Source: Nocardia sp. NBC_01730 (lineage in GTDB: Bacteria; Actinomycetota; Actinomycetes; Mycobacteriales; Mycobacteriaceae). Taken from it: DNA of 64,000 nucleotides. Numbering within the stretch: position 1 is the stretch's first letter; the number at the start of each line of letters is the position of its first letter. Both the position numbers and the translations under genes were made by a program. The stretch covers positions 2,976,001-3,040,000 of the forward strand of contig NZ_CP109162.1 of NCBI RefSeq assembly GCF_035920445.1. Reading direction: 5' to 3'. Shown in pieces: positions 1 through 64,000 of the stretch. The notes beneath the pieces are model-generated. The model was not told where the DNA came from. It was given only the letters and a program-made list of their open reading frames with translations, and did no database searches.

Positions 1-455
1 GCGTCAAGCAGCGCCTGGGTGGGGTGCTCGTGGGTGCCATCGCCCGCGTTGACGACGGCCGGACCGGAGCCGCGTCCTTCCGAGACCGCCCACTCGTCCA
101 ACCAACGCGCGATCTGATGCGCCGCGCCGGAGGCCGGATGACGCACGATCAGCGCGTCGGCGCCCGCGGCGTGCAGGGTCAGCGCTGTGTCGCGTAGCGA
201 TTCGCCCTTGGAGACCGAGGAACTGCTCGCGCTGACGTTGATCACGTCCGCGCTCATCCACTTGCCTGCGACCTCGAACGAGACTCGGGTGCGGGTGGAG
301 TTCTCGTAGAAGACCGTCATCACGGTGCGCCCGCGCAGCGTGGGCAGCTTGCGCACCTCGCGGCCGAGCAGGGCCTGTTCGAACCGTTCGGCTTCGTCGA
401 GCAGTTCGGTCGCGGCGGTGCGATCGAGGCTGGCCACGGTCAGCAGATGCCTCAC
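1..455 (-). CDS. pyrB: aspartate carbamoyltransferase, C-terminus beyond window
   Basis: Catalytic chain of aspartate transcarbamoylase, which joins carbamoyl phosphate to aspartate in de novo pyrimidine synthesis. I translated this by hand from a GTG at 455. It reads [20 protein letters not shown] and contains the carbamoyl-phosphate loop STRTR followed by SFEVAGKWM, and later a [18 protein letters not shown] block typical of the family. The gene runs off the left edge, so only about 151 residues are visible. The GTG overlaps the TGA of a 22-codon ORF that sits between it and pyrR. Identification is secure; the start is the likely one because no upstream in-frame start is open. Confidence 0.93.
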
Positions 456-520
456 GCCCGCACCCCCGTGGCCGTCACCCGGTCGACCGCGAGGGGCAGG
501 GCTTCGCGCGTGCGGCCCAT
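452..520 (-). CDS. possible 22-residue coupling ORF between pyrR and pyrB
   Basis: An ATG immediately follows the pyrR TAA. It is preceded by GGAGG five bases upstream, formed by the last codons of pyrR. The ORF reads [22 protein letters not shown] and its TGA overlaps the GTG of pyrB (GTGA). This arrangement would carry ribosomes from pyrR into pyrB. I know no family for the peptide. It may act only as a translational bridge, or be a chance ORF with a good ribosome binding site. Confidence 0.4.
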
Positions 521-1156
521 TTACGCCTCCTCGTGGTGCAAATACACGCCGTCGCGACCGTCGTGCTCGGTGAGCAGCACCGAGATGTCCTCGGACCGGT
601 TGGTCGGCACGTTCTTGCCGACGTAGTCGGCGCGGATCGGCAGTTCACGGTGACCCCGGTCGATCAGTACCGCGAGCTGCACACCACGTGGACGGCCGAG
701 ATCGCGCAGGCCGTCGAGCGCGGACCGGACGGTTCGACCGGAGAACAGGACGTCGTCGACCAGCACGACCAAGGCGTCCTCGATACCGCCCTCGGGCACC
801 GAGGTGCGCTCCAGCGGCCGGTGCGGCCGGCTGCGCAGGTCGTCGCGGTAGAGGGTGATGTCGAGGGAGCCGAGGGCCGGGCGTACGCCGGAGAACTCCT
901 CGATCTTGTCGGTGAGCCGCGCGGCCAGCGTGGTACCCCGGGTCGGAATGCCGATCAGCACCACACGTGGCGGGTCCGTCTCGGCCGCGTCCACCGCGGT
1001 CTTCTCGATGATCTGGTGCGCGATGCGGGCGATGGTCCGACCGACATCGGAAGCCGACAACAGCTCCCGCCCCGCCGCCACCCACTCCAGGGTGTGTCGC
1101 TGCGATGTCTCGCCGGCGCCGGACTTGGCGGCCCGCTCTTCTTCGGGCACAACCAT
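521..1156 (-). CDS. pyrR: bifunctional PyrR: pyr operon regulator / uracil phosphoribosyltransferase
   Basis: PyrR binds pyr mRNA in response to UMP and also has uracil phosphoribosyltransferase activity. The PRPP-binding signature is visible as [18 protein letters not shown] in the C-terminal half, and the middle has [17 protein letters not shown]. At 211 residues it is somewhat longer than the usual 180-195, with an extra polar N-terminus. An AAGGAGG lies six bases upstream of the ATG. It is first gene of the visible pyr operon with pyrB directly downstream. How it regulates here (attenuation or translation) cannot be decided from what I see. Confidence 0.95.
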
Positions 1157-1322
1157 GCCGACCTCCTTCCCCGCCTCACCGGACGGTCCGTTAAAGGATG
1201 TCTTACGGCAAGCAGCCTAGCAGCGCCTGTTTCCCCGCTTTCACCAGGCATATCGCGCTGTGAGCCAGGCCACGGGCGCGGCTGTTGGCCCAGCTCTCCC
1301 GCGACTCCCTCACACTGAGGAC

Positions 1323-1338
1323 TAGTACATACGTTCGA
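1323..1338. promoter_or_regulatory. LexA (SOS) box candidate upstream of alkB-like gene
   Basis: On the minus strand the 16 bases read TCGAACGTATGTACTA. The actinobacterial LexA consensus is TCGAAC-N4-GTTCGA; the left half matches fully and the right half at four of six positions. It lies 20 bases before the ATG of the AlkB-like gene, where LexA would block transcription or initiation. The function of that gene in alkylation repair fits SOS control, but the site is imperfect and untested. Confidence 0.45.
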
Positions 1339-1358
1339 TCGACGATACGCTTCCAGGC

Positions 1359-1985
1359 ATGTCGACACCGCTGCAGGGATCGCTGCTCGACGGGTTCGGT
1401 ACGACCGAATTCGGGCCGCTGCGCGAGGTCCGCCGGACCGTGCTGAACCACCGCGCCTGGGTCGATGTACTGCCCGGATGGCTCTCCGGCGCGGACGCAT
1501 TGTTCGACCGACTGGTCGAGGATGTGCCATGGAAAGCCGAGCGCAGGCCGATGTACGACCGGGTGGTCGACGTGCCCCGGCTGCTGAAGTTCTACGAGGA
1601 ACACGAACCGCTGCCGGATCCGGCACTGGCCGACGCACGCACGGCGTTGAGCGACCATTATCGGCGCGAGCTCGGCGAGCCGTTCCGGACGGCCGGGCTG
1701 TGCTACTACCGAGACGGGCACGACAGCGTCGCGTGGCACGGCGACACCTCCGGCCGAGGTGCGACACACGACACCATGGTCGCGATCGTGTCGATCGGGG
1801 CGCCGAGGGCGCTGCTACTGCGGCCGCGCGGCGGCGGTGCGAGCCTCAAATACCTTGTGGGACATGGTGATCTGCTGGTCATGGGCGGCTCGTGCCAGCG
1901 GACGTGGGAGCATGCCGTGCCGAAGACACGCAGACCCGCCGGGCCGCGGATCAGCATCCAGTTCCGTCCACGCGGCGTTCGGTAG
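1359..1985 (+). CDS. AlkB-like Fe(II)/2-oxoglutarate-dependent dioxygenase
   Basis: Members of this family remove alkyl lesions from DNA or RNA by oxidative demethylation. The 208-residue protein has the iron ligands H127-x-D129 (in AWHGDTSG) and H185 (WEHAVPKT), and the 2-oxoglutarate arginine in GPRISIQFR (about R197). The FYEEHEPLPDP segment is typical of the short actinobacterial AlkB type. It stands alone between pyrR (divergent) and a convergent TetR gene. A LexA-like site just upstream suggests damage induction. The family call is firm; substrate is inferred. Confidence 0.88.
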   Translation: MSTPLQGSLLDGFGTTEFGPLREVRRTVLNHRAWVDVLPGWLSGADALFDRLVEDVPWKAERRPMYDRVVDVPRLLKFYEEHEPLPDPALADARTALSDHYRRELGEPFRTAGLCYYRDGHDSVAWHGDTSGRGATHDTMVAIVSIGAPRALLLRPRGGGASLKYLVGHGDLLVMGGSCQRTWEHAVPKTRRPAGPRISIQFRPRGVR

Positions 1986-2114
1986 TTCGTTGCCCGAACG
2001 CATTCTCACGTGTCACTGCTCGTATCCATGGCGTGAGCGAGCGAACAGCAAGCACGGCCGAACATCGCTCGGTCATGACTGAGCCGAGCGCCGGCGAGGC
2101 GTAGGCGTGCGCGG

Positions 2115-2705
2115 TTACGCCGCGCGCAGCACCGATTCGACGAGTTCACGGACTCCGGCCAGCAGCCGATCGGCCTCGCCCGCGCGGACCATGCGCGGAA
2201 CCAGCTCGCCGCTCAGCGAGCCGAGCAGCAGCCGGCCGACCACCTCGGCGTCCAGATCCGGACGCGCCGCACGCAGCAGCGTGGTGATGTGGTTGTCCCA
2301 GAACGCGTGGAACTCCGCGGTCCGTGGATGCGGAGGCACGGTGCTATAGGCGACCATCAGCTCGGAATTGTCGATCACCAACCGCGCCATCGCATCGAAG
2401 TAGGCGAGCAGGCGCGCATCGGCGGGTGCGCCGGGCCCCAGCGGTGGCGGGCCGCTGGTGATCGCGTTCATGAGAGTGAGCGCGCTCTCGGCGACCATCT
2501 CGTACAGCAGCCCGGCGCGATTGCCGAAACGATGAAAGATTGTGCCCTTCCCCACGCCGGCGGCGGCCGCCACACGGTCCATGGTGATCGCCTCGGCGCC
2601 GTGCTCGGCGAGCAGCGCGGTGGTCGCGTCCAGGATCGCGCGCCGGTTGCGCGCCGCATCTGCCCGTTCCCTGGGTCGCCCGTCGGTCATCGCTCCCGCT
2701 TTCAT
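2115..2705 (-). CDS. TetR-family transcriptional repressor
   Basis: The N-terminal helix-turn-helix is clear: RRAILDATTALLAEHGAEAI followed by DRVAAAAGVGKGTIFHRFG, then a ligand-binding C-terminal domain, about 196 residues in all. The ATG at 2705 was chosen over a TTG two codons upstream; an ATG at 2690 is also possible. It is divergent from the oxidoreductase at 2777, and the two share a long inverted repeat that is the obvious operator. I infer that it represses both itself and the oxidoreductase; the inducer is unknown, probably a quinone-like or electrophilic compound. Confidence 0.92.
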   Translation of the reverse strand: MKAGAMTDGRPRERADAARNRRAILDATTALLAEHGAEAITMDRVAAAAGVGKGTIFHRFGNRAGLLYEMVAESALTLMNAITSGPPPLGPGAPADARLLAYFDAMARLVIDNSELMVAYSTVPPHPRTAEFHAFWDNHITTLLRAARPDLDAEVVGRLLLGSLSGELVPRMVRAGEADRLLAGVRELVESVLRAA

Positions 2706-2709
2706 TGAC

Positions 2710-2764
2710 AAGTTGACCGTCGGTCCATATCGTTAGCGAACACAACTGGACCGACAGTCAACTT
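2710..2764. promoter_or_regulatory. operator: inverted repeat between TetR gene and oxidoreductase
   Basis: Two 18-base arms, AAGTTGACCGTCGGTCCA at 2710-2727 and TGGACCGACAGTCAACTT at 2747-2764, are inverted copies with one mismatch and a 19-base spacer. Each arm also contains the shorter palindrome-like GACCGTCGGTC, so there may be two TetR dimer sites. The repeat fills nearly the whole divergent promoter region, five bases upstream of the TetR start. Confidence 0.8.
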
Positions 2765-2776
2765 ATGGAGTTCGTG

Positions 2777-3760
2777 ATGCAGGCAATCGTAATGACAGAG
2801 ACCGGAGGACCGGACGTCCTCGTCGCCACGGAGGTCCCGGCCCCGCGGGCAGGTACCGATGAGGTGGTGATCCGCGCCGAGGCGATCCCGGTGCTGTTCC
2901 CGGAGACCAAGCTGCGCTCCGGCGAGTTCCCGCTCGGTGCGCGGCCGCCGCTGGTGTTCGGGTTCCAGGCCGTCGGCGAGGTCACTGAGGTCGGCGCGAA
3001 CGTCGATCCCACTCTGATCGGGCAGCGAGTCGCCGTGGGCACCAAGGGTTTCGGCGCCTATGCCGAATTCGTCGCCGCGCAGGCGGATTCCGCGGCGCCG
3101 ATTCCGGACGGATTGTCCTCGGTGGACGCGGCGGCGGTGCTGATGAACGGATCGGTGGCGATTCCGCTGCTGGAGACCGCCGCGCTCACCGGCGCCGAGA
3201 CAGTCCTGATCGAGGCCGCCGCCACCGGCGTCGGCAGCGCCCTGACCCAACTCGCCAGGGAGTACGGCGCGGCCCGCGTGATCGCGACGGCCGGTGGTCC
3301 CAGGAAGGCGGAACAGGCCCGCAAGCTCGGCGCCGACCAGGTGATCGACCATCATGACCCGGCGTGGATCGCCCGGCTGCGCGAAGACCTCGGCGGCGCA
3401 ACCGTGGACGTGGTCTTCGACTCCATCGGCGGCACGACCGCCTTGGACCTACTCGACCTCATGACGCCTCTGCGCGGCCGGATGCTGGGCTACGGCTGGC
3501 TGTCCGGCGCACCCGCGCAGGTATCGGCGAGCGATCTGATCATGCGGGGCCTCACCTTCACCGGTTGCGCCGGACCCGTCTGGCTGGACCGGGTAGGCCG
3601 GGCGCGCGTCGGCGTTCTGGCCCTCGCGGCCGAGGGCAGACTGGATCCGCTGGTCGAGGCGGTGCTTCCGCTTGACCAAGCGAGCCGGGCACACCGGCTC
3701 CTGGAGGATCGGACGCCGCTGGGCAAGATCGTGCTGCGTCCGGGGCTCGGCGGCTCGTAA
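2777..3760 (+). CDS. zinc-independent MDR-family NADPH:quinone oxidoreductase
   Basis: A medium-chain dehydrogenase/reductase of the quinone reductase branch, predicted to use NADPH in a Rossmann fold. It begins MQAIVMTETGGPDVLVATEV and has the nucleotide-binding turn AAATGVGSALTQLAREYGA, then VVFDSIGGTTALDLL; the cysteines of zinc-binding members are absent. The ATG at 2777 has GGAG six bases upstream, better than the ATG at 2765, giving 327 residues. It is divergent from, and probably repressed by, the neighbouring TetR protein. Natural substrate unknown. Confidence 0.88.
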   Translation: MQAIVMTETGGPDVLVATEVPAPRAGTDEVVIRAEAIPVLFPETKLRSGEFPLGARPPLVFGFQAVGEVTEVGANVDPTLIGQRVAVGTKGFGAYAEFVAAQADSAAPIPDGLSSVDAAAVLMNGSVAIPLLETAALTGAETVLIEAAATGVGSALTQLAREYGAARVIATAGGPRKAEQARKLGADQVIDHHDPAWIARLREDLGGATVDVVFDSIGGTTALDLLDLMTPLRGRMLGYGWLSGAPAQVSASDLIMRGLTFTGCAGPVWLDRVGRARVGVLALAAEGRLDPLVEAVLPLDQASRAHRLLEDRTPLGKIVLRPGLGGS

Positions 3761-3854
3761 GACCGGCTATGGCGTCCACGCGGCCGTCCGTAAGGAGGGG
3801 CGACGCGATTACAGAACGGCGCGAGCTGGCGGCAACCGTCGTTAGGGTGGTTTC

Positions 3855-5027
3855 GTGCGGACTTCTCTGGGACCTCATATCTGTGCAGCCAATGCGCTGA
3901 CAGCGCGATGGTGTGCGGAGATCCGCGAGGGCGACTTCGTGGTGTCCGGAGCCGGGGTGTGGCCGTTGCTGGCGTTGCTCGCTTCAGCGGCCGAAGGTCC
4001 GGCGCGGGACAAGTTAGCGGAGGCGGTCGGAGTGCCCGCGGAGGCGGGACAGGACGGAGCGCTGCGGTTGCTGCGCGACTTCGACCGCGCGGAGGCGATC
4101 TCCGCGGCGCTCGGAATGTGGGTGCGCCATGATCTTCCGCTGCACGAGGCGTGGTCGGGGCGGTTGCCCACAGGCACCGTCGCACGGTTGGCCGGGCAAG
4201 ACGTGCTCGACGCCTGGGCGGCCCGGCATACCGACGGGCTCATCGAGCGGTTCCCGCTCGCGGTGGATCCGGACGCGCTGCTGATACTCGCGACGGCGCT
4301 CGTCGCGAAGACCCGGTGGCGCATTCCGTTCGAGGTCGGCACACTGCTGCCGAAGGACGGCCCGTGGCAAGGACATCGCGGACCCGGGTTGTCGCGCACG
4401 AGCAATGATCTGAGCAACGCCGCGATCCTGGACGGGTCGGAGCCCGTCACACGTGTCGTCGTCGAGGGGGTCGCCGACCTCGACGTGCACCTCCTGCTCG
4501 GCCGGGGCGCTCCCGGTAACGTCCTCGGAACGGGTCTGGCCGCGTTGGCCGACGCGGTGCCGATCCGCACCGATCTGCCAGTCGGCATCGACGCGCCGGG
4601 GCTGACCGTGCGCACCGAGGCGGTCATGTCGAACACCGACCAGCTGCGGATCCGGCTGACGCCCTTCGAGATTCGATCGAGGCATGATCTGCTCGCCGGA
4701 TCCGACCTGTTCGGGCTGGTCACCGCGACCGACTGCACCCGTGGCCATTTCCCCGTGATCTCCACAGTGCCGCTGTGTGTCGGCCAGGGGGCCCAAGAGG
4801 TGCTCGCACGGTTCACGCACGAGGGTTTCGAGGCCGCCGCGGTGACCGCGCTATCCCTGCGCTACGCCAGTGCGGCACTGCGGCGGCAGCGCGTGACCGT
4901 TGTCTCCGCGACATTCGACCGGCCGTTCGGCTTCCTCGCCGTGCACCGGCCGACGGGCATGGCGGTCGTCGCGGGATGGGTTGCCACGCCGCCGGATTCG
5001 GCGCCCGCTACCGACAGTTCGCGGTAG
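3855..5027 (+). CDS. serpin-family protein, cytoplasmic type
   Basis: A 390-residue serpin-like protein; serpins trap serine or cysteine proteases through a mobile reactive loop. Near the C-terminus, FEAAAVTALSL (about 325-335) resembles the hinge of the loop and FDRPFGFLAVHRPTGM (354-369) the conserved serpin C-terminal signature; the N-terminal part has the expected helical SGAGVWPLLALLASAA. There is no signal peptide, so it would act inside the cell. The reactive loop is shorter than in classical inhibitors, and inhibitory function is uncertain. GTG start. The gene is monocistronic, facing the flavoprotein. Confidence 0.75.
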   Translation: MRTSLGPHICAANALTARWCAEIREGDFVVSGAGVWPLLALLASAAEGPARDKLAEAVGVPAEAGQDGALRLLRDFDRAEAISAALGMWVRHDLPLHEAWSGRLPTGTVARLAGQDVLDAWAARHTDGLIERFPLAVDPDALLILATALVAKTRWRIPFEVGTLLPKDGPWQGHRGPGLSRTSNDLSNAAILDGSEPVTRVVVEGVADLDVHLLLGRGAPGNVLGTGLAALADAVPIRTDLPVGIDAPGLTVRTEAVMSNTDQLRIRLTPFEIRSRHDLLAGSDLFGLVTATDCTRGHFPVISTVPLCVGQGAQEVLARFTHEGFEAAAVTALSLRYASAALRRQRVTVVSATFDRPFGFLAVHRPTGMAVVAGWVATPPDSAPATDSSR

Positions 5028-5084
5028 CCGGAAAGGTCCTGGAGCAGATCGCATAGCCTGGCACGGGACGGCGGGCGGTGGGTG

Positions 5085-6317
5085 TCAGGCCGGACGGCGG
5101 GCGAAATCCGGTGCGTGCTCCGGCAGGGCGCCGCGGGCTACCAGGAACGGTAGGACGCTGCGCAACACGGGAACTCGGCGCAGGATGCGGACCGGAAGTG
5201 GTGCGCGCGGGGCGGTGGCGATGTCGATCCGTCCGTCGAGGGCGGGGGCGATCGCACCGGCGTGCAGGACGCGCTGCATTCCCTGCGTCACGACGGTGGG
5301 GAAGGTCCTCCGTCGCTGCACCTTCGCCAAATCCCCGGCCCCGACCGTGCCGGAGAGCAACGGTGGGGCCAGAATTCGCGCCGCCGCCACGGCGTCCTGC
5401 ACCGCCAGGTTGATGCCGACACCGCCGACCGGGGACATCGCGTGGGCGGCGTCACCGATGCAGAGCAGACCGTTGGCATACCACCTGGTGAGGCGGTCGA
5501 GCTTCACCTCCAACAGCTTCACTTCGTCCCAGCTCGTCAACGCGTCGACGCGGTCGCGAAGCCAGGGCGCGGCGTCGGCCATGGTGCGCATGATGTCCTC
5601 GACCGGACCGCGCCGCGCGACCTCGTCGGCGCCCTTGGCGATCAGCGTCCCACACTGCCAGTAGTCGCCACGGTCGAGGAAGACCGCCGCGCGGTGGGCG
5701 GTGACGATCGGAAGCGCACCCGCCGGGTCGGTCTCGGTGCGCGGCAGGCGAAACCACCACACGTCCATCGGGGTGGGCCACTCCCTGCTCGGCAGTCCCG
5801 CGGCGGACCGCAGCACCGAGGCGCGTCCGTCGCAGGCCACGGTGAGCTCGGCCTCGATCGTGCCGGTCGCGCCATCGGCCGTTCGGTAGGCGACGCCGCC
5901 CACCTTGCCGTCGGTCCAGATCAAGTCGGTGGCCTCGGTGGTCATCCGCAGCCGGAAGGTCGGCTCCGGCTCGGCGGCGCGTGCGAGCAGGTCCAGCAGA
6001 TCCCATTGCGGCACCATGGCGATGTACTTGTGCTTGCCCGGCAGGTTCTTCAGCGTGGCCAAGGTCTGCATGCCGCCCGCGGTCGGCAGCTGTACCTGGT
6101 CCACCTTGCGCGCCGGCAGTTTCGCGAACTCCGCGCCGAGGCCCAGCTCGTCGAGCAGGTCCAGCGTGGTGGGATGCACGGTGTCCCCGCGGAAGTCACG
6201 CAGGAAGTCCTTGTGCTTCTCCAGCACGGTCGCGTCGACGCCGGCGCGCGCCAGCAGCAGTCCGAGAATCATTCCGGCCGGCCCACCGCCGACCACCAGG
6301 CAGGTCGTGCGTTCCAT
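5085..6317 (-). CDS. FAD-dependent monooxygenase (PHBH/UbiH type)
   Basis: A class A flavoprotein hydroxylase of about 410 residues. The dinucleotide-binding GGGPAGMILGLLLARAGV is at the N-terminus, the DG motif reads DGRASVLRSAAG, and the second FAD motif is GDAAHAMSPVGGVGINLAVQ. The ATG at 6317 follows GGGAGAG and puts the Rossmann strand directly at the start; an upstream in-frame ATG would add 17 unlikely residues. It hydroxylates an unknown aromatic or related substrate. No partner enzyme is adjacent, although the GXWXG-domain gene upstream is on the same strand, 104 bases away. Confidence 0.88.
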   Translation of the reverse strand: MERTTCLVVGGGPAGMILGLLLARAGVDATVLEKHKDFLRDFRGDTVHPTTLDLLDELGLGAEFAKLPARKVDQVQLPTAGGMQTLATLKNLPGKHKYIAMVPQWDLLDLLARAAEPEPTFRLRMTTEATDLIWTDGKVGGVAYRTADGATGTIEAELTVACDGRASVLRSAAGLPSREWPTPMDVWWFRLPRTETDPAGALPIVTAHRAAVFLDRGDYWQCGTLIAKGADEVARRGPVEDIMRTMADAAPWLRDRVDALTSWDEVKLLEVKLDRLTRWYANGLLCIGDAAHAMSPVGGVGINLAVQDAVAAARILAPPLLSGTVGAGDLAKVQRRRTFPTVVTQGMQRVLHAGAIAPALDGRIDIATAPRAPLPVRILRRVPVLRSVLPFLVARGALPEHAPDFARRPA

Positions 6318-6421
6318 CGACTGTCTCTCCCTCGGTCGCCGCCGCAAAGGTGTCGCCTGCTCAGGCAAATCCTAGTGCGAGGCGAGCCGCGACGGACCGG
6401 ATCGAGGGGTCCGCGCGGAAC

Positions 6422-6955
6422 TCAGCCGATGTCCCTGCGCAGGACGAAGAAGTACGGCTCGGTCACACCGCGCAGATCCATCACAGCAAGCAGGGTGTGC
6501 TCGTCCGCGCGCCGGAAGTGATCGATGATCGGCAGATGGTCGTAAACCATCGCGGCACTCGTCACGCCGCGGTACTCGACGTCGCGCAAACGCGCTGTGG
6601 GCCTGCGAGTTAGCAGTGCGGGACGGAGGTAGGGCAGCATCCTGCGCATAGCACGCACACCCGACAGCGGCACCCGCCCGGCCAGCCCGAGCGGAATCCG
6701 GCGCGGATCGACAGGGAACACAGTGCCGCGCGCGGTGAAGAGCAGCGGGTGCACGTCGTCCGGCCCGTCGAACTGCTTGCCATACCACCCGGAGGCGACG
6801 AGTACGCCGTCGAACGGATGCCCGGTAGGCAGTTCGTCGCCGCGCCAGCGTCCGGTCGTGACCTCCTCGACCCGGGCCGCAGGCAGCCGATCGAACAGCG
6901 CCCATGCCTCCGCCGTAGTGCGGATGTTCATCGCATTCAGCTCGTTCGCGGCCAT
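6422..6955 (-). CDS. GXWXG / DUF4334 domain protein
   Basis: A 177-residue protein with the GXWXG motif near the N-terminus (TTGRWRGDELPTGHPFDG) and a C-terminal block of the DUF4334 type (YRGVTSAAMVYDHLPIIDHF, ending PYFFVLRR). No enzymatic role is established for the family as far as I know. The ATG at 6955 has AGGAG seven bases upstream. It is divergent from the membrane transporter at 7209, and a palindromic site lies between them. It may be co-transcribed with the downstream flavoprotein. Confidence 0.82.
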   Translation of the reverse strand: MAANELNAMNIRTTAEAWALFDRLPAARVEEVTTGRWRGDELPTGHPFDGVLVASGWYGKQFDGPDDVHPLLFTARGTVFPVDPRRIPLGLAGRVPLSGVRAMRRMLPYLRPALLTRRPTARLRDVEYRGVTSAAMVYDHLPIIDHFRRADEHTLLAVMDLRGVTEPYFFVLRRDIG

Positions 6956-6984
6956 GGCTTCACTCCTCACGGATAGCAACATTG

Positions 6985-7009
6985 CGAGAGATACCCTATC
7001 TGTCTCTCG
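6985..7009. promoter_or_regulatory. 25-bp palindrome, operator-like
   Basis: The sequence starts CGAGAGATA and ends TGTCTCTCG. The outer seven bases of each arm (CGAGAGA/TCTCTCG) are perfect inverted copies, and one further position inside matches. It sits 30 bases upstream of the GXWXG gene, in the divergent region shared with the transporter. Size and symmetry fit a TetR- or GntR-type operator, but no regulator gene is next to it. Confidence 0.5.
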
Positions 7010-7208
7010 GGGCGGCACGTCCATCGGAAACCGACCGACCTCGGGCAGATGTTGTCCAGCTCACCGGACGCGAACCGCGGCAAGCGGATGACGGCCAGAA
7101 GAGGCCGGCGATGTTGCCATCCAACTCGCATCGGCCATCCAGCGCGGGTGCGGCCCAGCCCTCCGGCGGACCCAGGCCGAAGGCCAAAAGGCCCAGCCGA
7201 AATATTGC

Positions 7209-8480
7209 ATGATGGCGGGTGTGTCTCAACAGGTCGACTCCTCCGAGCGGAACCCGTCCTCGCGGGCCATGACGCCGTCATCCGGCCCGAAAGGACGGCT
7301 CGGCGTCCTCGATTGGGTCCGGCTCGCACTGTTGCTGGCCGGACTGCTGTGCGTGCTCACCGGGCTGCTGCCGCGCACGGAGGCCGCCGCGAACATGCGC
7401 CGCATCGGCCCGCTACTGCTGTTCCTCGGCAGCGTGATCGTGCTGGCCGAGCTGACCAGGCAGGCCAAGGTCTTCGACGTCATCGCCCATCGCCTCGCGA
7501 TCCTCGGTCGCGGCCACTACCCGGCGCTGTTCTTCCTGTGCGTGCTGTTCGCCTCGGCCACCACGATATTGCTGAACCTCGATACCACCGCCGTGCTGAT
7601 CGCGCCCGTGATGCTGGCGCTCGCGGCGCCCGCCGGGATCCCGCCGCTGCCGTTGGCCATGACCACTCTGTGGCTGGCCAACACCGCGAGCCTGCTGCTG
7701 CCGGTCTCCAATCTCACCAACCTGCTCGCCGCCGACCGGGTGGCACTGACCGCGACCGGGTTCGCGTCGAAAATGTGGGCACCGCAACTGGTTTCGATCG
7801 CCGTGACGATGCCGTGCCTGTGGATCTGGTATTGGCGGCGCGGACGACGCCAGGCGGACCGTTACGTGCCACCCCAGCCGATCCGCCCAGCGAACTTCCG
7901 GGAGCGTGCCCTGCTGTTCACCACGGCGGGAGCATGCCTGCTCTTCATCCTCGCGATCCCTGTCGTCGGCGACCGAATCGGCATCGCGGCCGCCATCGCC
8001 GCCGCCATCGCGGTGGCGGCCTTCGCCGTGTTCGACCGCACCACGCTGCGGCTGTCGCTCATCCCGTGGCAGCTGCTCGTCTTCGTGATCGGATTGTTCC
8101 TGGTGGTGCCAACCCTGAGCCGATACGGCCTCGATCACCTGATGCGCGCACTGATCGGCACCGACCCCGGTTCGGCAGGCGCCTACCGGTCCGCGGCGGC
8201 AGGCGCTGCCCTCTCGAACCTCGCCAACAACCTTCCTGCCTACACCGCCGGCGAGGCAGTCGTCCCCGCGGCGAACCGGAATCAGCTACTCGCGCTGCTG
8301 ATCGGCACCAACATCGGCTCGGTCGTCACGCCGTGGGCCTCGCTCGCCACGCTGTTGTGCCTGGAATTCTGCCGGACGCACAACGTGCGCGTCCCCATGC
8401 CGCGATTCGTCCTCACCGGTATCGCCCTCGCCGTCGTCGCCACGACCGGCGCGGTCGCGGCACTGATGGTCACGGGCTAG
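7209..8480 (+). CDS. ArsB/NhaD (ion transporter) superfamily membrane protein
   Basis: An integral membrane protein of 423 residues with about ten to twelve hydrophobic segments. Family signatures are TTILLNLDTTAVLIAPV, SNLTNLLAADR, LSNLANNLPAY and GTNIGSVVTPWASLATLL, which match the inverted-repeat halves of ArsB/CitM-type transporters. It probably exports or exchanges an anion such as arsenite, or a carboxylate, but no ars genes adjoin it, so substrate is open. The start is uncertain: tandem ATGs at 7209 and 7212 or a GTG shortly after, and none has a strong Shine-Dalgarno. Confidence 0.82.
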   Translation: MMAGVSQQVDSSERNPSSRAMTPSSGPKGRLGVLDWVRLALLLAGLLCVLTGLLPRTEAAANMRRIGPLLLFLGSVIVLAELTRQAKVFDVIAHRLAILGRGHYPALFFLCVLFASATTILLNLDTTAVLIAPVMLALAAPAGIPPLPLAMTTLWLANTASLLLPVSNLTNLLAADRVALTATGFASKMWAPQLVSIAVTMPCLWIWYWRRGRRQADRYVPPQPIRPANFRERALLFTTAGACLLFILAIPVVGDRIGIAAAIAAAIAVAAFAVFDRTTLRLSLIPWQLLVFVIGLFLVVPTLSRYGLDHLMRALIGTDPGSAGAYRSAAAGAALSNLANNLPAYTAGEAVVPAANRNQLLALLIGTNIGSVVTPWASLATLLCLEFCRTHNVRVPMPRFVLTGIALAVVATTGAVAALMVTG

Positions 8481-8643
8481 CGCTGGTGCGGCCCGTGGCG
8501 TAGGCGAGAGCGTGTCCGCCCGCCGCGGTGATCGAGGCGGCAACGTCGTCGAGCTTGTCCGCCGGCGACGAAAGCCGCACACAATACGATCACGCGCCGA
8601 AATCGATACGCGGCAAGATCACAGAGTGTCGGCAGAACCGAAC

Positions 8644-8907
8644 TCAGTTCGGAGTGGTGATCTCCCACTCGTAGACCGTAAGTTCCGAGGAGCCGGTCGT
8701 GTGCACGGGATCAGCGAACGCGATCTCCCGTGCGATGTCGAGGTTCTCGGCGAAGATGACGTACGCGCCGCCGGTGTCGTCGGTGAAACGGCCACTCTCC
8801 TGCAGCCGCCCCCGCTCGACGAGCTGTTTCAGGAACTGCTTGTGCGGCTCGATCACAGCGGTATCGAACCGCGGCGTCCGCATCACCAGCACGAGGTACT
8901 TGTTCAC
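8644..8907 (-). CDS. YciI-family protein
   Basis: An 87-residue ferredoxin-like-fold protein of the YciI/YCII group. It begins [15 protein letters not shown], has the [20 protein letters not shown] core and the conserved [18 protein letters not shown]. The GTG at 8907 overlaps the nusB TGA (GTGA), with GGAG eight bases upstream, so it is translationally coupled to nusB. Function of the family is poorly defined (dehydrochlorinase-like or stress roles have been proposed). Confidence 0.85.
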
Positions 8908-9419
8908 GACTCGGGCTCCTGGCACGGAGCGCGGGTCGCGGCAGCCGCGGCGCGCACCTGCGGCGCCACCAGAACGACCTGGCCGAGCACACCGTTGACG
9001 AAGGACGGGGAGTCATCGGTGGACAGCTCCTTGGCCAGCTCCACGGCCTCGTCCACGGCCACCACGGGGGGGACGTCGCCCGCGTGGAACAACTCCCACA
9101 CCGCGATGCGCAGAATGGCGCGGTCCACGGCCGGAAGCCGCGACAACGTCCAGTCCTGCAGATAGGACTCGATGGTGCCGTCGACCCGGTCCAGGTCATC
9201 GGCGACGCCCTCGACCAAAGTGCGCGTGTAGGCGTGCACCGGCGCGACCGCCTGGTCTCGGGTGGCCAGCTCGGCCCGCTCGTCGAGCAGATCGGCGGCA
9301 TCGATGTCCCTGGCCTCTGCCTCGAACAGCAGGTCGACCGCCCGGCGGCGGGCCTTGTGCCGCGCGCCGAGTTTTTTGAACGAGGACTTCTTGTCCACGG
9401 GCTGTTCCGCCACGGTCAC
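8904..9419 (-). CDS. nusB: transcription antitermination factor NusB
   Basis: NusB binds boxA RNA with S10 (NusE) in ribosomal RNA antitermination. The 171-residue protein has the all-helical core: [18 protein letters not shown], then [20 protein letters not shown] and [20 protein letters not shown], ending FVNGVLGQV, all typical of the family. The N-terminus carries a short basic lead and the C-terminus an Ala-rich tail. GTG at 9419 is preferred; a GTG two codons later is possible. It follows efp by 25 bases in the conserved pepQ-efp-nusB order. Confidence 0.95.
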
Positions 9420-9444
9420 AAATCCCGGTCGCCGCGTCGGGCGA

Positions 9445-10008
9445 TCAGGCGTTGACCCGGCCGAGATAGCTGCCGTCGCGCGAGTCGATGCGCAGCTTGT
9501 CGCCGGTGTTGATGAACAGTGGAACCTGCACCTCGGCGCCGGTTTCCAGGGTGGCGGGCTTGGTGCCACCGGTGGAGCGGTCACCCTGCAGGCCGATGTC
9601 GGTGTGCTGCACCACGAGCTCGATCGACACCGGGAGCTCGACGTACAGCGGCGCACCCTCGTGCGTGGCCACCTGCGCGGTCATGTTCTCGAGCAGGAAC
9701 CGGGCACCGTCGCCGATGGTCTCCTCCGAGATGGAGATCTGGTCGAAGGTCTCGCCGTCCATGAAGACGTAGTCCGAGCCGTCGTGGTAGAGGTACGTCA
9801 TGTCGCGGCGGTCGACGTTGGCGGTCTCCACCTTCACACCGGCGTTGAAGGTCTTGTCGACCACCTTGCCGGACACGACATTCTTCAGCTTGGTCCGCAC
9901 GAACGCGGGGCCCTTGCCTGGCTTGACGTGCTGGAACTCGACGATCTGCTGGAGCTGACCGTCGATCTTCAGCACAAGGCCGTTCTTGAAGTCGCTGGTG
10001 TCCGCCAC
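9445..10008 (-). CDS. efp: elongation factor P
   Basis: EF-P relieves ribosome stalling at polyproline. The 187-residue protein has the KOW-like N-domain with the modification loop reading [17 protein letters not shown] (lysine at the loop tip, as in most bacteria), and the C-terminal signature [20 protein letters not shown] followed by [20 protein letters not shown]. The GTG at 10008 ([11 protein letters not shown]) matches the expected start. It lies 48 bases downstream of pepQ on the same strand. No modification enzymes (EpmA/B/C) are nearby. Confidence 0.97.
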
Positions 10009-10056
10009 TGTCCTCGGATCTCCTCGTTCTACCACTCGGTCTAGGGCCGACCGGCG

Positions 10057-11187
10057 TCAGTCGACGACGGTCAGGTCTTTGCTGGTGTGGGTGAGCAGCT
10101 CCGGGCCCCCTTCACGCACCACGAGCGTGTCCTCGATCCGGACCCCGCCGCGGCCGGGAAAGTACACACCTGGTTCGACGGTCACCGCCACGCCAGACAA
10201 AAGTGTACCGGTTCCCGTTTTCGCGATTCCCGGCGCTTCGTGGACCCGAAGCCCGACCCCGTGCCCGAGACTGTGCACGAACAGCTTGCCGTGCCCAGCT
10301 GCCTCGATCACCGACCGCGACGCCGCGTCCACGTCGGCGACCTGCACCCCTGGTCGCAGCGCCTCGCGACCCGCGCGCTGCGACTCCTCGACCAGCGCGT
10401 ACACCTCGCGCTGCCAATCGGTCGGCGCGCCGAGCACGAAGGTGCGGGTCATGTCGGAGTGGTAGCCGCCGACCACCGCGCCGAAGTCCAGCTTGACGAA
10501 ATCGCCGACGCCGAGCACGGCTTCGGTCGGGCGGTGATGCGGGACTGCCGAATTCGCTCCGGTCGCCACGATCGTCTCGAACGCGACCGCTTCGGCGCCG
10601 TGCTCGAACATGGCCCACTCCAGGTCCCTGGCCACCTGACGTTCGGTGCGGCCGGGGCGCAGCGCGCCGCGCTCCAGCAGCGTGGCGAGACCCGCGTCGC
10701 CCGCCGCGCAGGCCGCCCGCAGCTGGTCGACCTCGTAGGCGTCCTTCACCATGCGCAATTGCTCCACCAGGCCGGGCGTGGCGACGAACTCCAGGCCGGT
10801 GCACTGTTCGAGGTAGCCGCGGTGCTGGTCGACCGTGACGACGTGGCTCTCGAAACCGACCCGGCCGAGTTGCCATTCCCCCGCCAGTTCCACGATCCGG
10901 CGGGCAGTGGCCCGTGCGATCTCCGCGCGGAGGTCCGGCACCTGCTCCGTGACCTGCGTCCGGTAACGCCCGTCGGTGCCGATCACCGTGCGCTCCTCGG
11001 CATTGCGTGTATCCCAGGAGCACACGAGCAGCGCCGCGTTGGACCCGGTGAATCCGGTCAGGTACCGGATATTCACCAGGTCGGTGACGAGCAGCGCATC
11101 GACCCCGTTCTCGACGAGCAGACTCCGCAGCGCACCGCGGCGCGCGGCGAAATCTGGGCGGAGCGGCGGGGCGTGGTCAGCACACAT
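10057..11187 (-). CDS. pepQ: M24-family Xaa-Pro dipeptidase/aminopeptidase
   Basis: A pita-bread-fold metallopeptidase that removes the residue before proline. The 376-residue protein has an N-terminal creatinase-like domain (LVTDLVNIRYLTGFTGSNAA) and a C-terminal catalytic domain with the metal ligands in KLDFGAVVGGYHSDMTRTF, SLGHGVGLRVHEAPGI, TVEPGVYFPG and GVRIEDTLVV. It heads the pepQ-efp-nusB group, whose order matches that in mycobacteria. It is divergent from the prepilin peptidase. Confidence 0.94.
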   Translation of the reverse strand: MCADHAPPLRPDFAARRGALRSLLVENGVDALLVTDLVNIRYLTGFTGSNAALLVCSWDTRNAEERTVIGTDGRYRTQVTEQVPDLRAEIARATARRIVELAGEWQLGRVGFESHVVTVDQHRGYLEQCTGLEFVATPGLVEQLRMVKDAYEVDQLRAACAAGDAGLATLLERGALRPGRTERQVARDLEWAMFEHGAEAVAFETIVATGANSAVPHHRPTEAVLGVGDFVKLDFGAVVGGYHSDMTRTFVLGAPTDWQREVYALVEESQRAGREALRPGVQVADVDAASRSVIEAAGHGKLFVHSLGHGVGLRVHEAPGIAKTGTGTLLSGVAVTVEPGVYFPGRGGVRIEDTLVVREGGPELLTHTSKDLTVVD

Positions 11188-11394
11188 GGAACCAAGCTAC
11201 CGCCGGAATGTCGCGATATGGCCACTCAACACGTACGGCCGGGCCCTGGTACTTCCACGACGGATGCCTGGTCACTGCTCTGGGTCGCGCCCGCTGCCTT
11301 CGGTTCGAATCGTCCGCTGTTCACAAATCGAGGGGTTGTCCACATTTGGGCGTGGGCGGTTGATCGGGGTGGGCGGGCGGCGGAGGTTGGAGAT

Positions 11395-11850
11395 ATGTCC
11401 CCCATCGTGTTCGCGCTACTGACCGGGTGGTGTTCGGCGTTGAGTGTCATCGACCTCAGACATCGGCGTCTGCCCGATGTGCTCACCGGCTGGGGCGCGG
11501 CGGGCATTTTCGGATACGCGCTGTGCACAGCGCGATTCACATCCGCGCTGCTCGGCGCGGTGCTACTGGCCGTGCCCTATCTGGTGATTCATCTGGTCGC
11601 CTCCGCCGCATTCGGTGCGGGTGATGTGAAGCTCGCGGTCGGGCTCGGCGCGGTGGCGGCCTGCGGCGGAGCGCAGGCCTGGGTGTGGGCGGCTATCGCG
11701 GCTCCGGTCCTCACCGCCTGCGCCGGTCTGGTCCTGCTGGCCGTCCGCCGGATGCGGGCGCGCGACACCGGTCGATGTCTCGTTCCGCACGGCCCGGCCA
11801 TGTGCCTGGCAACCCTGGTCGCGGTCCTCCTCACCAACTGGCCGGCATGA
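11395..11850 (+). CDS. prepilin peptidase, A24 type, lacking the methylase domain
   Basis: A small membrane aspartic peptidase (151 residues, about five hydrophobic segments) with the catalytic aspartates in SVIDLRHRRLPD and FGAGDVKLAVGLG. It would cleave type IV/Tad-type prepilin leaders, as in the TadV/CpaA class. The N-terminal cytoplasmic methylase domain of PilD is absent, normal for actinobacterial versions. The ATG at 11395 has GGAGG eight bases upstream. No pilin or tad gene is adjacent. Confidence 0.85.
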   Translation: MSPIVFALLTGWCSALSVIDLRHRRLPDVLTGWGAAGIFGYALCTARFTSALLGAVLLAVPYLVIHLVASAAFGAGDVKLAVGLGAVAACGGAQAWVWAAIAAPVLTACAGLVLLAVRRMRARDTGRCLVPHGPAMCLATLVAVLLTNWPA

Positions 11851-11948
11851 TGACTACAGGCCCACGCCCGCCTCCAGAGCTCACCCGCCGCGTGAGATCT
11901 CCGGGCCGCCCACATGGACGAGAATCTATGCCCGTAAATCGAGAGCCA

Positions 11949-14900
11949 CTACCGCGCTGGTTCGGCACTCGGCCCCTCCATGGCTTGCAGCCAGCGATCT
12001 ATGCAGTCCAGGAGTTCGTCGGGGTCGACGGGTTTGGTGATGTAGTCGGTGGCACCGGATGCCAAGCTTTTCTCCCGATCGCCTGCCATCGCCTTAGCGG
12101 TGACCATGATGATGGGGAGCCTGTCGAAGCGCGGCATCTTCCGTATCGCCGCGGTGGTGGCGTAGCCGTCCATCTCCGGCATCATCGCGTCCATCACGAT
12201 CACGTCGACGTCCTGGTGGGCCCGCAGCATCTCGATGCCCTCCCGCCCATTGGGCGCCTGCTCGACGGACATCCCGTTCAGTTCCAGTATTTCCGTGATC
12301 GCCAGGACATTGCGCGAATCGTCGTCGATGAGCAGGACCTTGCGCCCCTCCAGCCCGGGCTGCCCTATCCGCTTGGGTGGTGTTCCGAGCTTCGTATGGT
12401 GGGGATTGGTCAGCAGCAGGATGAACCGTTCGCGAAACTCATCCGGCGAAGCCAGCAGTTCGACCCGATGGTCTCGGGCATCCGCCTCGGTAAGCCGTTC
12501 CCGGTCAGGACCTAGCTCACGGACCGGATGCGCAAGCAGCGGAATGCTTCTCGCGTCCGTGCCCTCGGCAAGCCCGCGCAGGAACTCCGGCGCGGACAGG
12601 CCCGGCAGGCTCGCGTCCAACAAGACGCACCGATATGGACAGGCAGGCAACACCTTCAGTGCCTCGTCGAGGGTACCGACGGATTCGATGCGGACCGGCC
12701 CTGTGGGGTCCGCCAGTGCCGCGCCGACCCCGCGGACAAGCCGGCTCAGCGGCCTGTCATCCTGGTCTTCGACGACCAGCACCGAACGATCCATAAGCTT
12801 CGATCGCGCCCTCGAGTGGGTGGTGATCTCCGGATGTGGCGTCACCGGCAGGTAGAGCGTGAATGTGCTGCCGACGCCGAGCTGGCTTTCGGCCCGAATC
12901 TCGCCACCGAGCAAGTTCGCCACCTGCCTGCTGATCGACAGGCCGAGGCCGGTGCCGCCGTATCGACGACTGGTGGTGCCGTCGGCTTGCTGAAACGCGG
13001 CGAATATTGTCTCCAGGTTCTGCTCGGCAATACCGATTCCGGTGTCGCTCACGGAGAACGCAATGTGGTTGTCCAGCCGCCGCACTCTGAGCCGGATCAT
13101 CCCTTTATCGGTGAACTTGACCGCGTTGGACAGCAAGTTGCGCAGCACCTGACGCAGCCGCTGCTCATCGGTGTTGAGGCGGGCGGGAACGGCCGGCTCG
13201 ACATCGACGTCGAACTCGAGGCCCTTCTGGCTGGTGAGTGGCTGGAACGTGGTCTGCACGTACTCCAGCAATTGCCGCAGCGGAACGGGCTCCTTTTGAA
13301 GGTCCATCTTCCCCGCCTCGACCTTGGACAGGTCGAGAATGTCGTCGATCAACTGCTGCAGTTCCTTGCCGGCGGACTGGATCACGTTGGCGAACTCGAC
13401 TTGCTTCGGGGTCAGATTCCGGGTCGAATTCTGTGTCAATATGCCCGCCAGGATGAGCAGGCTGGTCAACGGTGTGCGTAGCTCATGCGACATGTTCGCG
13501 AGGAATTCAGACTTGTATTTCGACGCCAACGCAACCTGTTGGGCTCGTTCTTCGATTTCCTGCCGATTCTGTTCGATTTCGAAGTTCTTCATTTCGATAT
13601 CGCGGTTCTGGCGGACGAGCAACTCTGCCTTTTCTTCGAGTGCCGCATTGGAGTGTTGCAGTTCTCCCGCGAGTCGCTGCGATTCCTCAAGCAGGGAGTC
13701 GGTGCGCGCATTGGCCATGATCGTGTTGACATTCACGCCGATGCTTTCCATCAGCTGTTCGAGAAAATCTTGCTGTACGACCGTGAACCGGCTGAAGGAG
13801 GCAAGTTCGATCACGCCGAGCACCTGGTCCTCGAACACTATCGGCAGCACGATCAGGTTGACGGGCTCTGCGCCACCGAGACCGGAGGAGATCCGGACGT
13901 ATTCCGGCGGTGTCCGGTCGACCACGATCGCCGTTTTGGTCAGCGCCACCTGGCCGACCAGCGACTGGCCGAGCTCGAATACGGTACCGTCTTCCTTGCG
14001 CCCGTAGCCCGCGATCAGCCGCAGCTGGACGCGTTTGCCTTCTGACTCCATGAAGAAGAATGCGCCGTATTGGGCGCCGACAAGCGGAGTGACCTGGTTC
14101 ATGATCAGCTGGGCGACGGCGCTGAGATCCCGGTGTCCCTGCAAACGTCCGGATATCCGAGCCAGGTTGGTATTGAGCCACGCCTGCTCTTCATTGGTGC
14201 GGGTGGTTTCGCGTAGGGAGTGAACCATCGCGTTGATATTGTTCTTGAGCTCGGCGACCTCACCTTTCGCCTCGACGGCGATCGACCGGGTGAGGTCTCC
14301 GGTCGCCACCGCGCTCGTGACCTCGGCGATGGCACGCACCTGACGGGTCAGGTTGCCTGCCAGTTCGTTGACGTTCTCTGTCAGACGCTTCCACGTTCCG
14401 GACACGCCCTCGACCTCGGCCTGTCCGCCGAGCCGGCCGTCCTTGCCCACCTCGCGTGCCACCCTGGTCACCTCGGCCGCGAACGAGGACAGCGTGTCGA
14501 CCATCGTGTTGATGGTGGTCTTGAGCTCCAGGATCTCGCCGCGCGCATCGACGTCGATCTTCTGCGACAGGTCGCCGCGCGCGACCGCCGTGGTGACCTG
14601 GGCGATGGAACGAACCTGGCTGGTCAGGTTGCCCGCCATCGAGTTCACATTGTCGGTGAGATTCTTCCAGGTGCCTGCGACATTGGGCACCCGCGCTTGC
14701 CCGCCGAGTATGCCTTCGGTGCCCACCTCTCGCCCGACGCGGGTGACCTCGTCGGCGAAGGAGGACAGGGTATCGACCATCGTGTTGATGGTGTGCGCCA
14801 GCGCGGCGACCTCACCCTTGGCTTCGACGGTAACTTTTTGTGACAGGTCGCCGCGTGCCACCGCGGTGGCGACCTGGGCGATGGAACGAACCTGGTCGGT

Positions 14901-16322
14901 CAGGTTGTCCGCCATGACATTGACCGACTCGGTCAGACCCTTCCAGGTACCGGATACACCCTTCACATCGGCTTGACCGCCGAGCCGTCCCTCCGTACCG
15001 ACCTCGCGGGCGACACGGGTGACCTCGTCGGCGAACGAGGACAGGGTATCGACCATCGTGTTGATGGTGTCTTTCAGTTCGAGGATTTCCCCTCGGGCGT
15101 CCACCCGGATCTTCTGCGACAGGTCGCCGCGTGCCACTGCAGTGGTGACCTGGGCGATGGAACGAACCTGGTCGGTCAGGTTGTCCGCCATGACATTGAC
15201 CGACTCGGTCAGACCCTTCCAGGTACCGGATACACCCTTCACATCGGCTTGACCGCCGAGCCGTCCCTCCGTACCGACCTCGCGGGCGACACGGGTGACC
15301 TCGTCGGCGAACGAGGACAGGGTATCGACCATCGTGTTGATGGTGTCTTTCAGTTCGAGGATTTCCCCTCGGGCGTCCACCCGGATCTTCTGCGACAGGT
15401 CGCCGCGTGCCACCGCAGTGGCGACCTGGGCGATCGAACGAACCTGGTCGGTCAGGTTGTCACCCATGAAGTTCACCGACTCCGTCAGGTCCTTCCAGGT
15501 ACCCGAGACACCCAGCACCTGGGCTTGACCGCCGAGCTGTCCTTCGGTGCCGACCTCGCGGGCGACGCGGGTGACCTCGTCGGCAAACGAGGACAAGGTG
15601 TCGACCATGGTGTTGATCGTCGACTTCAGCTCCAGGATCTCGCCGCGGGCGTCCACGGTGATCTTCTGCGACAGGTCGCCCTTCGCCACCGCGGTCGTCA
15701 CCTCCGCGATCGACCGGACCTGTGCCGTGAGGTTGCCCGCCATGACGTTCACCGATTCGGTGAGGTCCCGCCATGTTCCCGACACGCCGGGCACCCTTGC
15801 CTGGCCGCCCAGCCGTCCCTCGTTCCCCACTTCCCTGGCGACACGCGTCACCTCGTCGGCAAACGCCGAGAGCTGGTCCACCATCGTGTTGATGGTGATC
15901 TTCAGCTCCAGCAACTCTCCTTTGACATCCACAGCGATCTTCTGCGACAGGTCGCCCTTCGCCACCGCGGTGGCCACACCGGCGATGTCGCGGACCTGAG
16001 CGGTGAGGTTGTCCGCCATCGCGTTCACCGACTCGGTCAAATCCTTCCAGGTGCCCGACACCCCTGGCACCGAAGCCTGGCCGCCGAGCTTGCCCTCGGT
16101 GCCCACCTCCCTGGCGACGCGGGTGACTTCGGTGGTGAAGAGCGAGAGCTGGTCCACCATGCCGTTGAAGACGGTGGCGATCTCGTCCAGCAGCGGGTCG
16201 CCGACCTCGGGCAGGGACCGCCGGAAGTCACCGTCGCGCACCGCCTTGAGGCCGTCCAACAAGGGCTGTAGACGTTCGTCATTGCTGCTTACCAATTCCG
16301 TGGTCGCGGTGTCCTGGACCAT
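11949..16322 (-). CDS. soluble hybrid histidine kinase with seven tandem HAMP modules, GAF and two receivers
   Basis: A 1,457-residue signalling protein without transmembrane segments. Order: seven 92-residue HAMP-type modules (about 50-705, each with a [10 protein letters not shown] core and a GDLSQKI turn), GAF domain (about 725-870), coiled coil, HisKA with H946 in NMSHELRTP, ATPase with [18 protein letters not shown] and [10 protein letters not shown], a weak receiver (about 1180-1290, [10 protein letters not shown]) and a complete receiver (about 1328-1445, [14 protein letters not shown] and TKPVDPDEL). The HAMP ladder resembles fungal group III kinases (Nik1/Os-1). It lies 34 bases downstream of a stand-alone receiver gene, probably its partner. 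Signal unknown; osmotic sensing is only an analogy. Confidence 0.93.
14871..15422. repeat. near-identical 276-bp tandem duplication inside the kinase gene
   Basis: Two copies, 14871-15146 and 15147-15422, match base for base over roughly the first 266 positions and differ only near the ends. Each encodes one 92-residue HAMP module. The other modules in the gene have diverged at DNA level while keeping protein similarity. This indicates a recent unequal duplication or gene conversion of one module. Confidence 0.85.
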
Positions 16323-16356
16323 CGGTATACCTGCCTAACTTCGCCTGTCCAGCCGG

Positions 16357-16776
16357 TCAATGTCCGAGGTCGACCTCGAAACAATCCTGGCCGGCGGCGA
16401 CCCGCCGGATGGCATCCAGTAGGTCGTCGAACATTCCGGTCTTGAGCACCAAGCCGGCACCGCCCGCCGCGATCACCCGGTCGACCATGGCCCGGTTCGC
16501 ATCCCCGGTGAAGATCAGCACCCTGGTCTCCGGGGACACCGTGTGTAGCCGCCTGATCGCATCGATCCCGTCTCCATCGGGCAGCCGGCGGTCGAGCAGA
16601 ATGACGTGCGGGTGGTATCGGCTCGCAGCACTGATCGCGTCCTCTACCGACCTCGCTATTTCGATGACCTCGATGTCGTCGACGAGTTCGAAGGCGGAGT
16701 CCAACGCCATCACCACCATGGGGTGATCTTCCGCCACCAGCAGCCGTGTACGGCCAGGGTCGACACCAGCCGACAT
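16357..16776 (-). CDS. stand-alone response regulator receiver
   Basis: A single REC domain of 139 residues with no output domain. It has the acidic pair in [11 protein letters not shown], the phosphoacceptor in [17 protein letters not shown], a switch threonine in [10 protein letters not shown] and the conserved lysine in LVLKTGMFD. Sequence is closest to NarL-type receivers, but the HTH is missing. It precedes the hybrid kinase on the same strand by 34 bases. A phosphorelay or competitive sink role with that kinase is inferred. Confidence 0.9.
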
Positions 16777-17073
16777 AGACGCAAGCTTACGTCGATGCTG
16801 GTTCGTTGCTGCCGGATTTTTACGAGTTGTACTTCTGATCGCGATTTCGTGATCGTAATTTCATCGTCGCAAGATCCAGATCGCTCTGCGACCCAGATGT
16901 CGAGTTTTCGATCTCGCATCGACGATTTCGAGCGCGGTGGACACCATGCGCGGCCGCACGCTCGTGATCTCTTGTGGGCCGGCGTGGCCGATGCCGCAGG
17001 TATGGCGGCAGTACCCGCCGTCTCGGCGGGCCACGTTCCTGAGCACCCGCGTCGACATGGGAAGATGAATAGC

Positions 17074-18278
17074 GTGCTGCGCTGGATAACTGCCGGAGAA
17101 TCCCATGGTCCCGCTCTCGTCACGATCCTCGACGGGATGGTGGCCGGCGTCGAGGTGACGTCCGACGAGATCTCCGCGCAGCTGGCACGCCGCAGGCTCG
17201 GGTACGGGCGCGGCGCACGGATGAAGTTCGAGGCCGACAAGGTCACCGTCGTCGGTGGCGTGCGGCACGGGCGCACCATGGGCGGCCCAGTGGCCATCGA
17301 GATCGCCAACTCCGAATGGCCGAAGTGGACCACGGTGATGTCCGCCGACCCCGTCGATCCGGCCGAACTCGCCGACTTGGCCCGCAATGCCCCGCTGACC
17401 CGACCGCGTCCCGGGCATGCCGACTACTCCGGCATGCTCAAGTACAACTTCGACGACGCCCGCAATGTCCTGGAGCGCGCCAGCGCACGGGAGACCGCCG
17501 CCCGCGTCGCGGCGGGCACCGTCGCGCGCAACTTCTTGCGCCAGGCGTTCGGCGTGGAGGTCGTCTCGCACGTGGTCTCCATCGGCGCGGCGCAGAACAC
17601 CACCGGCATCGTGCCGACTGCCGCCGACCTCGCCGCAGTCGACGAGAGCCCGGTGCGCGCGTTCGACAGGGACGCCGAGGCGGCGATGATCGCCGAGATC
17701 GACGCGGCCAAGAAGGATGGCGACACCCTCGGCGGCGTGGTCGAGGTGGTCATCGAGGGCCTCCCGGTCGGCCTCGGGTCGTTCACCAGCGGCGAGAACC
17801 GTCTGGACTCGCGGCTCGCCGCCGCGCTCATGGGCATCCAGGCCATCAAGGGGGTCGAGGTCGGCGACGGCTTCGAGACCGCGCGCCGCCGCGGCAGCCA
17901 GGCGCACGACGAGATGCGGCCCGGCCCCGACGGCGTGCTGCGCTCCACCAACCGCGCTGGCGGGCTCGAGGGCGGCATGACCAACGGCGAGGCGTTGCGC
18001 GTGCGCGCCGCGATGAAGCCGATCTCCACCGTGCCGCGCGCGTTGTCCACCGTCGACATGACCACGGGCGAGGAAGCCGTCGCCATACACCAGCGCTCCG
18101 ATGTGTGCGCCGTACCCGCAGCGGGCGTGGTCGCCGAATCGATGGTGGCGCTGGTCGTTGCGCAGGCCGCGCTGGAGAAGTTCGGCGGCGACTCGCTCAC
18201 CGAGACCCTCGAGAACATCACCGGCTACGTCCAGCGCATCAGCACTCGCCCCCACATGTCGGCGGACAGTCGGCCACA

Positions 18279-18282
<4 letters not shown>
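17074..18282 (+). CDS. aroC: chorismate synthase
   Basis: Catalyses the last shikimate-pathway step, EPSP to chorismate, using reduced FMN. The 402-residue protein has the signatures [20 protein letters not shown] near the N-terminus, [14 protein letters not shown], and [10 protein letters not shown] further on, all family-diagnostic. I prefer the GTG at 17074 ([12 protein letters not shown]), which matches mycobacterial starts; an ATG at 17065 adds three residues. It begins the aroC-aroK-aroB operon, overlapping aroK by ATGA. A 288-base gap upstream, divergent from the receiver gene, must hold the promoter. Confidence 0.97.
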
Positions 18283-20287
<2,005 letters not shown>

Positions 20288-20433
20288 AGCGCGGCCGTGC
20301 CACCGCGACCGGCGCACGGCGCTCGACCCAGGTGATCCCACCCGCCGTGCCGACAGCTGCACGCATGGGCCGCAGGCCCGCGCGGGTGGCGCGGCCGACC
20401 GGTGCACTGGGCTGCTTCCGCCCCCGGATACGA

Positions 20434-20468
20434 GAACGGCGCGGCCCTGAACCTGGGCCGCGCCGTTC
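20434..20468. terminator. bidirectional terminator hairpin after aroB
   Basis: Perfect 14-base stem, GAACGGCGCGGCCC at 20434-20447 and its complement at 20455-20468, with a seven-base loop and TTGT after it. It lies between convergent aroB and the membrane protein gene, so it can serve both. Confidence 0.8.
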
Positions 20469-20476
20469 TTGTCGGG

Positions 20477-20944
20477 TCAGAGCGCGATCGCGTGCGCGTG
20501 CGGCGGCGTGGACCGCTTGGCGCCCCGCCGTTCGGCCAGGATCCGGCCGATGCCGACACCGATCAGCGCGGGCACGAAGATCAGCAGGATGATGAAGGAC
20601 GCGCCCGCGGTGAGCTCGAAGAGCAGGCCGTTGTCACCGAGGTCGAACCGCGGCAGCCAATCCAGGATCCAGGCGACCAACCCGCTGCCGACACCACCAG
20701 CGACGGCCGCTTTCAGCCAGCGCAGGGTCAGATCGGAACCGCGATCCGGATCCGATCCGGCGGAACGGTCCGCGCGGCCATCCAGCAGACCCCAGGACAC
20801 GATGGCCCCGACCAGCACGATCAGACACAGGATGCGCATCAACGCGCCATGCGTAGGCCAATTCACCATCCCGAACCCGAGCACGGTACGCAGGACCACC
20901 ACCACCGCGCCGAGTACGGCGGCCCGCAACACCCAAGCATTCAT
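20477..20944 (-). CDS. B-4DMT family small membrane protein
   Basis: A 155-residue protein with four hydrophobic segments (AWVLRAAVLGAVVVVLRTVL, LMRILCLIVLVGAIVSW, KAAVAGGVGSGLVAWIL and ASFIILLIFVPALIGVGIG). It occupies the place next to aroB/pepQ where mycobacteria keep a four-TM gene of the drug/metabolite-transporter-like B-4DMT family. ATG at 20944 chosen. Transport activity is unproven. Confidence 0.75.
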   Translation of the reverse strand: MNAWVLRAAVLGAVVVVLRTVLGFGMVNWPTHGALMRILCLIVLVGAIVSWGLLDGRADRSAGSDPDRGSDLTLRWLKAAVAGGVGSGLVAWILDWLPRFDLGDNGLLFELTAGASFIILLIFVPALIGVGIGRILAERRGAKRSTPPHAHAIAL

Positions 20945-21050
20945 GCCGACCACCATAACCTCGAGCTACCCGGATCGAAACTAGAACTCGTATCAGTATC
21001 TCCGTCGTTCTGCCTAGTCCGCCCGCCGCGCGGGAGCGGCACCCGTGGAC

Positions 21051-21866
21051 CTACGCAGCGCCCGCCAGCACGGCGGCCATCTCGGCGCGCGGCGCCGATT
21101 GCCCGGTGAACTGCTCGACCTGCCCATAGGCCTGGTTCAACAGCATCTGCAGTCCGCTGACCACCGCGTGCCCCGCGCGCTCGACAGCCTCGGCCAGCGG
21201 GGTCGGCCACGGGTCGTAGATCGCGTCGAGCACCACGGGGGCCGATGCCACCGGGTCAGCGACGGTCGCCGCGACGGTCGCGGGGATAGTACTCACCACA
21301 GCCCCCGCGGACGCGCAGGCCGCACTGATGGCCTCGGCGTCGAAGCCGACCAGGGCGGCGGTCATCCCGAGCCGCTCCGCGAGCTCCAGTGCGCCGCCGG
21401 CCCGCCCAGCGTCCCGCGCTATCACGGTGACCGCCTTCGCACCCAGCTCAGCCATCGCCAGCAGCGCAGGCCGCGCGGTGCCACCCGCGCCGAGCACCAC
21501 GCCCTCGGCCAGCTCGGTGACCCCACCGTCGCGCAGCGCGCCCAACACCCCGTCCACGTCGGTGCAGTCCGCCCGCCAGCCGCCCTCGGTACGGACCAGC
21601 GTGTTGGCCGACCCGACCAGCACGGCCCGATCGGTGCGCTCGCTCGCATACGCCAGGGCGGCCTCCTTGCCCGGCATGGTCACCGAGAGCCCGACCCATT
21701 CCGGCCCGAGCCCGTCGACCACCCCGGGCAGCTGCTCGGCTGAGCACTCGATGCGCTCGTAGGTCCAGTCCAATCCGAGCGCGCGATAGGCCGCCAGATG
21801 CAGCTGCGGGGAACGGGAGTGCGCGATCGGCTTGCCGAGCACCGCCGCCTTGCGATTACCGGCCAC
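21051..21866 (-). CDS. aroE: shikimate dehydrogenase
   Basis: NADP-dependent reduction of 3-dehydroshikimate. The 271-residue protein has the substrate motif LGKPIAHSRSPQLHLAAYRA at the start, SVTMPGKEAALAYA with the catalytic lysine, and the glycine-rich VVLGAGGTARPALLA, ending with a GLQMLLNQAYGQVEQFTG block. The GTG at 21866 overlaps the last codons of mltG by 11 bases, so it is translationally coupled. The aroE-mltG-ruvX-alaS order matches mycobacteria. Confidence 0.95.
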   Translation of the reverse strand: MAGNRKAAVLGKPIAHSRSPQLHLAAYRALGLDWTYERIECSAEQLPGVVDGLGPEWVGLSVTMPGKEAALAYASERTDRAVLVGSANTLVRTEGGWRADCTDVDGVLGALRDGGVTELAEGVVLGAGGTARPALLAMAELGAKAVTVIARDAGRAGGALELAERLGMTAALVGFDAEAISAACASAGAVVSTIPATVAATVADPVASAPVVLDAIYDPWPTPLAEAVERAGHAVVSGLQMLLNQAYGQVEQFTGQSAPRAEMAAVLAGAA

Positions 21867-23361
21867 TGTCCAGGATTCCGCTCTGCCTTGCCTTCTCGAT
21901 GTTGCGCAGGTGCTCCTGGTAGCCGTCCGTGAACAGGGTGGTGCCCTGCTTGTCGACGGTGACGAAGTACAGCCACGCCCCCGGCTCCGGATTCTCCATG
22001 GCGCGTAGCGCATTCAGCGACGGCGCCGAGATCGGCGTGGCGGGCAGCCCGGGCATCGCGTAGGTATTCCACGGGTTGCGCTGGGCCCGGTCGGTGTCGG
22101 TGGTCGCGACCTCGGTGCGGTCGAGGGTGTAGTTCACCGTCGAGTCGAACTGCAGCGGCTGATCGACCCGCAACCGGTTCACGATCACGCGCGCCACCTT
22201 GGACATGTCCTGCGGCAGCGCTTCCCGCTCGACCAGCGAGGCCCCGATCAGCGTCTGGTAGGGGTTCAGCTTGGTCTCGGCGCCCGACTGCAGCAGCCCG
22301 GTGCCCTCGTAACTGCGCGCACTGGCGGTCACCAGCTGCGCGAGGATTTGCTCGGGCGTCCCACTCGGATCGAAATCCCAGGTGCCCGCCGCTATCAGGC
22401 CTTCGAGCTGCCTGCTGCGGTCGGGGACATTGCGCAGGACCTGATCGGCCCAGCGGGGCACGCCGAGCGCGGCCAGGTTCATGCCCGCGCCCGCGGCGTC
22501 GAGCTGGTCATAAGTCACGCACTTCTGGGTGGGCCCGGTTCCGACGCAGCTGGCGTCCGCAATCTTGCGGTAGATGCCTTCCTTGCGCGATCCGGTGTTC
22601 ACATCCTGCTGGTCGTGCAGCTGACGCCCCTCGGACACCACCAAGTTGCCGACCCGCGAGGACTTGTTGATCAGGGCACTCACCGCCTGCACGGCGGGGC
22701 TGCGGCTGGGGATCGCGTAGTAGCCGGGTTGCACCGCGCTCATGTTCGAGTTGCGTACCGCCGCTTGAACGAACGCGCCCGTGCTCGCGACGACGCCGCG
22801 CTCGACCATGGTCGAAGCGATCTGCTGGGACGTGTCGCCCGGCTGCACCTGCACCACCACGAGCGGGCCCGCCGGACCCGCGTAATCCTCCGGGCCGGCC
22901 ATGCTGCCGATCAGCTTCATTCCCGCGAACACGGCGGCGCCGGTGAACAGCAGCACGAAGACACCACCGATGATCCACAGGTTCCTGCGCCGCCGCTTGC
23001 GCTCGGCCGCCTTGCGCGAAGCGGCCCGGGAGCGTTTGCCGCGCTGCGAGCGCGTGGGGCGCTCCTGCTGCGCCCGCTTCGGGCGGCGTGGCGCCACTTG
23101 GCGGCTGACGCGCGGACGTTGGTTGCCGATTCGCGGGGCAGGCGGCGGCGCGGGGTCATCGTCATCGTCATCGTCATCGACGTAGCGGGGGATGACAGTG
23201 GTGTCGTCGTCGTAGTCGTCGTAGTCACGGCCGACGACATGGCGAGGCGCGTGCGCGTCTTCCTCGTCGTATTCATCCCAGGCCTGGTCGTCTCTGCGGT
23301 AACGCCGATCAGCTTCGCGCTGTCTGAACAGTTCCTCGGCCCGCGCCCACCGATCCGTCAT
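21856..23361 (-). CDS. mltG: endolytic transglycosylase MltG
   Basis: Membrane-bound murein lytic transglycosylase that releases growing glycan strands. The 501-residue protein has a long acidic/basic cytoplasmic N-terminus (about 1-125) with a run of eight aspartates, then arginine-rich clusters, one TM segment ([20 protein letters not shown]) and the extracellular YceG domain. The catalytic glutamate lies in [15 protein letters not shown]. The ATG at 23361 overlaps the ruvX stop (ATGA). The Asp run is encoded by repeated GAC/GAT codons and could vary in length. Confidence 0.93.
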
Positions 23362-23927
23362 GCATCGTCCCCGGACGACACAGGGCGTCCCGCATCCACC
23401 GACCTCAATACCGCACTCCGTTCGTCCAACCATCCTTGCAGGATCGACACGGCCGCCGCCTGATCGATCACCTGCCGCTGGCCACGCGCGCGAACTCCAC
23501 TGGCCCGCAATGCACGTGCAGCTGACACCGTAGTCAAACGTTCGTCGGAAAGCCGGACAGACACCGGGGCGACAGCGGCCCGCAATCGCTCAGCGAATGC
23601 GATGGCCAGCGTAGCGGCAGTGCCCTTCTCCCCGCGTAATGTTCGCGGCAATCCGACGATGACCTCGACGGCCTCGTACTCCCGCACAATTTCGGCAATT
23701 CTGCCGATATCGGGAGCCGCCCCAGCAGTGCGCTGATTCTGTTTCGCGCGCGGCACGGTCTCCACCGGCGTGGCGAGAATGCCGTCGGGATCGCAGGCGG
23801 CGACCCCGATGCGGACGCTGCCGACATCGACCCCGATCCGTCTCCCCCGACCGGGATCGGTGTCAGGATCTGGTCGGTCGGAGCCGCGTGGCGCCGACCG
23901 CTCCAGACTCTCAGCGTCGCCCATCAC
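23358..23927 (-). CDS. ruvX: Holliday junction resolvase-like RuvX/YqgF
   Basis: RNase H-fold nuclease implicated in 16S rRNA end processing or junction resolution. The fold starts [20 protein letters not shown] and continues [27 protein letters not shown], and a final [15 protein letters not shown] with the third acidic residue. An N-terminal lead of about 28 polar residues is extra. The start is the GTG at 23927 overlapping alaS TGA, or the adjacent ATG at 23924. Confidence 0.92.
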
Positions 23928-26590
23928 CCGGCCAGTTCGGCCACCCGAGCGCGGACCGCGGCAAGGCCCGCCGGAATGCCGGACGGCTCCGAACCGGCGC
24001 CCTGCGCCATCTCCGGCTTACCACCGCCGCGTCCCGCGATGCTGGGGCCGAAGCTGCCGACGAGATCACCCGACTTGACGCCGAGTTCCTGGGCGGGCTT
24101 GTTCACGGCCACCACGAACGGCACTTTGCCGTCGGCGTTGCCGAGCAGTACCACCACGGCGGGCTCGCTGCCGAACCGGCCGCGGATATCCGTGGCGAGC
24201 GTCCGCAGATCGCCGGCGGGCACTCCCTCGGGCGCGGCGACGGCGACCAGCAGCAGGCGGCCGATCCGCTCGGCCTCTTCGACGAACTTGCCTGCCGCGG
24301 ACAGCACGGCGGCCGTCTTGGTCCGCTCGAGCTCCTTTTCGGCCACCTTGAGCCGCTCCACCAACTGCTCGACGCGTGCGGGCACCTCCTCCGAGGGCAC
24401 CTTCAGCGACGACGCGACACCCGCCAGCAGCGCGCGCTCCTTGGCAAGGTACTTGTAGGAGTCCAGGCCGACGAACGCCTCGACGCGCCGCACACCGGAG
24501 CCGACCGACGACTCGCCGAGCACCGTGATCGGGCCGATCTGCGAGGAATGCCGCACGTGCGTGCCACCGCAGAGTTCCATCGAGAACGGGCCGCCGATCT
24601 CGACGACGCGGACCTCGCTGCCGTAATTCTCGCCGAACAGCGCCAGGGCGCCCATCTGCTTGGCCTTCGGCAGGTCGGTGACGAACGTGTTGACCGGGAA
24701 GTCCGAGCCGACCGCGTCGTTGGACACGGCCTCGATGTCGGCCTTCTGGTGCTCGGACAGCTGGCCCTGCCAGTTGAAGTCGAATCGAAGGTAGCCCGGC
24801 TTGTTCAGCGAGCCCGCCTGCACCGCGTTCGGGCCGAGCACCTGGCGCAGGGCGGCGTGGACCATGTGCGTGCCGGAGTGCCCCTGGGTGGCGCCGCGCC
24901 GCCAGGCCGGGTCGGCTTGGGCGAGCACCACATCGCCCTCGGTGATCTGGCCCTGCTCGACCGTGGTCTTGTGCACCCACAGCTTCTTGGCGATCTTCTG
25001 CACGTCGTTGACGCGCAGCTTCATGCCGGAGGCGGTGATGCTGCCGCGGTCGGCGATCTGGCCGCCGGACTCCGCGTAGAGGGGGCTGCGATCCAAGATC
25101 ACCTCGACGTCCTGGCCCGCGGTCGCGGTAGGCACCCGGACGCCGTCGGCAATCAGGGCCAGCACCGTGGCCTCGGAGGTCAACTCGTCGAAGCCGGTGA
25201 ACTCGGTGGCGCCGCGATCGACCAACTCCTTGTAGATCGTCAGGTCGGCGTGGGCGTGCTTGCGGGCCTGAGCGTCCTCCTTGGCGCGCTTGCGCTGCTC
25301 GGCCATGAGCGAGCGGAAGCCCTCCTCGTCGACCGAGAGACCGGCCTCGGCGGCCATCTCCAGGGTCAGATCGATCGGGAAGCCGTAGGTGTCGTGCAAA
25401 GTGAAGGCGTCCGCCCCGGCGATCGTCGCGCCGCCCCCGGCCTTCACCGCGGCCGCGGTGTTCTCGAACAGGGTGGAGCCGGTGTTCAGCGTCTTCAGGA
25501 ACGCCGTCTCCTCACCGACCGCGACGGTCTCGATCCGGCCGAAGTCGGTGGACAGCTCCGGATAGGACGGAGCCATGAGATCGCTGACGACCTTCATGAA
25601 CTCGCCCATCACCGGCTTCTCGGCACCGAGCAGGCGGGCCGAGCGCACGATGCGGCGCAGCAGGCGCCGCAGCACGTAACCGCGGCCGTCATTGCCCGGG
25701 TTCACGCCGTCGGCGATCAACATGGCGGCGGTGCGGGCGTGGTCGGCGATCACGCGGAAGCGCACGTCGTCCTCATGCTGTACGCCGTAGGAGCGGCCGG
25801 TCAGCGCCTCGGCCTTGTCGATGATCGGGCGCAGCAGGTCTGTCTCGTAGACATTGTCCACGCCCTGCAGCAGCAATGCGATCCGCTCGACACCCATACC
25901 GGTGTCGATGTTCTTCCTCGGCAGTGTCCCGACCGGCGGGTGGCCCAGCTTCGGGCTCAGCTCGCCGCGGACGTCCTGCATGAACACAAGATTCCAGATC
26001 TCGAGGTAGCGGTCCTCGTCGGCGACAGGCCCACCGTCGCGGCCGTGCTCCGGCCCCCGGTCGTAGTAGATCTCCGAGCACGGACCACCGGGGCCGGGCA
26101 CGCCCATGTCCCAGTAGTTGTCCTTGCCGTCGCGGAACTGGATCCGCTCCTCGGGGACGCCCGCGACCCGGCGCCAGATCTCGGCCGCCTCCGGGTCGTC
26201 CTGGTACACGGTCACCCAGATCCGCTCGGGGTCGAACCCGTAGCCGCCTTCATCCTGGGGCTTGCTGATCAACTCCCAGGCGAGGGTGATCGCCCCCTCC
26301 TTGAAGTAGTCACCGAAGGAGAAGTTCCCCGCCATCTGGAAGAACGTGTTGTGCCGCGTGGTGACACCGACCTCCTCGATGTCGCCGGTGCGGACGCACT
26401 TCTGCACGCTCGTCGCCCGCAGGTACGGCGGCGCCTCCTGACCCAGGAAGTACGGCTTGAACTGAACCATGCCCGCGTTGACGAACAGCAGGTTCGGGTC
26501 GGCCAGGATCAGCGAGGCACTCGGCACCTCGGTGTGGCCGGCGCGAAGGAAATGGTCCAGAAAACGCCGTCGGATCTCGTGGGTCTGCAC
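23924..26590 (-). CDS. alaS: alanyl-tRNA synthetase
   Basis: Full-length class II synthetase of 888 residues. N-terminal catalytic domain begins [20 protein letters not shown] and contains [10 protein letters not shown] and [14 protein letters not shown]; editing domain has zinc ligands in [12 protein letters not shown] and [11 protein letters not shown]-terminal DHHA1-like domain ends [14 protein letters not shown] glycine motif ([14 protein letters not shown]). It lies upstream of ruvX with a stop/start overlap. The 221 bases beyond its start contain no convincing gene. Confidence 0.97.
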
Positions 26591-26811
26591 AGATATCCAG
26601 CCTACCGGTGCTGCGCACGCGATTATTCATCGACCAGGGTCGTGGCGTTGCTGCGAGAAGTCAGCGAACCCAGACCTGCAGCGGTTCGGTGTCGAATGAG
26701 ACCCGACCTGGTCGGCAAGTCGATCGTCTTGCCGAACCGATGCCTGATGGTACTGGACATTTCCCGGATCAGGTCGTCCTGGGGATCAGGTCGTATCCCG
26801 CCTCGCGGTCC

Positions 26812-28158
26812 TCAGGTCCCCCGGACGATATGGCGGAGTTTCCGTATGCGGGGCCCGACCTCGCGTTCGTGGCCGTGGTCGGTGGGGTGGTAGTAGTCCA
26901 CGCCGACCAATTCGTCGGGCGGGTACTGCTGAGCGAGCACACCGTCCTTGTTGTCGTGCGGGTATCGATAACCCTGGGCGTTGCCGAGCGCGGCCGCGCC
27001 CGCGTAGTGTCCGTCGCGCAGATGCGGCGGGACGGATCCGGCCTTGCCCGCCGCGATGTCGGCCATGGCCGCGCCGATCGCGGCCACCACCGCGCCGGAC
27101 TTCGGGGCGGTGGCCAGATGGATCGTGGCCTGTGCCAGAGCGAGCCGCGCCTCGGGCAGGCCGACCAACTGCACCACCTGCGCGGCGGCCGTCGCCGTCT
27201 GCAGCGCCATCGGATCGGCCATGCCGATGTCCTCGCTGGCGTGGATCATCAGTCTGCGCGCGATGAAGCGCGGGTCCTCGCCCGCACTCAACATGCGGGC
27301 CAGGTAATGCAGCGCGGCGTCGACATCCGAGCCGCGGATCGACTTGATGAACGCGCTGATCACGTCATAGTGCTGGTCGCCTGCGCGGTCGTAGCGAACG
27401 GCCGCCTTGTCCACGCTGGCCTCGACGAGGTCGACATCGACCGTGCCGTCCGAAGAGGATTCGGCCGAGGCTTCCAGCGCGGTGAGCGCGCGGCGGGCGT
27501 CGCCGCCGGCGATCCGGATGATGTGGTCCAGGGCGACGTCAGTGACGGTGTACGCGCCGCCGAGGCCGCGCGGGTCGGCGATCGCGCGGGTGAGCACCTG
27601 CCGGATGTCGGCCTCGCTGAGCGATTGCAGCTGCAACACCAGCGAGCGCGACAACAGTGGCGACACCACCGAGAACGACGGATTCTCCGTGGTCGCGCCG
27701 ACCAGCAGGACGATCCGGTTCTCCACCGCGGCGAGCAAGGCGTCCTGCTGCGTTTTGGAGAACCGATGCACCTCGTCGATGAAGAGCACGGTCTGCGCAC
27801 CCGCCGACAGCCTGCGTCGTGCCACATCGATGACCGCGCGTACCTCCTTCACCCCGGCCGACAGCGCCGAGAGCGCCTCGAAGCGACGGCCGGTCGCGTG
27901 CGAGATCAGCGCCGCGAGAGTCGTCTTACCCGTGCCGGGCGGGCCGTACAGCAGCACCGACGCCGCCCCGGAGCCCTCGATCAGCCTGCGTAGCGGGGAG
28001 CCGGGGCCGAGCAGATGCTGCTGCCCGACCACTTCGTCCAGCGAGGAGGGCCGCATCCGCACCGCCAACGGCGCCCCCACATCCCTGCGCACCACATTGT
28101 CGATCGTGCGCTCCGCGGAGATCTCGTCATCGGGCACGTCGAACAAGCTATCGCTCAC
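26812..28158 (-). CDS. rarA: replication-associated recombination protein A (clamp-loader-like AAA+ ATPase)
   Basis: RarA/MgsA/WRNIP1 acts at stalled replication forks. The 448-residue protein has Walker A in [17 protein letters not shown], Walker B in [20 protein letters not shown], sensor 1 [12 protein letters not shown], and C-terminal tetramerisation domain with [11 protein letters not shown] and [13 protein letters not shown] at 28158 gives [12 protein letters not shown]; the open frame upstream is not coding-like. It lies on the same strand as alaS but 220 bases away. Confidence 0.95.
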
Positions 28159-28478
28159 GGGAAAGAACGTTACCGAGTCGCACCGACAGCGCCGCATGCC
28201 GCTCAGCGCCCGCCGGACCCGACCGCAGCCCCACTGCACGCGCCCGGTCGGTGGGGTTCTCGATTTTCGCACGCAGGCTCGCGCGACGGGGCCGCTCCGG
28301 GAAATTGAGGGTCGGGCTCGAGCCGATCGCGGAACAACCCGCGACTGTCGTTTCGCCGCTGCCGTCATGGCACCGCCCGGCCCTGTCGTGCAGCTGCGGA
28401 GTCGCCCCACCGTCCCTCGAATGTCGACCGCGGCAATCGATTTGCGTGTTGCCGGTTGTTCGGATGTGATCAATACTC
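28159..28478. other. intergenic region between divergent rarA and phosphatase
   Basis: About 320 bases of divergent upstream region. Open frames cross it on both strands, but none has a plausible start or recognisable protein. It must hold promoters for rarA and the PhoD-type gene; I see no clear operator. Confidence 0.5.
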
Positions 28479-30137
28479 GTGCATGAAAACGTGGTCGTTT
28501 CAGATTCTGCTTCGTTCGGGCGATTCGCTCGGCGCACCCTGTTGAAAGGCAGCGCGGCAGCCGCCGTCGCCCCCACCGCGGTAGTCGCCGCCGGGCGCGC
28601 CTGCGCCGGGACGCCGGTGTTCCGGCACGGTGTAGCCTCGGGCGATCCGCTCCCCGACGGCGTGATCCTCTGGACCCGCGTCACCGTCGCCGACGACGCG
28701 ACGCCAGGCTCCGGCGTCGGCGCACCGGCGAACGTACGCTGGGAGGTCGCCGCGGACGACCGGTTCGATCCGGTCATCTCGTCCGGAACCGCAACGGTCA
28801 CAGCGGATTCCGACCACACCGTCAAGGTCGACGTCTCCGGGCTTGCGCCGAACGCCGAATACTTCTATCGCTTCACCGCACTCGGCGAGACCTCCCCGGT
28901 CGGCCGCACCAAGACCGCGCCCGCCACCGCGGATTCTCCCGAACGCCTCCGGTTCGGGGTGGTCTCGTGTGCGAACTGGGAGGCCGGATACTTCGGCGCC
29001 TACCGCCATCTGGCCGCCCGCACCGATCTGGACGCGATCGTCCACCTGGGCGACTACATCTACGAGTACGGCCGCGGCAAGTATGGCGGCCGCAACGGTA
29101 CCGTGCGCCCGCACGACCCGGCCGATGAGATCGTCAACCTTTCCGACTATCGAATTCGCCACGCGCAGTATAAGACCGACCCCGATCTTCTGGACCTGCA
29201 CGCGCGCCAGCCGTTCATCTGCACCTGGGACGACCACGAATCCGCGGACAACTCCTGGTCCGGCGGCGCGAACAAGCACGACCCCGCGACCGAGGGTCGC
29301 TGGCAGGATCGCCGCGCCGCCTCCGCGCAGGCCTATCTGGAGTGGATGCCGATCCGGGCGTCCGGATCCGGCGCCGAAGTACGGGTCTACCGCAGGCTGC
29401 GCTTCGGCACGCTGGCCGAACTCTCGATGCTGGACCTTCGCAGCTACCGCGACCAGGAGGCGAAGCCCGGCGCGGGCTGGCGCGAGGCCGACGACCCGGC
29501 CCGCACCATCACCGGAAAGGCCCAGATGGAATGGCTCACCGCGGGTTTGGCGTCCGCGCAGGTGCAGTGGAAGTTGGTCGGCAACTCGGTCATGATCGCC
29601 CCGCTGGCCTTCCCGCCGCTCGAACCGGCCGCCACGACGGCGATCACCTGCACCATGGGCCTGCCGCAGGCCGGCCTGTCGGTGAACGGCGACCAGTGGG
29701 ACGGCTACACCGCCGACCGCGATCGCCTGTTTCGCGCCATCGGCGAACAGCGGATCTCCGATGTGGTCTTCCTGACCGGCGACATTCATTCCTCCTGGGC
29801 CGCGGACCTTCCTCGCGACGCCGCGAATTATCCGGGCGGCGACACGGCGGGCGCCGAGTTCGTCGTGCCCTCGGTGACCTCGACCAGCATCGGCGACATG
29901 CTGAAGCTGGACCCCGAGCTGATTGCCGCGTCGATCAGGTCCGTCAATCATCACCTGCACTACGTCGAGCTGGATTCGCACGGCTACGGCGTGCTGGACG
30001 TCACCGCGGATCGGACCCAGATGGACTGGTTCTACCTCCTGGACGTGACCGACCCGAATTCCGCTGTACGCCACGGCGCTTCGTTCGGCGTCCGCTCCGG
30101 TAGCCGGATGGAGCCGCAGCAGGGCCCGCTGAGCTGA
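28479..30137 (+). CDS. Tat-exported PhoD-type alkaline phosphatase
   Basis: A secreted phosphodiesterase/phosphatase of 552 residues. The N-terminus has a twin-arginine signal, [18 protein letters not shown], with RR at 18-19 followed by a hydrophobic stretch. The mature part has an N-terminal PhoD domain ([19 protein letters not shown]) and the metallophosphatase domain with [21 protein letters not shown] and [13 protein letters not shown] metal motifs. GTG start. Phosphate-starvation control is usual for the family, but I saw no clear Pho box. Confidence 0.92.
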
Positions 30138-30194
30138 CCGTCATTCCGAGCCTCCCCCGCATCCCATACCGCCGCCGGTGTATCCGGTTTTGCC

Positions 30195-30413
30195 GTGGGG
30201 CCGGTTCCGCTTCTGGCCAGCGCGGACCTGTTTGGTCAGCCGCCCCCGGCACTCGCTACGTACGGCTATCTCTTGGCGTCGCGCGCGGCGCTCCTCGCCG
30301 AACTCGGCCGGGTCGAGGAGGCGGCCACGGCCTACCGATCGGCGCTGCTGCTCACCGAGCACACCGTCGAACGGGCACATCTGGCGGCCCGCCTCACCGG
30401 ACTCACCAGATGA
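30195..30413 (+). pseudogene. remnant: C-terminal end of an ECF-type sigma factor (SigJ-like, DUF6596 tail)
   Basis: The 72 codons read like the TPR-like end of large ECF sigma factors (YGYLLASRAALLAELGRVEE, then AYRSALLLTEHTVERAHLAA). The sigma-2 and sigma-4 domains that should precede it are absent; upstream is the phosphatase stop and 57 unrelated bases. I therefore read it as the end of a deleted gene. Confidence 0.5.
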
Positions 30414-30431
30414 CCTCGGCAGGTGGGTAAA

Positions 30432-31601
30432 CTATTCCGACCAGCGTTCTTCCAGCATCGCCGACACGTCCTCGGCGAAATCGCCAACGATGTCGTCGCC
30501 GGTGCACCGCGCGTCTTCGGCCAGCGCTGCCCAGCGGTTGATCAGCGCCGCCGAGCGCGGCACCGAAAGTCCGTGCTCGCGCGCGGACGCGATGCGCGCA
30601 TGGTCGGCGGGCAGAAACCAGAAGGTGGACAGCCACACCCAGATCAGCCGGGCTTCGAGGATCCGCTCGGCGAGCAGGTCGTCGTCGGTTAGCGCGGGCC
30701 ACACGCCCACCACCTCGGAACGCCACGCCTCCACCATCTGCTGGGCGCGTTCCCGCGAGAGCTCGACATCGCACAGGCAGCCGGGGAACGACACCAGTGC
30801 GTAGGCGATGTCCAGGGTGGCGTCGCGGAACCCACCCCACTCGTAGTCGAGGAAACGCGCGCCCTCCTCGTTCAAGATCACGTTGTCCGGGCACAGGTCC
30901 GACGGACTGAACCCGCGGAATCGCCCCGCGGAGAACAGCCGGTTGCCGCGCACGATGCGCTCGGCGATCTCGCCGGGAACCTCGATGCCCAGCTCGCGCT
31001 GCAACAGTCCGGGCACCTCGGAGATCGCAGACTCGGCCTGCTGCGCGATGCCGTCGACCCGGTGCACCACATCGACCCGGCGCAGCAGCGCGACGAAGTC
31101 GGCTTCGCGCCCGACGGTGGCGGCATGCATCCGGCCGAGCGCCTGTGCGAACGCCATCAGCGCGTTGCGGGTAGCGGGCTCGACTCCGGACCGCAGCACG
31201 GCGGTGAGCAGGGAGTTCTCGCCGAGATCGCTGAGGATCAGCAACCGGTCCGGCAGACTGTGCGCGATCAGATACGCGCCGGGCCGGTGCTCCCGGCTCA
31301 GGGCGGTGGTGAATTGATACGAGACGGCCTCGCGGAGGAACGCGGAATCGACGCTGGCGACGCCGGGAGCCAGACCGCCGGTCCGGCGATCCCGCGCTGC
31401 CCCGCGGACCTGCTTGACGATCAATGTTCGCGGCAACGAGAAAGCGTTCTCTGCTACACGCACGCGTAGGACGGTCGTCCTACCACTACCGCTGAGTTCG
31501 ATCGGATCGCTCAGCTTTACCGGAGCACCCATTCGCTTTGTGAGCAACTGTTGCGCTGCGGACACGACTTCGGTGGCGCGTTCGGCCAATAGTGCGGTCA
31601 T
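30432..31601 (-). CDS. aminoglycoside phosphotransferase-like kinase
   Basis: A 389-residue protein of the APH/choline kinase fold, transferring phosphate from ATP to a small molecule. The N-lobe lysine is in RTLIVKQVRG, the catalytic loop is FSPSDLCPDNVILNEEG (a Brenner-type motif with serine-proline in place of the usual His-Gly), and the metal-binding aspartate is in RFLDYEWGGF. Substrate unknown; chromosomal location and lack of neighbours argue against a dedicated resistance gene. Confidence 0.82.
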   Translation of the reverse strand: MTALLAERATEVVSAAQQLLTKRMGAPVKLSDPIELSGSGRTTVLRVRVAENAFSLPRTLIVKQVRGAARDRRTGGLAPGVASVDSAFLREAVSYQFTTALSREHRPGAYLIAHSLPDRLLILSDLGENSLLTAVLRSGVEPATRNALMAFAQALGRMHAATVGREADFVALLRRVDVVHRVDGIAQQAESAISEVPGLLQRELGIEVPGEIAERIVRGNRLFSAGRFRGFSPSDLCPDNVILNEEGARFLDYEWGGFRDATLDIAYALVSFPGCLCDVELSRERAQQMVEAWRSEVVGVWPALTDDDLLAERILEARLIWVWLSTFWFLPADHARIASAREHGLSVPRSAALINRWAALAEDARCTGDDIVGDFAEDVSAMLEERWSE

Positions 31602-31791
31602 CGCCTTTCAACGTACTCGCATCAGGTCACTTCTAGCGAGCGGTTACACAACCTTTCCGCGTCGTCCGGCGTGTCCGTGCCGAGGTCGCGGAACGGCCGC
31701 GCATTGCTTGACACCATTGGGCCCGTCAGGTTTTGTCATCGTCAACTGCTCTGCGCCACACCGCAAACCAGTTGAGTCGAAAGGTCTACGC

Positions 31792-32781
31792 ATGGCCGAA
31801 ACACCGCCTCCCGCATCGAAGGAACCAGCCGGCGGCGCCCCCGATCCGAACGCCGAGCGCTTCGCGGCGCGGCCGGGACAGCACGAGAGCCCATACCCGA
31901 CCTCGCCGACCGCCGGACCCGGCCACGCACGCCACGAGATGGCGGGCTCGGCCGGATATCCGCAGTTCGAGGGCCCGGGAGCGGCGCAGTACGGCAGCGA
32001 ACCGCTGGAGCCGGCCCCGCCGGTGACATCCCAGCCGTACCCCACCTATGGGCCGCAAGGCACCGGTCCTGGCTATGCGCCGCCTGGCATGATGCCACCG
32101 CCCGGCGCCATACCGCCGCAGCAACCGGTCTACGGCTACCAGCAGGTCACCGCGGCCCCCGGCACGCTCGACGTGGGCCGGGCGCTCAGTTATGGCTTGG
32201 CGAAGTTCCGTGCCAACCCAGGGCCGTGGGTCGGCGTGACCGCGTTGGGCCTCGTCATCTATCTGGCGTTCGTGCTCGTCGTGCAACTCACCGGTCCGAC
32301 GACGCTGCTGCCGCTGCTGCTCATCTTCCTCGCGGTGCTGGCCGGCGTGTGGCTGCTGCAAGCCGCCATGGTCCGCGGCGCACTGTACGAAACCGACGGC
32401 ACGCCACCGTCTTTCGGCTCATACTTCCGCTTCGTGAACGCGGGCAATGTCCTGCTCACCGCACTGCTGGCATTCCTGCTGACCTTCGTCGGCTCCGCGA
32501 TCTGCTTCGTCCCCGGATTTGTCGCTGGCCTGCTGTGCATGTTCTCGCTGCACTACGTCGTCGACCAAAACCAGGGACCGTTCGAGGCGCTGAAGTCCAG
32601 CTTCACGCTGGTGGTCGCCAACATCTGGCCGGTGCTCCTGCTCGCACTCGCGGTGCTCGTGGTGACCTTCCTCGGGCTGCTGCTGTGCGGTCTCGGTCTG
32701 CTGGTCGCGGGCCCGGTCGCGACCATCGCGGTGACCTACGCCTACCGCACGCTCACCGGAGACACCGTTTCCGCGTGGTAA
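31792..32781 (+). CDS. Pro/Gly-rich integral membrane protein
   Basis: The 329-residue protein has an N-terminal disordered, proline-, glycine- and tyrosine-rich cytoplasmic part (about 1-120), then five or so hydrophobic segments (for example GVTALGLVIYLAFVLVVQL, LLIFLAVLAGVWLLQAAMV and VLLLALAVLVVTFLGLLLCG). This layout is common in actinobacterial envelope proteins related to DUF975-type membrane proteins. AAAGG lies seven bases before the ATG. Function unknown. Confidence 0.8.
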   Translation: MAETPPPASKEPAGGAPDPNAERFAARPGQHESPYPTSPTAGPGHARHEMAGSAGYPQFEGPGAAQYGSEPLEPAPPVTSQPYPTYGPQGTGPGYAPPGMMPPPGAIPPQQPVYGYQQVTAAPGTLDVGRALSYGLAKFRANPGPWVGVTALGLVIYLAFVLVVQLTGPTTLLPLLLIFLAVLAGVWLLQAAMVRGALYETDGTPPSFGSYFRFVNAGNVLLTALLAFLLTFVGSAICFVPGFVAGLLCMFSLHYVVDQNQGPFEALKSSFTLVVANIWPVLLLALAVLVVTFLGLLLCGLGLLVAGPVATIAVTYAYRTLTGDTVSAW

Positions 32782-32840
32782 CCGGCGATCACTTCTCGAT
32801 CAGTGACCGCACCGATCCAACGCTCGAGCCGTTCGACGGC

Positions 32841-32867
32841 CCGGCCTCGCTGCCCGCGCGAGGCCGG
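32841..32867. terminator. hairpin between convergent genes
   Basis: Perfect nine-base stem CCGGCCTCG / CGAGGCCGG with a nine-base loop, between the membrane protein (+) and aspS (-). No U-run follows, so it is a weak or factor-assisted terminator. Confidence 0.5.
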
Positions 32868-32966
32868 AGCTCGAGCACAATGATCCCGGCCACCATTCGC
32901 TCATGGTCGGCGGCGCCGGGCCGGCGGCGACGCTGACCAGAACGTACCGTTCCGCGGGGGCGACCG

Positions 32967-34769
32967 CTATTGCGGGGGCTTCGCGACTTTCGCGTCCTCA
33001 CCCTTCTTCTGCTCCGGCTCGGCGTCCAGGCCCGCCTCCTTGCGCTGCTGCGCGGTGATCGGTGCGGGCGCGTCGGTCAGCGGATCGACGCCGCCTCCAG
33101 TCTTCGGGAATGCGATGACCTCGCGGATCGAGTCCTGTCCGGCCAGCAGCGCGGTGACCCGGTCCCAGCCGAAGGCGATGCCGCCGTGCGGCGGGGCACC
33201 GAAGGCGAAGGCGTCCAACAGGAACCCGAACTTCTCCTGCGCCTCTTCGTGGCTGATACCCATCACCTTGAACACGCGTTCCTGCACGTCGCGGCGGTGG
33301 ATTCGGATCGAGCCCCCGCCGATCTCGTTGCCGTTGCAGACGATGTCGTAGGCGTAGGCCAGCGCCGAGTCCGGGTCGGTGTCGAAGGTGTCCAGCGACT
33401 CCGGCTTCGGTGAGGTGAACGCGTGGTGCACCGCGGTCCACGCGGAATGGCCCACCGCCACATCGCCACTCGCGGTCGCCTCGGCGGTCGGCTCGAACAG
33501 CGGGGCGTCCACGATCCACACGAACGACCAGGCGTCCTCGTCGATCAGGCCGACCTTGCGGGCGATCTCGCCGCGCGCGGCACCGAGCAGACCGCGCTGC
33601 GCCTTCGCCGGACCGGCCGCGAAGAACACGCAGTCGCCCGGTACCGCACCGACATGCTTGGCCAGGCCCTCTCGCTCGGCGTCGCTGAGGTTCTTGGCCA
33701 CCGGGCCTCCGAGCGTGCCGTCCTCGTTCACCAGGACATACGCCAGCCCCTTCGCGCCACGCTGCTTGGCCCAATCCTGCCAGGCGTCGAGCTGGCGCCG
33801 CGGCTGGCTCGCGCCGCCGGACATGACCACCGCGCCGACATAGGGAGCCTGGAACACCCGGAACGGGGTGTCTTTGAAATACTCGGTGCACTCGGTGATC
33901 TCGACACCGAAGCGCAGATCCGGCTTGTCGGAACCGAAGCGGCGCATGGCCTCCGCATAGGTCATGTGCGGGATCGGCGTCGGAATCTCGTAGCCGACCA
34001 GCTTCCACAGCGCGACGAGGATCTCCTCGGCCAGCAGGATCACGTCGTCCTGGCGCACGAAGCTCATCTCGATGTCGAGCTGGGTGAACTCGGGCTGACG
34101 GTCGGCGCGGAAGTCCTCGTCGCGGTAGCAGCGCGCGATCTGGTAGTACCGCTCGATGCCGCCGACCATGAGCAGCTGCTTGAACAACTGCGGGCTCTGC
34201 GGCAGCGCGTAGAAGCTGCCCGGCTGCAGGCGAGCGGGCACCAGGAAGTCGCGTGCGCCCTCCGGGGTGGAGCGGGTCATCGTCGGCGTCTCCACCTCGA
34301 TGAACTCGTGGCGGGCCAGCACCTCGCGGGCAGCCGCGTTGACCTTCGACCGCAGCCGGATGGCGTGCGCCGGACCCTCGCGGCGCAGATCCAGGTAGCG
34401 GTGCTTCAGGCGCGCCTCCTCACCGGGCTGCTCGTCCAGTTGGAACGGCAGCGGGGCACTCTCGTTCAGCACCTCGAGTTCGGCGACGTTGACCTCGATG
34501 GTGCCGGTGGGCAGCTCCGGGTTCTCGTTGCCATCCGGGCGCGGTTCCACTGTGCCGGTGACGCGTACGCAGTACTCGGCGCGCAGCCGGTGCGCCTGCG
34601 CGGCGGGTTCGCCCTCGCGGAACACCGCCTGGGCGACCCCCGACGCATCGCGCAGATCGATGAAGATCACCCCACCGTGGTCACGCCGCCGGGCCACCCA
34701 GCCGGTGAGGGTGACGGTCTGACCGGCATGCTCGCTTCGCAGCGAACCAGCCAAGTGGGTGCGCAGCAC
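32967..34769 (-). CDS. aspS: aspartyl-tRNA synthetase (probably non-discriminating)
   Basis: Class IIb synthetase of 600 residues. OB-fold N-domain ([20 protein letters not shown]), motif 2 in [20 protein letters not shown], bacterial GAD insertion, and motif 3 in [14 protein letters not shown]. The GTG at 34769 has AAAGG upstream and gives [12 protein letters not shown], matching mycobacterial proteins; the ATG at 34838 is less likely. The C-terminus ends in a Lys/Glu/Pro-rich tail. Confidence 0.96.
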
Positions 34770-34910
34770 GGGGTTCCTTTCGACGACTCCGGCACCCGGT
34801 GCGATGTGACCAGGTGCGGGTCCATCGTAGTGAGACACATTCGTCGAGTGGAAACCGATATCACCACGCCCATGCCAAGCTGTATCGGGCGAGTGTGTGA
34901 CCGAGGGCTA

Positions 34911-34967
34911 CGGACGACGAAAAGCGGACGACGAAAAGCGGACGACGAAAAGCGGACGACGAGAAAG
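34911..34967. repeat. 14-bp tandem repeat, four copies
   Basis: The unit CGGACGACGAAAAG is repeated at 34911, 34925, 34939 and, with a G for A, 34953. It ends eight bases before the ATG of the metallopeptidase, and so lies in its leader and ribosome-binding region. No normal Shine-Dalgarno is present; the repeated GACGAAAAG may replace it. Confidence 0.85.
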
Positions 34968-34975
34968 CGACAACG

Positions 34976-35902
34976 ATGACCTTCAACGAGGGCATGCAGA
35001 TCGACCCCGATCGGGTTTCGTCCGGCGGAGGCCCCGGAATGGGTGGCAAGATCGCGCTGGGCGGTGGCGCGGGCGGACTGATCGTGCTGGTGTTGACCCT
35101 CCTGATGGGCGGTGACCCCGGCTCGGTCCTCGGCAACTTCACCGGGGCACAGGATCAGAGCCAGACGCAGCCGGGCACGGCGGGCACGCCGAGCCACTGC
35201 AAGACCGGCGCGGACGCCAACAAGTACATCGACTGCCGGGTGGCGCTCACTGCGCAGAGCCTGGACGCCGTGTGGTCCACCGAGCTCCCCCAGCAGACCG
35301 GAAAGCGGTACGTGCGGCCGAAGGTGGTGCTGTTCTCCGGCGCTACCTCGACCGGCTGTGGCAACGCCACCAGCGCGGTCGGCCCGTTCTACTGCCCGGC
35401 CGACCAGACCGCCTACTTCGACACGAGCTTCTTCCAGGAGTTGGTGGACCGTTTCGGTTCCAGCGGTGGCCCGCTCGCGCAGGAATACGTGGTGGCGCAC
35501 GAGATCGGCCACCACATCCAGAATCAGCTCGGCGACATCGGCCGTGCACAGCGGGATCCGCGCGGCCCGGAGTCCGGCGCGGTGCGCACCGAGTTGCAGG
35601 CCGACTGCTACGCGGGCATCTGGGCGCACTTCGCGGATGAGCTGCCGGCACCCGGCGGCGGCCAGCCGTTCCTGAAACCGCTGTCGGACAACGACGTCCG
35701 TGATGCGCTCTCGGCAGCCTCGGCGGTCGGCGACGACCGCATCCAGCGCGCGGCGCAGGGCAGGGTGAATCCCGAAGCGTGGACCCACGGTTCGTCCGAG
35801 CAGCGGCAGAAATGGTTCCTCACCGGCTACAGGACCGGCGAGGTGCGCGCCTGCGACACCTATTCGGCCCAGGACCTGAACAATCCGTCCGCCCTGCGGT
35901 GA
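34976..35902 (+). CDS. YpfJ-family neutral zinc metallopeptidase, membrane-anchored
   Basis: A 308-residue protein with one TM segment near residues 25-46 (IALGGGAGGLIVLVLTLLMG) and an extracytoplasmic domain. The zinc site HEIGHH is at 175-180, and the third ligand region is in RTELQADCYAGIWAHF. Several conserved cysteines (for example TGCGN, FYC) are present. The family is widespread; substrates are unknown. Translation may depend on the 14-bp repeats immediately upstream. Confidence 0.9.
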   Translation: MTFNEGMQIDPDRVSSGGGPGMGGKIALGGGAGGLIVLVLTLLMGGDPGSVLGNFTGAQDQSQTQPGTAGTPSHCKTGADANKYIDCRVALTAQSLDAVWSTELPQQTGKRYVRPKVVLFSGATSTGCGNATSAVGPFYCPADQTAYFDTSFFQELVDRFGSSGGPLAQEYVVAHEIGHHIQNQLGDIGRAQRDPRGPESGAVRTELQADCYAGIWAHFADELPAPGGGQPFLKPLSDNDVRDALSAASAVGDDRIQRAAQGRVNPEAWTHGSSEQRQKWFLTGYRTGEVRACDTYSAQDLNNPSALR

Positions 35903-35987
35903 CCCGGATTCCATCGGCACCACAGCTTTGCTGTCATGATCGACGGTAGTTCGCCTGTGCCACAGGTGAAAACGGCAACGCTGGGAG

Positions 35988-36542
35988 ATGGGATTGAAGC
36001 GAAGTACGACAGCGGCCTTGCTGGTCGCGATGCTGGCGCTCACGGTGGGCTCGGTCACCGCCGCCGCCGACCCGGTCACCGCGCCGCCGCCGCAGCCCAG
36101 CGCGCTGCCTCCGGCCGCCGCGCCGCTGGCGCTATTCACCTTGACCACCATTCCGGACAGCTGGCAGAGCCGGGTGGATCTGCGCCCGCAACTGGAAATC
36201 TTCTCCGACGGCAAGGCCGTCAAGATCCCCGACGCCGTCGCCGCCGATCGCGCACCGGATGTCCCGCCGGGGCGGATCAGCGGGCACGTACCACCCGAGG
36301 TGCTGACCGCGGCGCTGGCCGAGACCAGGTCGCTCGTGGCCGTGGATCTCGGTGTGCCGACGGCCACCGACCAGGGCAGCCAGATCATCGACTGCATGTC
36401 GCAGCCGCCGAATGAGGACGTGCATCTCGTCGTCTACGCGCCCCAAGCCACCGAAGGCCTCGGCGCCGAGCAGCAGGCCGGCCGAAAACGCTTTGCCGAC
36501 CTCTACCAGAAGCTGCTCGACGCGTTCGTCCAGGACAACTGA
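35988..36542 (+). CDS. secreted protein of unknown function
   Basis: 184 residues with an N-terminal signal peptide (LKRSTTAALLVAMLALTVGS, cleavage near TAAADP), then a Pro/Ala-rich linker and a folded domain with one cysteine (IIDCMSQPP). The start is ATG at 35988 or TTG at 35994; the latter has a better placed GGGAG. I do not recognise the family. It follows the metallopeptidase by 85 bases and may be co-transcribed. Confidence 0.75.
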   Translation: MGLKRSTTAALLVAMLALTVGSVTAAADPVTAPPPQPSALPPAAAPLALFTLTTIPDSWQSRVDLRPQLEIFSDGKAVKIPDAVAADRAPDVPPGRISGHVPPEVLTAALAETRSLVAVDLGVPTATDQGSQIIDCMSQPPNEDVHLVVYAPQATEGLGAEQQAGRKRFADLYQKLLDAFVQDN

Positions 36543-36609
36543 TACCCGCGGTCCGGACCGAGCGGTTGCCGCCGTTCGGGCCGGGTTGCCCGGTAAGCCC
36601 TTGTGGGGG

Positions 36610-38172
36610 CTAGAACTGGTCCTGGTCGTAGTCGGAGCTGATGATCTCGTCGGAGTGCGTCGCGCCGATAACATCCGGCGTGGACTCTCCCAGCGAACCG
36701 GTGAGGTCGTCATTTCCGGTCGGGCTCAGATACGGCTGCACGGTGCGCGAGTGCTCCTCGTCGTTGCTCCGCTGCCCCGCACCGGCAGCCGGGCTGCCCA
36801 TGAAGCTGTTGGCACCAGAGGGGGTGGTGCCGGTGCCGCCCGGACCGAATGGCGCACCTGCGATCGGCGAGGCGGTGGTGCCGGGCAGGCCGGTGGGCTT
36901 GGGCACCGAGGGTGTTCCCGAGAGGCCGGGGCTGCCGGAGATACCGCTCGGCACGCCGTGGTTGGTGCTCGGGCTGTGCGGCGTGTGCACCGATGACGGC
37001 GTGGTCGACGGTGTCCCCGGTGCGTACGAGTCCAGGCCCGCGGCCTTGGTGGCCGTGTCTGTCGCGGTCGACTGCGCCTGCTCCAGGATCGGCTGGCCGA
37101 CGTTCTGCGCCACCGCCTGCGCTACCTCCTGCGGCGCAGGCCCGCCATCCGGCGCGACCAGCTGCTGCACCATGCCGCTGAGCTCGGCGGACTTGCCCGC
37201 CAGGTCACCGCGGGTGGCATTGACCACGCCTACGGCGTGACCGAGGTGCTCCGTGGCCGAGGCAATCAGCGTCGCCTGCGCAGGCGGGGTCAGGATCACC
37301 GGCGCCAGCGCGGTCGCCTGGGTGGCGAACGACGACGCGATGCCGAGCAGCTGCGCGTTGCCCTGCTGCACTACCGCGGCGGCACGTTGGGTGAGCTCGG
37401 AGATATCGATGCCGCGCTGACTGGTCTCGTGGCCCTCGACGTTCGCCTGCTGGCTGGTGACCTGCGCGTTGCGGGCGGCCTGGCTCTGCCAGAGCTGCTC
37501 GACCGTGGCCATACTGCCCTTGCCCACCTGCATGGCCATCTCGATGACCTTGGAGGACTGGCTGAGGATCGCGGTCGGGTCGAGCGCGCCGATCACGCCG
37601 GTGCCGAAGCTGCCGAGCAGATCGAGGATCGGCTTCATCAGCATGTCCACGCCTGGCAGCGCGGGCAGCGCGACACCCTGCATCAGCGCGGCGACCGGGT
37701 CGGCGGGCAGCGGCGGCAGCGCGGACGCGGCCTGATTCACCGCGGTGGCGACGGCGGCCGGCGCGTCGGCGAGCCCGCCACCGAGAACGCCCTGCGCGGC
37801 CTCGACCACCGGGGCGGCGGCGTAGTTGATCGCGGCGCTCGTGTCTCCCAGCAGGGCGGAGACCTCGTGCGGAACGCCGGGAATATCCTGAGCGCCCGGC
37901 CCTGCCGCGCCGTTCAGGCCGGACAGTCCCGGCGGAACGGCGCCGAGTGTGTGCTGGTCTTCGGAGATCTTGCGCGACAACACGAACGCGGGCGGTTCGA
38001 TGGGCGGCATGTCGTCGGGCAGCTGGGGCAGCGGCAAGTCGAGCACCGCCTTGGCGGGCGAGTTCTGCAGTGCGTCCAGTACGGTCTGCTGGCCGATGGC
38101 GACGTTTTGCTCGGCCGCGTGCTCGACGACCTGCCCCTCGGGCGCGATGACGCCGCTGTCCAGTGGCCTCAT
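36610..38172 (-). CDS. large Ala/Pro/Gly-rich partner of EspC-like protein
   Basis: A 520-residue protein whose first 350 residues are helical and Ala/Gln-rich with a LWQSQAARNAQVTSQQ segment, and whose last 150 are Pro/Gly/Ser/Thr-rich and probably disordered. Its ATG overlaps the TGA of an EspC-like gene (ATGA). In mycobacteria, EspC is encoded with the larger EspA. By position and composition this may be an EspA-like partner, but sequence similarity is not obvious to me. No signal peptide is present. Confidence 0.7.
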   Translation of the reverse strand: MRPLDSGVIAPEGQVVEHAAEQNVAIGQQTVLDALQNSPAKAVLDLPLPQLPDDMPPIEPPAFVLSRKISEDQHTLGAVPPGLSGLNGAAGPGAQDIPGVPHEVSALLGDTSAAINYAAAPVVEAAQGVLGGGLADAPAAVATAVNQAASALPPLPADPVAALMQGVALPALPGVDMLMKPILDLLGSFGTGVIGALDPTAILSQSSKVIEMAMQVGKGSMATVEQLWQSQAARNAQVTSQQANVEGHETSQRGIDISELTQRAAAVVQQGNAQLLGIASSFATQATALAPVILTPPAQATLIASATEHLGHAVGVVNATRGDLAGKSAELSGMVQQLVAPDGGPAPQEVAQAVAQNVGQPILEQAQSTATDTATKAAGLDSYAPGTPSTTPSSVHTPHSPSTNHGVPSGISGSPGLSGTPSVPKPTGLPGTTASPIAGAPFGPGGTGTTPSGANSFMGSPAAGAGQRSNDEEHSRTVQPYLSPTGNDDLTGSLGESTPDVIGATHSDEIISSDYDQDQF

Positions 38173-38498
38173 ACCGCGCCCCCGATCTGGTTCGCGATGG
38201 AGCCGAGCACGCCCGCGTTGAACGAGTCGGTGGCGTCGTAGGCAGCGGCGGCGCTGAACGCCGACTCCGAAAGCTTGGCGTACTTGGCCGACAGATCGTT
38301 GATGTCCTTGGCCTGCAGCACCTGGGCCGCGGCGAACATCGCCAGATAGTCGATGCCGATCAGTCCGAACACCGGAACCAGCGCGGCGACATTACGCACC
38401 GCGTCGAAATTGCCCGCCCCCGCGAGATCGTCGGCGATGCCGGCGTTCGTGGCGGCGAACGCCCGGACCGCTTCGGTCTCTACCGAGAGATCACTCAT
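38169..38498 (-). CDS. EspC-like type VII secretion target
   Basis: A 109-residue helical protein of the ESX-1 EspC family: begins MSDLSVETEAVRAFAATNAG, has a central hydrophobic turn (VFGLIGIDYLAMFA) and a C-terminal YDATD at 87-91, matching the YxxxD/E export signal of type VII substrates. It probably forms a complex with the downstream protein, with which it is coupled by ATGA. No ESX machinery gene (eccC, mycP) lies in the window, so export would be in trans. Confidence 0.8.
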   Translation of the reverse strand: MSDLSVETEAVRAFAATNAGIADDLAGAGNFDAVRNVAALVPVFGLIGIDYLAMFAAAQVLQAKDINDLSAKYAKLSESAFSAAAAYDATDSFNAGVLGSIANQIGGAV

Positions 38499-38812
38499 CG
38501 AGTTGCCCCCCAAAATCGTCGTGAACATCTGTGCCATGAACGTCGTCGTGACCCGTCCGCTCCCCTGCCGAATCGGCTGGGCCGCTACGGTTTGGGCTCA
38601 ATATAGCGGACGAGACCACCGAGGTTCGAGGCCGAGCGCGGCGTCACAAGCCGAATCGCACCGAACTGGAGCGTGTTGCAAGTTAGAACAAGTTTTCTGA
38701 CACGCTTTTGCAGCGAATACGCTTCCTCCCCGGTGTCCCAAATCCCAACTATCACTGCGCCACCTCCCGCATCGGCCGCTGAGCCTCTCGACGCAAGCTT
38801 GGGAGGTACCCG
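38499..38812. other. gap at core/accessory boundary
   Basis: About 314 bases between the EspC-like gene and the first accessory gene. A minus-strand frame crosses part of it but has no family resemblance. I looked for a tRNA end or obvious direct repeat marking an attachment site and saw none. It should contain divergent promoters. Confidence 0.4.
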
Positions 38813-39292
38813 GTGAACTCCGAGATCATCACGCCGTTGACTCCCGACGCGACCGCCTCGATCGATAGGGCTTCGAGGTTCGAGTCGTCCGCGCATGCAG
38901 CGTTTCCCTTGGTCGAGTTGGTCTATCCGACCCAGCCTCGCGATAATCGGTGGACCTATGGGCTGCGGCGCGTCGACCGCAACGGTCGCGTGATCGACAA
39001 ATCGGTCGTCGCAGCGCTCGGTTGGTGCGCTGGCCTACGGCTCTCTGGGATGAGCACGAGTGGCGGTGTGCGGCTTACGGTCTGCGAGTCGGGCAAGAAT
39101 TCGATCACTTCCGATCGAGATCTTCGGCTCGCGGCGCGTACGCGCCGAGCTCTCGCGATCGCAGCCGGCGACCAGGTTCTTCTGGTGGCCGATGCACAAC
39201 AGATGGCGATGACTGTGCTGCCGCTACGGGCGATTGATCGTCTGGTCGGTGCGGCGTGTGAGGACAACCGTGTGGAATCGGGGCAATCGTGA
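38813..39292 (+). CDS. AbrB/MazE-like swapped-hairpin protein
   Basis: 159 residues. The C-terminal third (ARTRRALAIAAGDQVLLVAD, then MTVLPLRAIDRLV) looks like the AbrB/SpoVT barrel DNA-binding domain found beside integrases of actinobacterial elements. It is the first gene of a three-gene operon; its TGA overlaps the GTG of the integrase. It may regulate the integrase. Family assignment is by eye and moderate. Confidence 0.55.
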   Translation: MNSEIITPLTPDATASIDRASRFESSAHAAFPLVELVYPTQPRDNRWTYGLRRVDRNGRVIDKSVVAALGWCAGLRLSGMSTSGGVRLTVCESGKNSITSDRDLRLAARTRRALAIAAGDQVLLVADAQQMAMTVLPLRAIDRLVGAACEDNRVESGQS

Positions 39293-40398
39293 CCGCGACG
39301 CCCTCCGTCAATGACCTCGACACCGCCAGACGGCTGCTCGACCAGATGCAGACCCTGTTGGCACACAACGAGTCGCACCCGAACGTGCCCAGGTTCGCGG
39401 ACTACGTTCCCCGTGTCCTGGCCGCGATGCCCGCGACCTTGACGGTTGTGCAGTATCAGTCGTTTCTGCGCAGGGTCGCCGAGGCGTGGCCGGACAGGCG
39501 GATCGACGAGCCCACACCGACCGAGTTCAAGTCCCTGATCGCCGAGATCGTCGAGATGCGCCAGGTGAGACGCAATGACGTCGGTGGCAAGGGCACGGCC
39601 AGAGGGGTGATCTCGGCGCTGCGCAAGTTGTACGAGTTCGCGGTCGATGACGGCTATATCCGGTCAGAGGACAACCCTGGGAAGAAGCTGGCGATGCCCA
39701 GCTTGCCCCCGTCACGCCGTCGCGCGCTGTCGCGAGATCAACTCGTCGAGATCAACCGGGCAGCGGCGGAATCCGGTGAAGACCCGGAGTTGGACACCCT
39801 CATCCTTCGCCTGCACACCGAGACGGCGTGCCGCCGCGCGGGCGTGGTGGATTTGCGGGAGGTCGATCTCGATCCCGCCAACTGCCTCATCCATCTCAGA
39901 GAGAAGGGAGGCATCACCAGGTGGCAACCGATCTCGCCGACCTTGATGGAAGCACTTCAGCAACATCATCGCAGGCGAAAGCCGCACGACAGGTCGGTCG
40001 GACATCGTGCTCGCAATGGGAAGGTCATCACCGCCGAAGCCGAGGCACGTCTGCTCCGTTACCGCAACGGCGATCCGGTCAACAACCGCCAGTACCACCT
40101 GATGTTCCAGCGCATCGGCGCCGCGGTCCCCTGGGTGGTGGCACACCAGATCTCCATTCACTGGCTACGGCATACGACCTTGACCTGGGTGGAGCGGCGT
40201 TTCGGAGTTCCGGTCGCCAAGGCCTATGCCGGGCACACCGACAACCCCGGTGGTGCCACGACCCTGCTCTACACCCGCGCTGGTCTGCCCGAAGTCGCGC
40301 GAGCCCTTGCCGAGCTCACCGGTGAACCGCATCCGTGCGCGGCCGCATCCGGCGCCGACCCCAATTACCTCCCCTCCGGCCCGAGGCAGGATCCATGA
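39289..40398 (+). CDS. tyrosine recombinase / integrase
   Basis: 369 residues with N-terminal SAM-like core-binding domain and catalytic domain. Catalytic residues visible: R182/R183 in TACRRAGVVDL, K206 in HLREKGGI, H291-x-x-R294-H295 in IHWLRHTTLTW, H316 in AYAGHTDN and Y328 in LLYTRAG. It is coupled to both neighbours by GTGA and ATGA overlaps. It is a candidate for the integrase of the wider accessory region, but no attachment site was found. Confidence 0.9.
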   Translation: MTATPSVNDLDTARRLLDQMQTLLAHNESHPNVPRFADYVPRVLAAMPATLTVVQYQSFLRRVAEAWPDRRIDEPTPTEFKSLIAEIVEMRQVRRNDVGGKGTARGVISALRKLYEFAVDDGYIRSEDNPGKKLAMPSLPPSRRRALSRDQLVEINRAAAESGEDPELDTLILRLHTETACRRAGVVDLREVDLDPANCLIHLREKGGITRWQPISPTLMEALQQHHRRRKPHDRSVGHRARNGKVITAEAEARLLRYRNGDPVNNRQYHLMFQRIGAAVPWVVAHQISIHWLRHTTLTWVERRFGVPVAKAYAGHTDNPGGATTLLYTRAGLPEVARALAELTGEPHPCAAASGADPNYLPSGPRQDP

Positions 40399-41606
40399 CA
40401 CCGAAGTCGACATCACCCAGCCACCAGCTCGCCGATCCCGCGACCCTCGGACGATCGGTCGAGGTGGCCCGAAATTGCGTCCCCCTGCAGGAAGTCTCAG
40501 AGCTGTACCAGGCGATGACGGTCGCCGAGATCGAGGCCGAGCAAGGGTTAGCCCGATGGGAGCGTGCCCAGCGGCGGCGCCAGCGCAAGCGTTCGGTGCG
40601 TGGCGAGCTGGCCGAACAAGCGCGACAACAGCGGTCGGCCCGCCGGTTGCGGCAGCAGGACGCGCGCCAGCTGCGATGGTTGGCGAACGCTCGGGCAGAT
40701 CGTGCGCGAGCGACGAACCCGGACGCGTTGGTCGGGGCCTTGCATCACCGGGCAAGGCGCTCCTCATTGCTGTTGCGGTGTGTGATGGGGGTCGGGTTGC
40801 TGTGGTCGGCGGTCAACGTCGGCCGCAACCTGACACCCGCCGACGTGACACCGGGGCCGACGTGGTGGCTGTTGTGGGCGTTGTCGTTCGGGATCGAGGC
40901 CATGATCTCGGTGCCGATCCTGGAGATCATGGCCCAGGCCGCGACCGCGGCCCGGCTCGGGCAACGCGTCGATCGCGCCAAGATCGTGTTCTTCGAAGCG
41001 GCGCTGCTGACCGGCACTGTCGGATTGAACTGCGGTCCACACCTCATTCAAGGCAGCTTCGGTAGAGCAGCGGAATACGCGGTCGCGCCGGTCATGGTGG
41101 TGGTATTGATGTGGCTACACGCGTGGCTGACCACTCGCTACGCCGAACTCATCGAGGCAGTCGCCACCACTGACAGCACCACGCACGATGCCGCGACGAA
41201 CGATCCTTCGCCTGCGTACACCCAGCATCGGAGTGCCGGTCGCCTGATGCAGCACGTTGGAGGCGGGTCCGAGGATGTGGTCGCCTATCTGCCCTCTGAT
41301 CGTGCCGAAACGGATGATCCGGGTCACGACCCTGGTGCGGCGGGTCTCGGTGAGGACCTGGCGCGGATCGCAGGAAAGTTGGTGGCGACCGGGCGTAGTG
41401 AGAAATCGGTCACCGAGATCGTCGAGATTCTGGAGTTCGCCGCGACGGGGATGAACGCGAACGCCGTCGCCACCGCGATGTCGACCCGGACGGGGGCGAC
41501 GTGGCGGCGATCCACCGTCGACCGGATCATCGCCCGCGCAGTGGAGTTCGGATTCCCTGTCGTAGGACCGCGATTGGAGGTGGTCGCCGACCAGAAACCC
41601 GCCTGA
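40395..41606 (+). CDS. four-TM membrane protein with basic N-terminus and C-terminal HTH-like tail
   Basis: 403 residues. A highly charged coiled-coil segment (about 50-110, WERAQRRRQRKRSVRGEL), four hydrophobic segments (about 124-142, 156-178, 195-213, 227-246), then a soluble tail ending in a helical region (AATGMNANAVATAMSTRTGA followed by STVDRIIARA) that resembles a winged helix. The topology is reminiscent of DUF2637/Spd-type proteins of actinobacterial conjugative elements; that link is tentative. ATGA overlap with the integrase shows it belongs to the same transcript. Confidence 0.65.
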   Translation: MTPKSTSPSHQLADPATLGRSVEVARNCVPLQEVSELYQAMTVAEIEAEQGLARWERAQRRRQRKRSVRGELAEQARQQRSARRLRQQDARQLRWLANARADRARATNPDALVGALHHRARRSSLLLRCVMGVGLLWSAVNVGRNLTPADVTPGPTWWLLWALSFGIEAMISVPILEIMAQAATAARLGQRVDRAKIVFFEAALLTGTVGLNCGPHLIQGSFGRAAEYAVAPVMVVVLMWLHAWLTTRYAELIEAVATTDSTTHDAATNDPSPAYTQHRSAGRLMQHVGGGSEDVVAYLPSDRAETDDPGHDPGAAGLGEDLARIAGKLVATGRSEKSVTEIVEILEFAATGMNANAVATAMSTRTGATWRRSTVDRIIARAVEFGFPVVGPRLEVVADQKPA

Positions 41607-41631
41607 CCCTCCGACCGGCGACGGTCGGTGT

Positions 41632-41662
41632 GGGTGCGATCCGCCTGTAAGGGATCGCACCC
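41632..41662. terminator. hairpin ending the integrase operon
   Basis: Perfect 11-base stem GGGTGCGATCC / GGATCGCACCC with a nine-base loop, 26 bases after the operon's last stop. A smaller six-base hairpin (CCGACC/GGTCGG) precedes it. Confidence 0.65.
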
Positions 41663-41877
41663 GCCTCGGGAACCGAGATCGGCCCAACAGAACCAATAAA
41701 CCGAAACCCCCAGTAGCCGCTGGAGACTTCACACCAGACAACACGAAGGCTGTCCATGACTGGCACCTCCGGGGGGAACCCTGCCCAAACCATGATTCAA
41801 CCGACACCACCACGTCGTCCGCGTGCTCGCACGAGCCTCCCAACAGAGACGTCGAAGGTGATCGATCCGCTCTTGTA

Positions 41878-42597
41878 GTGGAAACCGGTGACGAGCAGTT
41901 GGCGACCGCGCGACGCATTGTTCGCGACGCTGGAACCCTTGCTCGCTGCCCGACGTTCCATGCGGTTGTGGAACCCGACAACAGTGCCGCCGCGGTTCGC
42001 TGACCGCGCGCAATCCTTGACCGCAAGCTGCCCGATCAGCCTGCGGCAGTGCCGATATATCTCCACGGTCGGACCCGGCTGCTGGTATTGGACTTCGATG
42101 CCAAACACGGCCACAGCCCCGCCACCGTCGACCGCGACGTCGAGCACTGCTTGACCCTGCTGCACGCCTGCGGCGCCCGCACAGTTGCTGATCGCTCCAC
42201 CAGCGGCGGCCGCCACATCCTGATCCCCCTCGCCGAGGGCACCACACTCACCCGCGCCGAGATCGAGCCTGTCCTGCGGGCCCTGGCCGACCGGCTGCTC
42301 AGCCTCGACATCACCCCGATGTTCAACGACCGCACCGGCTGTATCACCCCACCCGGATCCCGCTGCCGCGACGGCGGATTCCGCATCCTCGACGGCCCAC
42401 TCGACCAAGCGGCCCACACGCTCACGATCCGTTCGCCCGCGACGTTCTGGCCCCGCTTCACCCAGCTCCTCAGCACCGACACCGACCCAAGTAACCCCGG
42501 CCGCGCGCGACGACCACCAGGCGCGCGCGACGGCGCGCACTGCGCGCGCGACCCCGCGCGCGACCGCGCCCACCAGCGGCGACACCCCGCCGGATGA
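41878..42597 (+). pseudogene. AEP-type primase gene, interrupted by TGA
   Basis: Reading from a GTG at 41878 gives VETGDEQLATARRIVRDAGT and continues to a TGA at 42001-42003, then on in the same frame through LLVLDFDAKHGH (the DxD of archaeo-eukaryotic primases) and STSGGRHILIPL (the sxH motif). A tryptophan or arginine codon is expected at the TGA. The C-terminus dissolves into CG-rich repeats. A GTG at 42049 could restart a protein of 182 residues with both motifs but without its N-terminus. I think it is decayed. Confidence 0.6.
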
Positions 42598-42823
42598 CCT
42601 CAGTCGGCTGTGGGAGGGGGCACGCGGCTGCGCGCGGGCTATCGGCGACACACACCGATCCCCGTCGCGGTGCTCGCGTTCGCGCGCGAGGGTCGCGCAC
42701 CGCAGGGTCGATGGCGCGCACACAACGGACGCCTTGATCGCTCGGCCGCGCGCCAATCACGTATGGCATCAACCCGGAGAATATCCGTTGCCCGACGGAA
42801 CCGGCCCGATGTCAGATAGTGGG

Positions 42824-43590
42824 ATGACCACCGACGGGCTCGACATCGCTCGGCAGCTGATTCGGCAACTGTTCCCGGATGCGCGCGGCCTGGCTGGGCG
42901 GCAGCACCGCGTTCGGGATCGCCACGGCAACTTCCGATCTGGATATCACCGTGCTGCTCGCGGGTCCGCCGGCACCGTATCGCGAATCGCTGCACCATGA
43001 GCGGCGGCCGGTAGATCTGTTCGTGCAGACCGAGACGTCGATGGAGCACTTCTGCGCCGAAGAGCGCGATGCCCGGCGGCCGATCGCCTTGCGGCTGATC
43101 GGACAGGCTCACATCCTCTCGACGCCGGCGGTAGCGGCGAACGCCTGCGGGACCGGTGCGCGAGGCAGCTCGCCGCTGGACCGGAGCCGTTGACCGACAC
43201 GGAACTACGAGCCGCTCGCTACCAGATCACCGATCTGCTCGATGACCTCACAGGCTCCGAGGACCAAAACGGACGTCTGCTGATTGCGGCCACTCTGTGG
43301 CAGACCACCGCCGATCTGCTGCTCACCGGGCACGGCCGCTGGAGCGGCGGCGGCAAATGGCTGCGCCGGGAGCTGGCCGCCTTCGATCGCGACACCGGCA
43401 CGGAATACGCGCAGGCACTGGCGCTTGGGGTGTGATCAGTTGCGTTCGGCACCATCGAGCCGATGACCGAGGTCATCACCCGGGCCCTGGACCTGTCCGG
43501 CGGGCGATTGCTTCACGTCCCGCCTGACCGAATCAGCCATCGCGGTTGAACTGCTGGAGCGTGCCTTGGCGCCGCGGCTGAGGCGGTTCG
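42824..43590 (+). pseudogene. nucleotidyltransferase (MNT/KNT-like) with frameshifts
   Basis: Three frames in succession encode one protein. Frame 1: MTTDGLDIARQLIRQLFPDA. Frame 2 (from about 42885): WLGGSTAFGIATATSDLDIT, the nucleotidyltransferase GGS-x-SD-x-D motif. Frame 3 (from about 43137): ERLRDRCARQLAAGPEP through TGHGRWSGGGKWLRREL. The first break is explained by loss of two bases in a GCGCGC run. A further break near 43505 lies before LTESAIAVELLERA. It may once have modified a small molecule such as an antibiotic; now inactive. Confidence 0.7.
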
Positions 43591-43631
43591 AAATTCAATG
43601 CGGAGTTCTACGCACGTGCGATGTCCGCTGG

Positions 43632-43731
43632 TCAATACGCCCAGTTCGTGCCAGTTCCTCTGTATTGCTCGACCGAGATGGGCTCCACACCAGGCTTCAT
43701 GTGGTCGAGATAGATCAGTCCGTGCAGGTGG
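43632..43731 (-). pseudogene. 3' half of a split peptide deformylase gene
   Basis: On the minus strand these codons read HLHGLIYLDHMKPGVEP and end YRGTGTNWAY-stop, the C-terminal end of a deformylase. Joined to the 5' half at 48320-48864, they give HEIDHLHGLIYLDHM in one frame. The break falls at the GTGG flanking the Tn554-type element. The gene was therefore cut by that insertion. Confidence 0.82.
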
Positions 43732-43889
43732 TATCCGGGGTACAGCTGGCGCACCGCCGACGACGCTGACGTTCGACGGGTTCCTGGGGAAATGAGGATC
43801 GGGTCGGCTCTTATCCGGGGAATGTCCGCCACGCCGTTGACGACGTTGACGTCCGATGATCGCTGAGGGTTCGCCGGTATGGTCCCGGC
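43732..43889. repeat. 80-bp periodic repeats at the left end of the element
   Basis: TATCCGGGG occurs at 43732 and again at 43812, and GACGYTGACGTYCGA at 43762 and 43842, each pair exactly 80 bases apart. The intervening bases are less alike. The arrangement suggests two recombinase-binding arms between the element end and tnpA. TTATCCGG is also found, inverted, at the right end. Confidence 0.6.
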
Positions 43890-45056
43890 ATGGCCGTCCG
43901 TCAACGAGTTGTGGCTGGTGACGAGGTAACCCATGTCGTCCTCGATCGGGAGTGGAAAGTGATCGCGCCGATCGAGGATTACCTTGAATACCTGCGTCAG
44001 GAGCAGTACTCGCCCCACACGGTCCGGAGTTACGCCGGGGGGCTGGCGTCGTGGTGGACGTTGTTGGAGCAGCGGGGACAGGATTGGCGGCACGTCGGTG
44101 TCGACGATCTGGCCCGGTTCGCGCGGCGGTTGCGTGACCGGGGATCCGATCCGACAGTGCTAGCGCTGCGGCCATCGAAACCGGCGGCGACGAGCACGGT
44201 TGGTTCGGCGGTAACCGCAGTGCTCGGCTTCTATCGCTATCACGCGATCGTGGGCGGCGTTCCCGCTGCGCGGCAGTTCTACGTGCATGTCACCGGCGGA
44301 ACGATGCAATCGCGCAGCCAGTACGCGTCGTTCCTCGGCCACATCGGCGGCGGCCAGGATCGACGGGTGATCGGCCGCCGCCGAGGACCGAGCACTCCGG
44401 CACCACTGCTGTCGCCGCAGCAGATCGCTGTCATCAAGGACGATGCTGCGCGATTCGAGGACGGAAACTGGTTGGGGGACTTGCGCTTCCGGTTGCTCTG
44501 GAGCCTATTGGAGGAAACCGGCGTTCGGATCGCCGAGGCACTGTTGATGCGGCATCGAGACTGGCAGCCCGGCACAGGTACTACCGCGTTCATCGAGGTG
44601 GAGCCACGTGAAGATCTCCGGCGTCGTCTGCGGGTGAAGAATCAGCACTTCCGTCGCATCTATGTCGGTGACGAGTTGGACGATCTCTACGGCGAGTATC
44701 TGTTTCTGCTGGCGGAGCATGGTTTCCAGTTCGACGATGACGATCCGATCTTCATCAACTTCTATCGGGGTCAGATCGGCCGGCCGTTGCGGGCCGAGAC
44801 TGTCTACGACTGGATCGAGGGTTTCAAACGCCGTCATCCGCTGCTGCCGGCGGAATGGACACCCCACTGGTTCCGGCATTTTCACGCCACCGCGCTCTTG
44901 TTGGCCGGGATTCCGCCGCACGTTGTTCAGCGTCGGCTCGGGCATCAAGACATCAACACGTTGATGAGGACGTATGCTCACGTCACCGATGACGCCGAGA
45001 TGCGGGCCGCCGCAGATTGGAAGATGCTGATCCAGCGGTGGGGAGCCGCCGCGTGA
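43890..45056 (+). CDS. tnpA: Tn554-type transposase A (tyrosine recombinase)
   Basis: 388 residues; Tn554 TnpA is about 360. Catalytic set: R213 (EETGVRIAEALLM), K250 (RLRVKNQHF), H326-x-x-R329-H330 (PHWFRHFHATALL), H352 (RRLGHQD) and Y362 (RTYAHVTD). The N-terminal SAM-like domain contains YLRQEQYSPHTVRSYAGGL. Its TGA overlaps the GTG of tnpB. Recombination at the deformylase target is its inferred job, together with TnpB and TnpC. Confidence 0.92.
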   Translation: MAVRQRVVAGDEVTHVVLDREWKVIAPIEDYLEYLRQEQYSPHTVRSYAGGLASWWTLLEQRGQDWRHVGVDDLARFARRLRDRGSDPTVLALRPSKPAATSTVGSAVTAVLGFYRYHAIVGGVPAARQFYVHVTGGTMQSRSQYASFLGHIGGGQDRRVIGRRRGPSTPAPLLSPQQIAVIKDDAARFEDGNWLGDLRFRLLWSLLEETGVRIAEALLMRHRDWQPGTGTTAFIEVEPREDLRRRLRVKNQHFRRIYVGDELDDLYGEYLFLLAEHGFQFDDDDPIFINFYRGQIGRPLRAETVYDWIEGFKRRHPLLPAEWTPHWFRHFHATALLLAGIPPHVVQRRLGHQDINTLMRTYAHVTDDAEMRAAADWKMLIQRWGAAA

Positions 45057-47203
45057 GCGTGACGTTGCGGACACCGGCCACCGATCGTCACTCGGAGAAA
45101 GCAGATCCGCGGCTGTTCATCGGTGGCAGCTACGACGAGCGGGTGAATCGGCAACTGGCCGCGGAACTTCCGGAGCAGGTGCGAGGCGCCTACTTCGACC
45201 GGGACGACATGCCCGCGCACTGGATTGCCGCCATCGCCGAGAACCTGCCGACCTATCGGGCGAAAGGGCACAGCGTCGTCCTGGATTTCCGAGTGCTGCC
45301 CGAACCGATGCGCACGGAGTTCCTCTGGGCCGCCGAGCGGCAGGTTCAGCTCGGTCTTCATGTCCACGCGGTGCCGACCACCAGGCTCTGCGCCTACCTG
45401 GGCGAGGCAGTCGAGCGCGAATACCCTGACGCGGTCAGCTTGTTCGACCGGTCGAAGGACGAGTGGTCGAGGGCGTTCGTGAAGATGCGCATAACCGACG
45501 GGCGGCCACTGCAGCCGAGCTATTTGGCGCGGCTGGGCTGGGTGCTGGGACGCACCTTCGACACGCTCGCCCATGTCTATCACAAGGGCCCATGGTGGGA
45601 ACTGGACGTCTGGAATCCGATGTTCGATCCACGAATTCCGTTGCGCGAACACGAACCCAAGCGCACCAACATCACCTACTTCCAGCAGTTGACGACCCCG
45701 TGGCTGCGGCAGGGAGCCAAGTTCTGGCTGTCGCGGCAGCTGGAGCGGGATGTCTATACCTGGACCACGGTTCACGACCGTCGATACAACCTGCAATGGT
45801 TGCAGCAGTATGTCGACGACGTCGGCTGCGATGGCCCCCACCTTGTCGACGATCCAGCCAAACTGGGCTCCTGGATCCAGGACCTCCGGCAATGGCTGCG
45901 CCACCAGAAATGCAAGTCAGGGTCTCGGAAAGGTCAGCCGCTCAGCGAAACTCCCCGACGAGCCGCGCTGACGGCGCTCGAACAGCTCTACCAGTTCATG
46001 TTCGTCGAAGGCGCAGCCACTATCGGCAACGACGACTGGTCTCGGTTGGGGCCACAGCACGCGGTGTTGTTCCGATTCGGCGACAAGCCCACCGGCCCCA
46101 AACGTCCACGGCCAGAGATGATCCTCAGCGACTCGGTGATCAGCCGGATCGCGCAGCAGAGCGAGCTCATCGCCCGCCCGGCCGAAGAGGGCGGGCTCGG
46201 CGACGAGCAGTTGCTGAGGATGCTCGGCCTGATGATCCGCACCGGTCGGCGGATCAAGGAAATAGCCATGCTCGATTTCGATCCGCTGATCGCGATCCCG
46301 TTCCATGACCCGGACGGCCACGTCGCCCGACTGCGCTACCAGCAGACGAAGATCAGCACAGGCGACGCCACGATCCTGGTCGACCAGGAGGTCGTCGACC
46401 TGATTCGCCAGCAGCAGGCCTACGCACGCGCGTTCATGGCCCGGCAAGGCCGCGCTCAGGTCGACCCGAAATATCTGTTTCTCGCCCACGTCCAGAACCG
46501 CAACGGTGAGCGGCCCTACCCCGTTGGCACCGCACGGCCACGGCTGACGCAGTTCGCGAAATTGGTCGATCTGCGCGACGAGATGGGGCGGGAAGTCGAG
46601 CTCAGCCGCACTCACACCTTCCGCCACACCAAGGCGACGAATCTGCTCAACGCTGGGGTGCCGATCCACGTCGCGATGCGCTACATGGGGCATGCGTCAC
46701 CGGTCATGTTCATGCACTACGCGCAGACACTGGCCGAGACGGCAGAGCGAGAGTTTCTGCGCTACAAGAAGATTGCGGTCGATGGTCGAGATCACAGCCA
46801 GGACCCCAAGGAGATGTTCGAGTCCATCGCGCTGGACAAACGCACCGACCGGGTGCTGCCGAACGGCTGGTGCCTGCTGCCTCCTCGCCAACACTGCGAC
46901 AAGGGAAATGCCTGCCTGACATGCACAAAGTTCGCGACCGACGCATCACACGCGCCGGTCTTGCGGCAGCAACACCGCGAGACCCTCGAACTGATCGACC
47001 GACGCCAACAGGCCCACTGCGAACGATTCGGCGAGCCCATGAGCGAGGATAACGTCTGGCTCCGTGGCCGACGCGCAGAAACCACGGCGCTCACGGCCAT
47101 CCTCGGCCGCCTCAAGCAGATCCGCTCGGTCGAGGTCACCACCGCGATCCGAGGAGCGGGCGCACCGCAACGCCAGAAAGACGAGGCGACCCGACATGAC
47201 TGA
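45053..47203 (+). CDS. tnpB: Tn554-type transposase B (large tyrosine recombinase)
   Basis: 716 residues; Tn554 TnpB is about 630. Catalytic residues: R399 (RTGRRIKEIAML), K433 (QQTKIST), H521-x-x-R524-H525 (HTFRHTKATNLL), H547 (YMGHASP) and Y556 (MHYAQTL). The C-terminal part has a cysteine cluster, C607, C615, C621 and C624 (WCLLPPRQHCDKGNACLTC), likely to bind zinc, as in other TnpB proteins of this type. GTG start at 45053 chosen because of the GTGA coupling with tnpA; an upstream frame extension into tnpA is not coding. Confidence 0.92.
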   Translation: MSVTLRTPATDRHSEKADPRLFIGGSYDERVNRQLAAELPEQVRGAYFDRDDMPAHWIAAIAENLPTYRAKGHSVVLDFRVLPEPMRTEFLWAAERQVQLGLHVHAVPTTRLCAYLGEAVEREYPDAVSLFDRSKDEWSRAFVKMRITDGRPLQPSYLARLGWVLGRTFDTLAHVYHKGPWWELDVWNPMFDPRIPLREHEPKRTNITYFQQLTTPWLRQGAKFWLSRQLERDVYTWTTVHDRRYNLQWLQQYVDDVGCDGPHLVDDPAKLGSWIQDLRQWLRHQKCKSGSRKGQPLSETPRRAALTALEQLYQFMFVEGAATIGNDDWSRLGPQHAVLFRFGDKPTGPKRPRPEMILSDSVISRIAQQSELIARPAEEGGLGDEQLLRMLGLMIRTGRRIKEIAMLDFDPLIAIPFHDPDGHVARLRYQQTKISTGDATILVDQEVVDLIRQQQAYARAFMARQGRAQVDPKYLFLAHVQNRNGERPYPVGTARPRLTQFAKLVDLRDEMGREVELSRTHTFRHTKATNLLNAGVPIHVAMRYMGHASPVMFMHYAQTLAETAEREFLRYKKIAVDGRDHSQDPKEMFESIALDKRTDRVLPNGWCLLPPRQHCDKGNACLTCTKFATDASHAPVLRQQHRETLELIDRRQQAHCERFGEPMSEDNVWLRGRRAETTALTAILGRLKQIRSVEVTTAIRGAGAPQRQKDEATRHD

Positions 47204-47600
47204 CCGACGCACCGAGGTCCTCGCCGACGCGACCCGGCAACGCACATACCGAGCCGAAAAAGCAGTCGAAAAGGCCCTCGCCCAGGCCCGAAACACTGGT
47301 GGCCCGGTGACCATCGCGGGAATCGCCGCGTCCGCCGGAGTGTCATCCGATTTCATCTACCGCCACCCAACACTGCGACCCCGGGTCGAAGCATTGCGTC
47401 GAGCAAATTCCCCGGCTCGGACCGGAGTCGACATCCCGGCAGACGCTCACGCCGCTGAGAGCACTCTGGTCCGCAGGCTCACGCATCAGCTGGCCACCGT
47501 CCGCCGGCAACATCAACAGCAAGTCGCCGAACTCCGTGCGGCGCTCGAAGCCGCGCACGGAGAACTACTGCTTCTGCGCAGGAGCCGCGACGATCAGTGA
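47196..47600 (+). CDS. tnpC: Tn554-type accessory protein TnpC (DUF6262)
   Basis: 134 residues; Tn554 TnpC is 125. The N-terminal part has an HTH-like segment (GIAASAGVSSDFIYRHPTLR) and the C-terminus a coiled coil (TVRRQHQQQVAELRAALEAA). TnpC is known to influence frequency and orientation of Tn554 insertion. The ATG overlaps the end of tnpB by eight bases, completing a coupled three-gene operon. Confidence 0.88.
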   Translation: MTDRRTEVLADATRQRTYRAEKAVEKALAQARNTGGPVTIAGIAASAGVSSDFIYRHPTLRPRVEALRRANSPARTGVDIPADAHAAESTLVRRLTHQLATVRRQHQQQVAELRAALEAAHGELLLLRRSRDDQ

Positions 47601-47636
47601 ACCTCACCGCCAGACCGAAAACCGCCAAACGCCTGC

Positions 47637-48200
47637 CTATTTCGAGTACTGCCATACCGAGCCGGTTCCCCGATACTCCGCCAGCGGAATCGGCACCATA
47701 CCTGGCCGCATTTTCTCCTTGAACAACTTTCCAGCCAGATGATCGATCTCATGAGCCACGAGCCTGGCGGCTCCGTGCTCGAATCTCGACACCTGCTGTG
47801 ATCCGTCGAGCCAATCGTGAGCGACACGCATCATCAGCGGTCGAGGAACACGGCCGCGCACATCGAAGAAGCTGAGGCAGCCCTCGAACTGCTCGTCGGT
47901 CTCCTCCGACTTCTCAACGACCACAGGATTGAGCAGGATCATCGAGCGGCCGCCCGGGAGCCGGACGATCGCGGCCGCCCTCTCGATCCCGATCTGCGGT
48001 GCCGCAACACCAACCCCTTTCGCGAACTCGTGAACAGCACTCACTCGGTCCGCGGCGGCATCGAGGGCGTCGATCACCGACAGCGCTTCCTCTTGGTCCG
48101 CAGGCAGTTCGAACCGGCGAGCCACTCGGGAAAGCCGCGGATCGCCCTCCTGCACGATGCCGGCCTGCCGCATCAGCTCAGTAATGGTCGGCTCCGCCAC
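47637..48200 (-). CDS. def: peptide deformylase, passenger of the Tn554-type element
   Basis: Removes the formyl group from nascent N-terminal methionine, using a metal ion. The 187-residue protein has all three motifs: GVGVAAPQ (62-69), EGCLS (106-110, ligand C108) and HEIDH (150-154). AGGAGG lies five bases before the GTG at 48200. It is convergent with tnpC and wholly inside the element. Its HEIDHL codons are CAT GAG ATC GAT CAT CTG, so it lacks the GTGGTCGAT present at the disrupted gene. The N-terminal part with TITELMRQAGIVQEGD resembles the actinobacterial accessory type. Whether it deformylates proteins generally or gives actinonin-type resistance is unknown. Confidence 0.92.
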   Translation of the reverse strand: MAEPTITELMRQAGIVQEGDPRLSRVARRFELPADQEEALSVIDALDAAADRVSAVHEFAKGVGVAAPQIGIERAAAIVRLPGGRSMILLNPVVVEKSEETDEQFEGCLSFFDVRGRVPRPLMMRVAHDWLDGSQQVSRFEHGAARLVAHEIDHLAGKLFKEKMRPGMVPIPLAEYRGTGSVWQYSK

Positions 48201-48319
48201 TGGCACCTCCTAGACGTCGTGGACTCGGATAGGGGGTTGATCCTCTACGTCAGCGGCATACCGCCGACGTCTCACCTGCACAAACATCCTCGAAATCCGT
48301 TGCAGCGCCGGATAATAAG

Positions 48320-48864
48320 TGGTCGATTTCATGTGCGGCCAGGCGCGCGACTCCGCGGTCGAACACCGTAATCCGGGTGTTGCCGTCGATGTCGGTGTGT
48401 TCGACGTGGATCGTCAACGGGCGCGGCACTTGTCCGCGTAGGTCGAAGAAGCTCAAGCATCCTTCCTACTGCTCGTCTTCGCCGCCGCCCGTTTCCACGA
48501 TGCGCGGGTTGAACAGGGTGATGGTGTCCACGTTGGGGGTCCGGACGATCGCCGCGGCCCTGCTGATGCCGATCTGCGGTGCCGCGATGCCCATCCCTTT
48601 GCCGAACACATGGGCTTTGGCGACACGCTCGGCGGCCGAATTCAGTTCAGCGATGACACGGCGTGCGTCTTCTGCTTCGACGGGCAGATCAAACGGGCGC
48701 GCGACCACGCACAGGATCTCGTCACCTTCCTGCGCGATGCCCAGGCCGACCATGATGCCGCGATCAGCCTGCACCGCCTCCACGGAGAGGAAAACATCGC
48801 CGAGGCCTGCCGCACCACCGCGCTCAGCCAACACCGCGGAATCCATCTCCTCCAGGACCATCAA
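48320..48864 (-). pseudogene. 5' part of the split peptide deformylase gene, also with a TAG
   Basis: Encodes GKGMGIAAPQIG, then DEQ, a TAG at 48466-48468, and in the same frame EGCLSFFDLRG and HEIDH at the junction. In the intact copy a phenylalanine occupies the TAG position. Beyond the junction the frame runs into the element and ends at 48250. The gene is thus dead twice: split by the insertion and stopped by a nonsense codon, the latter probably acquired afterwards. Its true N-terminus is unclear (ATG at 48864 or later). Confidence 0.82.
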
Positions 48865-48958
48865 AATGCCAAGTCAGCAGCCTGAAGCCCGACAAACGCT
48901 GGAGCCCTGGATACCCCGAATTCAGCCACCTATCTTGCTGAGATCACCTCAGTAGAAC

Positions 48959-50338
48959 TCATTGTTGCGCTGATTGCTCTATCTTAAGGTGACGGCGTTC
49001 GTCGGTTGCGTCGTCGAAGAATTGATGCAGCTTCGTAACTACATTCTCTGTTGCCGGCCAATGATACTCCGTCTCGGCAGTGAATTCCCGCGGCCCGGCC
49101 TCATTAAAACCCATTTTCGCAAACTCGACAGCTCTACCCTTGTGTACTGCGAGAAATCCCTGGGTGTACGAGTCGATCAAGTCATTGAAGGCACGAACCA
49201 CCGGATGGTCGCGTCGCTTTGCTGCGCACTCATTAGCGAATTGTCGCAACTGGGGCCCGTGGGCCACGCTCTTGATGAAGACCTGATGGTTGTGCTGCAT
49301 CTGCAGAAATGCCTTCTTTGAGGTTTTTCCTAGTTCGGTATCGAAGTTTGCACGCCCCAGAAAAGCATCAATTAGATGAATGCACGGAGCTTGTGGCCCC
49401 GACAGGCCGAGATGTCCCCCATACCCGGACGTGTACTTCACTATATCGCGGTGCCATACAACTGGGTCGACAGATCTTCGTGACAGCATAGCAAATCCGA
49501 GTCGCAGTCGCTTGAATGCGTCGATAGCTTTACCAATATGATGTAGTATCTCGCCAACTATTGCCAGTTGCTCTGCGGATTCGGTTGCCCTGACGTTTAA
49601 CGCACGGTAGTTGTGTATGAGTTGTTGAGTCTCGGCTACGATGCCCACAAGATCGCTTACACGATACTCCATCATGGTCGGCGTGTTGTGAAACCTATTC
49701 TCCGCTTGGCCTCGGACCTGTGATGATTCGATGTCGCCTGCGGCGGCTTCCGCTGGGCTGGATGCATTGTTAACCGGACATATCAGTTTGAAATCATCAA
49801 AAGTACAGCTCAGCAGGTCAACGTGGTCGCTCACCAGATAGGATGCGGTAAGACTCATGTCGGCAAGTGCACAATAATTAGGCGATTCACAATAATCGGC
49901 AAAGCGATTCACGGCATTCTGAACATGGCCAGGCAGCGGCTCCGGCTCAGGCATTTCTTGAGCAATAACTCGGTCGAAATCTATGCAAGCCTGCGCAATG
50001 CAGAACACGATGCTTTTAGTCTTCATAAAGGTTAACGGATCGTTAGTGCAGTCGTTATAAATGGAGTCGACATCCAGTGTTTCGACTTCATTAGCGCAAA
50101 TTTCACGTACACGTTTACTGATGAATTGCTCTGGTAACTGTTTCCACAGGCGGAGCCATCGATCGGGCAGGGCAATACGCGCCGATTGCATCGCTTTCGG
50201 ATCAAACATGAAACCAAAATCTTTGGAGAGCGCGCCTTTCAAGGGATTAAGCCCATTTTCCAGAAGCTCCCATGACGGCACGGTTGATGCATGCATCGAA
50301 ATGACCTTTTTCAGTTGATAGTATAAATTGGCAGACAT
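48959..50338 (-). CDS. indoleamine 2,3-dioxygenase/PrnB-superfamily-like protein, foreign base composition
   Basis: 459 residues, no membrane segments. Several blocks line up by eye with IDO-type heme dioxygenases: GHLGLSGPQAPCIHLIDAFL (309-328) with the glycine/serine loop and LDxxLG region; NHQVFIKSVAHGPQLRQF (350-367) with the PPAHRxFL segment; FLAVHKGRAVEF (395-406) with the strand holding the proximal heme histidine (H399 here); and ENVVTKLHQFFDDATDERR with the final GTGGT-x-FL-x-x-R helix. Expected chemistry is oxidation of tryptophan or another indole, but the substrate is open. A+T content is visibly higher than in the flanks. A start at 50296 has a better AAAAAGG. Confidence 0.55.
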   Translation of the reverse strand: MSANLYYQLKKVISMHASTVPSWELLENGLNPLKGALSKDFGFMFDPKAMQSARIALPDRWLRLWKQLPEQFISKRVREICANEVETLDVDSIYNDCTNDPLTFMKTKSIVFCIAQACIDFDRVIAQEMPEPEPLPGHVQNAVNRFADYCESPNYCALADMSLTASYLVSDHVDLLSCTFDDFKLICPVNNASSPAEAAAGDIESSQVRGQAENRFHNTPTMMEYRVSDLVGIVAETQQLIHNYRALNVRATESAEQLAIVGEILHHIGKAIDAFKRLRLGFAMLSRRSVDPVVWHRDIVKYTSGYGGHLGLSGPQAPCIHLIDAFLGRANFDTELGKTSKKAFLQMQHNHQVFIKSVAHGPQLRQFANECAAKRRDHPVVRAFNDLIDSYTQGFLAVHKGRAVEFAKMGFNEAGPREFTAETEYHWPATENVVTKLHQFFDDATDERRHLKIEQSAQQ

Positions 50339-50732
50339 CGGTCGGCCCGGAATAGTCGCGTTTCAAACGATATGATTCCGTCCGCTTGAACCGGGGCGTT
50401 CACGGAACACATATTCACGCTGCAGAACTTTCACCGCGGAAGCCATCACGGCCTGCGGACGTACTCTACAAACGTACTCTTTACATATAATTCAGCAATA
50501 TCACTCACGCTTCATTCAACGATGCTTGCCAAGCCCGAAGTTGATCACGCAAAGCGCGCGCCGGGCATCTTCTCGAGCGATGGGCTATGTACCGTTTCGA
50601 CGAAAGCGCTACCTCCTTTGGCAGTGCGTATCGCATCACATCTCCTCCAGTTCTACTTCTCTCCAGACTATCGGTGAGGCCCAGATTTGGAAACGATCGT
50701 TCTCATCGAACCTGAGTTGGCTCATCCGCTTA
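50339..50732. other. AT-rich gap left of the IS630-type element
   Basis: About 394 bases, AT-richer than the genome and continuous in composition with the IDO-like gene. No convincing ORF. It contains a TATAAT (near 50480) and a short direct repeat CGTACTCT (50458 and 50473 approximately). It presumably includes the IDO-like gene's promoter. Confidence 0.4.
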
Positions 50733-51909
50733 AAGATCTTTTGGTAATAGAGTGAGTTGCTGTCAGAGGAGAAGCCTGGTGTGGTCGAGGAAGTTGAAAC
50801 ACAGATCGTAGTTCGTGCCGACGCGTTCGAGCCCGGTTTCGGTAGCGGCGCGGGCTTCATCGATCGTGTCGGGACACAGATTGGCCAGTTCGGTGGATTT
50901 GATGTTGCCCCAGACCATTTCGATGGGGTTGAGTTCGTAACGGTAGGGTGGGAGTTGCTCGACGCGCAGCCACATGCGTTGGGTCGCGATCCAGGCTTTC
51001 ATGGCCTTGGAGCGGTGCGAGGGCAGCCCGTCCCCGATCAGGGTGACCGCGTCACCGGCGAAGTGCTCACCCAGTGCGGTGAGGAATTCGATCAGCGACT
51101 CGGTGTTGTAAGCGCCTTCTTTGATCTGGAACACGAACGCCGTGCCACTGCGGTCGGGCCGATAGGCCAGGACCCCGGCCATCGACAGTCGTTTCCACGA
51201 AAAGCGGTGCCGCAGCACCGGTGTCACACCTTTGGGCGCCCAGGTCGCTCTCACTGCGGGCAGCAGGGAGAATCCGATTTCGTCTTGGAAGCAGATCCAC
51301 GCACCTCGGCGCCGAGCGCTTTTTTATGCGCGGCCACTCGGTCTCGCGCCACGCCGCGATCACCTCGTCGTTGCGCTCGACCGCCCGCCGGGCCGGGCGC
51401 TGCCGACTCCATCCCATCCGCTCCCGCAGGATCGTCCAGGTCTGCGTCTGTGAATACCGCACCCCGGTCATGCGCTCGATCACCTCGGCCACCCGCGCCA
51501 AGGTCCACATGTCAGTCGGAAACCCATTCGCCTTGGGACCCTTCATCAATGCGGCTTCGACCTCGCAAACGTGTTCATCGCTCAACCGTTGCCGACGACC
51601 CGCCCGGCCCACACTCGCCAAAGCGTCACGTCCACCTTCGACCCATGCCTTCTGCCAGCGCGACGCCGTCTGCGCCGACACCTCGAGCTCCACCACCACA
51701 TCGACCTGCCGCCTACCGGCCTCGAACATCTCCACCGCCCGCATACGACGCTCCCGCAATACGTCGAAATCACGACGCACCCGGGCACGCTTGTTCTTTC
51801 GGCCTCTCTCCCGCCCACCCGATGATGGCTCCCGCTCTGACACCCTGCGATGGTCCTACACCGCAGCACAACCCGACCGGAGCAACTCACCAAGTAACCG
51901 AAAGATCTT
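50733..51909. mobile_element. IS630-family insertion sequence
   Basis: Imperfect 29-base terminal inverted repeats: left AAGATCTTTTGGTAATAG..., right (complement) AAGATCTTTCGGTTACTT..., both ending GTGAGTTGCT, 23 of 29 matching. Each end is flanked by TA (50731-50732 and 51910-51911), the duplication typical for IS630/Tc1-mariner. One transposase gene, minus strand, fills it. Confidence 0.85.
50763..51843 (-). CDS. IS630-family transposase, two frames
   Basis: A DDE transposase. The first frame (from ATG 51843) has the HTH domains (RRQVDVVVELEVSAQTASRW, VAEVIERMTGVRYSQTQTW). The second holds the catalytic part: AWICFQDEIGFSLLP with the first aspartate, LIGDGLPSHRSKAM with the second, and ELNPIEMVWGNIKS with the glutamate. 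The switch is needed near 51325, at ATAAAAAAGC, and must be +1 (or -2). Either programmed frameshifting on the A6 run or an inactivating indel; IS630 elements of both kinds are known. Confidence 0.8.
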
Positions 51910-51912
51910 TAA

Positions 51913-52878
51913 GAGGTCGCGCAGATTGGGTGTTGGTATTCGGGTGTGAGTGCGGGCGGGCACGGCCCCAGCGATCATGAAAGAGCTTACGTCTCTTGAT
52001 CACTCGAGGGTCCGTGCCCGCCCTGCCATCATGGCTCATCGACCCCTAATGGGACCAGTTCGCCGCCCTGTTGCCTGAGCGTCGCCTCTACGATCCCCGG
52101 CATCCACTGGGCTGCCACCGCCGCCGCATCGACGACCGGATCGTGTTCGACAAGCTGATCCAGGTGCTGCGCTTCGGCTGTTCCTACGAGGCCATCGCCG
52201 ATGCGGCACGCTCGGCGACCACGATCCGCAACCGCCGCGACGAATGGCTCGCCGCCGGGGTCTTCGCCCGGCTGAAGACGATCGCTCTGGGCAGCTACGA
52301 CCGCATCGTCGGCCTGGTCCTCGACGACATCGCAATGGACGGCTGTATCACCAAGGCACCCGGCGGCGGGGAAGTCGCCGGGCCGTCCCCGGTCGACCGC
52401 CGCAAGCAGGGTATGAAGCGTTCACTGCTGGTCGAGGGCTACGGGATCCCGCTGGGGCGAGTCCTGGCCGGCGCGAACCGGCATGACTCACCCTTGCTGG
52501 CACCCACCCTCGACTGTCTCGACGAGCTGGGGCCGCTGCCCGAGCAGATCACCGTTTACCTGGACTCGGGCTACGACTCGGGCAAGACTCGCGACCTGCT
52601 CGCCGGTCGTGGTCTGCGTGGGAACATCGCGGTCAAGGGCGTGAAGGCCCCGGTGCAGGCGAGCGGACGCTGGCACGTGGAGCGAACGAACTCCTGGCAC
52701 AACGCCTTCGACAAGCTGCAGCGTTGCTACGAACGACGCGAACGTGTCATCGACGCCTTCTTCGATCTCGCCGATGCAGTCATCACCGTCCGCGCCCTCA
52801 TCCGCCGCGCCTGGACCACCCACCGCTGGGACACTCGGTCAGCACACCGCCGGTGACACCACCTATCTGCGCGACCTC
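51913..52878. mobile_element. IS5-family insertion sequence abutting the IS630 element
   Basis: Terminal inverted repeats begin GAGGTCGCGCAGAT at the left and end ATCTGCGCGACCTC at the right. TAA flanks both ends (51910-51912 and 52879-52881), a three-base target duplication that includes the TA at the right border of the IS630 element. The IS5 copy therefore inserted after the IS630 copy, exactly at its edge. Confidence 0.85.
52014..52856 (+). pseudogene. IS5-family transposase with an early TAA
   Basis: From GTG 52014 the frame reads VPALPSWLIDP, TAA (52047-52049), then WDQFAALLPERRLYDPRHPL and onward through the DDE domain: DDIAMDGCITKAPGGGEVAG, VYLDSGYDSGKTRDLL and RWHVERTNSWHNAF. A leucine is expected at the stop. 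A TTG at 52071 could restart a 261-residue protein with the catalytic triad, so activity is not excluded. Confidence 0.8.
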
Positions 52879-52881
52879 TAA

Positions 52882-53206
52882 GGCCTACAGGGTGGTCCGC
52901 ACCGAGCTGGCCTTGACAGCCAGGTCCACCTGACCATCTCCACCGACTACGACCCGAAAGCAATTTCGGTTGATCCGCATTCGAGAACTGAACTCGGGCA
53001 GACGGCGCTGGCGCAATCCTGGCTCAGGGCCGTGCCCCGCGGGCCCTGCATGACCCGGCGATACGTGAGATCGGCGTGGATCGTGACCCGACCAAAGTCA
53101 TCGTCGAAGCTGTGGCCGACACCCGGGAACCTATCCGTGGCCTACCGATCTGACCTACGCCGTTCCCGCCGAACAGCCCTAGGATCTCCCCTTTCCAGGC
53201 CATCAT
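52882..53206. other. gap with gene debris right of the IS pair
   Basis: About 325 bases. One frame gives EIGVDRDPTKVIVEAVADTR, which looks protein-like but is cut at both ends and not recognised. It is probably a remnant of a gene disrupted before or by the insertions. Confidence 0.35.
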
Positions 53207-53776
53207 TCAGGTTTGGTAGTTGCTTGTCTGCGTGGGGCGTGCTGACGCGCGGGACTCGACGGGGTCAACGGGGTCGGTGACCAGTTCTTTCCCCTGCTGA
53301 CTGGGGCCGGCAGGGACGTGGTGAGCATGCTCGGATTGGTCGGTCGATGTGGCGGTAGACATCGGTAATGCGCCCGGCGAGGGCGTGCCGCGATGTGCGC
53401 GATCGGTGGCGATGAGCTGGCGGACTTGTTTAGTGCTGATCTCGAGCAGTTCAGCGACATCGTCATCGGTTTGACCATGGTCACGGATCACCGCCGCAGC
53501 CTCGGCTTGGTCAACGCGGTAGCCGGCGATCTCCTGCGCGGCGCGTGATTCGGCGTCGGTTATCTGCTGACGTAGTGCCTCGATCTCGTTGTTGCGCTTG
53601 GCTTCACACGCGGCTATCGCCTGCCAGTCGGCGAGATACCGCTTCACCGCCTCGGTGATCGCTCGCTCTCGCTGACGTGCCAGCGCTCGACGTTCCCGGA
53701 TACGAACGCGGGACCGTTCCAATCGTTCGACGACTTCCGGGGAGCGATCCTTCCGCGGGGGGCGATGCGTCGACAT
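53207..53776 (-). CDS. coiled-coil/HTH protein of unknown function
   Basis: 189 residues. N-terminal basic coiled coil (ERLERSRVRIRERRALARQR and on to about residue 85), then an HTH-like segment GQTDDDVAELLEISTKQVRQ (about 101-120) and a polar disordered tail. AGGAGG lies six bases before the ATG. It is the only minus-strand gene in the maintenance block. It may be a small DNA-binding regulator. Confidence 0.65.
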   Translation of the reverse strand: MSTHRPPRKDRSPEVVERLERSRVRIRERRALARQRERAITEAVKRYLADWQAIAACEAKRNNEIEALRQQITDAESRAAQEIAGYRVDQAEAAAVIRDHGQTDDDVAELLEISTKQVRQLIATDRAHRGTPSPGALPMSTATSTDQSEHAHHVPAGPSQQGKELVTDPVDPVESRASARPTQTSNYQT

Positions 53777-54636
53777 GGCCAGCCTCCTGAATTTCGGGGC
53801 CCGCCTGCAGATTCTTCCCCCCTCGATCCTACTCGCGTGGCACTGGCGGCACGTCCACGGCTGTCAATCCTATTGTTGCAAAGCAGTTTTTCCGGTCACC
53901 CCAATCGGGCGGCCCTTTACCTGCCCTGTCCGGGCAGCCAGCTGAGCACGTCTTCATCTCCTGTCTTCGAGAGGACACCCGGATTCGTCATGTCCGCCGC
54001 AGCATTCGCCGTCAGCGCCTACACCAACTCCACCGACTAGGTGTCCGCCTACACCCTGTGCGCCACCGACCACGCACCCCTGCGTGGGCAGGTGTTCGCC
54101 GACATCAGCGAACACCACCCGGTCATCGACGGGATCACCGAGACCCGGCCGATGGTCATGCTGCGGTTCCTCGGCCTGACCGTCGATGATTAGCGCCTCG
54201 ACAACCCCCGCGTCACCCGCACGGTTCGAACCGGGCACGACCGGGCGCGGGGCCGCCACGCTGGTGTGTCTGGGCGAACCCGGCTACCTGGGAATTGACT
54301 GGGTTATCCGCTGGCGACGGCCGACGCGGACATCCGTGAGCTGGTGAGCGACACCGTCACCGAGATCACTGGTGAATTCCTCACCGATGACCACGCCGCG
54401 CGCTATCGGCACTGGCCGGGCCGAGCAGCGCCTCCAGGACGCAGCACGTGCCCTGGAGGCCAGCCAAACCCTCAAACAACTCGCCGTTCGCCGCTTGGCC
54501 GCCACCCGCGCTGAGGTCGATGGGTCGTGGGCGCCGGTGCAGGCGCTGCGCTAACAGCACTGACTGCCGGTCGGGTCGACGCCTGTGCTCTCTGCTCTGA
54601 GGTCCGTATCTGTCTATCCGAGAGGAGTTTTCACTC
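53777..54636 (+). other. 860-bp region with short gene fragments
   Basis: From ATG 53990 the frame reads MSAAAFAVSAYTNSTD, TAG, then GTG 54041: VSAYTLCATDHAPLRGQVFA to a stop at 54193, with the VSAYT stretch repeated on both sides of the stop. The latter fragment looks like real protein, unrecognised. Further right, DIRELVSDTVTEITGEFLTD (near 54331) is another fragment with frame breaks. I read the region as decayed accessory genes plus the DUF932 promoter. Confidence 0.45.
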
Positions 54637-55869
54637 ATGTCGATCGCTACCTGTGTGCGTCACGCCGAGCTGGGGGACCTGGTCGGCTTGCTGAATGCTC
54701 AGCAGGCCGCCAAGGTCGATGTCGTCGCCCCCGCGTCGGCGTTGCGTGCCAGTGATGGCCTGCTGCGGTTGTCGGGGATCGAGCCGGTTCTGGATGAGCG
54801 GGGTTTCACCCTCGTCGACGGCTTGTACCGGCCGACCGCCGCCGCCGACTCGCACCTCGGGTCGAAGCTGAAGATCCCCGTCGGCTACCTGAAGTGGTTG
54901 CGGGAGGAGCCGCGCACCGATCTCTACGACGCCAACGTCAACGGCCTGCTCCACGGCTCTGAAGACCCGCGCCTGCCCGGCGGTGGTGATGACCGGTCGT
55001 TCCTGCTGCGCCTGTTCACCTCCGGTGTCCCCGACGAGCCCGGGATTCTGCGGGCGGTGCTGTCGGATCGCTACGGCATCATCGACAACCTCGACGTCCT
55101 CACCGCCGTGCTGGAGGGCATCCGCCAGGCCGATGGCGACGTGTCGGTGCGCTCCTGTGATCTGACCGAGTCCTCCATGCACTGCAAGGTGTACTCACCG
55201 AAGGTGCGGGCCCTGGCACCGAGTTTCCTGTCGAACTATCGGACCCCGTTCGCCAACCCCGAACTCGAGGCCGAACGCCGCCGCGCCGCAGGCGAACTGG
55301 ATCGGTGGCGCCCCGTCGCGGCCCGCGAAGGCCGCGGCTATCGGCCCGGCAACGAGCCAATCGTGTTCGCCGGATTCCGGTTCTCCAACTCCGAAATCGG
55401 CCACCACGCGGTCACCTTGAAACCAGAACTGATGGTCGAGATCTGCGGCAACGGACTCACCCTACCGATCTTCGCCTACACCAAACGCCACATCGGGGAC
55501 CGCCTCGAGGTCGGCGGGAGCTGGTCGCAGGACACCTACCGTAAACGCCTCGCGGTGATCACCGCAGAGACTCGCGACAAGGTCGCCGAGTGGCTGTCGC
55601 CGGAATTCCTGGCCGCCCGCATCACCGAGTTGGAACGTCACGCCGCCACTCCGGTCGCTCACCCAGACCGCACTATCGAGGTCGTGGCCAAACGGCTCGG
55701 GTTCACCGAGGACGAACGCACTGGGATCCTCCGCCATTTCATCGCGGGCGGTCAGCTCACCGCCGCCGGCATCGCCAACGCGGTCACCAGCTACAGCCAG
55801 ACCGTGCCCGACGCCGACCGCGCCGACGCCCTCGACGACCTCGCCCTGCAAGCGATGTCCCTGGTCTGA
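54637..55869 (+). CDS. DUF932 (plasmid/phage-like) protein
   Basis: 410 residues. The family is carried by plasmids, phages and integrative elements. Visible signatures: GLYRPTAAADSHLGSKLKIP, VLSDRYGIIDNLDVLTAVLE and FSNSEIGHHAVTLKPELMVE (about 245-275), then CGNGLTLPIFAYTKRHIG. GAGGAG lies nine bases before the ATG. It starts the long + strand block that ends with ssb. Role unknown; related proteins include some single-strand DNA annealing-type or anti-restriction neighbours, but no function should be assumed. Confidence 0.8.
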   Translation: MSIATCVRHAELGDLVGLLNAQQAAKVDVVAPASALRASDGLLRLSGIEPVLDERGFTLVDGLYRPTAAADSHLGSKLKIPVGYLKWLREEPRTDLYDANVNGLLHGSEDPRLPGGGDDRSFLLRLFTSGVPDEPGILRAVLSDRYGIIDNLDVLTAVLEGIRQADGDVSVRSCDLTESSMHCKVYSPKVRALAPSFLSNYRTPFANPELEAERRRAAGELDRWRPVAAREGRGYRPGNEPIVFAGFRFSNSEIGHHAVTLKPELMVEICGNGLTLPIFAYTKRHIGDRLEVGGSWSQDTYRKRLAVITAETRDKVAEWLSPEFLAARITELERHAATPVAHPDRTIEVVAKRLGFTEDERTGILRHFIAGGQLTAAGIANAVTSYSQTVPDADRADALDDLALQAMSLV

Positions 55870-55984
55870 ACCACCAGCGCGGCGGCCCCGGCCCGGCCCC
55901 GCCCGTCCGGACGTAGTCGTTGTTCTCCCTCATTCCATCCCTATGGGGCCTTGGCGGCCCCAATCCTCGAGGAGGTTTTTTCGC

Positions 55985-56200
55985 ATGCCCGAAACTCTGA
56001 CTCTCACCCGCGCGGAGTTCGACAGCGCCGAGCATTTCGGTACCGCTGGGACCATCACCGCGCTCGGTGAGAACACCCTCACCCACTGGCGCGAGCAGCA
56101 CCCGGATTGGGAAGGCAAGCACTGGGGCTACAGCGACCCCGACCACCACGGCGCGCGATTCCTGCGCCCGATCAACGTCGCACCCCGCACCAAGAACTAG
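55985..56200 (+). CDS. small protein of unknown function
   Basis: 71 residues beginning MPETLTLTRAEFDSAEHFGT, acidic and His/Trp-rich toward the C-terminus (WREQHPDWEGKHWGYSDPDH). GAGGAGG is placed nine bases before the ATG. It lies between DUF932 and the ParB-like gene in the same orientation and was probably kept by selection, because codon use is normal and the binding site is strong. Confidence 0.6.
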   Translation: MPETLTLTRAEFDSAEHFGTAGTITALGENTLTHWREQHPDWEGKHWGYSDPDHHGARFLRPINVAPRTKN

Positions 56201-56275
56201 CCCTGCGACCCGTTCACCGCGCCGCCGCCCCCCACAGGCGGTCCGCTACCAGTTCACACCTCTCATATCCGCTCT

Positions 56276-56318
56276 CAGGTAGGCACCGGCCAGTCCAAAG
56301 CTGCCCGGTGCCTACCTG
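56276..56318. terminator. strong hairpin between accessory genes
   Basis: Perfect 14-base stem CAGGTAGGCACCGG / CCGGTGCCTACCTG with a 15-base loop, followed by TTTCACC. It separates the 71-residue gene from the ParB-like gene and ends 23 bases before the latter's ATG, so it could terminate, or regulate the next gene. Confidence 0.65.
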
Positions 56319-56341
56319 TTTCACCATAGGAGCACCCTCTG

Positions 56342-58111
56342 ATGTCACACGACACCGACACCGACACACCCACACCGGACCCCGACGGCGCTGCGGCACC
56401 CGACGCCCGTGACGTCGGCTCCGAGACCGATAGCTCGGTGCCCGCGCCGGTGCCGGGTCGGGGGCCGACGATGGATCCCGCGCTGCTCGACATCGCCGAG
56501 AACGTGCGCAAGAACTTCCGGCTCGATGACCATTTCGATGTCACCGAGTCCATTCGTGAGCACGGTGTGAAGTCCCCGATCAAGGTGATCCGGATGCCCG
56601 ACGGGCGCCTGGTCGTGCGTGATGGGCAGGTCCGCACCCTGACCGCGCTCGCGTTCGAGCAGACCGAGGTGCCGGTGTGGATCACCGACTTCGACCCTGC
56701 CGTCGATACCACCGAAGCCGAGATCGAGCGCATCACCGAGCAGATCACGGTCAACGACCGACGGATTCCGCTCACCGACGGAGACCGCGCCGCAGGTATC
56801 GCCCAGATGCTCGATCTCGGAGCCTCGGTCACCCGGGTAGCAAAGGCATTGCAGACCAAACGCGACGACGTCAAACTAGCGGGCAAGGTCGGCGCCTCCG
56901 CCACCGCACGCGGGTTGGTCGACGAGGGCCAGTACGACCTCGAGCAGGTCGGGGTCATCGCCGAATACGACAACGTCGGCGACACCGACGCTGTCGAACG
57001 GCTCATGCGCGCCCACCGCAGCTGGTTCTCCTACGAGGCCAACCGGATCGCGCAGGACCGCGCCGAAGCCCGCGCCTACCTGGCCGCGGCGTTGCCCTAC
57101 GCCGAGGCCGGGGTCGGGATCTTCACCGACTACCCCGACGACGGGCAATTCAGCGACGACGGGCCGCTGATGTTGGCGGCCAAGTTGGTCGACGCCGACG
57201 GCGCGGCCGTTGACATCGGCCACATCAACGCCAACCCCGGATTCTGGCTGGTGTGGTTGGAGGTCGGCGAGGACATGGTGTGGGTCGAGGTCGACACTGG
57301 CGCCCGCGTCGACCCCGACACCGTGGACTGGGACACCCGCGAGGACCCCGATACCGAACCGGCCGAGGGACTGCGCCACGCCCGCGACGTCGAACAGCGC
57401 GAACAGGTCCTCGCGGAATACTTCCTGCCCCGCGACCTGCTGGAGGCGGCCGGTCTGCGTGAGCGCGAAGAGGACACCGATACCGGTATCGACGACACCG
57501 ACACCACCGACGTCGACCAGGACGAAGAAGGTGGGGACGGCGAGGGCGACGAGATCGCCGCCGCGCGTCGCGCCGCCGCGGAGGCCGCCGCGGCACAAGC
57601 GCGGGGGCAGGAGCGGTTGGCCAGGCGGCGGGTCCGCGAACTCAACAAACAGGGGTTGGCTGCCAAGACCACCCGCACCGAGTTCGTCACCGGGCTGCTG
57701 ACGCGCAAGACCCCACCGGCGCAGGCCGCGACGTTCCTCGCCCACGCCCTGGTCTCCGACAGCGGGCTGCTCAGCGAATACAACGCCTTCTCCACCGCGG
57801 CAGAACTGCTCGGCATCAATGGATTCCGCACCCGCGACGACGTCCGCGCCGCCATCGAGACCGCCAAACCCGCCCGCTGCCAGGTGATCGTGCTCGCTCT
57901 GGTGCTCGGCGCGTACGAGAACCGCGCCACCAAGGAACTGTGGCGCTACGCCGACCGCGGTGTGCGCCGCTACCTGAAGTTCCTGCGCGAGCTCGGCCAC
58001 CCGCTCGTGCCCGTCGAACTCGCCGCCCTCGGCGAGGTCAAATCCGACGACATCGACATCGACACCCCAACCGGCAACGTCGAAACCGATGAGCAGGCCG
58101 AGGCCGCTTGA
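56342..58111 (+). CDS. ParB-like nuclease-domain protein
   Basis: 589 residues. After a 45-residue acidic lead comes a ParB N-terminal (ParB/Srx) fold: NVRKNFRLDDHFDVTESIRE, HGVKSPIKVIRMPDGRLVV and DGQVRTLTALAF (about 53-105), with the GHRR box altered to GQVR. A helical segment with an HTH-like DLGASVTRVAKALQTKRDDV follows. The middle is acidic (DEEGGDGEGDE), and the C-terminal third is helical and basic. It is larger than partition ParB and no ParA is next to it, so regulation of replication or transcription within the element is as likely as segregation. Confidence 0.82.
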   Translation: MSHDTDTDTPTPDPDGAAAPDARDVGSETDSSVPAPVPGRGPTMDPALLDIAENVRKNFRLDDHFDVTESIREHGVKSPIKVIRMPDGRLVVRDGQVRTLTALAFEQTEVPVWITDFDPAVDTTEAEIERITEQITVNDRRIPLTDGDRAAGIAQMLDLGASVTRVAKALQTKRDDVKLAGKVGASATARGLVDEGQYDLEQVGVIAEYDNVGDTDAVERLMRAHRSWFSYEANRIAQDRAEARAYLAAALPYAEAGVGIFTDYPDDGQFSDDGPLMLAAKLVDADGAAVDIGHINANPGFWLVWLEVGEDMVWVEVDTGARVDPDTVDWDTREDPDTEPAEGLRHARDVEQREQVLAEYFLPRDLLEAAGLREREEDTDTGIDDTDTTDVDQDEEGGDGEGDEIAAARRAAAEAAAAQARGQERLARRRVRELNKQGLAAKTTRTEFVTGLLTRKTPPAQAATFLAHALVSDSGLLSEYNAFSTAAELLGINGFRTRDDVRAAIETAKPARCQVIVLALVLGAYENRATKELWRYADRGVRRYLKFLRELGHPLVPVELAALGEVKSDDIDIDTPTGNVETDEQAEAA

Positions 58112-58214
58112 CAACTCGACAGTCCCTCATGCCGGTGCGCGCCCCCGGCGTCGCCGCACACCGGCCACGCCGGCCCGTGTGTCCAGTATCCGCTTTCCCT
58201 GTCAGGAGGTTCAT

Positions 58215-58553
58215 GTGCGCCCCACCGAACAGCCCGTCATCACCGACCTCAGGGTGACCGAGCGGGGATATCGTGCCCGCGCCCTGTGTGTGATCGATGA
58301 ATACCCCGGCGACATCACCATCCTCGTGGACACCACCGCGGCAGCACGCTCGCGCTACAGCGTCGCAGTGTTCGATCCGATGAGCCTGTCCTGGCGCTCG
58401 ATCCTGCGTGCCACCGGCCCGGACTACCCACCCCTGCCCGACGACCCGACCGCCGGCGAAACCCTCGCCGCGGTCCGCGTACTCGTCGATCACCTCCACA
58501 CCACTGCGGTGTGGATTTCGCGCACCGCCCACAATATGCGCCCCCGCCACTAG
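58215..58553 (+). CDS. small protein of unknown function
   Basis: 112 residues from a GTG with GGAGG five bases upstream: VRPTEQPVITDLRVTERGYR. The sequence looks like a compact beta-rich domain (ILVDTTAAARSRYSVAVFDP). It sits between ParB-like and primase-polymerase genes. Not recognised. Confidence 0.6.
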   Translation: MRPTEQPVITDLRVTERGYRARALCVIDEYPGDITILVDTTAAARSRYSVAVFDPMSLSWRSILRATGPDYPPLPDDPTAGETLAAVRVLVDHLHTTAVWISRTAHNMRPRH

Positions 58554-58592
58554 CCGCCGACCCGTCTCCGGTCGAGCAGGAGGTTTCCTTCC

Positions 58593-59456
58593 GTGACCGA
58601 TCTTTCCGACCTGCGGGCGGCGGCCCTGGCTGCCGCCGCCCGCGGCTGGCCGGTGTTCCCGCTGCGCCCGAGTGGGAAGAAGCCAGCGATCAAACGCTGG
58701 CCCGACCTGGCCAGCACCGACGAAGACCGCATCCACCGCTGGTGGGGCTACAATCCGCGCTACAACGTGGCGGTCTTGACTGGCAGTCCTGCTGGGCTGC
58801 ACATCATCGATCTCGATGCGCGCCACATGACCCCGCCCGCTGCCGATCTGACCAACGCCCTGGCTCGGCTCGCCGAGTGCTTACTACGGCCCGCGCCACC
58901 GACACTGACCATCGCCACCCCCTCTGGCTGGCACCTGTACTACCGCGCCCCGAACGAGCCGCCGTTGCGGTGCACGGTCGCACGTATCGGCGACGGTATC
59001 GATTCCCGCGGGCACGGCGGCTACATCGTCGCCCCCGGATCCCGGACACCCCGCGGGGGTTACACCGTTGCCGAGAACCGGCCGGTCGCCGATCTTCCCG
59101 CCATGCTGATCCAACGGATCATCCCGCCTCCGCTGGCTCCGGCACCGAGAGGCGGCTGGACGAGTTCGGTGGCGGTGGCGCCGGATTCGTATCTGGCGGC
59201 GATCCTGGCCGGGGAAGCCGAGCGGGTCGCTCGTGCGCGGGTGCACCTGCGCAACCACACCTTGTTCCGCTCGGCGTTGGTCCTCGGGCGGCTCGTGGCC
59301 GCCGACGAAGTCAGCGAACACGACGCCCGCACCGTCCTCACCGCCGCCGCCGCAGCCCACATCGGCGTCGAGGACTTCACCGCCGAGGAAGCGCACCGCA
59401 CCGTCAGCAACGGATTCCGCTACAGCCGCGCACGCCCCCGACGGCTGCGCCTGTAA
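58593..59456 (+). CDS. bifunctional DNA primase/polymerase (PrimPol), N-terminal domain only
   Basis: 287 residues of the archaeo-eukaryotic primase type found in phages and plasmids. It begins with a GWPVFPLRPSGKKPAI motif, has the metal-binding HIIDLDARH (DxD), the sxH motif TPSGWHLYYR, and DSRGHGGYIVAPGS. The helicase domain usually fused or adjacent is absent. GTG start with AGGAGG nine bases upstream. It probably primes or initiates replication of the element. Confidence 0.88.
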   Translation: MTDLSDLRAAALAAAARGWPVFPLRPSGKKPAIKRWPDLASTDEDRIHRWWGYNPRYNVAVLTGSPAGLHIIDLDARHMTPPAADLTNALARLAECLLRPAPPTLTIATPSGWHLYYRAPNEPPLRCTVARIGDGIDSRGHGGYIVAPGSRTPRGGYTVAENRPVADLPAMLIQRIIPPPLAPAPRGGWTSSVAVAPDSYLAAILAGEAERVARARVHLRNHTLFRSALVLGRLVAADEVSEHDARTVLTAAAAAHIGVEDFTAEEAHRTVSNGFRYSRARPRRLRL

Positions 59457-59483
59457 CCCCGCCATCGGATCAGGAGCCCTACC

Positions 59484-59792
59484 GTGCCTGAGTACTACGT
59501 CCGCTGGGAGATCGACATGAGCGCTGATGATCCCGTCTCGGCCGCCTTCGCGGCGTTCGATCTCTTTCGCGCGCCCGACTCGAAGACCACTGTCTTCGGC
59601 GTCACCGAACCCGACGGCCACACCTACCGCGTCGACCTCGACGAGGACCCGATCACCGCACACCTCGTCAGGAAACCCGCGCGTCCACGACCGGTCGCGC
59701 GGCGGCTCACCCGGATACTGCCCATGCGAGTACGGCGTCGCGCCGCCGCCTGGTGCACCGAGATCTCCATCGCCCGCCAGCAGTCCTCGTGA
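59484..59792 (+). CDS. small protein of unknown function
   Basis: 102 residues from GTG with GGAG seven bases upstream: VPEYYVRWEIDMSADDPVSA. The first 65 residues look like a small alpha/beta domain (TTVFGVTEPDGHTYRVDLDE), the rest is Arg-rich. It is 27 bases after the primase gene. Confidence 0.6.
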   Translation: MPEYYVRWEIDMSADDPVSAAFAAFDLFRAPDSKTTVFGVTEPDGHTYRVDLDEDPITAHLVRKPARPRPVARRLTRILPMRVRRRAAAWCTEISIARQQSS

Positions 59793-60269
59793 CCCCTCCG
59801 AACCCCGCCACACCCGAATTCGTCTGTGTCCTGGCGGGTGTGGACGGCGCGGGCTGCGGAACCGCACGCCGACTTCCTTGCCGTCCGATCACCATGCGCG
59901 GCGACCGTGATCGCCTCAGTGTCGGCGCGCCATGGTTTGACGCTCTCGCCCACGACTCTGCTTCGCGTCCGCACCGGACACCGTCCTGGGTCGGGTCGGG
60001 ACGGGTCGGGACGGGTCGCCGTCGACACCGAAGTCCGCATCGCCTGGATAGGTGAGGACCGCCCGCCGATCCTCACCACCGGTGGACCGAAACACACTCC
60101 TGGGCGTGCACGCACCCCTGATCCGCCCTGCCGCCACGCCACTACGCGCCCAGCCACGGCATCGACACCAACCTGTCGCACCCCTCAAGTGGGGGCAGGC
60201 CGGATTCGGCACCGATAACGCTCCGGCCGCCCGCGCACAGCACCCACATCCGGAAAGGAAACGAAAACT
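59793..60269 (+). other. gap with a possible frameshifted small gene
   Basis: From GTG 59789, overlapping the preceding stop, a frame starts TPPNPATPEFVCVLAGVDGA, and a second frame from about 59845 has protein-like text (ADFLAVRSPCAATVIASVSA and VDTEVRIAWIGEDRPPILTT). Together they could be one gene with a frameshift near 59845, or two chance frames. A GGGTCGGGAC tandem repeat (near 59995-60020) lies inside. Confidence 0.35.
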
Positions 60270-61451
60270 ATGTCCGACAACACCGACAACACCCCAACCC
60301 CAGCCAGCACCGAGACCACCTCAGCTCCTGATCAAGCACCCGAGGACCTGGCGGTGGGAGCGCTGCATGTCGATGATCCCGGCGAATTGATTATCGCGGT
60401 ACCCGCGATGGTCGGATTCGTGCCCGAGCGGTCGCTGGTGGTGGCCGTGCTGCGGAATTCCCCGAATCCGGGCCGCGGTCGGATCATCGACGCGGTGCTG
60501 CGCTTCGATCTGGACCAGAGCAGTCGCCATAGCCTGGCCGCCACGTACGCGCAGTGTGTGACACAGATCTGTGCCACGGAGAGCGCGAGGCAGGTGCTCG
60601 CGGTGATCGTCAATGATCGGGTGCGCGAATCACGCCGCACCCGCGGACACCGCGCGGTGAGCACCGGGCCGTGGGCCGCGCTCATCACCGCGTTCGCGCG
60701 GCAACTCGCACACGAGGAAGTGTTCCTCGCCGGCGCGTGGGCCGTACGCGCAATCGAGGCGGGCCAGCGGTGGTGGAGCCTGCTGGACGCGAATCACCGT
60801 GGCACGTTGCCGGATCCGGCAACGTCGCTGGTGACGGTGGCACATGTGCTCGACGGGCGCCCGATCCGCGGCGCCCGGTCTGAACTCACCGATCTGGTCG
60901 CCCCCGACGACGACCTAGTCGAGCAGGTGACGGCCCATCTCGACAGCGCCCACGCTCTCGCGCACGAACACTACCTGGCGGCGGTCCAGCGCGGCGAGCC
61001 CGACGGATATCACCGACGCACACTCGAACGCGTGCTGTGGCAGATCGCCGACACCGACTCCGGCGCGGCGCTCACCGCCCCGGAATGCGCCGAACTGGCT
61101 GCCGCATTGCGCGACCGGACCGTACGCGACTCACTGTTCGCCCTCGCCGTCGGCGACGACGCCGCGGCCGCGGAAAACCTGTGGGCCGCGCTGGTGCGGG
61201 CATTGTCGGGCAGCGACCGTGCCGATGCCGCAACACTTCTCGGCTACAGCGCCTACATCCGCGGCGACGGCCCACTTGCGGGCATCGCCCTGCAGGCGGC
61301 GCTGGACGCCGATCCGGCACATTCCATGGCGATCCTGTTGGAGACAGCGCTGCGCACCGGAATGCGCCCCGACACCTTGCGTCGATTGGCGCATTGCGGC
61401 CTGGGGATCGCCGCCGACCTCGGCATCGACCTCGGTCCCGCCATCCGATGA
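60270..61451 (+). CDS. DUF4192 family protein
   Basis: 393 residues. The family is actinobacterial and of unknown function. Diagnostic are GELIIAVPAMVGFVPERSLV near residue 40, a middle section ending GRPIRGARSEL, and the C-terminal helical repeats VRDSLFALAVGDDAAAAENL, DAATLLGYSAYIRGDGPLAG and LLETALRTGMRPDTLRRLAH. The ATG is preceded by AAAGGAAACG. A damaged paralogue follows it. Confidence 0.88.
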   Translation: MSDNTDNTPTPASTETTSAPDQAPEDLAVGALHVDDPGELIIAVPAMVGFVPERSLVVAVLRNSPNPGRGRIIDAVLRFDLDQSSRHSLAATYAQCVTQICATESARQVLAVIVNDRVRESRRTRGHRAVSTGPWAALITAFARQLAHEEVFLAGAWAVRAIEAGQRWWSLLDANHRGTLPDPATSLVTVAHVLDGRPIRGARSELTDLVAPDDDLVEQVTAHLDSAHALAHEHYLAAVQRGEPDGYHRRTLERVLWQIADTDSGAALTAPECAELAAALRDRTVRDSLFALAVGDDAAAAENLWAALVRALSGSDRADAATLLGYSAYIRGDGPLAGIALQAALDADPAHSMAILLETALRTGMRPDTLRRLAHCGLGIAADLGIDLGPAIR

Positions 61452-62064
61452 GCCCTGCGGCTCCAGACCACACCGCGCTGTGGTGATCGATAGCGCCGCT
61501 GAGCTCGTGGCGTGGATCCGAGCGAACCTGAGTTGGAATTCCCCCACGGGCACCAGCAGGCGAGCTAAGCTCACTCGTCGGGGGTTCCTGGGGTCGCACC
61601 TTTTCCTGCGTTCACCCGTTGTAACGTCCGCGCCAGCGCCAACCCCTGCCCGGCGCGTCGCGTGGCACCCCAAGGTGGTGCGCCCATCCCCTTCGGGCGC
61701 ACCACCCGTCCCGTCTGAGCGCAGCTGTGATCAAACTCGCCTGAGCATCCACCGCTGCCGAGTCGTCACCGACTTCAGTGACGACCCGGCCCTGCGTGTG
61801 TCATCCAGAGCCCGCATGCCCGACACTGTCGTACTTACCGATCCGGAGACAGCGCGGGCCCGCGCATCCGGATCCTGCTCAACACCCGCAGCGCCGCAAT
61901 GGCGTTCGGCTCCCACGACAGCCGCTTCGCTCTCGCCTACAACCCACCCCGACACCACAGCGCCCGCGCACCAGCCGTAGCCGTTTCTCGCGCTGCGTCG
62001 CTGTCGCGGCGTGGTCGATGCCGCCTCCGGCGGGGGCACAGGCACATCGATCCACGCACGCCGG
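61452..62064. other. gap between DUF4192 gene and its remnant
   Basis: About 610 bases. Frames give short protein-like stretches (for example RMPDTVVLTDPETARA near 61815) without a complete gene. Probably further debris, possibly of the decayed paralogue's 5' part. Confidence 0.35.
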
Positions 62065-62436
62065 GCATGAGCCGGGCGCGGCTCAGTTGGCGCACGTCGC
62101 GCTGTCGCTGCGGGATCCGCTCGTGCGGGGCTGCATGTACGGGGTGGCGGTCAGCGCCCTCGCCGCCGCCGCGCGCACGTTGGGGGGGACGCTGACGCGG
62201 GTGCTGTCCGAACCCGACCGCGCCAGCCGCGGGCCTGCTCAGTGCCGCGGCATTTCTCGCAGGCGATGGCGGTATGGCGGCCCTGGCCGTGTGGACCGCG
62301 CTCGCCAGCGATTCGGGCCAGCACATCGCCAAAGCCATCGGCACCCGCCATCGACAGCGGTATCCGCCCGCACCTGCTGCGGCGTCTGGCTCTGCTCGGG
62401 CGTCGCAGTGCCGCCGAACTCGGCGTCACTCTCTGA
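62065..62436 (+). pseudogene. C-terminal remnant of a second DUF4192 gene
   Basis: Fragments in three frames align with the end of the intact DUF4192 protein: AQLAHVALSLRDPLVRGCMY with CAELAAALRDRTVRDSLF, then SAAAFLAGDGGMAALAVWTA with GYSAYIRGDGPLAGIALQAA, then RPHLLRRLALLGRRSAAELG with RPDTLRRLAHCGLGIAADLG. At least two frameshifts separate them. The N-terminal half is not recognisable. Remaining parts of 61452-62645 show no intact gene. Confidence 0.65.
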
Positions 62437-62645
62437 CCCCTCGATCACCCAACGGTCACCGCGACCGGTGAGGCCGCTTGTCGGTACAGACGTGTCGCGC
62501 TGTGGCACCGACTCATCGGCGAGAACCGTGCCCGCGCGGTCACCACTTCACCGCGTGCTGCTCGACGCCGCGACCGCAACCCACCGATCACCCGCACTGC
62601 GTGGTGGACATCCCACATCCCTGCCAATAGTGAAGGAGCACAAAC

Positions 62646-63197
62646 ATGGCCGGAGACACCGTCATCACCGTGATAGGGAATCTGACCGCTGATCCGGAAC
62701 TTCGTTTCACCCCGAATGGTGTGGCGGTCACGAATTTCACCGTCGCCTCCACACCCCGCTATCAGGACCGCAACACCAGCGAGTGGAAAGACGGCGAGGC
62801 GTTGTTCCTGCGCTGCAACATCTGGCGCGACGCTGCTGAGAACGTCGCCGAGAGCCTGACCCGCGGAGCCCGCGTCATCGTCACCGGTCGGCTCAAGCAG
62901 CGCCGCTGGCAGACCCCCGACGGTCAGAACCGCACCGCCACCGAGCTCGAGGTCGACGAACTCGGACCGTCGCTGCGCTACGCCACCGCCAAGCCCAACC
63001 GTGTCAAACGCGGCACCAACGACGACAACGGTTTCGGGCGCACTGCCGGTCGCCCGAATTCCGATGACCGGTCCTCGGAGCTTGTCGGTGCGGCAGCGGG
63101 CACCCGCGGCACGCAAGTCCGGCCGGACGACCCGTGGGCGGTGAACGGCGCGGGCTCCTTCGGCGGTGGATCCGGCAGCACGGAACCACCGTTCTGA
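62646..63197 (+). CDS. ssb: single-stranded DNA-binding protein (element-encoded)
   Basis: 183 residues. OB fold in residues 1-110: [59 protein letters not shown]. The Gly/Asn/Ser-rich tail ends STEPPF in place of the usual acidic D-D-I-P-F tip, so partner binding may be weaker. AAGGAG is seven bases before the ATG. Position away from rpsF/rplI shows it is an accessory copy. Confidence 0.92.
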
Positions 63198-63218
63198 CAC
63201 TGCGCGTCTTCGTGAACG

Positions 63219-63255
63219 GCGGTGCCCGGCGCGGATTGTCGCCGCCGGGCACCGC
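63219..63255. terminator. hairpin after ssb
   Basis: Perfect 13-base stem GCGGTGCCCGGCG / CGCCGGGCACCGC with an 11-base loop, 21 bases after the ssb stop. Confidence 0.7.
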
Positions 63256-63314
63256 TGTGCCGCCAGCTCGACCCCAGCCTCGTCCACTGCAGCCTCACAT
63301 GATCAGGAGCCGAT

Positions 63315-63887
63315 GTGACTTCATCTCGCACCACGGTAGCGTTGACCCCGTTCGTGATCGAACTCGCCGCGCTCGAAGAGTTGGCCGATACCAATCCCCA
63401 TCGAGCCCGCGCCATCTTCCGGGAAGCGTTGCACGCCATCACCCCCGCCGATTGGGCGTCTCTCGGACTCATCCACCATTCCTTTGCCCCGAAATCGGCG
63501 TTGGCGCGGGTCGTCCCGATCGCCAGCTGCCGCCTCGGTGCACCCGAGGTCGACGACGGCGACCGCACCGATCCCCGCACGAGCCTCTACACGCTGGCCG
63601 ACGCCGCCGAGATCCCGGCAGAAGTCGAACTCGGCCCGTGGGTGCGGTCCCCGGCCCGCGAACTGGCCGATGAGCCGCGCCTGCATGCGATCCCGACCGC
63701 AGCCACCGACGCCATCCGCACCATGCCGGACGCCCTCGCGCGTCGCCGCGCCCGCCATGCACCCCGCCCCGTCGCACCCGTAGTGCTTCGGCATCGTGCC
63801 CGCGACGAACGCAGCGCCGCACGTCGCCGCCGCGCCGAAGCCGAGGCCGACGCCTACTTCGCGGACCGCCCGCTGCTGGCGGCCTGA
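63315..63887 (+). CDS. hypothetical protein, Arg/Ala-rich C-terminus
   Basis: 190 residues from GTG with GGAG five bases upstream. The N-terminal half is helical (ELAALEELADTNPHRARAIF), the C-terminal 50 residues are very basic (RRRARHAPRP, RSAARRRRAEAEADA), suggesting nucleic-acid contact. Not recognised. The remaining 113 bases of the window hold nothing I can call. Confidence 0.55.
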   Translation: MTSSRTTVALTPFVIELAALEELADTNPHRARAIFREALHAITPADWASLGLIHHSFAPKSALARVVPIASCRLGAPEVDDGDRTDPRTSLYTLADAAEIPAEVELGPWVRSPARELADEPRLHAIPTAATDAIRTMPDALARRRARHAPRPVAPVVLRHRARDERSAARRRRAEAEADAYFADRPLLAA

Positions 63888-64000
63888 GGCCCATCTCGCG
63901 CAGGAAGAACAACAGAAGGAGGCAGGTGGGGTGTCCGGGGTGTTCGTCTGGTCGGGCGCCCCGCCTGACTGAAGGGCTACCAGGGTGGCGCCCGCCGCGC

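What the first reader, a model, noticed from the sequence alone, without database searches (positions are those of the whole stretch)
43632..48864. Tn554-type transposon inserted in the HEIDHL codons of a peptide deformylase gene, carrying a replacement deformylase
The flanks of 43732-48319 encode the two halves of one deformylase on the minus strand. Deleting the element with one GTGG rejoins them as HEIDHLHGLIYLDHM in frame. Inside the element, next to tnpABC, is a complete deformylase with all three motifs. Tn554 elements are known to insert site-specifically into radC; a conserved metal-site codon stretch of def as target, with a def passenger that could make up for the loss, is a design I do not know to be described. 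That the passenger complements is inference.
Basis: partly seen in the sequence, partly recalled or inferred. Interest (0 to 1): 0.82.

Follow-up and report, generated by a model that had tools for sequence, protein, structure and literature searches.

The report
Transposon in deformylase gene carrying deformylase
A jumping gene of the Tn554 kind has cut an accessory protein-maturation (deformylase) gene in two at its active-site codons and brings a complete deformylase of its own; a second, diverged copy in Streptomyces is built the same way, so the match of target and cargo is not an accident of one genome.

Summary
Confirmed and refined. Window 43732-48318 (4587 bp) is a Tn554-family transposon (tnpA, tnpB, tnpC/DUF6262) in the His-Leu codons of HEIDHL of a peptide deformylase (def) gene, with a complete def as cargo. 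Intact same-genus orthologues give the empty site. A diverged copy in Streptomyces albireticuli (TnpA 79%, TnpB 69%) has the same target codons and cargo. The cargo defs form one clade, the two targets belong to separate host clades, so the cargo is not a local duplicate. Corrections: the target is an accessory def fused or coupled to an XRE regulator; both hosts keep other intact defs; the window's target also has an in-frame TAG and no XRE part. The site is a DNA core (~AGGTGGTCGAT) at Asp-His-Leu/Val codons: relatives sit at like codons in HNH-like and DUF1524-type genes, a distant branch in Tn3 transposase genes, without def and without a spare of their own target. Best reading: a working def set down about 120 bp behind the broken one, on its strand, able to take its place. 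That it does so is inference.

The parts
43632..43731 (-). C-terminal part of the interrupted def (LHGLIYLDHMKPGVEPISVEQYRGTGTNWAY, stop)
   Evidence: Rejoins in frame; 75-94% identical over 32 residues to the matching piece of L049, L051, L052, L057-L059, L061
43728..43731 (.). GTGG at the left junction
43732..48318 (.). Tn554-family transposon, 4587 bp
   Evidence: Ends set by the empty-site alignment and by comparison with L010
43732..43856 (.). Left end: two 45-nt direct repeats (43732-43776, 43812-43856), 73% alike, 80 nt apart
43890..45056 (+). tnpA, tyrosine recombinase, 388 aa
   Evidence: PF00589 and PF02899; R213, K250, H326, R329, H352, Y362 invariant in 9 aligned TnpA incl. the staphylococcal one
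45053..47203 (+). tnpB, large tyrosine recombinase, 716 aa
   Evidence: PF00589; R400, K433, H521, R524, H547, Y556 and C607, C615, C621, C624 invariant in 7 aligned TnpB
47196..47600 (+). tnpC, DUF6262 type, 134 aa
   Evidence: PF19776 at 26.2 bits, just under its cut-off of 29; the L010 and L110 homologues pass it, 38.2 and 36.8
47637..48206 (-). Cargo peptide deformylase, 187-189 aa; likely start GTG 48198-48200 after AGGAGG (48206-48211)
   Evidence: PF01327 107.5 bits; three motifs; nearest solved chains are deformylases; start read
48319..48322 (.). GTGG at the right junction
48319..48864 (-). Upstream part of the interrupted def; in-frame TAG at 48466-48468; similarity to orthologues begins at about 48753; XRE part missing

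Best explanation
A Tn554-family site-specific transposon inserts, by its TnpA/TnpB tyrosine recombinases with TnpC, at a short DNA core (~AGGTGGTCGAT; coding strand ATCGACCACCT, codons Ile-Asp-His-Leu) that is conserved between hosts because it encodes active-site residues. In the def-targeting subclade the element carries its own deformylase near its right end. In both copies this gene lies on the strand of the interrupted def and starts about 120 bp beyond the break, so it can be read from the interrupted gene's promoter and put one intact accessory-type deformylase back. Shown: element, junctions, empty site, second diverged copy, common descent of the cargos apart from the targets, cargo frame kept. 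Inferred: transposition itself, read-through from the target's promoter, enzyme activity, and that offsetting the lost def is why the cargo is kept.
For: Two copies, 79% (TnpA) and 69% (TnpB) alike, with the same target codons, strand and spacing, in two genera. Cargo clade of 12 proteins, local support 0.99; none of 27 XRE-linked defs in the tree falls in it; targets sit in host clades. The nearer TnpA pair window/P0002 goes with the nearer cargo pair window/P0127, which share contig length 15560 and source. Cargo dN 0.29, dS 1.38 between the two copies, third codon positions most changed. The cargo is the only intact def of its subfamily in either host.
Against: Target def is dispensable: a match at E<=1e-20 in 27 of 150 same-genus genomes only, fragments and the own genome included. 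In the window the XRE part is gone and the target has a stop, so there may be no operon left to rescue. Five relatives in other genes carry no spare of their target, so offsetting is no family habit. n = 2; 2 of 2 against 0 of 5 gives a one-sided Fisher p of 0.048 by hand, and the copies are not independent. dS is near saturation.
Confidence: 0.5

Rival explanations
1. The cargo def pays by itself, most likely as a spare enzyme less sensitive to natural deformylase inhibitors, in the way Tn554 relatives carry drug-resistance genes; that the target is also a def is coincidence.
For: Family habit: the fetched staphylococcal relative carries fexA, Tn6188 carries qacH (PMC3788773, passages). Cargo kept intact while diverging.
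Against: Leaves the match of cargo and target unexplained; hosts hold 2-3 other defs already. Inhibitor sensitivity not testable here.
Confidence: 0.2
2. Capture by-product: because the recombinases act inside def genes, an element once picked up a neighbouring def between two usable sites; it has ridden along since, with no offsetting role.
For: Explains why cargo and target are of one family, and why only the def subclade has it. The L010 cargo still holds an intact core, GAGGTGGTCGAC.
Against: All three motifs in 10 of 12 cargo-type proteins by regex, and dN well under dS, point to a function kept.
Confidence: 0.2
3. Replacement of the essential deformylase: the insertion would be lethal without the cargo.
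For: Cargo is a complete deformylase by motif and profile.
Against: Two and three further intact defs; target-like defs absent from most same-genus genomes.
Confidence: 0.03
4. The cargo is a local tandem duplicate of the target.
For: Adjacent and 53-57% identical to the target.
Against: The cargos of the two genera are closer to each other (64%) than to their own targets (53%, 57%) and form a supported clade apart from them.
Confidence: 0.02

Closest known systems
Tn554 family of Firmicutes (Tn554, Tn558, Tn6188)
   Same: tnpA-tnpB-tnpC in order with cargo behind; site-specific insertion in a conserved codon stretch; TnpA 28%, TnpB 24%, TnpC 22% identical to a staphylococcal member. radC target in print: PMC3788773 (passages).
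   Different: Target def (or HNH-like, DUF1524-type genes), not radC; cargo belongs to the family of the target; actinobacterial hosts; TnpB 716 aa against 637.
Actinobacterial Tn554-related transposons with one abnormally long recombinase (PMC3414803)
   Same: Long plus short recombinase plus TnpC-like third gene, actinobacterial plasmids and chromosomes (abstract, passages and section 10 read). This is the class the element belongs to.
   Different: The parts of that paper that I read name no interrupted gene and no def cargo.
[quoted passage not shown]
   Same: One ordinary and one large recombinase, target specificity, 6-bp footprint (PMC10214605, passages).
   Different: Four core genes, Gammaproteobacteria; no homology test made here.

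Membership tests
Tn554 family | tnpA, tnpB, tnpC in this order and homologous to a known member | tested here: met
   blastp to L133 (fexA-bearing staphylococcal element) 5e-38, 1e-24, 2e-8; these E-values are for a three-protein set
Tn554 family | Tyrosine-recombinase catalytic residues in both TnpA and TnpB | tested here: met
   R, K, H-x-x-R, H, Y invariant in 9 TnpA and 7 TnpB; which residues are catalytic is recalled
Tn554 family | Insertion at a fixed site within conserved codons | tested here: met
   Same codons in window and L010; like codons in L078, L079, L102, L104, L110, L111
Tn554 family | No target duplication; 6-bp footprint from the donor site at the right end | tested here: inconclusive
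   Only GTGG is shared by both window junctions; 7 variable nt between (CCG)GATA and the host GTC in 7 copies fit a footprint (by eye); donor sites unknown
Tn554 family | Target radC (Firmicute branch) | tested here: not met
   Target is def; radC is not said to define the actinobacterial class in the section read
Tn554 family | Transposition | not testable with these tools
   Mobility inferred from an occupied and an empty site and a second copy
Peptide deformylase (PF01327) | Profile match and the motifs GxGxAAPQ, EGCLS, HExDH | tested here: met
Peptide deformylase (PF01327) | Deformylase activity | not testable with these tools
   none

The most novel reading that the evidence does not exclude
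A transposon lineage that pays for its own insertion: it targets active-site codons of an accessory deformylase operon and, by fixed orientation, sets down an intact deformylase of the same family just behind the break under the target's promoter, so that the operon stays functional; cargo and target specificity are inherited together.
Probability: 0.4. Interest if true: 0.75.

Novelty: new variant of a known kind. Interest (0 to 1): 0.62.

Why it matters
It offers a testable case of how a site-specific transposon can offset the gene it breaks: target choice (invariant active-site codons) and cargo (the same gene family) go together in one lineage. It gives members of the actinobacterial Tn554-related class named target genes (def, HNH-like, DUF1524-type, Tn3 transposase), which predicts where further copies lie. 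It also brings up an XRE-deformylase pairing in actinobacteria whose function I could not find described.

Tried and rejected
Rejected: local tandem duplication; replacement of the essential deformylase; target defined as def only; 'the cargo's own site is recoded and so escapes insertion': the window cargo has GATGATCGAT, but the L010 cargo keeps GAGGTGGTCGAC.

Led nowhere: viral contigs, no relative of TnpB; plasmids, 56 records at E<=1e-30, none at 60% identity or more, and 300 at E<=1e-3, of which 60 were listed and the only listed row above 60% covers 7% of the query; cargo def in plasmids, 34 records, all under 60%; in phages, 17 records, 30-40% in the 15 listed; Rfam, no hit in 30001 bases at gathering level. 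The genome-contig scan found 2 loci; it needs exact 8-residue words. A shared contig length of 3976 for P0030 and P0148 is not used: on short contigs such a match may well be chance. Of 20 loci of distant relatives taken only L102 and L104 gave a target; for the other 18 I did not establish ends (L086 looks by eye like an IS110-type transposase gene, untested). L020, L021, L039, L045 and the contig-end fragment L015 were not followed up. Empty sites: 15 orthologue loci tried, 4 (L052, L053, L054, L059) dropped because my site regex missed them; L063/L064 and L055/L056 give identical scores and may not be independent. In one search the row W_target lacks Asp-His at its junction through a slip in my script; it still stands next to L058 at 90%. 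The join repeated three bases; one search has the right one. The middle of the printed output was cut.

Full report
Observation. The minus-strand stretches 43632-43731 and 48319-48864 belong to one deformylase gene, and 43732-48318 lies between them. With 43732-48322 removed the frame reads EIDHLHGLIYLDHMK; the rejoined DNA aligns to 11 same-genus orthologues over 515-541 nt at 70-89% identity, 7 of 11 without a gap, 3 with a 3-nt gap, 1 with 11. The cargo def finds matches in 27 of 150 same-genus genomes at E<=1e-20, own genome and fragments included; 19 of the 30 loci were read one by one. Target-like ones have an XRE-type regulator in the same open frame (L049, L050, L051, L061), L051 with HTH_31 and Pep_deformylase in one ORF. 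By tblastn an XRE relative was found at 14 of 19 same-genus and 19 of 20 Streptomyces-genus def loci examined, and not around the window's target. The target also has TAG where the orthologues read have Tyr, or Phe in L049. So it was an accessory def and is now a pseudogene; whether it decayed before or after the insertion cannot be told.

Anatomy. tnpA (43890-45056), tnpB (45053-47203) and tnpC (47196-47600) overlap and run plus; the cargo def runs minus, on the strand of the interrupted def, with AGGAGG before a GTG at 48198-48200, 118 bp from the right junction; in L010 the spacing is about 123 bp. The left end has two 45-nt repeats 80 nt apart. TATCCGG at the left terminus and CCGGATA near the right one are inverted. 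Between (CCG)GATA and the host GTC lie 7 nt that vary: ATAAGTG (window), AGAGGTG (L010), CCAGGTG (L079), GCAGGTG (L110), ACAGATG (L111), AGAGATG (L078), AGACATG (L104) (by eye). Tn554-related elements carry 6 bp from the left of the donor site to the right of the new one (PMC10214605, passages); these 7 nt fit that. In the window they differ from the present left flank, which would mean that the element came from another site (inference).

Second copy. The genome-contig scan returned 2 loci. L010, S. albireticuli NRRL B1670, has TnpA 79%, TnpB 69%, TnpC 70%, a complete def 66% identical to the cargo, and the two parts of an XRE-coupled def split at the same codons. L011 is a distant relative in a Tn3 transposase gene.

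How common. In the protein search 57 of the 120 listed TnpA relatives (373 found) are 59% identical or more, partial proteins included. In genomes: same genus, 5 of 148 with TnpB at E<=1e-50, only the own one above 50% apart from a contig-end fragment, L015; class, 12 of 394 with TnpA at E<=1e-40, none but the own above 47%; genus of G538 (Streptomyces), 14 of 392, two above 50%: G538 itself and G772, truncated; its family, 4 of 394 with TnpB at E<=1e-120; genus of G951, 2 of 35, both already known. The draws overlap and must not be added. In 31 of 251 genomes of the genus of G772 the L010 cargo matches at E<=1e-60; none of the 20 loci kept, with 1.5-kb flanks, has a TnpA, B or C match.

Targets of relatives. 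Ten copies have an identified target. def: window and L010, both halves. HNH-like gene with YDHLISLQLGG (family named by eye; no Pfam match): L110 and L111 both halves, L078 one. DUF1524-type gene at (I)DHL/V: L079 both halves (its C half passes PF07510 GmrSD_C, 32.3 bits against 23), L102 one half (17.0 bits, under the cut-off; 53% identical to L079's) and L104 one half (50% identical to L079's). Tn3 transposase gene: L112 and L011, both pieces (PF01526, 40 bits, for L112). None of L079, L110, L111, L112 and L011 has a def or a second copy of its target in the stretch searched. Hence for the def, HNH-like and DUF1524-type users the site is a DNA core at Asp-His codons, the def cargo belongs to one subclade, and a spare of the target is no family habit. 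The core alone does not decide: AGGTGGTCGAT occurs at 16 other places in the own genome, 0 for the reversed control. Of 5 housekeeping-type defs in the two hosts 4 show HETDH or HECDH, with TCGGT or TCGCA where the targets have TCGAT; L002 gave no match. Whether that protects them is open.

Trees (FastTree, local support). TnpA: window, L010, P0002, P0003 and P0004 group (0.89); L110 and L111 elsewhere in the 59% clade; L079 and L102 outside it. def: 12 proteins incl. both cargos, P0122 (Nocardia nepalensis, 90%) and P0127 group (0.99); none of the 27 XRE-linked defs in the tree is among them. The window target pairs with L058 (0.79), the L010 target with L120 (0.92). Only two of the 12 are known to lie in an element. 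P0127 and P0002 share contig length 15560 and source; that they are neighbours is inferred. All three motifs match in 10 of the 12; P0131 fails the first regex, P0132 the third. Between the two cargos dN is 0.29, dS 1.38, identity by codon position 76, 77, 45%.

Hosts. Own genome: 4 PF01327 matches = 2 intact without XRE, cargo, broken target. S. albireticuli: 5 = 3 intact without XRE, cargo, broken target. The cargo is thus the only intact def of the accessory subfamily in each, but not the only deformylase.

Mechanism. As in Best explanation. The structural part I hold at about 0.97, the offsetting role at 0.4 to 0.5; nothing here shows expression or activity.

Known work. The class is published: PMC3414803 (abstract, passages, section 10). 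radC targeting: PMC3788773 (passages). I found no report of a def target or def cargo: searches gave no paper; one search gave one, on a formaldehyde sensor by its listing; one on Clostridium genomes by its listing; others (15 of 25 listed; 10 of 10; 10 of 51) list no title or abstract start that mentions it. Most subscription papers are not held. In the fetched staphylococcal element radC ends ...VIFAHNHPS plus nine residues.

Noticed in passing
L049-L070 and L113-L132, other genomes: XRE-type regulators fused or next to a deformylase of their own subfamily are widespread in these actinobacteria (also on plasmids: 34 records, 31 of them Streptomyces, hold such defs); function not found described.
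   Followed up: partly
P0122 (Nocardia nepalensis, contig 50864) and P0126 (Streptomyces lunaelactis, contig 8396100): Cargo-type defs in named strains whose surroundings could not be read here; further copies of the element or a source of its cargo.
   Followed up: no
L112 (G1064) and L011 (Streptomyces sp. PH10-H1): A more distant branch of the same family lies inside Tn3-type transposase genes: a transposon that targets transposons.
   Followed up: partly
window 48959-50338, minus: Indoleamine 2,3-dioxygenase-like protein (PF01231, 36.6 bits) next to the broken def, where orthologous loci have the XRE part.
   Followed up: no
window 50763-51254, minus: IS630-type transposase fragment (NF033545, 79 bits, under the cut-off of 100).
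   Followed up: no
window 48466-48468: In-frame TAG in the interrupted def, Tyr or Phe in the orthologues read; order of stop and insertion unknown.
   Followed up: yes
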